From Odontesthes bonariensis (taxonomy: Eukaryota > Chordata > Actinopteri > Atheriniformes > Atherinopsidae), in assembly GCF_027942865.1 (NCBI RefSeq), contig NC_134521.1, forward strand, positions 17,920,449 through 17,984,448: a stretch of 64,000 bases of DNA, in the 5' to 3' direction. Positions 1 through 64,000 of the stretch are shown piece after piece (the first letter of the stretch is position 1; each line of letters starts with the position of its first letter). Made by a program: the position numbers and the translations under genes. The notes under the pieces were generated by a model. It was not told the origin of the DNA. It did not search any database and saw only the letters and a program-made list of their open reading frames with translations.

Positions 1-284
1 CAGGTTTAAGAATCCATCTTAAAATCACTCTTTGTGCCACGACTGAATGAAGAACTCACAATTTCAAAGAGACAAATGTTCATACTATTGGTGTAGATTC
101 AAACAAGTAACAATTGTTAGTTTTTTACTTATTTCTTCAGCAAAATAGCTGAGACTTGGTCACAACTTAGGAATGAGGTTTGGGGAAATGGACATTGGGC
201 CTGATTGTTGCCCACATTCTTAATCAATCATCCACTTGCTATTCAGACTGTTTTCCCACCTGTTTTTTAAAAGATGGCTGGTCC
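1..284. other. No gene recognised
   Basis: AT-rich sequence without a coding exon, RNA gene or clear repeat boundary that I can support. It ends where L2-like sequence becomes recognisable. Confidence 0.5.
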
Positions 285-684
285 AGATATTCTGGCTTTC
301 CTTTTTTTCACTGAGTTTCCCCTCCTACTTTAAACATGTGACTGTCCAACAGCTTTTAAAGAAGCCTAGACTGGTCCTGGACTGGTTTGTTTCTTCTCTC
401 TTGAACAGGTCCTCATCCTAGATCATTGGAAATGTCTCTTCCTCATGTGCACTCTTCTTGGACCTCTTCTGTTTGACTTGTATATGCTCCCTTTGGGTCA
501 GATGTTGCAGAATTTTAACATCAATTATCACAGTTATGCAGACAATACACAACTTTATGTGTCTCTGTCACCGGACGACTGCAGCCCAGCAGACGTACTG
601 TGTCAGTGTCTGGAGGAATTAAACACCTGGATGAGAGAGAATGTTCTGCATTTAAATGAAGACAAAACTGAGATCATTCTGTTT

Positions 685-2407
685 AGTTTTAGTTTATTTA
701 GTCAGGGACCATGTGCAAAGTACATTAATGACAAAAGTAAAAAGATGACCTGCACCAGATTGTAGCTTAGCAGCTAATTTCCATCTGCAGTCCCTGGGCA
801 GGTTAGAAACATAAAATACAATAAAATAGAAGCAGTCACTCAGGCAAAGACCACACACTCACACACACACATACACACACAACATAAAAAGATTATCATA
901 TGCAAATGCTCAGCAAAATGTCAAAACAGTCATGTGCAAATCTATTAGTGGTGACAAGACTGATTACATAAAAGCCATTGGTTCACTTCACGTGAAAAGG
1001 TATAGAAATTTGCTATGTTTTTTATGTGGGTGGGAAAGGTATTCCATTGCTTAGTTGCTCAAAAAGAAAAAGCAGATTGTGCAAATGCAGTGCGCCGACT
1101 TGGGAGGCTACAGTTTCCCCTGCTGGTAGATCTAGTTGCTCTGCTTGTGCGTTCAGAGCAAGGATGGATGAAGGTTTTCAGAGGTGGTGGAGCGGTATTG
1201 TGGATAATTTTGTGCATGAGGCGTATATTAGAATATAGGATGAGGTTGTCAAAGCTGAGCAAGTTATACTTGTCCAGTATGACACAGTGGTGAAATTGAG
1301 AAGGACGTCTGTCCAAAACTTTAAGAGCTTGTTTGTAAAGTGATGCAATTGATTTCATGGCAGTCTTGGTAGCCTGAGACCAGCTTGACATACAGTAGTG
1401 TAAATGAGACATTATCATGGCATTTACATAGGTCTTTGCAGCATCAACAGTTAGGGAATTGTCTCAATAGTCTCAAATTTGCTATGCTGTATTTCACAGT
1501 GTTGCCCAGTTTTTTAATGTGTTTCTTAAAAGTAAGAGTGGAGTCTAAAGTCACTCCCAAATATTTAAACTCATCAACATTTTTTTACGATTCTCCACTT
1601 ACATATATATTTGGTACAGACTTTAGTTTACATCTGTTTTTAAAAAACATGGTGACAGTTTTATCAGTATTAAGTGTAAGACAAGAATTGGTCAACCACT
1701 TGGTAACCTTAGTGAGAGTTTGTGTAGTGTGTTTGCAACTTGTTCTGAGTCTTTGCCATGTGTGAACAATACTGTATCATCAGCATATATCAATATTTCC
1801 ACACCATCACATACTGATGGGAGGTCATTGATGTATGCGCTGAACAGAAGTGGCCCCAAAATGGAACCTTGCGGTACCCCCATAGAGCATGTTCTGAGGG
1901 ATGATGTTTCATCCTTCATCCTGACACACTGGGAACGATTTAAAAGATAAGACTCAATCCAATACAATACACTTGGAGACAACTGAAAGCTAGCTAATTT
2001 GGAGAGGAGTACTGGGTGGTTTACAGTGTCAAATCCCTTTCGCAGATCTAAAAACACTGCACCCACTACTCCTCCCTTGTCCAGATTTGCCTTGATGTGC
2101 TCAATAAAAAAAACAACATGCAGCGTCAGTAGAGTGGTTAGCTCTAAATCCAAACTGCATGGGGTGTAATAAATTTCTTTCATTGAAGTGTGCTATTAAC
2201 TGTTCTGACACTGTTTTTTCAAGCACCTTAGAAATTGCTGGTAGTATACTTATTGGCCTATAATTTGTAACATTCTGTCTATCCCCTGCTTTGAAGATTG
2301 GAGTTACTATTGCTGTTTTAAGAGTATTGGGGAAAACGTTTTCCTCCAATGATCTGTTTACAAAGTACATAATGGGAATAGATAAAACATCCTTAAAGTT
2401 TTTCAGT
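685..2407 (-). mobile_element. CR1/Rex1-like LINE, 5'-truncated, nested in L2
   Basis: Minus-strand insertion of 1,723 bp flanked by the 9-bp duplication ATTCTGTTT (676-684 and 2408-2416), which splits the L2 reading frame cleanly. Reading 2407 downward, it encodes the middle and C-terminal parts of a reverse transcriptase: PIFKAGDR, NYRPIS, a degenerate FxD box, GVPQGSILGPLLF and YADDT, then a C-terminal tail near 1,418-1,059. The frame is broken near 2,100-2,185 (at an A-rich run) and again between about 1,692 and 1,418, so it is dead. The GVPQGSILGPLLF motif points to the CR1/L2/Rex1 group; the exact family needs a repeat library. Confidence 0.8.
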
Positions 2408-3035
2408 ATTCTGTTTGGTAGCAAAGAGAAGAGGGTCAGCGTTGGTAAATATCTTGAGACTCGGGACCTTACAATCACTGACCAAGTCGGTAACCTCGGA
2501 GTGTTGATAGACTCAGATCTGACTTTCAGCAGCCACATCAAAGCTGTCACCAAGGCAGCTTTTTACCATCTCAGAAACATCAACAGAATTAAAGGTTTCC
2601 TCTCCCAAAAAGACCAGGAGAAACTCATCCATGCATTCATCTCCAGTAGACTCCATTACTGTAACGCTCTTTTAACTGGACTTCTCAAAAAGAGCATTAA
2701 ACATCTGCAGCTCATCCAGAACGCGGCTGGTAGAGTTTTAACCCGGACTAAGAGATCTGAACACATCACACCAGTTTTAAAATCTTTACACTGGCTTCCA
2801 GTCAGTCACAGAATAGATTTTAAAAGCCTGCTGATGGTTTACAAATCCCAGAACGGTTTAGGCCCAAAATACATCTGTGATATGTTCAGAGAATATAAAC
2901 CTAGCAGAGCTCTTAGATCCAAGGACTCAGGCCAGCTGGTCCAGTCCAGAGTCCAGACTAAACATGGAGAAGCAGCATTTAGCTGTTATGCTGCAAACAA
3001 GTGGAACAAACTGCCAGTGGAGATTAAACTTTCAC

Positions 3036-3984
3036 GGCAACAGTGAGGAGTTTGGCATCCTGGCTGGAGTTATGCAGGGGGACACACTAGCCCCCTTCCT
3101 CTTCATCATAGTCCTTGATTATGCGCTCAGGAAGGCAATCAGTGGGAGAGAGCAGGAACTTGGCTTCACACTATCTCCAAGGAGGTCGAGTCGATACCCC
3201 GCAGTGGTCCTCACAGACCTTGACTTTGCGGATGACATCAGTTTGCTCTCCGACAACATGGAACAAGCACAAACACTACTGAACAGGGTAGAGCTAGAGT
3301 GCGCCAAGGTTGGCCTCAGGCTAAACGCCAAGAAAACTGAGGTCATCACCTACAACACTCCACCGGAACATCAACCTCTGACTACAGCAGGAGGCACTGT
3401 GCTGAAAGAAGTCAACGAGTTCAAATACCTGGGCTCATGGGTCAACTCAACTGAGCAAGATCTAAAAGTGAGGAAGGCACTTGCATGGAGGGCCCTGAAC
3501 GGTATGGCCAGTGTGTGGAACTCCAATCTCCCCCGTCAAATATAACTCAGCTTCTTCTACGCGACAGTAAAGTCCGTTCTCCTTTATGGCTCGTGAATGC
3601 TGGACCCTGAAGCCAACCCTAGAGAAGTCCCTTGATGGGTGCTACACCAGGATCCTGCGTGCAGTGCTTAACATCAGTAAGAGTGCACATGTAACCAACA
3701 AAATCCTGTATGAGGGAATACCAAGGGTGAGCGATAAGATTGCTGTAAGGAGAATGGGACTTGCAGGACATTGCCAAAGGCACCCAGAACTGCCAGCCAG
3801 CAAACTGGTGCTGTGGGAACCATCAAGTGGGTGCCGGTTAAGAGGACGTCCCACACTAACATATGTGGACATACTCAAGAAGGACGCAGGAGTCCAGAGT
3901 ACCAGCGAACTGAAAAGATGGATGGAGAATCGGGAAGACTAGAAGCAACGATGGAAGGCTCGTCTGAGGACGACCTAGAGAGAG
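3036..3984 (+). mobile_element. Second LINE fragment nested in the same L2
   Basis: The L2 sequence stops at AAACTTTCAC (about 3035) and resumes at AAATGTAGAC (about 3985), as comparison with the uninterrupted copy near 38,250 shows. The insert encodes a different reverse transcriptase: GVMQGDTLAPFLF, FADDISLL, LNAKKTEV, FKYLGSW, then ECWTLKP and a C-terminal RGRPTLTYVD region, with stop or frameshift damage near 3,541-3,590. I saw no clear target duplication. The clade is uncertain (RTE- or R4-like rather than L2). Confidence 0.7.
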
Positions 3985-4234
3985 AAATGTAGACATTTTT
4001 AAATCGAGGTTAAAAACATTTATTTTCTCATGTGTCTATGCATGAAATCTGCACGGTATGGACTGTTGCTTGTTTTTAAATTAATTTAAATTATTTCATT
4101 TGTTTTCTCTTTATATTCCTTTATGTATTTTTAACTTACACTCCTGCTGCAATGCTTTTGTTTTATGTAAATCACTTTGAATTGTTTTGTACATGAAATG
4201 TGCTATACAAATAAATTTGACTTTGACTTTGACT

Positions 4235-4800
4235 TCTCTTGTGGTATCCCAAGGAATCCATTTTGGGACCATTCCTATTTACCGTATACATGATTCTTCT
4301 TTACCCAGTCTTGTGTGCACATAATATTGATTTCAACTGCTATGGCAGATTATACACTATTATATATCCCACTAAATCCCATTAATTCAAAAATTGTTCA
4401 AACTTTATCCTGCAGCTTAAAATCACTCCCACTTGCCTCAGCATTCGTGATATTTGCCATCTTTCTTCAAGACTTGGTGCCTTCTTCCATATTACACGTA
4501 AAGAGGTGTGAAATTAAGGTGTCATTTTGGATTCTGAATTGATTTGCTGAAACGCTACAGTTCTGTTTTGTACAATCGAGGTGGCTAGATTAGGCCTTCC
4601 TTCTTCGCAGCCCAACTAGCGCAGGTAATCCATGATTTTATACTGTCCTAACTGCAGAAATGCAATTGACTTTAAGTCAAATGCGCAGACTTCATCTGAC
4701 ACAGAATGGTGCTGCCGGCCAAATAAGACAGACAGACAAGCCTGGTGTCCACTTACAAACATCGTCTTGAAACTCATTTTGATCTAATGGCCTTTTTAGC
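4235..4800 (+). repeat. Old LINE relic
   Basis: Weak remains of another L2/CR1-type reverse transcriptase start directly after the L2 tail. Around 4,243-4,300 a frameshifted version of the PQGSILGPFLF box is readable, followed by remains of the YAD region, and near 4,690-4,720 an LxLTQNGAA stretch that matches the LQLIQNAA segment of L2. Many indels; clearly ancient. Confidence 0.5.
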
Positions 4801-5644
4801 TCCTTGAAATTGCTGATATTTTGTTTTGTTCTGGATTTTTAATACTCATATATTATCTGCAAATCTGTTGTTACCGTGTTTTTGAAGAGTGCTCTATTAA
4901 TAGTGTGTCAAACGTCTTCAATGAGTGAAAAGAAAACATACAGCCAACATGCAGTGCCAAGTGTTAATTACAGTATGAATTTGACTCATTTCTACACATG
5001 GTCAAATTTTTACTTACAGAAACATGACATTTCATTGCAAAGTGCTCAACTATACATAACTGCTATGTTACTTGAATGCAATTGAAATACTAAGGAACTT
5101 TACATATATGCGATGATAGAAATAAATCGCACAAATAATTAAATTCTACATTTTTGATAATTTACTTTGTGCTCATATTGCAAAAGCATTTGATTGGCAT
5201 CCATCTAGGTTCAGTTTTATATAGGCAGGTTTTAATAATTTAGCTCTAATCCTGAATTGGTTTTTCTTTTGGCATTTTTTAACCTCAAAAACCAGCATCT
5301 ACCAAGTGTCTTGCAGTGAAGCAATGACAAAAAGTAAAATTACGTCAAACTTTCAGCTGGAAAACTCAACTACAGGAGTACCTGCAGCGAGCTAAGATTT
5401 ATAAAGGGAGTAAAGATATAACTGCTCCTTTAATCACCAATTACTGTGGTTAAAAAGTGCTGCAACCACCGATATTGTACTGAAAGGGCCATATGTGCTC
5501 CATAAAATTTGGCTCTGGCATGTTTTACTTACTGGAGTAGAAGATAAACTTCACGTAGCAGTTCAATTGCAGCATCTGGTGGCTACTTTGTAAATTACAT
5601 CACTGATACAGTAAAAAGGAAGTTGAAGAGGATGAATAACCAAA
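4801..5644. other. Intergenic, nothing recognised
   Basis: AT-rich sequence between the LINE nest and the 3' end of acat1. No exon, RNA gene or bounded repeat could be supported. Confidence 0.5.
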
Positions 5645-5664
5645 CCACATGTTCATAAAAACTA

Positions 5665-5670
5665 TTTATT
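5665..5670 (-). other. Candidate polyadenylation signal of acat1
   Basis: TTTATT on the plus strand reads AATAAA on the gene strand, about 295 bp after the stop codon, giving a 3' UTR of roughly 300 bp. Confidence 0.6.
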
Positions 5671-5962
5671 CAATTCAGATTTAAATATCAGTTTTTTGCA
5701 CGACACAATTTGCCAAAAAGGAGTGCATCATTTTGCCAAACAGGAGTGCATGGAAAACTGGAGTGATCATGTCAAGTGAATACAGTCCTACTTTCCTGTT
5801 TGATTAAGGCCACTGGATTCAACAGTCTGTACAGTAGCTTGTTTTGTTTTTTTTCATACAGATGTCTAAACCATTTGGAACAAACAGCCTGTCACCACAC
5901 AATGTAACAGAGAGTGCACCAGAGAAAAAGATGGCTCCTCGATTTTTTTTTTTTTTTTCCTT

Positions 5963-10902
<4,940 letters not shown>

Positions 10903-10971
10903 TTTGGACTGTGACTCGCAAGCAGAACAATCTTCACCTTCAGTCACTTGGCGGAGGGATAAATGCATCAG

Positions 10972-11006
10972 CCAATCATAGTGGGAGGTGTGTTTCTCTG
11001 ACGTCA
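10972..11006 (-). promoter_or_regulatory. acat1 core promoter elements: CCAAT and CRE-like palindrome
   Basis: Within about 105 bp upstream of the acat1 start codon lie CCAAT (10972-10976) and the full palindromic CRE consensus TGACGTCA (10999-11006). There is no TATA box nearby. A CCAAT plus CRE pair close to the start is typical of TATA-less housekeeping promoters. Binding is inferred from sequence only. Confidence 0.55.
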
Positions 11007-11053
11007 GCGCTGGCGAAGCATTCTGGCTGTTGTAGTTTTGTAGTGGTAATTTC

Positions 11054-11768
11054 TAGTGATGGGATTTTCGGCTCTTTTTCGAGAGCCGGCTCTTTCGGCT
11101 CCTAAACGGCTCCCCATATATATATTTTTTACATAATTAATTAATAGCTTAAACCTAATTTTATAACATTTTGTTTCATTATTGACATTGTTAAGCACTT
11201 CTGATGAGTAAAAATGCGGCATAACAATGCTTTACAAATAAAAGTTTTATTATAACCAATTAAATTATCACAAAATAGCACCACTTCCACAAAAATAACT
11301 TAAAATAAATTAAACAGTTATAAATACAAACACGCTTGACACGAGGACAGCAGAGGAAAGGAAAAAAGTGGACAAACTTTTTTCAGTGTTTCCCGTCACC
11401 TTATTAATTGAAAGCTGCGTGTGATTGGTCAGATGTGTGGAGCACACGCTTGACATGAGGGCAGTGGAGACATTAAGGCACCGACTGAGGAAAAAAACTC
11501 TGTCTAGCACTGGCAGAAGCAGAGCAAAACTCGCAAGGAGGGGGAGGGAGAGGGAGAGGGGAGAGACAGCGAGGCACCGAAGTACAAAAAAAACGACGTG
11601 GGGAAAAAACTGACGGCTCTGTGGCACTTGCAGAGCACAAGTGCAACAACAGGGAGGCGGAGAGATACTGAAAGAAAAAAAACGGCTCCCATTTTGGAGC
11701 CGGTTCCTGTCGTTCACTTGAAAGAGCCAGCTCTTAGAGCCGGATCGTTCGCGACCGACACATCACTA
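11054..11768. mobile_element. Non-autonomous hAT element (MITE), 715 bp
   Basis: Bounded by the perfect 8-bp target duplication GTAATTTC (11046-11053 and 11769-11776). The ends begin TAGTGATG and finish CATCACTA, and both subterminal regions are full of inverted GAGCCGGCTCTT-type motifs. Eight-bp duplications and short ends of this type are hAT hallmarks. No transposase is encoded; open frames inside it look incidental. It lies about 150 bp upstream of the acat1 start codon, so it may form part of that gene's upstream region. Confidence 0.9.
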
Positions 11769-11776
11769 GTAATTTC

Positions 11777-12174
11777 AATCAACCCCCTTACACAAGTCGT
11801 GGCGGCGGAAAAATAGTGGTGAAAATGTGTTTGTGTTTTTCCTTTGAACCCAAAGCCAAAATTTCCACCTCATATATACAAAGATTGTTCTTACACCGTT
11901 GGGTAGCAGGTGTAATGTATGAAGCCACAATTTACTTTCTGAAGCCAGTTTGCCGTCTTACTTCAGCGTTCCTTTCAGTGTTTTAATAACCTGATGGAAA
12001 TGTGAATTCCTTTTCAGCTTTTTGTGTGCTAGGGGAACTCTCAAGCTAGACACTCAATGCTCTCTCATATGATCATAAAATACTTGAATGAACTTTGCAG
12101 AAGAGTGGCTCACTCAACAACAGGCTGCTATGACCAGAGGTATAAAGATATGTTTGAAGAGACAGCAGCTATAC
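11777..12174. other. Intergenic, nothing recognised
   Basis: Unique-looking sequence between the hAT MITE and the left end of the palindrome. No gene seen. Confidence 0.45.
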
Positions 12175-12329
12175 TCCATCCCTACTTCAGTGAAGTTAGT
12201 TTTAAGTTGGATATTCGACAGACATTCGCAAAACACTCCAACATTTCAAGTGCACTCGTATTGCAGACTTTACAGTAAACACACGCGTGTACCAACTTCC
12301 TGTTTTCAAAATAAAATAAAATTTAAAAA

Positions 12330-14765
12330 TGTGATATTTAAAGCAGAGATGAGCTACTGTGTATAAAGTTATTGAAAATTATGAACAGATATAAAATGTA
12401 AAAATAAAAGGTGTATCTCATGCAGCCAGTGTAGTTACATGATCCCACACTGATTTGGAGTCAATTGATCCCGTTATCTAGAAGCTATTGAGCTAAAATG
12501 CTAATATTTACATTTAAAAATTAATAAAAATTATGAACAGAACTAAATTGTAAAAATAAAAGGTGTATCTCATTCAGCCAGTGTAGTTACATGATCCCAA
12601 GCTGATTTGGAGTCAATTGATCACATGACCTGGAAGTTCCATCCATCCATCCATTATCTGCCGCTTGTCCGGGGATCGGGTCGCGGGGGCAGCAGCTTAA
12701 GCAGAGAAACCCAGACGTCCCTGTCCCCGGCCACTTCCTCCAGCTCTTCTGGGGGGACCCCGAGGTGTTCCCAGGCCAGCCGAGAAACATAGTCTCTCCA
12801 ACGTGTCCTGGGTCTTCCCCGGGGCCTCCTCCCAGTGGGACGGGCCCGGAACACTTCACCAGAGAGGCGTCCAGGAGGCATCTTAACCAGATGCCCGAGC
12901 CACCTCATCTGACTCCTTTCGATGCGGAGGAGCAGCGGTTCTACTCCGAGCCCCTCCCGGATGACCGAGCTTCTCACCCTATCTCTAAGGGAGAGCCCAG
13001 ACACCCTGCGGAGGAAACTCATTTTGGCCGCTTGTATTCGCGACCTCGTTCTTTCGATCACTACCTACAGCTCGTGACCATAGGTGAGGGTACGAAAATA
13101 GATTGACCGGTAAATCGAGAGCTTCGCCTTCTGGCTCAGCTCCTTCTTCACCACGACGGGCCGGTGCAGAGCCCGCATCACTGCAGACGCCGCACCGATC
13201 CGTCTGTCAATCTCCTGTTCCATTCGTCCCTCACTCGTGAACAAGACCCCAAGATACTTGAACTCCTTCACTTGGGGAAGGATCTCATTCCCGACCCGGA
13301 GAGAGCATTCCACCCTTTTCGGCTGAGGACCATGGTCTCAGATTTGGAGGTGCTGATTCTCATCCCAGCCGCTTCACACTCAGCTGGGAACCGCTCCAGT
13401 GAGAGCTGAAGGTCACGGCCCGACGACGCCAACAGAACCGCATCGTCCGCAAAAAGCAGAGACCCGATTCTGAGGTCGCCAAAACGGACCCCCTCAACGC
13501 CCTGGCTGCGCCTAGAAATTCTGTCCATAAAAATTATGAACCAAATCGGTGACAAAGGGCAGCCCTGACGGAGTCCAACCCTCACAGGAAACATGTCCGA
13601 CTTACTGCCGGCAATGCGGACCAAACTCTGACACCGGTCATACAGAGACCGAACAGCCCATATCAAGGAGTCCGGCACTCCATACTCCCGGAGCACCCCC
13701 CACAAGAGTCCCCGAGGGACACGGTCGAACGCCTTCTCCAAGTCCACAAAACACATGTAGACCGGTTGGGCGAACTCCCATGCTCCCTCCAGGATCCTGC
13801 CGAGGGTATAGAGCTGGTCCACTGTTCCACGGCCAGGACGAAAACCATAGTGCACCTCCTGAATCCGAGATTCGACTATCCGGCAGATCCTCCTCTCCAG
13901 TACCCCCGAAAAGACCTTACCAGGGAGGCTGAGGAGTGTGATCCCCCTATAGTTGGAACACACCCTCCGGTCCCCCTTTTTAAAGAGGGGGACCACCACC
14001 CCGATCTGCCAGTCCAGAGGCACTGCCCCCGATGTCCACGCGATGCTGCAGAGGTGTGTCAACCAAGACAGCCCTACAACATCCAGAGCCTTGCCACCGA
14101 GGAGTTTTTTAACCACCTCGGCAACCTCAGCCCCAGAAATGGGAGGCCCCACGTCCGAGCTCCCCAACTCTGCTACCTCATCGGAAGGCGTGTCGGTAGG
14201 ATTGAGGAGGCCCTCGAAGTATTCCCCCCACCGACTCACGACGTCCCTGGAAGTTATTGAGCAAAAATGCTAATATTTACATATAAATATTAATATAAAT
14301 TATGAACAGAACTAAATTGGAAAAATAAAAGGTGTATCTCGTGCAGCCAGTGTAGTTACATGATCCCACACTGATTTGGAGTCAATTAATCGCATGACCT
14401 GGAAGCTATTGAGCAAAAATGCTAATATTTACATGTAAAAATTAATAAAAATTATGAACAGATGTAAAATGTAAAAACAAGAAGTGTATCTCATGCAGCC
14501 AGTGTAGTTACATGATTCCATACTGATTTGGAGACAATTGATCATATGACCTGGAAGCTATTGAGCAAAAATGCTAATATTTACATTTAAATATTAATAA
14601 AAATATGAACAGATCTAAAATATAAAAATAAAAGGTGTACCTCATGCAGCCAGTGTAGTTACATGATCCCAAGCTGATTTGGAGTCAATTGATCACATGA
14701 CCTGGAAGCTATTGAGCTAAAATGCCAATATTTACAAATAAAAATGAATGAAAAGTATGAACAGA
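12330..14765 (-). repeat. ~150-bp tandem repeat, left arm
   Basis: Five to six copies of a ~150-bp unit, recognisable by GGAAGCTATTGAGC, CATGCAGCCAGTGTAG and GGAGTCAATTGATC. Units restart near 12,479, 14,248, 14,400, 14,552 and 14,704. The array is split at 12,639 by the LINE insertion. The inverted counterpart lies at about 38,960-39,485. No coding content. Confidence 0.85.
12639..14245 (-). mobile_element. RTE/Rex3-type LINE inserted in the tandem repeat
   Basis: 5'-truncated non-LTR element of 1,607 bp with the 10-bp target duplication CCTGGAAGTT (12629-12638 and 14246-14255). The minus strand gives a reverse transcriptase domain (about 14,239-13,268) with FKKGDRR, NYRGITLL, GFRPGRGT, VDLEKAFDRVPR, GLRQGCPLSP and FADDAVLL, then FKYLGVLFTSEG and the C-terminal PRGRPRTRWRDYVS region (13,061-12,654). 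The 3' end is a GGAT-type simple repeat next to the duplication. Two frame breaks near 13,060-13,310 make it inactive. The RTE/Rex3 label rests on the RT motifs and the GATG tail. Confidence 0.85.
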
Positions 14766-15309
14766 TGTAAAATGTAAAAACGTAGAAATAAAATAAATAA
14801 AATAAAAAGGGAAACCCTCGGAAAATAACATAGCAAAGGACACACGAACAAAACATGATAAAAAACAGGCAAAAAACACAAAACTTCGGCTTTCTCTGAG
14901 CTGCTTTAAAGGGATAGTTCGCCTCTTTTGACATGAAGCTGTATGACATCCCATACTAGCAATATCATGCATGAACTAGGTTAAGAAATTAACCCATGTT
15001 CTCTGAATCACGAGTGAGGTATCTGACAATGGGACATGCCCCCTGCGCTTCTCCCCAGAAGCAATTTTCCACTACGCCAGTCCTGACTGGCAGACAGACG
15101 TGTCGCACTGATCTTGGAGGAGTGACTTCCTCCTCCTTATAAGACCGGAACATCATGTGGCTCACGAACTTTGTGAAACACAGAAATACACGAAGCATTT
15201 CATCTTCCAGATACTGCAGCAGCATCATTGATGACAGTGTTCCTGGTCTTGACAGTGGCATTGTTTTCTTTTCGACTTTCTTCGTTGTAGAACACTGTAA
15301 AATAATAAT
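14766..15309 (-). repeat. Palindrome arm segment between tandem repeat and L2
   Basis: Near-identical, in inverted order, to 38,403-38,959. It contains a sequence beginning AAAGGGATAGTTCGCCTC, which I recall as the end of a common fish DNA transposon, next to a TTAA; only one end is present. A 90-codon open frame (15,261-14,989) is kept in both arms, but I see no family and no evidence that it is a gene. Confidence 0.6.
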
Positions 15310-15857
15310 TTTATCATCAAATCAAATCAAATTTATTTATATAGCAATAATTCAAAGTGCTTTACATAAAATAAAAGCATTGCAGCAGGGAGTGGAAGAA
15401 GCATTAGAATACATAAAAGAATCCTGGATTTAAAAATGTCTACATTTGGTGAAAGTTTCATCTCCACTGACAGTTTGTTCCCTTGTTTGCAGCATAACTG
15501 CTAAATGCTGCTTCTCCATGTTTAGTCTGGACTCTGGACTGGACCAGCTGGCCTGAGTCCTTGGATCTAAGAGCTCTGCTGGGTTTATATTCTCTGAACA
15601 TATCACAGATGTATTTTGGGCCTAAACCGTTCTGGGATTTGTAAACCATCAGCAGGCTTTTAAAATCTATTCTGTGACTGACTGGAAGCCAGTGTAAAGT
15701 TTTTAAAACTGGTGTGATGTGTTCAGATCTCTTAGTCCGGGTTAAAACTCCAGCGGCAGCGTTCTGGATGAGCTGCAGATGTTTAATGCCAGGGCTGGAC
15801 TGGCATCTGAAAAGGGCCCGGGCACTTTGATCACTGAGGGCCCAGCGCGCGCGTGCA

Positions 15858-15859
<2 letters not shown>

Positions 15860-15913
<54 letters not shown>
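15860..15913. repeat. (AT)n microsatellite
   Basis: About 54 bp of pure AT dinucleotide next to a short (AC)n run, inside the left end of the hAT. Confidence 0.9.
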
Positions 15914-15914
<1 letters not shown>

Positions 15915-15997
15915 CACACACACTTGTGTCTAATTATCATTAATCCTCCATTTAATCCTTGCAAGGTGTACATGTTTTGTTACATAGAAGATATTCT

Positions 15998-16711
15998 TAC
16001 GGTGGCCGACACGTGCAAACGCGCTGCAAACGGCGAAACAAATCCAACAGTAAAATGCTGCAAGAGAAAAATGCGGCAATAACAAAAACGACCGGAGCAC
16101 ACGCGCTGCAAACCCCGAAACACATGCAAGACAGAAACGCTGCAAACTTTAAAACACATGCAAGATAAAAATGCTGCAAACTTCAAAACACATGCAAGAC
16201 AAAAACGCTGCAAACTCCAAAACACATGCAAGATAAAAATGCTGCAAACTTCAAAACACATGCAAGACGCTGCAAACTCCAAAACACATGCAAGATAAAA
16301 ATGCTGCAAACTTCAAAACACATGCAAGACCAAAACGCTGCAGACTTCAAAACACAACGGAAGTTCGCCAGGCCACTGGGGGGTCTCGACCTGTGGGATA
16401 GGGGATATATGGGAGCGCTACCATATGAACCAGAGTGATGTGAACGAAAGAGAAGAAAGTCAGAAGGTAAGTTGTCCTCATGTCTTTTTTAAACACTTGG
16501 CCGTAATCTTTTACCTTATTATAGAAGAGCAGCGGAGTTATGTCGCTAATGTTAGCGTGCTTTCATTTAATTTAATGTTAGCTTTCGCTCGGGGACATCG
16601 TCTCCTCATATTGGATACATGGTAAGAGAGATGACAAACCGAGTGCACGGAAAGTACAGAGAGTAAAGGAGATGGCAAGGGAAGAGAAAAGAGAACAAAT
16701 TTGAAGAGTAA
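15998..16711 (+). repeat. Left long terminal inverted repeat with subterminal 34-bp array
   Basis: About 714 bp, near-identical by eye to the complement of 23,409-24,098. Order from the tip: TACGGTGGCC end, GCGCTGCAAAC motifs, seven or eight ~34-bp tandem units (16,098-16,360) with alternating AAGACAAAAACG and AAGATAAAAATG endings, promoter region, first exon (16,425-16,466) and the start of intron 1. Confidence 0.9.
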
Positions 16712-18819
16712 GAGTAAGATTAAATAAAAAGCACAGAAAGGTGACAAAGTGCCCTCTCTCTTTATTTAGTAATGATCAATATGCAATTTTGAAATTAAAT
16801 TGACTGATTGGATTCATCATAGCATATCATTGTCTATTTTTCCAGGCTGCCATGTTTTGCCCTTTCTGCAGCCAAGATCTGGGGACAGTTCACGTGTTCT
16901 GTCACTCATGTGGCAAAAATGTACAGTTCTTGGCACAAGCTGAAGACAATGGTGAGTATACTTGATGTACTCTTGGTTTAACATGCCACACTTTTCAAGA
17001 TGCCCAAACATGGCTTTTTCCATGATAAACCAGTATTTTTTAGTGTGATAATGTAATGTAACAACCCAAGATTAGGGATCTACACTATATAGACAAACTC
17101 TATGTAACTGAGCTGTAACAACCCATATCTGATTTGACTCAGCCTGTCCTTTTTGAAAATGTATTCTCCTTTTCTCCCGTTGTTTGTCAGGTTCAACATT
17201 GGACAGCCCCACAGAGGAGGATCTGATTAAAAAGTACTTCCATGATGGCTACAGCAACAAAGAAATTTTGGATTTCCTGGCAACAATTCACAATGTTAAA
17301 TTGAGCCTTCGCTCTCTGAATAGTAAATTAAAAAGTTTTTCACTGTTCAGGCAGAAAAATTACACTCCTCTTGTTACGGTACGTGCTGCCATCAAAGAAG
17401 AGCTAAAGGGACCAGGTCGGCATTATGGCTACCGTTTGATGTGGCTCACACTGCGCCAGAAGTACTATCTGACAGTGAGAAGGGATCATGTTATGACTTT
17501 GTTGAACGAGCTTGATCCGTCTGGAGTAGAATTGCGTGCAAGACGGAGATTTGTAAGAAGAGTTTACAGCTCCCATGGACCAAACCATGTCTGGCACATT
17601 GATGGTTATGACAAATTAAAGCCCTATGGCTTGGCAATTAGTGGCTGTATAGATGGCTACTCTCGCAAAGTACTGTGGTTGGTGTGTCAAGCAAGCAACA
17701 ACAATCCAGGAGTGATTGCTCAAAACTATCTACGATGTGTCTCAGAATGTGGGATCATACCAATGCGGCTTCGCACGGACTGTGGCACTGAGAATGGCAC
17801 AATGGTGGCAATCCATTGTGCTTTAAGATCATCACACACTGATGATTTTGCTGGGGCAGCCAGTCATATGTATGGCTCCTCAACAGCAAACCAACGAATA
17901 GAAAGTTGGTGGTCATACTTCCGAAAACAGAGGTTTGGTCATCAACAATTATTTTTATTTTTGTGCTCCTAGTTAATGTTATTGCAGTTACTGAAATGTA
18001 AATTTTCAATCGCATTACATGTAAATGTAAACCTAAAATGAATGACAGCTCTAATTCTAGTCTGTTGCAGGTCTCAGTTCTGGATGGACCTGATGAATGA
18101 TCTGAAAGAGAGACATCTCTTCAGTGGGAGTCATGAGCACACATGTCTAGTGCGGTTTGTGTTCATGGGTGTGCTACAAAGGCACCTTGACGAATGCAGG
18201 GAAAGATGGAACACACATACTATCAGACCTGTTAAGCAGTCTCGTTGTCCGTCTGGTAAACCAGATGTCATGTACTACCTGCCTCACAGGTTTGTTTTTA
18301 TGTGATATGTCTTTAAAAAATATATATATTTGTCAAATTAACGTGTAGTTACTGCCTGTAGTTAAATTATTTTGCCTGTTGAGTAGCTTTCACAATATTT
18401 TTCCCCAGCAATGAATATTCAGTCATGTATTCATCTCATGCTACCCATTACTCTAATAATCTCTACTAAGCAGTGTGACAGTTGTTTATTTTCACATTTC
18501 AAGTACAATTCAGTAATAAAACTGGCTATAACATAAAACAATACAAGTTGCCAGTTGACTGAAAAAAACTAAATATATATATGAACTGACGTACAGTGCA
18601 TATGTAACCCCCAGGTTCGGTGGAAATGACTGTGGGTTCACATTCTCACAGGAGGAATTTGGCCAGTTTAGAACAGAGACAACCTGCAGTCCATGTGGCG
18701 ATGACCATCTCCAGGCACACTTTGAGGACTTACAGAGACGGAGTGGTCTGATGCAGCCATTAACATGGGAGTCCTGTGTGGAAAACTACATAAGACTGAA
18801 GAACATGGCTGATATGTAA
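16425..18819 (+). CDS. Zinc-ribbon rve/DDE integrase (putative transposase)
   Basis: Five exons: 16425-16466, 16846-16951, 17191-17932, 18071-18289, 18615-18819; 1,314 nt, 437 aa, all introns GT-AG and in phase. Exon 1 (14 residues, from MNQSDV) lies in the inverted repeat. Exon 2 encodes a zinc ribbon, C19-x2-C22-x10-C33-x2-C36 followed by GKNVQFL. Exon 3 has a helical N-terminal region (EEDLIKKYFHDGYSNKEI) and an rve integrase core with W-H-I-D187, the second-strand IDGYSRKV, R-T-D246-C-G-T-E-N-G and N-Q-R-I-E287; spacing D246 to E287 is 40 residues. The C-terminal exons hold several Cys/His residues (CSPCGDDH) of unknown role. The gene probably cuts and joins element ends in the nucleus (inference from fold). 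Stop at 18,817. It converges on the HECT gene, 152 bp apart. Confidence 0.9.
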
Positions 18820-18971
18820 TGTGAGTGCAACATTCAGTCTTTGTATCAAACAACCAAAACAAAGTACCACAGCTTTCATGGAACAACTTTCAAAATGGAC
18901 TCTGCAACTGTAAACATTATAGGTCAACAGCCTAATTTTTCTTTTCTGATACCATACTTGAAATTCCAATT

Positions 18972-21209
18972 TCAATGGAGTCCAAAACCAGGGGAGTTTT
19001 GTATCCCAAAGTCCATGTCTGTTTGAAACTCATCATATGTCTTGGACATTGGTATTTTGATTGTGTTCGCACAGGTGCTGCTGACCGGAAACCGAGATGT
19101 TGACTGAAAAATCAGTTTGGGTTGTGGCTGAATTCCAGAGGGAGGCAGTGTGTTTAATCCTGTGGCAAACATCAGGATGTCCGGGAGAGAGAGCCCTGTT
19201 TGTTGTTCTGAAAAAAGGAGAAGTATTGAGTTAAGTTAAACATTACAATACGACTGATATAAACAGAAAATGGTAAAAATAATAAATGTTCTAATAAAAA
19301 TAAACCTTCTGTGCCAAGGAGATAGTCTCTCCAGAATCCTAGTACTCTGGTTTCTTCATGCCGTCTTGTGCTGCCCTTTTCACTGAGCTGAACCTCAAAG
19401 ATTTCCTGTAGTGTTGCAGATGTCAGCTTCTCTGCACTTGCGCACATGAAGGGCCTGAATACAGATGCATGCTGCTCCAAAGCGTACATGACACCCAGTG
19501 TCGAAAGCCCATCCTTGAATCTAGAAAACAATTAGAGCAATCATCACCTCAATGATGCTGGCAATGGAAGCATTTTAAAGGAGCAGTTCCATCCACCATA
19601 CATGAACATGATTTGGCAGTACATTTAATCTTCTAATCTTTTACACCAAGTGATCTTGCATATTCACCCAGAGTCTGAAACTGACTCGCGCGCCAAATGG
19701 TCACTGAAAGTTTTGACAGCTACACAAATTTAAAATTTTTTGTTGACTTGAGTGAAGTAATTCTACCAGCCTCTTGCTCATTTGGCTGATGACTACTGTT
19801 ACATTCTGACCCTGTATTCATCTCTTTGACTAATATATGACTTGAAAAAAAAAATTAATGAACATCTTTAACTTTGTTCAAATTAGGGAGACATACCTTT
19901 GTATTGAGAAATAGTTGCGGTAAATTTTGTACCACCGCATAAAATCTTTTATCATCTTCTTTTTGTCATCCACAATAACAGGGTAATGAAAGCAACCAGC
20001 AATCAGCAAGATGTTGGAATGTCTTTCAACTGCTGAATGTAGTTCATCTAATGTAGCTGCATTGGATATCTAGGGCAGAGAACAATGAGCGTAAACGGAA
20101 AGCAATATGCTGACACACTCCCATGTGAGGCAATTTATTTAAAAAAAAAAAAAACGACATACCTACTGAATATCAGATTTTTTGTATTCTGCCATTTAGA
20201 ATTGTCTTTTGTGAAGACATTTTTTATAGTAACAAAACATGTTCGAAAAAAGTTGATATGGGCATAATTAAATATTAGACATTTAAAAAAAAAAAAATAC
20301 TTTACTTGACTGAAGTAGTTGTTGTTAATAATACCAACCTACCTCAAGCAGGGAAGCTCTCATGGTGTCATCAGTGATATCTTCAATCTTGGCTTCAATG
20401 TCAGTGGTTGTTCCTGTGAGGAACTGGTAAAACGTCTCTGCCAAGAAGCGAGGACCTGGACCACCATGAACGATGGAAGTAGCAATCATCTTCCCAGCAA
20501 GGAAGTATTCATCATCTTTCGCAGCTGTAGATTTTTTTTGTCAAATTAGAACTACATTTACATCAGTTGCCGCATTCTCATGAAGAAGATGCTGAAACTC
20601 GAAATAAGGTCATTACCTTTACTGTCAAGTGTGATAAATTTCCTGTCCTCTGGTCCATCAAAGATTCTGCGTGTTCTTAGGCAGTTCATAAGAAGGGTCA
20701 GGAACTCACGCTTGGGACCACCATTGTCAAGTCCATCCTCAGCTTGTCCCTCATCGTCAGTGAACCTCACTAATATTTCATTGGATGGGTCAAATGAAGC
20801 ACGTTTGAAGCCTCGGACCGCTCCGTCCCAAACATTGCCTCTATTGATATTGAACCTGCTGTGAGACGTTTGTGTAGTCTTTGCATAGAGCTCTGAAATA
20901 ATGTCTGCAGCAGTCTTATGGTCTGTGCTGTAAAAGAAAATGTGGTGTATTATTATTTCAAAGAATAAAGGCACAAATAAGATTTAGAAAAATACTAATT
21001 AGTAATTACTACCTTTCCTCTGCACAGTGCTCCATATGTTCCTCTGGCTCTGAGTCACTGTCAACTATGATAGGTGCATACACATTTGTGTAGTTGCTGT
21101 ATTGAGAGGACAGTTGAGTAAATATTTTCAAATTTATATCTAATGAATGATCTTTAAAAAGAATATTGGGTTTAGAACAGATAATACCAGTATGTTTGGC
21201 ATATGTATG

Positions 21210-21245
<36 letters not shown>

Positions 21246-23698
21246 AAAATATATTTAAAAAAAAAGGTATGAATATCCCAAAATACTTGTGGGATTTTTT
21301 TTCCTTGGTTTGTAAGTAGTGACTTCCATTTAGAAATGTAAAAATGTAAAAAGCAAATCTGTAAAGGTTGTAACCATCAACACAGCTTACCTATAGTAGT
21401 TTTTGTTGTGGTCCTGGGTGGATTTGAGAAGTTCCTGGACTTTGGTTTGTCCTCCATCCTAATTTAACCGAAGAAATTACTGCAGTTAATGTAATGACAG
21501 TGCCACTGGCTTAGTAACTATAATAGTACACATTACATTTTGAGTGATTAGCTTGGAGAATTCATGAAAATATGTTCACACATTCAACATTTAAGTAGAT
21601 GAATTCAAGTCTTACTTGATCAGAGCCTGGTTGTGTGTGTCTGAAAGGTCTGGAAATAAAAAAAAACTAAATAATTAAGTAGCTGCACTGTGCGTTGCAC
21701 TGTCTGAGCAACAAAATATGAAGTGGACAATGTTTTGTTTGTCGTTTTGTATTTTACTCATTCAGAATGTTCTCCATTCTTGGACTGCTAGCATTATCTG
21801 GACCATCCCACAACTGCATACAACATAGAAATGACAGATTTCATCAAACGAAAATATCAATTCACTTCACTTAACGTGTAATGCCATACAGATGATAACT
21901 GACCAAGGTGTCAGAAAGTGGACTGTCTCCAGATGGCAACCGAACATGGACAACACTGTCATCGTCACTTGAAGAATGTCCACTGTAACCTAAATGCAAT
22001 AATTATCTTGATTGTTACGGGTATGAAGTTGAATTGCATTAATCTCCCCAGTTTTACCTGTGAGTAAAGGTTATTTTGAATCCTTGAATCTTCAATATCT
22101 ATCAACCATAAATACTTAATTAAAATTCACTACATAAATTTGGTGAAATGGTAGAATCATATGGTATCCCCTTTTGCTTTCAAACTTTGTATTGTGGCAC
22201 AATAAACCCACATTGTAGTAAGAAAAAGACTGTATTGGAAATACAAGCCTAAAGTGGGCCTAAAGGGCTTTCTGATATTTATACTGATGACACACAAGTT
22301 AAACCTGGAAGTTAAAAGAATCATGACTGGAATTTATCTTGGTCTGAGAATCATATGTAGGTGTAAAAATGTGATATTTAAATCTAACATATAACAAAGT
22401 TGAGCTTAAAACAAGAGTGAAGATGTGTCAGAAGCACTTACAGCTGTTTGCAAAGTCCCTAACAGTGCAAATGTAAAAAGTAATTCTTTGGTAGGACTTT
22501 CCAATCTCCTCTTTGTACTTCTGCACTGTGAAAGGGGTGTCAGATCCCGGGATGTTTATAACTTTTTTAGCATCAGGATACAACAAAACATAAGCACAAT
22601 CTTCCATATCCTGGTTGAAATCTTTCTGCTTTTTTACAGCAGCAGCCAGCAGTTGTTCAGCTGACCAATGAGGCTGAATATCAATGGGAAGAGACTTCCC
22701 TCTCACAGGCTTAAGAGAGCACCCGTGCATCTTCATAACGCCAACATTAATCTGATGAAAGATAAGATAATGAAATTAATAAAATAAATTTAATTGATAG
22801 AATCTGTCATTTACAGTTCATGAGTCTGCGTTGGTCATTGTGTGTGGGCAATGGCATACCTTCACTATTTTCTGTTTCTGTTCCTTCCCTGCTCTGTTCT
22901 TTGAAAAGAATGTCTTTCTTTCCCTCTCTTTTATTGCCCTAAATTTCAAAAAGGACTCAACACCTGAGCTTCCTGAAAGGTCAAAAATACAGGAATTGCA
23001 CATTAATTACTCTTAATTAATTACTTTATTATTACCCCCACTATTCTCATATTTAATGTATTTCTAACATTTAATGTACTGAGTATTGCTGAGATATACT
23101 GACTACAAGAACACGATTTTCAGTTTACCTGCACTAGTGCCTGACTGAGCATCAGGAACTGCACTGGTGGTGGGCCTTTCCTCAGGGGGTTTGTTTGCCT
23201 TATTACAAATTGTACTAAGAAATTTAACATTTTTGCCACACTGAAAACAAAAGTCTGCAAAATCTCTCACGGTTTCTCCACAAAATGGACAGTACATCTG
23301 TGAGGGGAAAGTGGAGATTATTATTATTAGTTCAATGCTCTCCACATCTCCTCATCACCTCCACATTTTGCCCTAATGTCCCGTCTCTGCTTCCTGGAAT
23401 TGCCTCTGTTACTCTTCTTCAAATTTGTTCTCTTTTCTCTTCCCTTGCCATCTCCTTTACTCTCTGTACTTTCCGTGCACTCGGTTTGTCATCTCTCTTA
23501 CCATGTATCCAATATGAGGAGACGATGTCCCCGAGCGAAAGCTAACATTAAATTAAATGAAAGCACGCAAACATTAGCGACATAACTCCGCTGCTCTTCT
23601 ATAATAAGGTAAAAGATTACGGCCAAGTGTTTAAAAAAGACATGAGGACAACTTACCTTCTGACTTTCTTCTCTTTCGTTCACATCACTCTGGTTCAT
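18972..23698 (-). CDS. Zinc-ribbon HECT-domain E3 ubiquitin ligase encoded by the transposon
   Basis: Fourteen exons: 23657-23698, 23129-23297, 22860-22972, 22442-22751, 21904-21989, 21758-21813, 21616-21649, 21391-21458, 21013-21096, 20617-20927, 20343-20524, 19897-20069, 19306-19520, 18972-19207; 2,079 nt, 692 aa, every junction in phase. Exon 1 matches that of the integrase gene. Exon 2 encodes C17-x2-C20-x10-C31-x2-C34 plus GKNVKFL, the sister of the integrase zinc ribbon. A basic linker, a globular region (VLLYPD, TFYICTVRDF) and an acidic Ser-rich region follow. From about residue 350 to the end is a HECT domain: VRFTDDEGQAEDGLDNGG, VHGGPGPRF, then a C-lobe with LPPSG, PKLIF, catalytic-type S-T-C660, PMSKTYDEF and the terminal GFGLH. 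Fish genomes hold many similar proteins annotated as G2E3-like. Substrate unknown. Confidence 0.9.
21212..21241. repeat. (AT)n microsatellite
   Basis: Short AT dinucleotide run, preceded by ATGT repeats, in an intron of the HECT gene. Confidence 0.85.
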
Positions 23699-24098
23699 AT
23701 GGTAGCGCTCCCATTTATCCCCTATCCCACAGGTCGAGACCCCCCAGTGGCCTGGCGAACTTCCGTTGTGTTTTGAAGTTTGCAGCGTTTTTGTCTTGCA
23801 TGTGTTTTAAAGTCTGCAGCGTTTTTGTCTTGCATGTGTTTTAAAGTTTGCAGAATTTTTATCTTGCGTGTGTTTTGAAGTTTGCAGCGTTTTTGTCTTG
23901 CATGTGTTTTGAAGTTTGCAGCATTTTTTATCTTGCATGTGTTTTGAAGTTTGCAGCGTTTCTGTCTTGCATGTGTTTTGGGGTTTGCAGCGCGTGTGTT
24001 CCGGTCGTTTTTGTTATTGCCGCATTTTTCTCTTGCAGCATTTTACTGTTGGAATTGTTTCGCCGTTTGCAGCGCGTTTGCACGTGTCGGCCACCGTA
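23409..24098 (-). repeat. Right long terminal inverted repeat with subterminal 34-bp array
   Basis: Mirror of the left repeat, about 690 bp; the length difference comes mainly from fewer ~34-bp units (about six, 23,770-23,995). It holds the HECT gene promoter and first exon. The sequence corresponding to GGATATATGG upstream of the left start codon is GGATAAATGG here, a possible TATA-like position in both. Confidence 0.9.
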
Positions 24099-24821
24099 TA
24101 TTCTGGACTAAAGATGGGGAAAAAAAGCTGCTGTGCACCCTCATGTTCCCTTCATCCTGCTTGTGAAGTTCTGAGTATCTTTGTTTTTGAGGATAAGAGA
24201 TAGAGAGAGGAGGATAACTAACTTTATTTTCCAGATGATGAGCCCTGGCCAGTGAATCTCATTGTGAAAAAAGTATTTTTAGCATTTCCCTCAGAAAAAC
24301 CTGAAAATGGGTCCCACAGACCCAAGCCAGGGATAAGCAAAGCAATATTTCACCAACACACACAACACTGTATAGAAAAGGAGCACCAGCACCACACACA
24401 CACTGTTGTATGTTCTAAGTCTTACTGAATCAAATTAAACATGTAGTAATAATTTCCTGGGTTCAATTATTTTATTTATTGCTCAAAATTGCTCCAGTCC
24501 ACAGATACTGTCAGTGAGCTTACTGAATGGAATGTTAACCCCCGCCCCCCAGGCATAAACTGTAATGCAGCTTGAGACTGATCAAAAGAGCCTATACGAT
24601 AGTGCTTATGTCTGTGTATTTTTTCTCTCGGACACGTCATTTTTTTCACCACAGCAAAACCAAAAAAATAAATCAAGTGGGTATTTTTGACTGATTTGAG
24701 AGCGTGGGGACGACAACTTCAGTTTTAGTTTTAGTTTCAGGCAACACATGGGAAAAACGCCGAAGCGGTGAATAGTTAATCTAGGTAGTTCTAGAGGGCA
24801 CCAGCAGAATTTAAACACATT

Positions 24822-26502
24822 GGCCCTCATTTATCAAACTTGCGTAAGACGAAAAACGTGCGTAGGTCGTGTGTACGTTCTTTTCTGCGCATAGGTTGGC
24901 ATTTATCAAATCCATCGTGAACGCAGGAAAGATGAAATCGCCACGACAGGTCTGAGGCCGTGTACGCACTTTTCCATTTTGACTTGCGGTGACTGCAATA
25001 CAGCAGCGTCACTAGTGCGTGCTCAGGAGTCGCAACAAATAGGTTAAAATGACAGACTTATCACTTTAAAGAAGGCCCATGTTTTATTTGACTTCCACAT
25101 AAATATAAACATAAACGCAAATTAAATAAATTAAACAAGTACAACTCCGTAATTGGGAGAGTGATGGCTCATTAATCAACCGTGCACCCTCACACCGAAC
25201 AAGAGAGGGGCTTTAACACTGCGCATTCGCGCACGCGTACCCCTGTGGAGAGGTGTATATGGCTCCTAAAGCTGGATCTGTCTCTCGGCTGTGGGGGGAA
25301 CCCTATCCGCCCGAAAAGGTATGCAATATTATTATTGCATGCGGAGTGCCATTTCCAGATGTACATCCAGAGGACCCCGCACCCAGAGATCCCTACCACA
25401 AGCCTGCACAGCCAAGAGCGCTCAGGAGCAGAGGAACTTATTCAGCGATTCTGACTTTCGGTAAGCATTCTGTTATTCAAGGAAAAAAGAAAGGAGAACA
25501 ACGATTTCTTTCAGCATTTATTCTGTGACTTCAGTGTTTCATTTATGTCTTTCAATGTACTGTCGATAGATTGCACGGTGTGTGTTAAAGCCATCATCCA
25601 CTTCACGATCTCTGTTTGTCTTTCTAGGACCTCTGTGGTTAACACGGCTGGCCGGTGTGACGCTGCAGACCGGGGGGGGGCAGAGGCAGGCAGACGCCTC
25701 GGATGTTGACGGGCCGCGTATTCGTCGCGCGGGTCAGGTTGCCCGGATGCCATTTTGGATTCATCTGTGAATGAAAAATATTAGTTTGATTAGGAAACTC
25801 ATTTGTGTTGAAAATTAAAGCAACTGTGTTATTTAAACGTCTTGGGTGTGCAGTCATTCTTACCATTCTTGAGCTCTAGCATGGGCGCATCAGTGTCAAG
25901 TTTCCCTGGCACGCCCGATGAGGACGTAGCTCCGATCACGCCAGCCACCCTCTCCTCCAAGGCACTCAAATCCAAACCTGGACCCCCCACCCCCCGCCCC
26001 TCCTCCCGTTTGTGACATGCTGCGTCGGAGAGCTGCGACCTTCTTTTTTGGCCAATTTCATATCGGACCACTTCTTCCTGATCTTACTGGAGAAAAGGTA
26101 AAACATCGCTCAATTTTAGATTTTATTTAATCTGGAGTTTATCACATTTTATTGACCATCACAGTAGGGGAAAATACATACCTCGTCCGGTCTGCGATTT
26201 ACATCGCCAACGCTGTTGACAGCTGGGACGGCTGTCAACAGCGTTGATAGCGTTTCTTTGCCGCCTTTCGTCTATCCATGTCGCAAACTCTAGAGGTGCG
26301 GCCTCTCAGCCCCGTTTTGTAGAAGGCGTGGTTAGGATCATTACGATGGATTTCAGCCACCGGATTTATCAACAGCCGCTCGGTCTTACGATGGGATTGG
26401 TGTGGTACGCATGTTCTGTAAATCTCACTTGAACCTCTGCGTACGACGAGTTCTCCGCTCATATCTACGATGCTTTCTACGACGGCTTGATAAATGAGGG
26501 CC
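24822..26502. mobile_element. PIF/Harbinger-like element remnant, 1.68 kb
   Basis: Ends are GGCCCTCATTTATCAA and its complement, with a 3-bp duplication ATT (24819-24821 and 26503-26505). The 3-bp duplication and the Myb-like gene inside fit PIF/Harbinger. No DDE nuclease remains. It lies within the hAT. Confidence 0.75.
25829..26240 (-). pseudogene. Harbinger Myb/SANT-like accessory gene, broken
   Basis: On the minus strand an exon ending AVNSVGDVNRRPDE with a GTATGT donor (near 26,181) is followed, after a short intron, by an exon starting near 26,092 that reads KIRKKWSDMK, the signature of the NAIF1/Myb-like DNA-binding protein that accompanies Harbinger nucleases. A frameshift in a G-rich run near 25,985-25,995 separates this from downstream coding-like sequence (LDLSALEERVAGVIG). 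Further downstream, about 25,753-25,511, a coiled-coil-like tail (TEVLERQTEIVKWMMAL) can be read. Confidence 0.65.
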
Positions 26503-26702
26503 ATTGATCTTGTGACAGCTCAAGACAAAATGGAAGATTTATATATGCTTGCGCAACATTACAAGATAATGCATGAAAATTTACCAAATGGGTATGTTTG
26601 TGACTGATTTGATGAAGTCAGGATGACAACTTGGTCTCGGTTTCAAACTTTCAGGCAATGGGAAACGAAACGCTGAAGCGCCCAATAGCTACACTGCATT
26701 GG

Positions 26703-27051
26703 CTAGCTAGCGGGTGTGTTGAGATGAATTCTAATCTCAATCTCTCCCTGCTGGGTCACGTCTCCTATCTCCGTCTCCCCCTCCTCTGGTTCCCCAGCTG
26801 GAACAACCATCTCCTCCTCCTCTGGTTCCCCAGCTGGAACCATCTCCTCCGCCTCCCCCTCCTGTTCATTCTCCACCACCTGTGCGCTCGTTGATGATGT
26901 ACCGGCGGCCCCACTGCTGCCCCAACCTGAGCTCGAGCTTGTGCTTTTAAAAAAACATATCGGTGAATTTAGCACATTTTACTGCGTCGTCTTTTAGTTT
27001 TTGTTTTCTCTCTTCTTTACGTTTGTCATGGCCACTCTTTTGTTTCTCCAT
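26703..27051 (-). pseudogene. hAT transposase N-terminus, frameshifted
   Basis: From an ATG at 27,049-27,051 the minus strand reads MEKQKSGHDKRKEERKQK and on to TDMFF, then meets a stop in a T-run. In the next frame it continues FFKSTSSSSGWGSSGAA with acidic repeats (VPAGEPEE). This resembles the N-terminus of ZMYM1-like hAT transposases common in fish. The catalytic part is absent. Confidence 0.6.
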
Positions 27052-28137
27052 TTCGCGTCCTCTTTATCCACCAGAGCTTTAGCCGAATGTAGCCAAGTCA
27101 GCTAAACTTCAAGAGACTTGGGTCAAGTGGGCCTGTAGGGAGGGGCGGGCCTTTGACAACGTTAGGCATTCTCATTGGACTAGCGCTCTGTGCGTCAGGA
27201 GAAACATCCAATGGGCCCCGACGTGTCATTTTTTTTTACCGTCGCAGTCAATAAAAAATATAATATATATATGTATATTTTATTTATGGCCCTCGGAGGG
27301 CCCGGAGGGCCCAAATCGCGGGAGGGCCGTTCGGGATATGCCTGAACGGCCAGATAGCCAGTCCAGCCCTGTTTAATGCTCTTTTTGGGAAGTCCAGTTA
27401 AAAGAGCGTTACAGTAATCGAGTCTACTGGAGATGAATGCATGGATGAGTTTCTCCTGGTCTTTTTGGGAGAGGAAACCTTTAATTCTGTTGATGTTTCT
27501 GAGATGGTAAAAAGCTGCCTTGGTGACAGCTTTGATGTGGCTGCTGAAAGTCAGATCTGAGTCTATCAACACTCCGAGGTTACGAACTTGGTCAGTGATT
27601 GTAGGTCCCGAGTCTCAAGATATTTACCAACGCTGACCCTCTTCTCTTTGCTACCAAACAGAATAATATCAGTTTTGTCTTCATTTAATTGCAGAAAATT
27701 ATCTCTCATCCAAGTGTTTACTTCCTCCAGACACTGACACAGTACGTCTGCTGGGCTGCAGTCGTCCGGTGACAGAGACACATAAAGTTGTGTATTGTCT
27801 GCATAACTGTGATGATTGATGTTAAAGTTCTGCAATATCTGACCCAAAGGGAGCATATACAAGTTAAACAGAAGAGGTCAAAGAATTGACCCCTGGAGGA
27901 CTCCACAAGTCATGGCCACTCGCTCAGATTCATAGCTGCCAATTGTAACAAAATAACTCCGGCCTTCTAAGTAGGACCTGAACCAGTTAAGGACCGCTCC
28001 AGAAAGTCCAACCCAGTTTTCCAGCCTGTGCAACAGGTTTTTGTGATCTACAGCAACAAACGCAGCGCTGAGGTCCAACAGAACCAGGACTGAAACATTA
28101 CCAGAATCAGTATTCAACCTGATGTCGTTTAACACAA

Positions 28138-28364
28138 CATTTTAATCATCAATACGAACTGAAGGCTTCAAATTGCAGAGAAACTTGAAATTGCAAACTT
28201 AAATTTGGCAAGCTGTTTTACGTACGTGTACATATTAAACCGCAACATTATTGACACACAGGTAGAGAAGAAGCAGAGAGACTGTTTAGCCAATCAGAAT
28301 ACAATGCAAATCCGTGATGCAGCGAGACCGTGAAAGGTGAACTGCGTTATAGCGAGCCTTCACT
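28138..28364 (+). mobile_element. Tigger-like MITE fragment, left arm
   Basis: Truncated relative of the element at 29,640-30,373: it shares AATCATC..TACGAACTGAAGGC, the CGTGTACATATTAAACCGCAA block and the TIR end CACTG at a TA. Much of the interior is deleted. Directly joins the truncated L2. Confidence 0.75.
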
Positions 28365-28445
28365 GTAATTCCTTTTTACCAGTTCACTTTCCTACCATGG
28401 GCTGTGTTTCCCTCTTGACAAACATCCACAATGCACAGTTGACTT

Positions 28446-28462
28446 TGCCTAAACCCGGGATT

Positions 28463-28512
<50 letters not shown>

Positions 28513-28518
28513 TTCGGC
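28446..28518 (-). tRNA. tRNA-Phe (GAA), possibly degenerate
   Basis: 73-nt tRNA fold with D-arm AGCTCAGTTGGGAGAGC, anticodon loop CTGAAGA (anticodon GAA) and T-arm GGTTCAATCCC. A and B boxes are intact and there is no intron. Acceptor pair 4-69 is G-A instead of G-C, a single mismatch. Mirror partner is at 31,841-31,913. Whether it is transcribed or charged cannot be told from sequence. Confidence 0.8.
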
Positions 28519-28689
28519 TACAAAGGGCTACAATGGCAGCTTTCATTTGGAAAGTAAAACTAGCAACTCGCTCCGTGGAGCGTAGACGACAAAGCTATGG
28601 AGCCAGATAAAGGCCACAAAAACGCAATAATTGATTGTTGTAGCTGAGGAAGAAGCCTCGTGTGTTTCCATTAATGCAGGTTTTTTGTT

Positions 28690-29461
28690 ATTACACTATT
28701 ACTGTAGTATTAGTTATTACAGTGTTGTTACAGTGTTATTACAATATTATTACACTATTACTATAGTATTAGTTATTACAGTCTACACTATTACTGTAGT
28801 ATTAGTTATTAGTGTTATTACACTATTACTGTAGTATTAGTACAATATTACTGTAGTATTAGTTATTACAGTGTTATTACAGTGTTATTACACTATTACC
28901 GTAGTATTATTACACTATTACTGTAGTATTAGTACACTATTACTTTACTATTAGTTATTACAGTTTTATTACACTATTACTATAGTATTAGTTATTACAG
29001 TGTTATTACACTATTTTCTTCTAGTATTAGTTATTAGTGTTATTACACTATTACTGTAGTATTAGTACACTATGACTTTACTATTAGTTATTACAGTGTT
29101 ATTACACTATTACTGTGTTAAGCAGAGAAACCCAGTGTTATTAGAGTGTTATTACAATATTATTGTAGTATTAGTTATTACAGTCTACAATATTACTGTA
29201 GTATAAGTACACTATTACTGTAGTATTAGTTATTACAGTGTTATTACTGTAGTATTAGTACACTATTACTGTAGTACTGTAGTTATTACAGTGTTATCAC
29301 AGTGTTATTACACTATTACTTTACTATTAGTTATTACAGTGTTATTACACTATTACTGTAGTATTAGTTATTACAGTCTACACAATTACTGTAGTATTAG
29401 TACAGTATTACTGTAGTATTAGTTATTACAGTGTTATTACACTATTACTGTTGTATTAGTT
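28690..29461. repeat. ATTA-rich minisatellite, left of centre
   Basis: Irregular array built from TATTACAGTGTTATTACA, CTATTACTGTAGTATTAG and short variants. The reverse-complement array lies at 31,162-31,524. Non-coding. Confidence 0.9.
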
Positions 29462-31161
29462 ATACCTGACGACCTGCACTTGGCCTGATCTGAGTTTTGT
29501 GATAAGCAGGCTGTCACAGTACCTAGCTGAGCCTACAGAGGAGCAATGGGTCACTGTGAAGCATGTCCTGCGATACCTTAAAGGTACAGCAGACAAAGGT
29601 TTAACCTTTAGGAGAAAAAGCACTGAAAATCTTGGTATACAGTGAACCCTCGTTTTTCGCGGGGGTTACGTTCCAAAAAGAACCTGTGATAGGCGAAATC
29701 CGTGAAGTAGTAACCTTTTTTTTTTTACAATTATTATACAACGAAATACTCCATAATACATTGAAACCTTTTTACAGGCCCAAGCATTTGTTTAACAAAT
29801 AAAAGTACTGTATAAAGGTTTTTTTTTTTTACAAATAACTACTGTACTGTAAAATAATCATTTCAATCATCAGTACGAACTGAAGGCTTCAAATTGCGGA
29901 GATCAGCACCGCCCCACCGCGACCCGAGTCATTGGATTAGAACGGGAGAAAATGAAAAATGATCATGAAAAGAAATACAAAGTACAGTAGCACAAATAGT
30001 GACTCACGTGTATTTCACTGCTCTTCTGACTGAGCCGCTGCATCCTGACTCCGCTCTGTAGCGTTTTTTTCTTCTAAAGCCTGCGGTGCAGGTGTGTTGT
30101 TTTAGAGAAGAACATAGTTATCGGTAGTTGTTGTCGCTCTTTTTTCTTCTGGGCAAAAAGATTCTTATATACCGACATGCCACCATCGATTATGTTTGAG
30201 AACTGTAATGAATGTGTACGTGTACATATTAAACCGCAACGTTATTGACACACAGGTAGAGAAGAAGCGGAGAGACTGTTTAGCCAATCAGAATGCAGAA
30301 CACAATGCACGATGCAAATCCGTGAAGCAGCGAGACCGTGAAAGGTGAATTGCGTTATAGCGAGGGTTCACTGTACAAGCCTACAGCGATGCCGACTGGG
30401 CAGCTGATAACAGTGATCGCCACAGTACCACAGGATACTGTGTAAGCCTTAGTGAAAACAGTGCACTTGTTTCATGGAAGACGAAGAAGCAACCTACTGT
30501 TGCACTTTCCACAGGCGAAGCAGAGTATATGGCACTTGCTTCTACTGTTCAAGAGTGTCTTTACCTTGAGCAATTACTGGGGAATATGGATGGTTACAAA
30601 TACACACAAACGTTCATACATGAAGACAATCAGGGAACAATTGCTCTTGCCAGAAACCCTGTAAACAGAAAGCGTTCTACTGATGAGATGGTCGCTGATT
30701 TGATGACGAAACCTGTCAGCAAGTTCAAACTGAGAAAGTTTGCAGGTCTTCTTTTTGGTGATTAATATGTGTAAGCCAAGGGTACACATTTGTTAAATTC
30801 TGTTTGATGTTTTTCTGTTACCAACCTGAGTACAAGTGGGGGTGTTAAAATATATAAGAAATGTACTGTATGTCCTCAGGATGAATGATGTTGCTGTGTT
30901 CTTGTTGTAACACCAGAGAGCGCAAGAGCGCACACAATGATTAATGTGTATCAATACGATATTGTATTTTTGGCACTATGGACTTACAGTAGTTGGACAT
31001 TTTTATGTGTGCATTTGTCATATGCGTCTCAGTCTACGTTCAGCTCAACTGGCAGATGGCCACGTTTTATGGTTCAGTGAAATAAATAAGATCAAATGTA
31101 AAGAACTCGTCAGCTCCTTCCCTACGAATCGTCAGCAGCAACACTGATGATAAACTCAACA
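29462..31161 (+). mobile_element. Ty1/copia retrotransposon remnant with 3' LTR
   Basis: The 5' part is lost. Remaining pol (29,462-29,639 and 30,374-30,765) encodes the end of RT (RLSQYLAEPTEEQWVTVKHV) and the copia RNase H motifs SDADWA, STTGYC, WKTKKQPTVALSTGEAEYMA and EDNQGTIALARNP. About 25 residues usually found after NPVNRKRS are missing before DLMTKPV; stop at about 30,765. A purine tract (AAGTGGGGG) precedes a putative 3' LTR that starts TGTTAAAATA at 30,843 and ends near 31,161 (end uncertain). Interrupted by the Tigger-like MITE. Confidence 0.8.
29640..30373. mobile_element. Tigger-like (Tc1/mariner) MITE, 734 bp
   Basis: Ends CAGTGAACCCTCG, with the complement at the right, flanked by TA dinucleotides (29,638-29,639 and 30,374-30,375). 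The left end continues into CGCGGGGGTTACGTTCC, the classical Tigger/pogo end pattern. No transposase. Removing it with one TA leaves the copia frame continuous, which proves it is inserted in that element. Confidence 0.9.
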
Positions 31162-31524
31162 AATACTACAGTAATAGTGTACTAATACTACAGTAATAGT
31201 ACACTATTATTACACTATAATAGTAACTAATAGTAAAGTAATAGTGTAATAACACTGTAATAAACCTGTAATAACACTGTAATAACTACAGTAATACTAC
31301 AGTACTACATTAATAGTTTACTAATACTACAGTAATAGTGTAATAACACTAATAACTAATACTACAGTGATACTGTACTAACACTACAGTAATAGTGTAG
31401 ACTGTAATAACTAATACTACAGTAATAGTGTACTCATACTACAGTAATAGCATACTAATACTACAGTAATAGCGTACTAATACTACAGTATTAATGTAAT
31501 AACACTGTAATAACGTTGTAATAA
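31162..31524. repeat. ATTA-rich minisatellite, right of centre
   Basis: Reverse complement of the array at 28,690-29,461, about half as long (units such as ACTAATACTACAGTAATAGT). Confidence 0.9.
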
Positions 31525-31583
31525 TGTTGGGAGAGCGTCAGACTGACGATCTGAAGGTCCCTGGTTCAATCCCGGGTTTCGGC
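31525..31583 (+). pseudogene. Truncated tRNA-Phe pseudogene with altered anticodon loop
   Basis: Starts inside the D-loop (GTTGGGAGAGC) directly after the minisatellite and ends TTTCGGCA. The anticodon loop reads CTGACGA, so the triplet is GAC instead of GAA. Lacks the 5' acceptor strand and A box, so cannot be functional. Its 3' flank duplicates that of the next copy. Confidence 0.8.
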
Positions 31584-31840
31584 AAAAAGTACTGTGCATT
31601 GTGGATGTTTGTCAAGAGGGAAACACAGCCCTCCCATGTTAGGAAAGTGAACTGGTAAAAAGGAATTATCTCAAAAAACCTGGATTAATGAAAACACACA
31701 AGGCTTCTTCCTCAGCTACAACAGTCAATTATTGCATTTTTGTGGCCTTTATCTGGCTCCACAGCTTTGTCGTCTACACTCCACGGAGCGAGCTTCCGGT
31801 TTTACTTACCAAATGAAAGCTGCCATTGTAGCCCTTTGTA

Positions 31841-31846
31841 GCCAAA

Positions 31847-31896
<50 letters not shown>

Positions 31897-31913
31897 AATC
31901 CCGGGTTTCGGCA
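31841..31913 (+). tRNA. tRNA-Phe (GAA), possibly degenerate
   Basis: 73-nt tRNA fold with the same D-arm, GAA anticodon loop and T-arm as the copy at 28,446-28,518, ending TTTCGGCA. Acceptor position 4 is A, opposite C69, so one pair is lost. This is the same pair that is lost in the mirror copy, but through the other strand of the stem. Confidence 0.8.
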
Positions 31914-31991
31914 AAGACTACTATGAATTGCGGATGTTTGTCAAGAGGGAAACACAGCCCATGGTAGGAAAGTGAACTGGTAAAGGAATTA

Positions 31992-32353
31992 CAGTGAACC
32001 CTCGCTATAACGCAGTTCACCTTTCACGGTGTTGCTGCTTCATGGATTTGCATTCTGATTGGCTAAACAGTCTCTCTGCTTCTTCTGTGTGTCCATAAAG
32101 TGGTGGTTTAATATGTACACGTATGTAAAACAGTTTGCAATTTCAAGTTTCTCTCTCGAAAAAACACACCTGCACCACAGGCTTTAGAAGAAAAAAACTT
32201 TACAGAGTCAGGATGCAGCGGCTCAGTCAGAAGAGCAGTGAAATACACGTGAGTCACTATTTGTCCTACTGTACTTTGTATTTTTTCTCATTTTTTATTT
32301 TCTCCCGTTCTGGTGCTGATCTCCGCAATTTGAAGCCTTCAGTTCGTATTGAT
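31992..32353 (-). mobile_element. Tigger-like MITE fragment, right arm
   Basis: Begins with TIR CAGTGAACCCTCGC at a TA and runs to TACGAACTG..ATTGATGATTAAAA, the mirror of 28,138-28,364 but longer inside (contains the TCAGTCAGAAGAGCAGTG region of the full element). Confidence 0.75.
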
Positions 32354-32452
32354 GATTAAAATGTTGTGTTAAACGACATCAGGTTGAATACTGATTCTGG
32401 TAATGTTTCAGTCCTGGTTCTGTTGGACCTCAGCGCTGCGTTTGATACTGTA

Positions 32453-32650
32453 TGTATTGTTTTTTGTTGTGGGTACTCAATAAGGACACCGTTGCTTGAA
32501 GAGATAATGTACTTTATCCAAGTTGGGTTCATATGCACAGTAACAACAACCAAGTCCGACCCTCGTGGTTCATGTGCTCCCAGACACCACACGCCCCCTG
32601 CTGTCTGGTAATATGAGCTAAGCAAATAAGCATTTGCTGTTATCATTACA
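32453..32650 (-). repeat. 3' LTR of the gypsy element
   Basis: 198 bp; on the plus strand starts TGTATTG and ends CATTACA. I found no difference from the other LTR. Confidence 0.95.
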
Positions 32651-32984
32651 TCTTCCCTTTTTTCTTTCAAAATAAAAGCATTCTAGTTTTATGAACATAA
32701 CCTCTCAGTTCAACATAAAGGAATTTTACTTCTATAACAATGACTTCTTTCTCTTTCAAACATAAACATAAATTCTCACTCTTGACAAACTTAAAGTCAT
32801 CTTCCTTCATATGATGAATAACGATATACCTCTTTTTATTTGGTAAACTAAACTCAGTCAACTTAAAGTTAACAACACAACCAGTTTGCACTAACCTCAG
32901 TCTGTACCACTTAAGTACACAACTGTTCTAACACTTAAAGAGGTATCATGACATCATAACCTTGCAACCAAGATATAAACATGT

Positions 32985-35900
32985 TTAAATCTGTTCAATG
33001 AGTCTCTCAGGTGGTGTCACGTTTCTTGACGATTTCCTGAGTGTTTGTTCTTGCATGTGAGTAGGTGCCTCAGGTGATGGAGTCTTGAGTGTGTGTTGAG
33101 GTTGTTCAGCAGCCTCAACCCTCTGTTCTACTGTCGCGGGTCCCTTGAGAAGATCTCTGCGATTTCGTCTCAGGAGAGCTCCATCTTCTGTCTGTATGGT
33201 GTATGACCTTGGCTGAACTTCACTTAACACTTTTGCTTTCTGTGCCCATGTGTTTGTTTTGTCTTTAAACCTCACTTGGTCCCCTGCATGCAGTTCAGGT
33301 AGGTTCTTTGTTCCTCTGTCATAATAGAACTTCTGCTTTGCTTTTTGCTGCTCCTTGACCTTCTTCACACTGTCTCCCTCCTTTGTTTTGAGCAGGTCAT
33401 CCTGGATGGGCAGGTTTGATCTCAGGCGTCGTCCCATCAGGAGCTGAGCTGGTGACACACCACACTCAAGTGGAGTTGTGCGATATATCAGCAGGCTCTG
33501 GTAGAAGTCAGTGTCACCGTCTCTTGCCTTACCCATCAGCCTCTTCACCGTTTGGACTGACTTTTCCACCAGCCCGTTAGATTGTGGGTAATGAGGACTT
33601 GATGTTGTGTGAACAAAGTCCCATTCTGCAGCGAACTGTCTGAACCTCATGTTGGAAAATTGTGGTCCGTTGTCTGTGAATACTTCACCTGGCACACCGT
33701 GTCTTGAGAATATGGCTTTCATGGATGTAATAACAGCCTCTGCGGTTGTGGTGTGCAATCTACATACCTCTGGATACAGGGAATAATAGTCTGTGACCAC
33801 AATGTAGTCCTTTCCTCCAGAAACAAAGAGGTCAGCACCAACCTTCTGATAAGGTCGGTCTGGCACAGGGTGTGGCTTAAGTGGCTCTGCAGGATTGCTT
33901 GCTTGATATTTCAGACATATCGAGCAGTTTGACACCTCGTTTGTCACATCCTGATTGATCCGTGGCCAATACATCACCTCACGTGCTCTCTTTTTGCATT
34001 TTTCAATGCCAAGATGCCCTGTATGTATCTTTTTGAGCATGTCTCCTCGCAGATTCTTTGGGATGACTATCTTGCTTCCCTTGTAGATGATACCCTCCAC
34101 CACTGACAGCTCTGCTCTGCAGTTCCAGTACTCTTGAATGACAGGTGAGCAGTCTTGCTTACAGTTGGGCCATCCATCTATGATCGTGTTGCACAGTGTT
34201 TCCAACGTGTCGTCTTTGCTTGTCTCAGTTCTTATGAGCTCCATTTTCCCATCTGCGATAGGCAGTGCACTTGTGATCATGTTCACATATGCTTTTACAT
34301 CATCATCCATTTTGGTGTTCGCCGGCTCTTTCGGGTCAACAGCCCTGGATAAAGTGTCAGCTGTGTACATCAGCTTACCAGGGGTGTACATCACGTTGAG
34401 TGTGTAGCGTTGCAGCCGGATCATCATTCTTTGGATTCTCAGCGGACAGTCATTGAGTGGCTTTTGGAACAATGCAATCAGAGGTTTATGGTCAGTTTCA
34501 ACACTGATTGCTTGCCCTGACACAAACTGGTGGAATCTTTCACAGGCATATGTTATGCTGAGCAGTTCTTTTTCAATTTGTGCATATCTTGTCTCTGCAT
34601 CCGTCATGGATCGCGAAGCATATGCAACAGGTTGCCAGTCATCATACTTCTGCATAAGAACAGCTCCAAGCCCACTCTGTGATGCATCTGATGAGATCTT
34701 AATAGGTCTCACTGGATCATAAAACTTCAGAACTGGTTCCTCTGTAAGCAGTTTTTTCATGTCACACCATGATTTCTCATGTTCATGATTCCACTCCCAT
34801 TCAATTTTCTTTTCAGTCAGCTGTCTCAGTGGCGCCATCTTTTCAGAGAGATTGGGTATGAATTTTCCCATGTAGTTGATCATGCCATTAAACCTCTGCA
34901 CGTCCTTCTTGCATTGTGGCCTTGGCATGTTTTCAATTGCTGACACTTTTCTAGGATCCGGTCTGATGCCTTCACTGCTCAGGATGTCTCCCACAAATGT
35001 CAGTTCCTTCACACCCAGCTGGCATTTCTCTTTATTCAGCTTCAGGTTTGCTTTTCTGGTTGCCTCAAGAACTTTTCTCAGTCTCATGTCATGGTCAGCT
35101 TTTGTGCTGCCCCACACGATGATGTCATCCATTGATGTGTCGACTCCTTCTAGGTGCTCATAAATCATGTGTATCGTTTTGTGATACACCTCAGGTGCTG
35201 AGGCAATGCCGAATGGCAGTCGCCGGAATCTATATCTGCCAAATGGACTGTTGAATGTGCACAGTTTTGAGCTTTCACTGTCCAGCTTTAGCTGCCAAAA
35301 TCCTGATGATGCATCTAGTTTGCTGAAGTACTTTGCATTTGCAAACTGTGACATTATTTCTTCTCTTGTAGGCAGTTTGAAATGTTCTCTCTTTATTACT
35401 CTGTTCAGATCTCTAGGATCCATGCAAACTCTGGGCTTTCCATTCTTTTTCTCCACAATGACAAGAGAACTCACCCACTCAGTTGGTTCATCAATCTTTT
35501 CAATTACTCCCAGGTTCTCCATCCTGTCCAACTCATCTTTCAGCGGCTTTCGAAGAGCAAATGGCACCTTGCGGCATGGATGAATGACTGGTGGCACACT
35601 TTTATCCACTCTGATTGTGTGTTCTCCAGAAAGGCAGCCAAGACCCTGGAATAGGTCACCATATTCTTTCATCAACTCATCATAGTCCATATCATCAGTT
35701 TCTACAACGAGCACTCTCTTAACTAGGTTCAGTCTCTCACAGGCATTTAAACCTAGTATGGGCTGCACATTCTTTGGCACCACGATGAATGTTAGTGTAT
35801 GCTCTTTGTCCTTGTGTGTCACTTTAACCATGCATTTTCCTTTCACAGGTATTTCTGCTCCAGAGTATCCACTCACTTTCACCTTTGTTGCATGTATTTT

Positions 35901-36872
35901 GGGTCTGGGTCTGATTTTCTTGAAGTCTGCTTCTGATATGACGTTTGCTTGAGCTCCGGTATCCAGCTTAACCTCCAAATGCGTGTCATTCACTTTTAGT
36001 GTCATTATCCAATCCTTTTTTCCCATTTTGTTTTCTATCACAGCATCTACATAGAATTCCTCCATGTCATCTTCATCCACTGTATGGACTTTGCTTTGTC
36101 TTGGGGTTTGATTCTTGCAGCACCGAGCATAATGGTTATTTTTGTTACAGTTGTTGCATAGTTTGCCATATGCCGGACATTTTTTAGGTGGATGCTGCGT
36201 GCCACATCGACCACAAGTCTTTTCTTTTCGGTCTCTGTTAAATGGTGACTTTGATTGTTGTTTAATTTCAGAGGTAGCACTCTTTTTATTGACTCTGTGT
36301 GTGTTCTTATTCACTGCATCTACCTTGCAGCCATCACTGAACAGTTCTTTTGCTTGTACTTTCACAGCCTCAGCCGCTCTGCACAGTTTTAATGCTTTTT
36401 CCAGGTCGAGATTTTCTTCTCTCAGTAGCCTCTCCCTTAGACCATTATCTGGAATCCCGCACACAAGTCTGTCCTTTATCAAAGAGTCTGTCAGTCCTCC
36501 AAATTCACACGTCTTACTTCTGTTCCGCAGCTCTGTTACATACTGTTCAATTGTCTCCCCTGTCTTCTGTGCACATGTGAAGAATCTGTGCCTCTCAAAT
36601 GTCACATTTCTCTTAGGTATACAGTAAGCCTCAAACTGCTCCATTATTTTATTCAGCTTCATTCCGTCTCCATCAGCAAACGTGAAGTTATTATAGACTT
36701 CCAATGCGTCCTCACCCACTACGTGCAAAAACACTGACGCTTGCTTTTTGTCACTTTCCTCGTCCAGTCCAATTGCCGCCAGGTACAAAGCAAAACGTTG
36801 CTTAAACCTTCTCCAATTTTCAGCCACATTCCCAGTCAGCTGAAGGGCGGGTGGTGGGTGTAAGCCGTCCAT
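32985..36872 (-). CDS. gag-pol polyprotein of Ty3/gypsy element
   Basis: Single 1,295-codon frame with no stop. In order: capsid-like gag region (to about residue 215); two zinc knuckles (C220-x2-C-x3-H-x4-C232 and C239-x2-C-x4-H-x3-C251); aspartic protease with LDTGAQ (D304); reverse transcriptase with D520 and the SMDD box (D582, D583); RNase H (D729, E769, D793); integrase zinc-binding H950, H953-equivalent, C983, C986; and integrase core D1014, D1067, E1103. Gag and pol are fused in one frame, so no frameshift is needed. The motif pattern suggests a Mag-like clade (inference). It copies the element through RNA into new genomic sites; it has no role for the host here. Confidence 0.95.
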   Translation of the reverse strand: MDGLHPPPALQLTGNVAENWRRFKQRFALYLAAIGLDEESDKKQASVFLHVVGEDALEVYNNFTFADGDGMKLNKIMEQFEAYCIPKRNVTFERHRFFTCAQKTGETIEQYVTELRNRSKTCEFGGLTDSLIKDRLVCGIPDNGLRERLLREENLDLEKALKLCRAAEAVKVQAKELFSDGCKVDAVNKNTHRVNKKSATSEIKQQSKSPFNRDRKEKTCGRCGTQHPPKKCPAYGKLCNNCNKNNHYARCCKNQTPRQSKVHTVDEDDMEEFYVDAVIENKMGKKDWIMTLKVNDTHLEVKLDTGAQANVISEADFKKIRPRPKIHATKVKVSGYSGAEIPVKGKCMVKVTHKDKEHTLTFIVVPKNVQPILGLNACERLNLVKRVLVVETDDMDYDELMKEYGDLFQGLGCLSGEHTIRVDKSVPPVIHPCRKVPFALRKPLKDELDRMENLGVIEKIDEPTEWVSSLVIVEKKNGKPRVCMDPRDLNRVIKREHFKLPTREEIMSQFANAKYFSKLDASSGFWQLKLDSESSKLCTFNSPFGRYRFRRLPFGIASAPEVYHKTIHMIYEHLEGVDTSMDDIIVWGSTKADHDMRLRKVLEATRKANLKLNKEKCQLGVKELTFVGDILSSEGIRPDPRKVSAIENMPRPQCKKDVQRFNGMINYMGKFIPNLSEKMAPLRQLTEKKIEWEWNHEHEKSWCDMKKLLTEEPVLKFYDPVRPIKISSDASQSGLGAVLMQKYDDWQPVAYASRSMTDAETRYAQIEKELLSITYACERFHQFVSGQAISVETDHKPLIALFQKPLNDCPLRIQRMMIRLQRYTLNVMYTPGKLMYTADTLSRAVDPKEPANTKMDDDVKAYVNMITSALPIADGKMELIRTETSKDDTLETLCNTIIDGWPNCKQDCSPVIQEYWNCRAELSVVEGIIYKGSKIVIPKNLRGDMLKKIHTGHLGIEKCKKRAREVMYWPRINQDVTNEVSNCSICLKYQASNPAEPLKPHPVPDRPYQKVGADLFVSGGKDYIVVTDYYSLYPEVCRLHTTTAEAVITSMKAIFSRHGVPGEVFTDNGPQFSNMRFRQFAAEWDFVHTTSSPHYPQSNGLVEKSVQTVKRLMGKARDGDTDFYQSLLIYRTTPLECGVSPAQLLMGRRLRSNLPIQDDLLKTKEGDSVKKVKEQQKAKQKFYYDRGTKNLPELHAGDQVRFKDKTNTWAQKAKVLSEVQPRSYTIQTEDGALLRRNRRDLLKGPATVEQRVEAAEQPQHTLKTPSPEAPTHMQEQTLRKSSRNVTPPERLIEQI

Positions 36873-37030
36873 GTTGCTGTCGCTAGGTCCTCACGGCGAG
36901 TTAGCAACAAAAAGTTCACTGCTAAGCTGATGCGTCGTTACCGTTAGCTGGGTGGCTTATCGCGCTAGCTTGCCTCGGTAGCTCGTCCTTGTTGTTAATG
37001 TTCACGTCCGTTACCTCTCTTCAAGTCCAT

Positions 37031-37042
37031 CTTCTGACACCA
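37031..37042 (-). promoter_or_regulatory. Primer binding site (tRNA-Leu type) of the gypsy element
   Basis: On the element strand TGGTGTCAGAAG follows the 5' LTR directly and is complementary to the 3' end of vertebrate tRNA-Leu (CTTCTGACA plus CCA). Confidence 0.7.
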
Positions 37043-37240
37043 TGTATTGTTTTTTGTTGTGGGTACTCAATAAGGACACCGTTGCTTGAAGAGATAATGT
37101 ACTTTATCCAAGTTGGGTTCATATGCACAGTAACAACAACCAAGTCCGACCCTCGTGGTTCATGTGCTCCCAGACACCACACGCCCCCTGCTGTCTGGTA
37201 ATATGAGCTAAGCAAATAAGCATTTGCTGTTATCATTACA
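37043..37240 (-). repeat. 5' LTR of the gypsy element
   Basis: 198 bp, same as 32,453-32,650; contains the element promoter (no clear TATA identified). Confidence 0.95.
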
Positions 37241-38402
37241 CTGTAGATCACAAAAACCTGTTGCACAGGCTGGAAAACTGGGTTGGACTTTCTGGAGCGG
37301 TCCTTAACTGGTTCAGGTCCTACTTAGAAGGCCGGAGTTATTTTGTTACAATTGGCAGCTATGAATCTGAGCGAGTGGCCATGACTTGTGGAGTCCCCCA
37401 GGGGTCAATTCTTTGACCTCTTCTGTTTAACTTGTATATGCTCCCTTTGGGTCAGATATTGCAGAACTTTAACATCAATCATCACAGTTATGCAGGCGAT
37501 ACACAACTTTATGTGTCTCTGTCACCGGACGACTGCAGCCCAGCAGACGTACTGTGTCAGTGTCTGGAGGAAGTAAACACCTGGATGAGAGATAATTTTC
37601 TGCAATTAAATGAAGACAAAACTGATATTATTCTGTTTGGTAGCAAAGAGAAGAGGGTCAGCGTTGGTAAATATCTTGAGACTCGGGACCTACAATCACT
37701 GACCAAGTTCGTAACCTCGGAGTGTTGATAGACTCAGATCTGACTTTCAGCAGCCACATCAAAGCTGTCACCAAGGCAGCTTTTTACCATCTCAGAAACA
37801 TCAACAGAATTAAAGGTTTCCTCTCCCAAAAAGACCAGGAGAAACTCATCCATGCATTCATCTCCAGTAGACTCGATTACTGTAATGCTCTTTTAACTGG
37901 ACTTCCCAAAAAGAGCATTAAACATCTGCAGCTCATCCAGAACGCTGCTGCTAGAGTTTTAACCCGGACTAAGAGATCTGAACACATCACACCAGTTTTA
38001 AAATCTTTACACTGGCTTCCAGTCAGTCACAGAATAGATGTTAAAAGCCTGCTGATGGTTTACAAATCCCAGAACGGTTTAGGCCCAAAATACATCTGTG
38101 ATATGTTCAGAGAATATAAACCTAGCAGAGCTCTTAGATCCAAGGACTCAGGCCAGCTGGTCCAGTCCAGAGTCCAGACTAAACATGGAGAAGCAGCATT
38201 TAGCTGTTATGCTGCAAACAAGTGGAACAAACTGCCAGTGGAGATGAAACTTTCACCAAATGTAGACATTTTTAAATCCAGGATTCTTTTATGTATTCTA
38301 ATGCTTCTTCCACTCCCTGTTGCAATGCTTTTATTTTATGTAAAGCACTTTGAATTGTTTGTACATGAAATGTGCTATATAAATAAATTTGATTTGATTT
38401 GA

Positions 38403-38959
38403 TGATAAAATTATTATTTTACAGTGATCTACAACGAAGAAAGTCGAAAAGAAAACAATGCCACTGTCAAGACCAGGAACACTGTCATCAATGATGCTGC
38501 TGCAGTATCTGGAAGATGAAATGCTTCGTGTATTTCTGTGTTTCACAAAGTTCGTGAGCCACATGATGTTCCGGTCTTATAAGGAGGAGGAAGTCACTCC
38601 TCCAAGATCAGTGCGACACGTCTGTCTGCCAGTCAGGACTGGCGTAGTGGAAAATTGCTTCTGGGGAGAAGCGCACGGGGCCTGTCCCATAGTCAGATAC
38701 CTCACTCGTGTTTCAGAGAACCGGGGTTAATTTCTTAACCTATAGTTCATGCACGATATTGCTAGTATGGGATGTCATACAGCTTCATGTCAAAAGAGGC
38801 GAACTATCCCTTTGAAGCAGCTCAGAGAAAGCCGAAGTTTTTGTGTTTTTTGCCTGTTTTTTATCATGTTTTGTCCGTGTGTCCTTTGCTATGTTATTTT
38901 CCGAGGGTTTCCCTTTTTATTTTATTTATTTTATTTCTACGTTTTTACATTTTACATCT
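38403..38959 (+). repeat. Palindrome arm segment between L2 and tandem repeat
   Basis: Inverted copy of 14,766-15,309. Contains the same lone DNA-transposon end near 38,800 and the same 90-codon open frame (38,458-38,730) with a few substitutions. No known domain. Confidence 0.6.
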
Positions 38960-39485
38960 GTTCATAATTTTCATTCATTTTTATTTGTAAATATTAGCAT
39001 TTTTGCTCAATAGCTTCCAGGTCATGTGATCAATTGACTCCAAATCAGCTTGGGATCATGTAACTACACTGGCTGCATGAGATACACCTTTTATTTTTAT
39101 AATTTAGTTCTGTTCATAATTTTTATTAATATTTAAATGTAAATATTAGCATTTTTGCTCAATAGCTTCCAGGTCATGCGATTAATTGACTCCAAATCAG
39201 TGTGGGATCATGTAACTACACTGGCTGCATGAGATACACCTTTTATTTTTACAACTTAGTTCTGTTCATAATTTTTAGTAATTTTTAAATGTAAATATTA
39301 GCATTTTAGCCCAATAGCTTCTAGATAACGTGATCAATTGACTCCAAATCAGTGTGGGATCATGTAACTGCACTGGCTGCATGAGATACACCTTTTATTT
39401 TTACATTTTGTATCTGTTCATAATTTTCAATAACTTTATACACAGTAGCTCATCTCTGCTTTAAATATCACATTTTTTAAATTTT
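38960..39485 (+). repeat. ~150-bp tandem repeat, right arm
   Basis: Just over three inverted copies of the left-arm unit, restarting near 39,006, 39,157 and 39,310 (GCTCAATAGCTTCCAGGTCA). Confidence 0.85.
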
Positions 39486-39645
39486 ATTTTATTTTGAATA
39501 CAGGAAATTGGTACACGCTGCAGTCGTCCTCTCCGTGTCTTTACTGTAAAGTCTGCAATACGAGTGCACTTGAAATGTTGGAGTGTTTTGCGAATGTCTG
39601 TCGAATATCCAACTTAAAACTAACTTCACTGAAGTTGCATCCCTC

Positions 39646-39949
39646 AGGTATTTTAACCAAAGTATGTCAGAGATATTTTACTGAGACATCACAAAAATGT
39701 GTCAACACATGAAATAAATGGGCGTTATATGTATCCTTTAAAGCTTTAATAAATCCCCTTGACTTGTTTCATGTCCACAAGAGATAAACACTACATTCTT
39801 TAACACTGAGTTATTGATTACTTGATAATGGACTTTTTTCTTGTAGATTTAGCTTCTCTCTTTTGAGAGATAAATGAGAATGGGATACACTGTTGTAGGA
39901 AATGAGTTCTGCCATGTTAATTTATGTACAGAGTTGGGTCTTTCTTTCT
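39646..39949. other. Intergenic or 3' UTR of the first metalloproteinase gene
   Basis: Unique sequence between the palindrome and the MMP20-like stop codon. Part of it must be that gene's 3' UTR; I could not choose a polyadenylation signal. Confidence 0.4.
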
Positions 39950-42787
39950 TCAGCAGTCCATCCATGCGTTATTAAACAGAATGCGAAGTGCTCTTCTTCG
40001 GCGATAGTCGTATTCTTTCTGACTGGATCCATACGAAAAGTACAGGTTACCTGAAAAGGAGGGAAGAATCATTGAAAACATCAAATCAGAGCATGATTCA
40101 GCTGCAGAGACTAACCTTTCACTGAAAGCTTACCTCTGTTCTCAAAAGCAGCATCCACTCTGTAACCAATCCCAGGGAGCTCTCTGTAAATGAATTTTGG
40201 GTACCCACTATCCATTCTGCCCCTCCTTTCATTGTAGCTACGTGGATGACACAAGAAGGAAATGTCCCTTAACACACAGTATCTGTTTACATCTGCTTTC
40301 AGCGCATATATTTCGTCAGTCAGCAATACACACCTCCAGAATTTGTTGCCCACAAAGAGGAGAGTTTTGCTTGTAAATGACACATGAACGGCAGCATTTA
40401 CTTTTGTGACTGATGGAGGGAAGCCAAAGACGCTGAGAGGTTTGGGATAACCAGGAAGGATAGTGTTACCTCTGATCTGCCAGTAATGACTCCCTATGAC
40501 ATCAACAAGAAGATTAAGTTATGTTCCCTTAACATACTAGCATTTATATGATGCTTTTTTTTTTTTTTTTTTTTTGACTGGGGTTCTTTTGTACCTTCAA
40601 AGAAAATTACAGTATTCTTGTACTCATAAGCTGCATCGACTTTGCTGATTCCAGGCCAGACAGACTGAATTTTTTGCATACGTATGCCATCCCAGGAGCT
40701 GCTTCTCCTCCAGAAATAACTGATAAAGAAAGACCAAAAAAGCTTACAATGTGTGTTTTATCAGTTCTATCAGATGAACTGATACTTTTTTTTGTGAAAT
40801 GTAATCGATTCGATGAAATGAATAGTGAATGAGTTGTACCCATCTTTAAAGAAGTAAAGCTTTCTTCTAATTGAGGTTGCGGCGTCAAACACCAGGTTCC
40901 GGTTGCACCTCTCTGGGGCAGGTTCTGATGTGGGTTCAGGCTCTGGTTTTGAGAGGGGTTTTTTGGTTGGCTGTGGATTTGGATCAGGTTGATCTGATGT
41001 TGCTCTGACTCCTTTGAGAGACAAAGAGTGACATGGCAGAAGTTTGTCATTGCTTTGACGATCGATGCTCCGTTTCTGTAATGCAATGCTACAATTACGA
41101 ATGTGTGAAGTAGTTGAGCTCTCACCATAAATAGCTTGCACACCCTCTCTGTCGTCATCTGGTAGCTTGTACCCCTCTGTGTTCACATACTTGTAGGTGG
41201 AATGCATCAGGGCTGTCTGCACTTGAGAGTGAGCTAATCCCAGTGCATGGCCAAACTCATGGGCTGCTACTAGAAACAGGTTGGCTCCTGCACATATACA
41301 CTGATAATAACTGCAGGTACATAATCATCAGTAGCACTACATTTAAATGGTTTCTTTGAACTAATCTTTCCTTATAACTTATCCCCGTTTAGAATGTCCC
41401 CCCCCCCTGTAGAGTAATCCTTTCATTCCTTAAATGGCCTTAGGTATCTCTATTCCTCCAACTTGTTTGGACACATCTATGAATATGCAAACTGGCCCCA
41501 CCTTCATTAGTGTTGCACTGTACTCTGTTCCCCCACAAGCAGTCTGTATACAAGAAGTGGATGTTGGTACCATGACACCATAAATACCTGAGAAGTGTCT
41601 GTTTTTACACTTCAGGGCTGGATGTGAGGCTGATGTGACCAGAACTGTAGGGATTTTTGAAACCTTGTTGGGCAAAAATGCCCCATTCCATGCATTATTT
41701 TTTCATTCTTTTTAATAATGTAAATATTTTCAAAATGACCATCAGTACTTTGATCACAAGGAGCAAATTTAGCAACGTCATCATAGGCATACAGGGACAT
41801 GCAGTTGATGTCTTTTAAATGGAAGTCTTTAAGAACCAGATGTGTTTTGATGTTTTTGAGGACTTGTTTTCTTAGAGTTCATGCATCAGACTTAGTGGAT
41901 TCACTCATCTTTTACATAAAGTATACTCAAGATCCCACCCTGTAATTTGGCAGGACCTTCTCTTTAAATGTGTTACATATGATACGCTGGCTGTCTATGA
42001 TGTGTCTAGCATATAAAAATTAAATATGTCAAAAGAAAAAGTCAGCACCTGCTGATGTAAGAGTCCAGTTCTCATCTTCATCAAAGTGAGTGTCACCTCC
42101 ATGGCCTTCTCCGGGGGAAAATGCGTGAGCCAAGACTCCATTCTCCCCATCAAATGGAGCGAAATCTCCATGTTCTGTTTTTGAATAGAGAAGAGCTAGG
42201 TTGGCATTAAATCGAACATATTCTCTGAGGAGTATTTAGAGAGCACCATCACCTCGAGCTTTAAAAATGATCATAATGTCTGCTGTGCCGCTGTCAGTCT
42301 GTTTGAAATCCAGAGGAATGACATCACTGTAGAGTTTTAATGCTTTGGATAGGGTGGCATCTACATCACTTTGACTCAAATCCGGTGTGTAGTTTGTAAT
42401 CCTGCAGAGGAGGCAGAGTGAAAAGGGTTCACAAAACTTTCCAGCGGAAGTTTTTTATATAAATGAACTGCATGAAGAGACTTGTTTTCTGATAGAAGAT
42501 CACTGAAAGGTTCTGTGTGGTACCTATATGTGACCACAGTCTTGTCCCACTTCGGTCGCCCATCAAAGTGGCCATATCTGGTCACATCTGTAAAACCACA
42601 GCGTGGCCGAGCCATCACTTCCAGGGTGTTGGAGTCCAACTGCCCCGTCACCTCCAGCCCAAAAAACTCCTGCATTTTTCTGAGAGTGTCTTCGTAGGAG
42701 TCTAGAGAGCTGCGCAACACAGAGCTGGGAGCACTGACTCCCACATCAGAGAAAAACTGAGACAGGTAGCTCTGAACAAAGAAAGAA

Positions 42788-42879
<92 letters not shown>

Positions 42880-44654
42880 AAAATGGATTTGATCCATTAG
42901 CAATTTAACTTTTCCAATTTATTTTTTTGAACTTTATTGCCAATAACGTATAGCCAATACAAACAAACACACCACACAGAAACAAACAAATAATAATAAT
43001 TATAACAATATTATACATAAAACACACATATACAAATAAAATTAAAAATAAAAATAAAAATACAGAAAAAAAAAAAAAGGTTCACCTTGATTGCGAGCTT
43101 ATGTTACATTCGTCTTATACAATTATATGCTTAACCCATATAAAGATTGACAGGTGTCCATCTCCTAAGGAATAGGGGTAATTTTAACTGTAGGATGGCA
43201 GTCATATTTTCCATCACTTGGACTTGATTACACCTCTGTCTCCATTGAGCCACCGTAGGAGGCTCAGGCTGCATCCAACGCATTGCAATCATTTTTCTTG
43301 CGATCATTAGTAAGACATGAAAATATAACACTGGTCTTTAGTAAAGTTTTGTTCTGTTGTTTTCTCAAGCAAAATAAATACAGGGTCAAAATAATTTAAA
43401 CATGGGCACAAATCAGCAAAAACAATTTGATTAAATCTTTTCCAACTGCCAATAGTAATGTTTTTACATTCAATGCTCTATTTACACCAAAGCATTACAT
43501 AGATACTGCCACTATTTGCTGAACGTTACAATGCAAAAATATGAAATGACGGCACAATGTGTCACGCGGGCTGATTTTGATCATAATTTCTGATAAACCC
43601 GACTTTCTGAGATTATTATGCTGGTTTAATATTTTCGACAGAATCACAGACATCTTCATCACACAACAGGACAGGTGGAATTTTACATTTTCGGAGCCTC
43701 CATATAGATCGGTAAACTTGTGTTTTTGTAAAAAAAAGAATGTGAGTTCTGCCCCAGAGTGAATATCACACTTTGTACCCAGGTGTTTTGTTCCTTACTA
43801 ATGCCAACTGGAGATGCAGCTGATAAATACCTGTGACTACCGCAGAGTCCTTCAAAACGGGACTGAATGCTGACTAAGCATTTTCCAACAGAAAAATCCT
43901 GGCACCTACAGTTTTCGACACACCCAGCGTGTTTACAACCAGTGACCATTGGAGCTACAAAATCAACACAAAAATCTCTAAGTAATCTCGGTCACGTACA
44001 ACTTCTCCTTCTTCTAATAGAACTTTTTTACTTAAATTCCTTTGACTGACTATATTTTCAATGATGAAATCAGTTTGATATGTAGCTGGTATTTCCGAGA
44101 AAACATTGCACGCATTAACTGCAGCCCTTTGAAAAGTAAATGTGCTGTCATCTGGTGCATATGTTCCCCAAAAACATTTCTATCAACCTTCCACAGAAAA
44201 TTCCCGAATGATCATTTAGAAATTTTCTGTCATCACAAAGTCGGACCACAGCCTCTGCTGTAATGTGCAAGGCATGAACAAGGCAACTTTCATGTTATGC
44301 TGTAAAATATTTCATATCAAAGGACACTGTTGCCAACATATTAGAAGTCTTCCAAGCAGTGTTTTGATTGTAGTATGACTGAAAATAAGAAACACGTTAT
44401 TTTCTCCTTATGCTACAAGTTTTGAAAAGAGAATTACTATGATCTAAAGATTATGGAGATTAGATATAAAGGAAAAACTGTAAAGTTCTTCCCCCTCTAT
44501 CACATACAAACAAATAATATCAGCGCAATATGTTGACCGTCATGGTTACCTGGGCTTTCGAGAGCTCCTCTGGGCTGGGTGAAGTGGTGGGCACAGCTCC
44601 ACAGAGAGACATGATCCCCACCATCATCACAGTTTTAACAGCCAGCCAGTCCAT
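39950..44654 (-). CDS. Matrix metalloproteinase, MMP20 (enamelysin)-like
   Basis: Ten exons: 44550-44654, 42524-42771, 42253-42401, 42049-42174, 41126-41287, 40840-41011, 40595-40719, 40334-40493, 40134-40237, 39950-40050; 1,452 nt, 483 aa, all in phase. Signal peptide, then propeptide with cysteine switch P-R-C93-G-F-T-D (usual form PRCGVPD). The catalytic domain has [11 protein letters not shown] (H219, E220, H223, H229) and the Met-turn ALM. The hinge (residues ~270-298) is rich in Pro, Glu and Lys (PEPEPTSEP). A four-bladed hemopexin domain runs from C299 to the last residue C483, its expected disulphide. No furin site or membrane anchor, so it is secreted and latent. TYKY followed by LPDDD, FWRR..GIR and YNERRGRM resemble MMP20, and human MMP20 is also 483 aa, but orthology needs a tree. 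Confidence 0.93.
42781..42881. repeat. (AAAG)n microsatellite
   Basis: About 100 bp of AAAG repeat. On the gene strand it is (CTTT)n and ends about 10 bp before the acceptor of MMP exon 2, so it forms the polypyrimidine tract. Confidence 0.95.
42930..43400 (-). mobile_element. L1-type LINE 3' fragment
   Basis: Inside intron 1. Minus strand near 43,330-43,130 reads [19 protein letters not shown] and LRRWTPV, which match the extreme C-terminus of L1/Tx1-type ORF2 proteins (ARK.IA..W...PPT...W). A-rich sequence lies towards the 3' side. Confidence 0.65.
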
Positions 44655-44763
44655 TCTTCCTTTTCTTTCTTTTCTTTCAGAGAAGTAATAAAGAGAGTAG
44701 GCACTTTATGTATTATGCACTCCTGAGCTGAAGAACTGTAATGAACTTGCTATTTCCTGAAAA

Positions 44764-44862
44764 TTGTTTTGGATGTGAGGAGGGTAGAGAAAGCTGCATG
44801 AATGGGCGATGAAACATTCCTGCAGGTGTTTGAACAGGCCCATCTTAGAACAACAGGAGAGA
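44764..44862 (-). repeat. Duplicated upstream block, copy 1
   Basis: Shares TTTTGGATGTG, GAAACATTCCTG-type and GTTTGAACAGGCCCA stretches in the same order with 45,757-45,862. Lies 110-210 bp upstream of the MMP20-like start codon. Confidence 0.75.
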
Positions 44863-45756
44863 TAATCATGAGGAGTCAGAGCTGGTGGCGCAGCGTTGAT
44901 TTTTTTAAGATGACCCCAAAAGTGTATTGAGGGCATTCACAAATACTAATTTTTATTATCTTTTTTAAAGATGAAAAAACATAGTTAACGCACATTTTTA
45001 TACTCTTACCTCATTAAAAATCCAAAAATATGTGCACAAGATGTGTCATGCATTCATTTTCAGCCCATTCTCAAAGTTGATGGACTGGAGGCCTCTTGTT
45101 TCTGCATCACAAGGTGTGTACTGTATTGCACCAGGCTTGCGATTTGTGATGCCACTAATCGGATTTCTAGTGAGCACCGTGTAAATGTACACTTTTACCA
45201 ACAGATTTGATCACTTTGCACATAAAAGCTGCAATATTCTGCTGCGATAAACAGAAAAAAAGACATTTTCTGTGTAAATGTTGAAGTTTTATTTAGATAA
45301 ATTAGGAGCATTTATATCATTCTTTGGACTGAAATCTGTTTACAACCTCTCTTCATTCTAAATAAGTGAAATTACAGACGGTAACAGGCAACAGTCTGCT
45401 GCTTATCAAGTGATTTGTTTATTTTTTTTTTATCAGATCCACCTATGTTTTCAAGATGTATTGGAAACCTTAAGAAAACTGTTAACATTACAATTAAAAA
45501 CAGCTAACATAATGGTCTCTTCTGACCCCAGAACATCAGTGGCTGGTATGGTATGATGTAAAATGTGTACATTTTCTGTGAATGCTGAGCAGACAAAATT
45601 GGATGCGAGTAAAAAGGATTTATGCATGGATTACCGTTCAATTCAATGCAAGTAACCAACTCCATATTCATTTTATAGGGAATAAAAATGAGGCAAACAA
45701 TACAAGAAAGGCAGCCATGAGATTATGACACTATGTCCCCGAAATTCCTTTTGTCA

Positions 45757-45862
45757 GTGTTTTGGATGTGGGATAGAAGAACAGATAAAAGCGCATGACT
45801 GGGCAATAAAACATTCCTGACAGTGTTTGAACAGGCCCAGTTAGAACAACAGCAGAGAGAAA
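45757..45862 (-). repeat. Duplicated upstream block, copy 2
   Basis: Direct repeat of 44,764-44,862 about 1 kb further upstream. No exon follows it, so it may be a promoter left over from a lost gene copy or a local duplication. Confidence 0.75.
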
Positions 45863-46133
45863 ACAACTGTGGGAAGGGGGTGATGAGGTGGTGTTGGGAG
45901 ATGAACTGAGGGCGACAGATGGACTGGCTTAGACCTGCAGCGACACGGTGTGGATGAGAACTTAGAAAATATGCACCATCGACATGAAGGTGTTGGTTGA
46001 ATCAAAATTCAAGAAGAGTCAACATAAGGGCCCTTCTGTATTTACCCTCATATTATCTTGACAACCTCTATATGAGTGTTTGTCTTATTTGTGAGAAAAA
46101 AGAAAAGATCAGAACAGTGAAGGTAGTGTTGCT

Positions 46134-46135
<2 letters not shown>

Positions 46136-46192
<57 letters not shown>
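46136..46192. repeat. (AT)n microsatellite
   Basis: About 57 bp of AT dinucleotide followed by a T run. Confidence 0.95.
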
Positions 46193-46207
<15 letters not shown>

Positions 46208-46556
46208 CATTTCATTAACATAACTGAGGATTATCTTTGGCCTTCTAGTTTTAGATACAAGTTTCAGTGAATCCAATTAATTCTATAATAATTTTTGCAT
46301 TCTTGCTTATATTGTCAATTTAAAATTAAATGTAGGAAAATGAAAAGTATTCAAATATCACACTTTATTTATACAGACACATTGTGTTTACAGCTTAGAA
46401 TAAATGTAACTCAAAGGAGAAAGACAGACAGAATGAATAGAGAAATTATTACATTCTGAACAGATATATTTCAAAGGAACACATTTAACACAATGGCCAT
46501 ACATTCATCCATGCTCATTCTTGATTAACGGCTAGATAGTTTCGAAATAAATTGGC

Positions 46557-50837
<4,281 letters not shown>

Positions 50838-50883
50838 CCTTCCTCAATGAATTTGACTTGTGCATCTACTCTGGAGTCAGATG

Positions 50884-50956
50884 TTATATACCTTGTGGGC
50901 TGGAAATGCTGGGGAGTGGGTGTGTTGAGCAACTGTGCTCTTAAGTGGATGACTCA
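50884..50956 (-). promoter_or_regulatory. TATA box and AP-1 site of MMP13-like copy 1
   Basis: TATATAA (50,884-50,890 on the minus strand), about 50 bp before the start codon, and TGAGTCA (50,950-50,956), about 60 bp further upstream. Collagenase promoters are classically driven by AP-1 near -70. Confidence 0.7.
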
Positions 50957-52964
50957 AGGGCTATGCCACTTTATGGATGACAAGAGAAAAAAAATTCCCC
51001 AAAACAAGTCTGTCATCACGACAACATCTTACAAGACCCTTCCTAATGGAAAGAACAGGTTTTTGGATTAATAGTTTAGATTCTAATTGGATAAAATAAG
51101 AGATATGGCAGCTTATACGACAGTGAGGAAACCTTTTAGCTCATAAAGATGTGCTTGATGTTGTGAAGATCATTGTTGGATAATCTCTGTAGTTGTCTAT
51201 GCTCTTTGTTGTTGTTTTTGTGTCACACTTAACTACACAGAATTATTTTAGCAGAAATGTAATCATTTGAGTTGAAGTTGGAGTAGGTACCTTATCTGAA
51301 TATTTGTCATTTTGCTTAGAATACATCTCCTTATTGCCTATGCTGCATTTAGAGGGATTTTCTGCCCAGAATTTTAAGGCAGCGCTGGGATTCCAAACAA
51401 CTTTACTCACAGAAACTCTGCTCCAGCCCCGCAGCTACAGATATTTCAGATAAAATACTTATGTGGCTTGTGAGGTAATTCAAACAGGCCAGGACACGCT
51501 GTGAACAAAATCCCTGTTACGCATCGTCTTGAACCATAGGTCTTGAACCATAGGTCAGCCTTTATTTCCATCACATTCCATCACTGACTGTTCAGCTTTA
51601 CTCATCAAACAGCCCTGCAACCTGTAACAACTGTGCTTCTGTCAACAGACATTCATTTGCTTCCTTATCAATAATAATCAAGTAATGATAAAGTGTGTTT
51701 TACCATATCATTTGTATACTGTTGCCTGTGGCAATAAGTGTGGTCAGTGTTTCCTAACATGGGACACTGGGAGGAGCAGCGCTGTCTTCATTTTGTAACA
51801 TGTGTCTCGGGTAAATACGCCAACACAAGTCAAAACAAAGATGTTGCAATAAAAAAGCTTAACCCGATCAATACAAAAACCTGATTTATATTCAACCGTA
51901 AAAAAAATGCGTATGTCTGTGACGTTAGATTCACCGGTTGTCCATTATTATGATACATTTAGTAAAAGTCTTAAAAAAGTATTCACTGAATACTTTTTGA
52001 GTTCTCTCAAATGAAGAACTTGTGGCCATCAAAGACATTTAACACACATTTCGTAACATCAAAAGGACAGAAAATATAACTATGTATGACGTGATTCACG
52101 CTCATTTCTGTGATTTTGACACACTAACATGTATCAATATCAATTTTAAGGGAAGTCATTCAGGTCACTGGTGCAATATTACATTTCTTAACACATTAAA
52201 TACTGATGTGGACCCTGTTTTAGCTCAGGCATTGCTCATTGATGACTAGTTTATTGCTAAGCATAATGTGGTTAAAATCACAAACTATCAATCAAAAACA
52301 CAGAGAAACTCACGTGGAGTCCCCAAATGTTTCTCCAAAGAAAACCAAAAGTGTATTCAAAAATCTTATTTTACAATCCTACGATTTTCTGATGAAGTAT
52401 TCTAATCCATATTTCTGTTTTGCATCACAAATCACAATTATAGAACAGGATTTACAAAGTGTGAACTCTAGTCAGAACATGAAAATGTGTGATGAATTCT
52501 GCTAAATGTCAAATGTTAAACATTTGTTCTGACAGCAAACATTCTTATTTTGTGGTGTCTGTGGCTCGGCAGACAGAATGGCTGTTTGATTATCAGCCCC
52601 TTAGTGTTCTTGGGCAAGAGACTAAAACCCAAGTCATGGCCCAATATTCTCATTGTGACTGTAAAGAAAAAAGCATTGCACACATCAAGTGCATGCATAT
52701 AAAGAAAAAGAAGCACTGTATTAATGTTTGTGTGAATGATTAACACATCGTAGAGTGTTTCAGCACCTCAAAACAAGGTTATGGGCAGAAAATGTATCAT
52801 TTTAATGCTGCCAGATTTAAATGAATTTATTGAAAGTCGAGAGAGGCAAATGTCAAACTCCAGGGTTCTGTCACGGAAATAAAAAAAAAAGTGTCAGTAA
52901 GAATTCTTCAGACATTTTATCAATGTTTTCTGGTATGCGCATATATATATAATGATATAATAAA
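50957..52964. other. Intergenic, nothing recognised
   Basis: AT-rich spacer between the two MMP13-like genes. No exon, RNA gene or bounded transposon that I can support; a short tandem phrase CTTGAACCATAGGT occurs twice at 51,530-51,553. Confidence 0.5.
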
Positions 52965-53163
52965 ATTAATATAATTGGTGACTCTAAATTGTCCCCAGGA
53001 GTGAGTGTGAGCCTGGATGGTTGTGTGTCTCGTTTGTCTCTGTGTGGCCCTGTGATAGACTGGCGACCTCACCAGGGTGTACCTCGTGCCTCTTGCCAAA
53101 TGGCTCCAGCCCCCCTGTGACCCTAAATTGGATTAAGCGGGTATGGAAAATAGATGGATGGAT
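52965..53163 (+). repeat. LINE 3' end of RTE/Expander type
   Basis: Contains TGACTCTAAATTGTCC, CCCTGTGATAGACTGGCGAC and CCAGGGTGTACC and ends in GGATTAAGCGGG..GATGGATGGATAG. This is a familiar non-coding tail repeated through fish genomes, ending in a GATG run. A related fragment lies at 63,385-63,660 in inverse orientation. Confidence 0.65.
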
Positions 53164-54345
53164 AGTTGAACATTAGGAACTTCAGTAGACATTTGTAAGA
53201 CATCCAAAGTGCTGCCACCTACTGACCAATCAGTGCAACTGTTTCACAAATTTCTCAAAACCAAGATGCCTGATGGAGCACCAGTTCTGCCGTTAATAAC
53301 ATGGATTTTCTTTTATAGTAGTACTTAAGTACTTTTTTTCATGTCAAATAACATCTAAGGAGCAATGAAACTGTTGGTTTACAAGTGCTGATCTTATTTT
53401 GGGAAGAAATTAGAATTCTTCATCATTATTTATCTGTTTTTCGGGACACTTTTACTTTTTGAAAAATAATATTATAATATTACAATATTTTTATCCAAAG
53501 GAACTATCAAAAAGACTAAGAACATTAGCAACTAAAATGTTAAATCCCTGCTGTCCACCAGAAGTGGCATAGTGTGAAAATAAGAATACATGTCCATTGA
53601 GACATATTGAACAAATCTTGTGCGTTTTAGAAGCCTTAATGTAAATGAACACCAGCTTGATGTGCGGGGGTTTTGTTTTTCTGATGTGTCATATTAATGT
53701 TTAAAAAGAAAAAGAAAAAGATGATAATACTCAATAGGAGATTGTGTGTCGTAAAACAGATACTGGTCTCTACATGATTCCATGACTTGGACCCACGTCA
53801 CCTCATGCAAACAAGAAATTCATCACTGATATTATCTTGTGGACATCAATCATCATTGGTGGACCTCCCCAAACCCCCAAGCAACTTTACGTCACCCTCA
53901 TTTTGAGACAACATTCAAGTGGCCGTAATCAAAAGGGAGACTGAAGCTACACAGACACAGAGGGGCGCCGGGAAGAAATGTCAATAAATGCAATTCATTG
54001 CAGACTGCATGACTACTGTGACACTCACATGTGTGCTGATGTTTGCTGTAGTTGCACACATAATACTATATTTATAGTATTATAAATATGTGTCCATCGA
54101 GAAAATGCACAATAACGTTTTGCATTCACAAAAACAAGAACAACAATAATAAAAATGATGATAAAAAACAGCAGTGATTCCTATATTTCTATGTCTCAGT
54201 TCTTTGCACGTTGTACATTAAAGGAGTATTTCTATTTTTCTTCCTCGACTGTAATATTTGTATACGTGCTGGAATATTTCAGCTCTTTGAAATTCAGAGA
54301 AATTCAGACGCTATAACAAAAGCTGTAGAAATATAGAACTAGGAA
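53164..54345. other. Intergenic, nothing recognised
   Basis: AT-rich, no gene or clear repeat boundaries. Confidence 0.5.
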
Positions 54346-54349
54346 TTAA

Positions 54350-54912
54350 AGGTGGGGTAGGGGATCTTTTTCTGGAACATTTTTTTACATATTGCTTGAA
54401 ATACTCTTCAAACCCTCATTGCAACCAATTAATTAAAAGTTTTGATACAAATATGAAAAGTTTTAGTGGCCTCTAGAACGTACAATCTAGGAAAAACAGT
54501 ATCCAATCATTGTGAACGGACCGTTCACAATGATTGGATACTGATGCCGTCTATCAAACTGCAATCTGCTCCTCCCTCCCCCTCCCCCTCCCCCTCCTTT
54601 CCCCTGTGCGCGTACCCTGCTCCGTGAACGAATTATGCGTCCAGAAGCTTGGCAGGAAGCTAAACTAGAGCCAGCTTGGCTAGCACCTAGCATTATTAAA
54701 CGTATAGTTAGCATAAACTAAATACTAAATACGGCAACGATCGATGCTTGCTGTCAGAACAGCGCTCGTGCACCTTCGTGCTCGTGCGCGTTCATGTACT
54801 CTAGAGGCGTGCCTTCGAGGGGAAAGTGAAGAAAAGGGTTGGGACTTTTTACCTGTGTATTTTCAAAATGCAGCTTCGCTGGACTCAAAATCCAGGATTT
54901 CCTACCCTACCT
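54350..54912. mobile_element. TTAA-target MITE 1, 563 bp
   Basis: Ends AGGTGGGGTAGG and CCTACCCTACCT, flanked by TTAA (54,346-54,349 and 54,913-54,916). TTAA duplications are typical of piggyBac and Kolobok elements. It has no transposase and includes a C-rich tract (54,570-54,605) and a perfect hairpin. Confidence 0.85.
54497..54543. repeat. Perfect 23-bp-arm hairpin inside MITE 1
   Basis: CAGTATCCAATCATTGTGAA and on to the mirror GGATACTG: two 23-bp arms, perfectly complementary, around a single A at 54,520. Confidence 0.95.
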
Positions 54913-54916
54913 TTAA

Positions 54917-55495
54917 AGCTGCAGTCTGCAAGATTTGTTGTTGTCATATGTAAAGTCCTACTTTTTGGCATTTTAAGAGTTTACATGATCTATCAGAACG
55001 CTTGAAGTTGAAAACGGTGACCTCCGTAGTCGCAAAATGCAAGAAATGCTTATTTTTTAACCGAAAAATAAAAAGTTATTCAACTTCCTGTCCCGCCCCT
55101 TCAAAACACATGAGGACTCGTGCACGTAGACACGACTCCTCATTCATCAACTCACCTGTCATTTGCGATCATAGAAGACACAGTAAGTAGACTAGCCCGA
55201 AATGAAGTTCAATAGTCCAGATAAATAAGCATGGGGACGAGCCTACCTTGTATCGCGCGTGCACAATCGGTGATTGACAGGCAGCAGAGCCCAGCTCGTA
55301 AACCTGATTGGTTACCTTTTACCGGTCCGGTCTGCAATTTTGTAAACAAACCTGCTGGCTTTGGAGGGACCTAGCGGGACATATAGGGGACCTAGAGAAC
55401 TCGTTTTTTTTGTATTGGGGTATTTAATGTACAACTTTCAGAATCCCCGGATAGTTCCAGGCATTATGCTTGAAAAAGAGTTGCAGACTGCAGCT
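54917..55495. mobile_element. TTAA-target MITE 2, 579 bp
   Basis: Ends AGCTGCAGTCTGCAA and TTGCAGACTGCAGCT, a 15-bp perfect inverted repeat, flanked by TTAA (54,913-54,916, shared with MITE 1, and 55,496-55,499). Non-coding. Confidence 0.9.
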
Positions 55496-55661
55496 TTAAA
55501 TCTACAAAGTGAAAACCTGCCCTGTGTTGGACTGACAGCATTTAACTTGTAACACCATGTTATACTGTAAGACATGTTGCACAAGATTAACTCATCAGTG
55601 ACTCGTTCTCTTTTTGTTATGTCTTCCTCCAATGTTATGAGCTGTGTGTGAGCGCCCTCTA

Positions 55662-56365
55662 TTTAGATCAAGAATCTTTATTGTCACTGTGCAGGCATAG
55701 TGAAATATTGTTCAGGAGCTCTTGGCTTTGGATACACAAAAAGATGCAAGGCACACAGTATAAAGATATCTAAATAATACAAAAAATAATAAAAATGGTA
55801 AAAGTTAAAGTAAAAAGTTTCAGTGCAGTCCAATTGTTGTATTACTATATTGCACATATTGCAGCATAAGTGGAGATTAAACTTTCACCAAATGTAGACA
55901 TTTTTAAATCCAGGTTAAAAACATTTCTTTTCTCATGTGTCTATGCATGAAATCTGCACGGTATCTTTTAATTTATCTTGACTGTTGCTAGTTTTTAAAT
56001 TCTTTAAAATTATTTTATTTGTTTCTCTTTATATTCTTTTATGTATTTTTAATGCTTCTTACACTCCCTGCTGCAATACTTTTATTTTATGTAAAGCACT
56101 TTGAATTGTTTGTACATGAAATGTGCTATATAAATAAATTTGATTTGACTTGATAAGTCAGTCAATTAAAATTGCAGTGCAGTGCGAGTGTCTGTCTGCA
56201 GGGGTTTTGTGTGTGGAGGTGTGGGGTGATGGATTTTACAGCTGTGTCTCAGTCTGTTGGTGTGGGTTTTGATACTCCTGTACCTCTTTCCGGATGGAAG
56301 AGGCACAAACGGTTCATGTCCTGGGTGGGTGGGGTCTGTGGCCATACGACTGGCCCTCCTTTGGA
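55662..56365. repeat. Interspersed repeat interrupted by an L2 tail
   Basis: Left part (55,662-55,871) starts TTAGATCAAGAATCTTTATTGTCACTG in two phrases; right part (56,153-56,365) holds CAGCTGTGTCTCAGTCTGTTG and CCTGGGTGGGTGGGGTC. Both halves resemble one common fish repeat whose class I cannot name; the L2 tail sits between them. Confidence 0.55.
55872..56152 (+). mobile_element. L2 LINE, 3' tail only
   Basis: Severely 5'-truncated L2 (281 bp) from GGAGATTAAACTTTCACC to the tail TATATAAATAAATTTGATTT, with probable duplication ATAAGT (55,866-55,871 and 56,153-56,158). Confidence 0.85.
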
Positions 56366-57507
56366 CCCGATATCCAGGCTGTGAGATCATCTTTGCGTTT
56401 TTTAATCAAGCCTTTTTTGCATGTACTTGCTTTATATCTATCGTGTTCACAGTACCCCAAAGTAATTGGTTTCCTGGTATTCTTGGACTTATTGACCCCT
56501 CTTATTGCTTTCACCACTTGCTCCGTCAACACATCCGACTGCCAGCTTTGCTTGACTCCTGCATGTTGGCTGTGCTTTGGATTTTGGACTTGTCTTGGTG
56601 TCCTGCATTTAGGTCCTCACTGTTATCAGCAAAACCATAACAATATTTGCTTTTGTCTTAGTGTAGTAATGTATTAGTGTGTAAGTTCTCTAGACTTATT
56701 TGTAGTATCATGGTTAGCCTTTTATACCTTCTATATAGTAATAGAATAAATCAGTCATATTACCCATCTATTAATTGTCTTCTATATTTTTCCTTGTACA
56801 TAACAGAGATCTTGTTCTAACACATTTATTCAAATCAGTGGATGTCACTGATATCTCAGCTTGGCATAAAGCTCAGCATTAATAAACCATTCATTTGAAT
56901 CTGGTGCATTGGATGTCTTTTGAGGAAAATACATCCAATCATTCACTTAAAAGCTCCAAGAGCTTAAAAGCTTTGATAGACAAAAACAAAACTTAAAGTG
57001 TGTCCAATCATAATTCCGATTTATTTTTCACTTCATCACATTTTCTGTTTGCATAGTCATTTCATCACTCACACAGCATGTGAAAACCTGTGCACAATAA
57101 CTGTAACAATGTTCGATTTAGTTAACATCATGAAACAGAAGAATAAACAGTGACCAATACAAACATGGCAAAAATCAAACAACGGCAGTGAAATAAATAC
57201 AAAGAATGAAACAGAAGAATAAACAGTGACCAATACAAACATGGCAAAAATCAAACAACGGCAGTGAAATAAATACAAAGAATAATAAGTTAGATTAATT
57301 TAAAATACCAATGGCTGACGTCACAATATTATTAAGCAAAGAAAACATGTCGGGTATCATTTTAAAGAATGTCATATATCCAGTATATGCCTATAACTGT
57401 GTAACAATAAAAATAGATTTAATCAAATATGTCATCAGGAATTATGGATACTTTAATTTGGCCTTCATTCTTATTGGCTCTTTTCACAAGTTAGCCGGTC
57501 AACTAGC
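56366..57507. other. Intergenic, 3' flank of MMP13-like copy 2
   Basis: No exon seen. The likely polyadenylation signal of the next gene is TTTATT at 57,020-57,025 (AATAAA on the minus strand), which makes the 3' UTR about 490 bp and places the 76-bp duplication inside it. Confidence 0.5.
57130..57281. repeat. Exact 76-bp tandem duplication
   Basis: Two identical consecutive 76-bp copies (57,130-57,205 and 57,206-57,281) starting ATGAAACAGAAGAATAAACA. Probably within the 3' UTR of the adjoining MMP13-like gene. Confidence 0.95.
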
Positions 57508-59930
<2,423 letters not shown>

Positions 59931-59975
59931 GTTTCCTCGTTGGATACAACTTGTTTCTCACTGGTGGTGGCAGTT

Positions 59976-60033
59976 CTTATATAGGCTGGGGACTGGGTGT
60001 GTTGAGCAACTACCTGCTTGAGTCTGTGACTCA
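59976..60033 (-). promoter_or_regulatory. TATA box and AP-1 site of MMP13-like copy 2
   Basis: TATATAAG (59,976-59,983 on the minus strand), about 46 bp before the start codon, and TGAGTCA (60,027-60,033). The phrase GTGTGTTGAGCAACT between them is shared with copy 1 (near 50,918-50,935), so the promoters are homologous. Confidence 0.7.
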
Positions 60034-61238
60034 CGACATAGTCCTTTTATGGACGAGAGGAAGTCTGGCATTGATTGCTCATCCGACAAAAAAGTTTCCC
60101 TAAAGAGATGACGACATGACACCTTTGAAGTTGCTACATGTGACAGTGAAAGATTTTTGAGAAACATCAATTGGAACACATCTCAATTACGTAATAAAAT
60201 CATAAGTAATACATGTCTTTTGTCAGCTTTTCAGCATTAAAATTGTTGTACAGTTTATGAGCAAAAGCTGCTACTGAATGGACTTTTAGGTGATTTTTTT
60301 CAACTTTGATCCATTGGTCCAGATCTTCTCCAAACCGGAGAGAACAGGGGGGTTCTCCCTCTCTCGTGATCTATAAAAAATAATTAGCTCTCTTATGAAA
60401 GATTAGTTATTATTCATATGTATTGGAGTATTTCTGTTTTGCTTCAACACTTTTCCCTTTACATGTAATTGACTACTTGTTTATTTAAATGCAAATTTAA
60501 GGACCCTGTAGACTAGAAGAAAATATTCTTCCACTTCTGACTCAGAAGTTGTGATTCAGTTGCTCGTATTATTTAGTTCCAGCCCCAATTATCTTCATTA
60601 ATCCATTCTCCCTTGGTGCATCATTATTTGTGGAAAGCTACCATCTTGCTTACTGTTGCCCAATATTGGAAATGGACACGAACAGTTGTGACTTATGTTG
60701 AGTAATGTGCAGTCTCAGGTAAATTGATCAACAACAGTAAAACCACACACTCACACTCTGAATAAATGTGTTTATTTTCATTTAAAAAAGGAAGTTCACA
60801 TTTTAAATCATAAAAAAATCTTTATCCCAACACTTTTATCCTTTTAATAAGTGAGTAATAGATCCCAGTGTCACAGTGACGGAAAGACAGAACCATAAAA
60901 TAGAGGTTTTCATTTGGCTGATTATCTTCGGATGAGGTGTAGATATCGTTCATTGCCTTTAAAAATGCTTTCAAAGCTTCAGGAATTAAGATGACATTTA
61001 AATGAAATCACATTTAATACATGTTAGTAAAAACTGCTTTGATACAAGGTACAAATGCCATGATTGCAAAATTCTATACACACTGAGGTAACACTTTAAC
61101 CACGTCCCTGCATTATTCATCAGTTCCCTGTTTTGTATTAGGTTCATTGTGGTTATCGCTGGACATCCAGTTTTGTAACAAGTACGTGAGTTCACACAGT
61201 ATTTTCATCATCAGGCTCCAGGTTGAGTTTTCTTTCAG
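60034..61238. other. Intergenic and 3' UTR of the fourth metalloproteinase gene
   Basis: No exon seen. Likely polyadenylation signal of the next gene: TTTATT at 60,771-60,776 (AATAAA on the minus strand), about 460 bp after its stop codon. Confidence 0.5.
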
Positions 61239-63996
61239 CTATCTTCTCTCCGTCGTTGTTTGATTATTTTCCTCCATTTTGCACTCCAGAAGGTCATTGG
61301 CTGAGATGATGCCGACGACATGCTCTGAGATCAAGTCGTATTTGTAATGGAGGTTTCCTTTGAAGAAGTGCACAAATCCTGTGGGAGATCAATATTGAAA
61401 ATTGAGGATGAAATGTATGTGGGCGTTTTTGTAAAGTAGAAAATGCCCTTTGTAGCATTAATGCATGCGCTTTACAGGAGCGGCTTTGACTGTGGTACTG
61501 TGGGGTTTTATTTTGAACACCGTTCATGTTTTTATGCTGTGTCAGATACAGGCTGATGTTAACACAGATATGGACCTTTTGAAATGGATTGTCCTTTTTA
61601 AACAGTAACGGCAAGATTTCCTCTGTGACTGACTTGAAGTCATGACACATCCCCATATCACACAGAAAGATGGTGATTAATTACAAACAAATTTTCTACT
61701 CAGTATAACACAGAAATTCCAGAGATGATGAGAAAGGTTGAAAGAGGAATGGTGATGCAAGTACCCTCATAGAAAACAGCTGCATCTGCAGGAGATGGAA
61801 TTCCTGGCCACTGCTGATTGATGAGCATCGGTGATCCCTCCATCACACTCTGTTGCTCGTTGTACCTGAATATTACAGTGAACACAATAAAACGTGTGAA
61901 AGCTAGGTCTTTGTTTTCGTACTTGTAGGTTTCAGTGCCTTCTAAAGAACTGTGTTTCCCTGGGAAGATTGAATGATCGTGTGAATCTTGGATTAAAACA
62001 CACTTCAGATGAGAAATAGTTGAATCAGTGACAGCAATCCTTCCTGCTGTACTCACATAGGATTTTTTTTTGTTACATCAAAAGCTGAAAAAGGAAGTGG
62101 TCTGTCTGCTCTTGCTTGGTTTTGCTATGTTTACAATAACGTAACTAGTCATGTGGTTAGTCTACAGTACAAAAGTTCCAAACAAACTTGAATTCTTGTT
62201 ATAATTAATGCCTCATTAGGTAAATGGAATTTATGTTTTCATTCAAACATAAAACTATAAAAAACAATCATTCCACTTCACTTACTGTGTAAATAATATG
62301 AGAAACTGGTCCGACTGTATAGTATGAGGGTGTGAAGGGAAATAAATGATCAATTCTTAGTGTCTCATCCCATTTCAGTTTTTTATTCCAGGAAAAATGT
62401 CTACATTTTGGTTTTGTGTCTCGGCTAAATTCATCATTGAGAAAACATCAGATTTAGGTTTGTCTGTCATCTTTCATAATGTTGACATCATGGGCAGTTT
62501 GACATACCTGTCTTTGATAAATACATTACTCCATGTCAATCTAATCAATCTAAGGCAAGAGGTAGTAAACTGCTAGCTTACGATATAGTGTAAAGACTGG
62601 AATTGAGGAGAGAAAAACCGCGGGAATATTAGATACCTCCAACACTCATGGCCGGTGAAGAACACTGTATAGTGTTCATTTCTGAAGTGAAGAGCTGCAT
62701 CCACAGATTTAATTCTGGAGGGGAAGCCGAAGTCTGAAATGTTTCTGGGAAAACCTTCACTGAGTGTTAACTGCCTCAGCTTCCAATACTGCTGACCTGA
62801 AACAAAAAGACTTCTATCACACATTTTTTGACACATTTGAAAGCCTTTATTGATGAAGATATATCTGTTGTTTTCTACTCGATTTTGGATTGCAATCTGT
62901 GATCATTTCACATACCTTTGAAAAACAGAATAAAGTTCCCCTCCACATTCTCATAAACAGCATCCAGGTAGGAGGGTACAGTGTCAGGCCACAAGCTGTT
63001 GATCAGGGTAATCCCTGTTTTATGAAACTGAGGATGTTTGCGCCACATAAATCTGTGGAGAAGGGAAACATATCTCAGAAACCAAAGAAGTAAATTCATC
63101 TTCAGTGATCAAGAAAACACACTGTATGATTTAAATCTGCCTTTCATCTTTCATGATGCAGACATAGTGGGAGGTTTAACACACCTGTCTTTGAAAAATA
63201 TAATCTCTTGTTGTAACCTTGTGACAGCGTCGAATGAGAGATCTGGATCACATTTGTCTGGTGTTCTTGGAGGAGGTTTTTTGGAGACTAACAAAGAAAA
63301 GCTGGGACTGACACCTGCAAACAACATCACAAACATTTTTTCAACAAAGGTGAGACCCTGCATTTCGAAACAGATTCCATCCATTCATTTTATACACCTG
63401 TTTAATCCAACTCAGGGTCTGGGGTCTTTCCCAGCTGCATTCGAGCCTGAGGCAGGGTACGCCCTGCACAAACCGCCAGTCCATCACATGGCTAAACAGA
63501 CACATTTACACTCACTCATGGGGCCAATTTAACCTCGCCAGTTAACCCAACATGCATGTTTTTGGATGGTGGAGGAGCCAGAATACCCAGAGAGAATCCA
63601 AGCATACACGGGGACAACAAGCAAACTCCACACAGAAATAACCCATCGGGTTTGGACTGTCTTTCAAATTGTTTTTGTTTTGTTTTTGATTCTAACAACA
63701 AAAATGGAAAACTCTGTTTCTCATATATTTTTTTCCTCCTCAAGTTTAATACACAGAACTGAGAAGCCACAATGTTTCTGTTTTTTGGGTAAAAGGATGC
63801 CTGAACATACACGGACCTTTGGATGTATACTCACCATAAAGACGTTGGATGTCTTTGACATCTCGAAAAGACAGTTGCAGCTCGTTGTTTGGGACAAAGC
63901 TGTATGCTGGGTACATGATAGCGCCAGGGTCAGAGGAGTGAGGCAGGCCAAGCGCATGACCAAATTCATGGGCAGCTACAGCCAACAGGTTGACAC
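61239..63996 (-). CDS. Matrix metalloproteinase, 3' half (gene continues beyond the window)
   Basis: Six exons, matching exons 5-10 of the neighbours: 63835-63996, 63185-63314, 62916-63052, 62637-62796, 61765-61865, 61239-61378; 830 nt, all in phase; exons 1-4 lie past 64,000. Exon 5 carries the zinc site [11 protein letters not shown], the Met-turn GAIMYP and the end of the catalytic domain (DIQRLYG). Exon 6 is the hinge plus the first hemopexin Cys ([16 protein letters not shown]). Hemopexin repeats follow ([31 protein letters not shown]). The conserved closing Cys (LLEC) is followed by an unusual 14-residue hydrophilic tail ([13 protein letters not shown]) before the stop; most secreted MMPs end at or within a few residues of that Cys. 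Subfamily not assigned: it is neither MMP13- nor MMP20-like in detail. Confidence 0.9.
63385..63660 (-). repeat. LINE 3' end of RTE/Expander type, in an intron
   Basis: Minus-oriented fragment in the intron after MMP exon 5: begins TTCCATCCATTCATTTTATA (complement of a GATG-tailed 3' end) and contains GCAGGGTACGCCCTG and TACACGGGGACAACAAGCAA, phrases of the same widespread fish repeat as at 52,965-53,163. Confidence 0.65.
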
Positions 63997-64000
63997 CTAA

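Follow-up and report, generated by a model that had tools for sequence, protein, structure and literature searches.

An apparently intact IS3EU/GingerRoot-type transposon with a HECT ubiquitin ligase gene as its probable co-inherited partner

The window, by which we mean the whole 64-kb stretch of DNA that was analysed, contains a complete DNA transposon of ~8.1 kb at positions 15998-24098, and we are largely confident that this is an apparently intact two-gene element of the IS3EU/GingerRoot group in which a HECT gene is a co-inherited part. The element begins and ends with TACGGTGGCC...GGCCACCGTA at 15998 and 24098, directly flanked by two exact copies of a 6-bp target-site duplication, and its two genes are convergent, running inward from terminal inverted repeats and meeting tail to tail, with stops ending at 18819 (+) and 18972 (-). 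The features are as follows.

15992..15997, no strand: left 6-bp target-site duplication, TATTCT (from sequence)
15998..16707, + strand: left terminal inverted repeat, starting TACGGTGGCC (from sequence self-comparison)
16104..16356, + strand: tandem array of a 34-bp unit within the left repeat, 7.6 copies; as we infer, candidate sites for protein binding
16425..18819, + strand: transposase gene, 5 exons, 437 aa, Pfam rva_4 (PF24764) (from Pfam; fold from relative P0004)
16425..16466, + strand: first exon in the left repeat, MNQSDVNEREESQK, with GT donor, joined to the transposase gene
16846..16951, + strand: transposase exon 2, N-terminal zinc ribbon CPFC..CHSC (from sequence pattern; Pfam below cut-off)
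18972..23698, - strand: HECT E3 ligase gene, 14 exons, 692 aa (from Pfam; fold from relative P0121)
18972..19207, - strand: last HECT exon, with catalytic Cys660 (STCANTIKIP), C-terminal GFGLH and Phe at -4
23129..23297, - strand: HECT exon 2, N-terminal zinc ribbon CPFC..CFQC (from sequence pattern; Pfam below cut-off)
23416..24098, - strand: right terminal inverted repeat, reverse complement of the left (from sequence self-comparison)
23657..23698, - strand: identical first exon in the right repeat, spliced to the HECT gene
23767..23992, - strand: tandem array of the 34-bp unit within the right repeat, 6.6 copies
24099..24104, no strand: right 6-bp target-site duplication, TATTCT (from sequence)

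The inverted repeats, ~0.7 kb overall, consist of two blocks that are each 98% identical between the ends (15998-16171 vs 23925-24098, and 16270-16707 vs 23416-23853), and between the blocks lies part of the 34-bp tandem array, whose copy number is unequal at the two ends. When the first 30 bases of the end were searched for with up to 3 mismatches, the only matches in the window were the two ends of the element, and 100 shuffles gave 0. No further copy of the element was found within the 64-kb window, where its DNA was without a match elsewhere; the 6 protein matches in the window outside the element all came from one chimeric protein, P0220. The near-identical inverted repeats and the open genes suggest that the insertion is probably recent. 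A preliminary description of this DNA had reported the TATTCT duplication, these ends and ~0.7-kb inverted repeats, all of which we found again, and its view of the whole as a single transposon unit agrees with the presence of one repeat pair and one duplication around both genes.

Several other features lie in the same window. A 1.5-kb sequence at 14297-15789, ending ~0.2 kb before the transposon, has an inverted copy at 37915-39426 (95% identity), and we take this repeat to resemble the end of a non-LTR retrotransposon. The segments at 28195-28687 and 31672-32150 are inverted repeats of ~0.5 kb with 90% identity, each with a tRNA-Phe gene, and they enclose short tandem repeats as well as a piece that presumably resembles a Copia polyprotein. 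An open frame of 1301 aa on the minus strand (32988-36890) resembles, on our assumption, the polyprotein of an LTR retrotransposon. Fragments at ~40.1-42.9, 47.7-48.6, 50.2-50.7 and 58.6-59.7 kb, some of them in pairs ~80% identical, are presumably similar to matrix-metalloproteinase exons and perhaps reflect tandem gene duplication.

The exons of the two genes were picked by eye from the open frames and then checked by alignment to the fish proteins P0003, P0002 and P0121, which ran through the window genes without a frame break. The transposase exons (+) are 16425-16466, 16846-16951, 17191-17932, 18071-18289 and 18615-18819, and the HECT exons (-) are 23698-23657, 23297-23129, 22972-22860, 22751-22442, 21989-21904, 21813-21758, 21649-21616, 21458-21391, 21096-21013, 20927-20617, 20524-20343, 20069-19897, 19520-19306 and 19207-18972. 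All 17 introns are GT..AG and the exon joins are in phase, and the genes as first described (437 and 692 aa, 19 exons joined in phase, catalytic residues kept) were thus recovered by exon reconstruction and alignment. Both proteins start MNQSDVNEREESQK because a 42-base exon with its GT donor sits inside the inverted repeat, so that each end of the element holds one copy. This shared exon is likely to be the real start of both genes; each second exon also has an in-frame ATG, starting at which instead would give a transposase of 421 aa and a HECT protein of 678 aa, and the ATG of exon 1 or that of exon 2 may be the true start. The element illustrates how two unlike enzymes can receive one N-terminus from inverted repeats.

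Sharing of the N-terminus extends further in some relatives. In Archocentrus, the first 40 residues of transposase P0026 and HECT protein P0151 are identical, and thereafter the two are unrelated; the locus of P0026 differs from that of the linked transposase P0031, whose model begins 15 residues later and has the same ribbon from there. The ribbons of the two proteins agree at 31/32 positions in O. melastigma and at 30/32 in bichirs, the latter being a two-genus pair. Of the 11 taxa for which both lists contain a named ribbon, 3 accordingly had near-identical ribbons on the two proteins, and none of 1189 between-taxon comparisons reached 30/32. The remaining 8 taxa lay at a background of 10-15/32, where the proteins compared need not share one element, and the window ribbons, whose exons sit inside the element beyond the inverted repeat, are alike at 14/32 positions, no better than against those of other elements. 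The near-identical N-termini lead us to infer, for these three taxa, a ribbon exon that would lie within the inverted repeat and be kept identical with it. The N-terminus of the Boleophthalmus transposase P0001 matched the window repeats weakly, and since its score of 23.5 bits was below the best of 50 shuffles (25.0), its derivation from a similar repeat was dropped.

The transposase matched Pfam family PF24764 (rva_4), an integrase-type DDE core, at E 6.1e-32, and in the alignment the rve triad is kept as D187, D246 and E287, the latter two being separated by 40 residues. The HHCC motif, sought with one regular expression, was absent from the window transposase and from each of 120 homologs, many of which are without their N-terminus. 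A transposase profile gave no match to PDB sequences up to E 1.

The second protein consists of a zinc ribbon, a conserved domain of ~105 residues, an acidic linker and a HECT domain. It has the three hallmarks of a HECT E3 (the fold, taken from relative P0121, the catalytic Cys and the Phe at -4) and would on this basis be an E3 ligase with its catalytic residues kept and a putative capacity for ubiquitin transfer. The catalytic Cys is conserved in 56 of 58 aligned relatives, which are 25-67% identical to P0121. For the middle domain (~residues 108-212 of P0121), the best sequence match in PDB was the chain DHT03 (E 0.19), and one of ten members matched a ubiquitin-like model at E 0.034, with two other models similarly weak; fold searches with the HECT protein yielded matches taken up by its HECT domain. 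That the middle domain may have a ubiquitin-like fold is suggested solely by the predicted succession of strands and helices. Neither PHD nor RING was found among Pfam matches to the window HECT protein up to E 1, and one of the 58 relatives had a weak RING-type match (E 0.085). The integrase-core model rve_2 was also weakly matched in 7 of these 58 (best E 0.0082), perhaps by chance. A predicted protein of Polymixia lowei, P0240, combines transposase domains with the ribbon and middle domain of the HECT gene; we take its Pfam accessions to denote DDE-superfamily and CENP-B-type transposase domains, and it is either an annotation artefact or a real fusion.

Relatives of the two proteins occur together. 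Counting contigs as the same where species and length were equal among the matches listed (the best 120 for each protein, of which 83 transposase and 79 HECT matches had named species), 7 contigs carry both proteins as a raw count. The Archocentrus pair has neighbouring locus numbers (LOC115776738/739), and both Triplophysa rosa proteins lie on one 80.7-kb contig. We retained the same-contig pairs of Acanthochromis (41.9 Mb) and Poeciliopsis (19.2 Mb), in which the locus numbers differ by only 5 and 14, but left those of Dissostichus mawsoni and Leuciscus (40-44 Mb), in which close linkage was not evident, out of the distance and tree comparison. Transposase and HECT distances were correlated over 8 pairs (Mantel r 0.76, 89/40320 permutations, host kinship uncorrected), namely the window, 5 same-contig pairs and 2 picked by ribbon identity, one of them combining Polypterus with Erpetoichthys; the linkage of these two is unproven, and their inclusion may bias the test toward agreement.

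In both protein trees, the window groups with Acanthochromis, and Archocentrus (P0031/P0151) with Brachyhypopomus (P0071/P0170) and the bichirs (Polypterus P0043, Erpetoichthys P0147); the trees conflict in the position of Oryzias melastigma and in the order inside the latter trio. The grouping of bichir, cichlid and knifefish presumably contradicts the host phylogeny, which would point to old paralogous lineages or to transfer between hosts. Taken together, the same-contig pairs, the similar trees and the shared ribbons argue for the HECT ligase as a recurrent partner, and the two genes appear to move as one unit. On the same evidence, at least some of the fish genes are linked, whereas they had earlier been described as scattered and unlinked. 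The searches yielded 999 proteins for the transposase and 123 for HECT, the latter from only 7991 scored candidates, so that transposases without HECT may be common.

Among the best 120 matches for each protein, those with named species are nearly all from fish, and the closest relatives of the element indicate that its host is probably a fish. In the coral Montipora, a protein of 487 aa (P0238) combines the middle domain and the beginning of a HECT domain with a ribbon that is imperfect, and P0223 and P0243 both have a ribbon and a Pfam HECT domain, with the middle domain in P0223. Four pattern scans of viral contigs matched 7, 4, 56 and 30 stretches, none confirmed as relatives, and one scan of prokaryote genomes, for the transposase only, matched 40 stretches, likewise with none confirmed. 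Of the 120 listed HECT matches, 104 are named, and 65 of these bear the name G2/M phase-specific E3 ubiquitin-protein ligase, with or without the suffix -like. G2E3 itself has N-terminal PHD/RING-type fingers. The window protein has a HECT domain in common with the G2E3-like fish proteins but differs in being transposon-encoded, with a zinc ribbon and a conserved middle domain and without PHD/RING fingers. Since the G2E3-like rows are relatives of a transposon HECT gene, many of these fish annotations may mislabel genes that belong to transposons, with consequences for counts of gene families. A copy-number study in Cottus describes, in the text available from it, an unclassified candidate repeat element matching G2E3 (PMC5638112), and a HECT-bearing transposon could explain that element.

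How the ligase might serve the element can be proposed as follows. The inverted repeats would act as promoters for both inward genes, and the common leader and ribbon would bring the ligase to the site of the transposase, by docking either on the 34-bp subterminal repeats or on the transposase. A protein bound at that site would then be ubiquitinated by the ligase, most probably so that the transposase-DNA complex is turned over or dismantled; alternatively, its target at the complex could be a host repressor, which it would remove. The roles of the repeats as promoters and of ribbon plus leader as a docking module are suggested by sequence features, and we consider the chances that the ligase acts at the transposition complex to be a little below even. 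By means of the ligase, the element may be able to influence protein turnover at its sites of transposition.

It is somewhat less probable, although still a serious contender, that the ligase acts away from the complex in counter-defence, marking a host silencing or repair protein much as fungal TET/JBP would act against methylation. Other IS3EU lineages do bear further enzymes (TET/JBP and alpha-kinase, according to the accessible portion of PMC12730594), and the acidic linker and middle domain (~108-212 of P0121) could house a substrate site; however, the near-identical ribbon on both proteins in some elements suggests a common docking site rather than a target elsewhere.

HECT proteins constitute a host gene family, and this counts in favour of viewing the gene as a captured passenger that plays no part in transposition, a view we regard as unlikely. 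The different cargo of fungal IS3EU (PMC12730594 and PMC10853768, in the passages available) would fit a passenger as well, but the catalytic Cys is kept among relatives despite their divergence, the transposase and HECT trees largely agree, and the layout of ribbon, domain and HECT recurs in the coral protein and further sources, all of which argues for long selection on HECT. With regard to origin, we put forward only tentatively that the inverted repeat serves as an exon donor, from which any gene placed within it would acquire the promoter and start codon of the transposase and, in some elements, its zinc-ribbon docking domain. A HECT gene captured in this manner would have become a ubiquitin regulator of the complex or of its silencing, docking at the same place as the transposase. 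If this exon-donor reading is true, there would be a lineage of transposons controlled by an E3 ligase in fishes, perhaps also in corals, mislabelled as G2E3-like host genes. The element represents an apparently intact system for direct tests of ubiquitin control of transposition.

Polintons carry a protein-primed DNA polymerase and capsid-type genes; the Pfam scan of the element covered its two spliced proteins only. As defined in the available text of PMC10045372, Polintons make a 6-bp duplication, as the element does, Ginger1 has an HHCC domain and a 4-bp duplication, and Ginger2 has a duplication of 4-5 bp; the element, with 6 bp and no HHCC, departs from Ginger1 in both respects and from Ginger2 in the duplication. 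In the same text IS3EU, in Repbase since 2013 and one lineage with GingerRoot, is described as ending in TA..TA, lacking HHCC and usually making 6-bp duplications (PMC10045372). The termini of the element, TACGG..CCGTA, fit TA..TA, its duplication (one copy) is of 6 bp, and its transposase is of the integrase DDE type and without HHCC. By this match to published descriptions the element very probably belongs to IS3EU/GingerRoot, and because ends, duplication length and lack of HHCC all fit, a new superfamily is unlikely, contrary to the distinct lineage outside known superfamilies that had first been supposed. The integrase-type core is common to all these groups and the comparison with IS3EU was made by published description, yet, given that the three features are those of IS3EU/GingerRoot and not of Ginger1 or Ginger2 as described, we give very little credence to the element being a new superfamily, a Ginger1/2 or a Polinton. 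That a second element or a host gene lies beside the first element merely by chance or nesting, with the outer ends belonging to only one of the two, is scarcely credible even in a window rich in other repeats, as one repeat pair and one duplication surround both genes, each repeat gives an in-phase first exon and the pairing recurs in fish proteins; coincidental neighbour genes were rejected on the enclosing repeats, the repeat-borne first exons, the same-contig pairs and the trees.

Compared with known systems, the element is thus like IS3EU/GingerRoot in its ends, duplication and HHCC-less DDE transposase, and differs in having a HECT gene, since neither HECT nor ubiquitin is mentioned in PMC10045372 (0 hits). 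A HECT ligase in an IS3EU element was not found in the literature searched, in keeping with the earlier suggestion that the unit may be undescribed; Repbase and Dfam lay outside that search, and an entry may exist there. TET+ IS3EU elements of rust fungi, as presented in the available part of PMC12730594, resemble the window element in their ends (TAYGG..CCRTA, which its termini also fit), repeats of >30 bp, a 6-bp duplication and a second enzyme gene oppositely oriented to the transposase, but their partner is an alpha-kinase, with TET/JBP between the two genes, whereas the partner here is a HECT ligase. Styx of Zymoseptoria is likewise an IS3EU-derived element of ~8 kb with extra genes, for which the authors infer an ancestral IS3EU coding two proteins, but it has four ORFs (with transposase, GATA, CCHC and DUF3577 domains) and 36-bp repeats (PMC10853768, in the text available). 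Because of these precedents, a second enzyme gene inside an IS3EU is already known, and the HECT ligase is the new part. TransibSU and RAG1-RAG2 offer a further parallel, in that the transposon has two genes and vertebrate RAG1 has RING ubiquitin-ligase activity, but TransibSU has a Transib transposase, a 5-bp duplication and head-to-head genes, with neither RING nor HECT in the available account (PMC4411706). RAG1 is therefore a precedent for a link between transposase and ubiquitin, and not a relative of the element.
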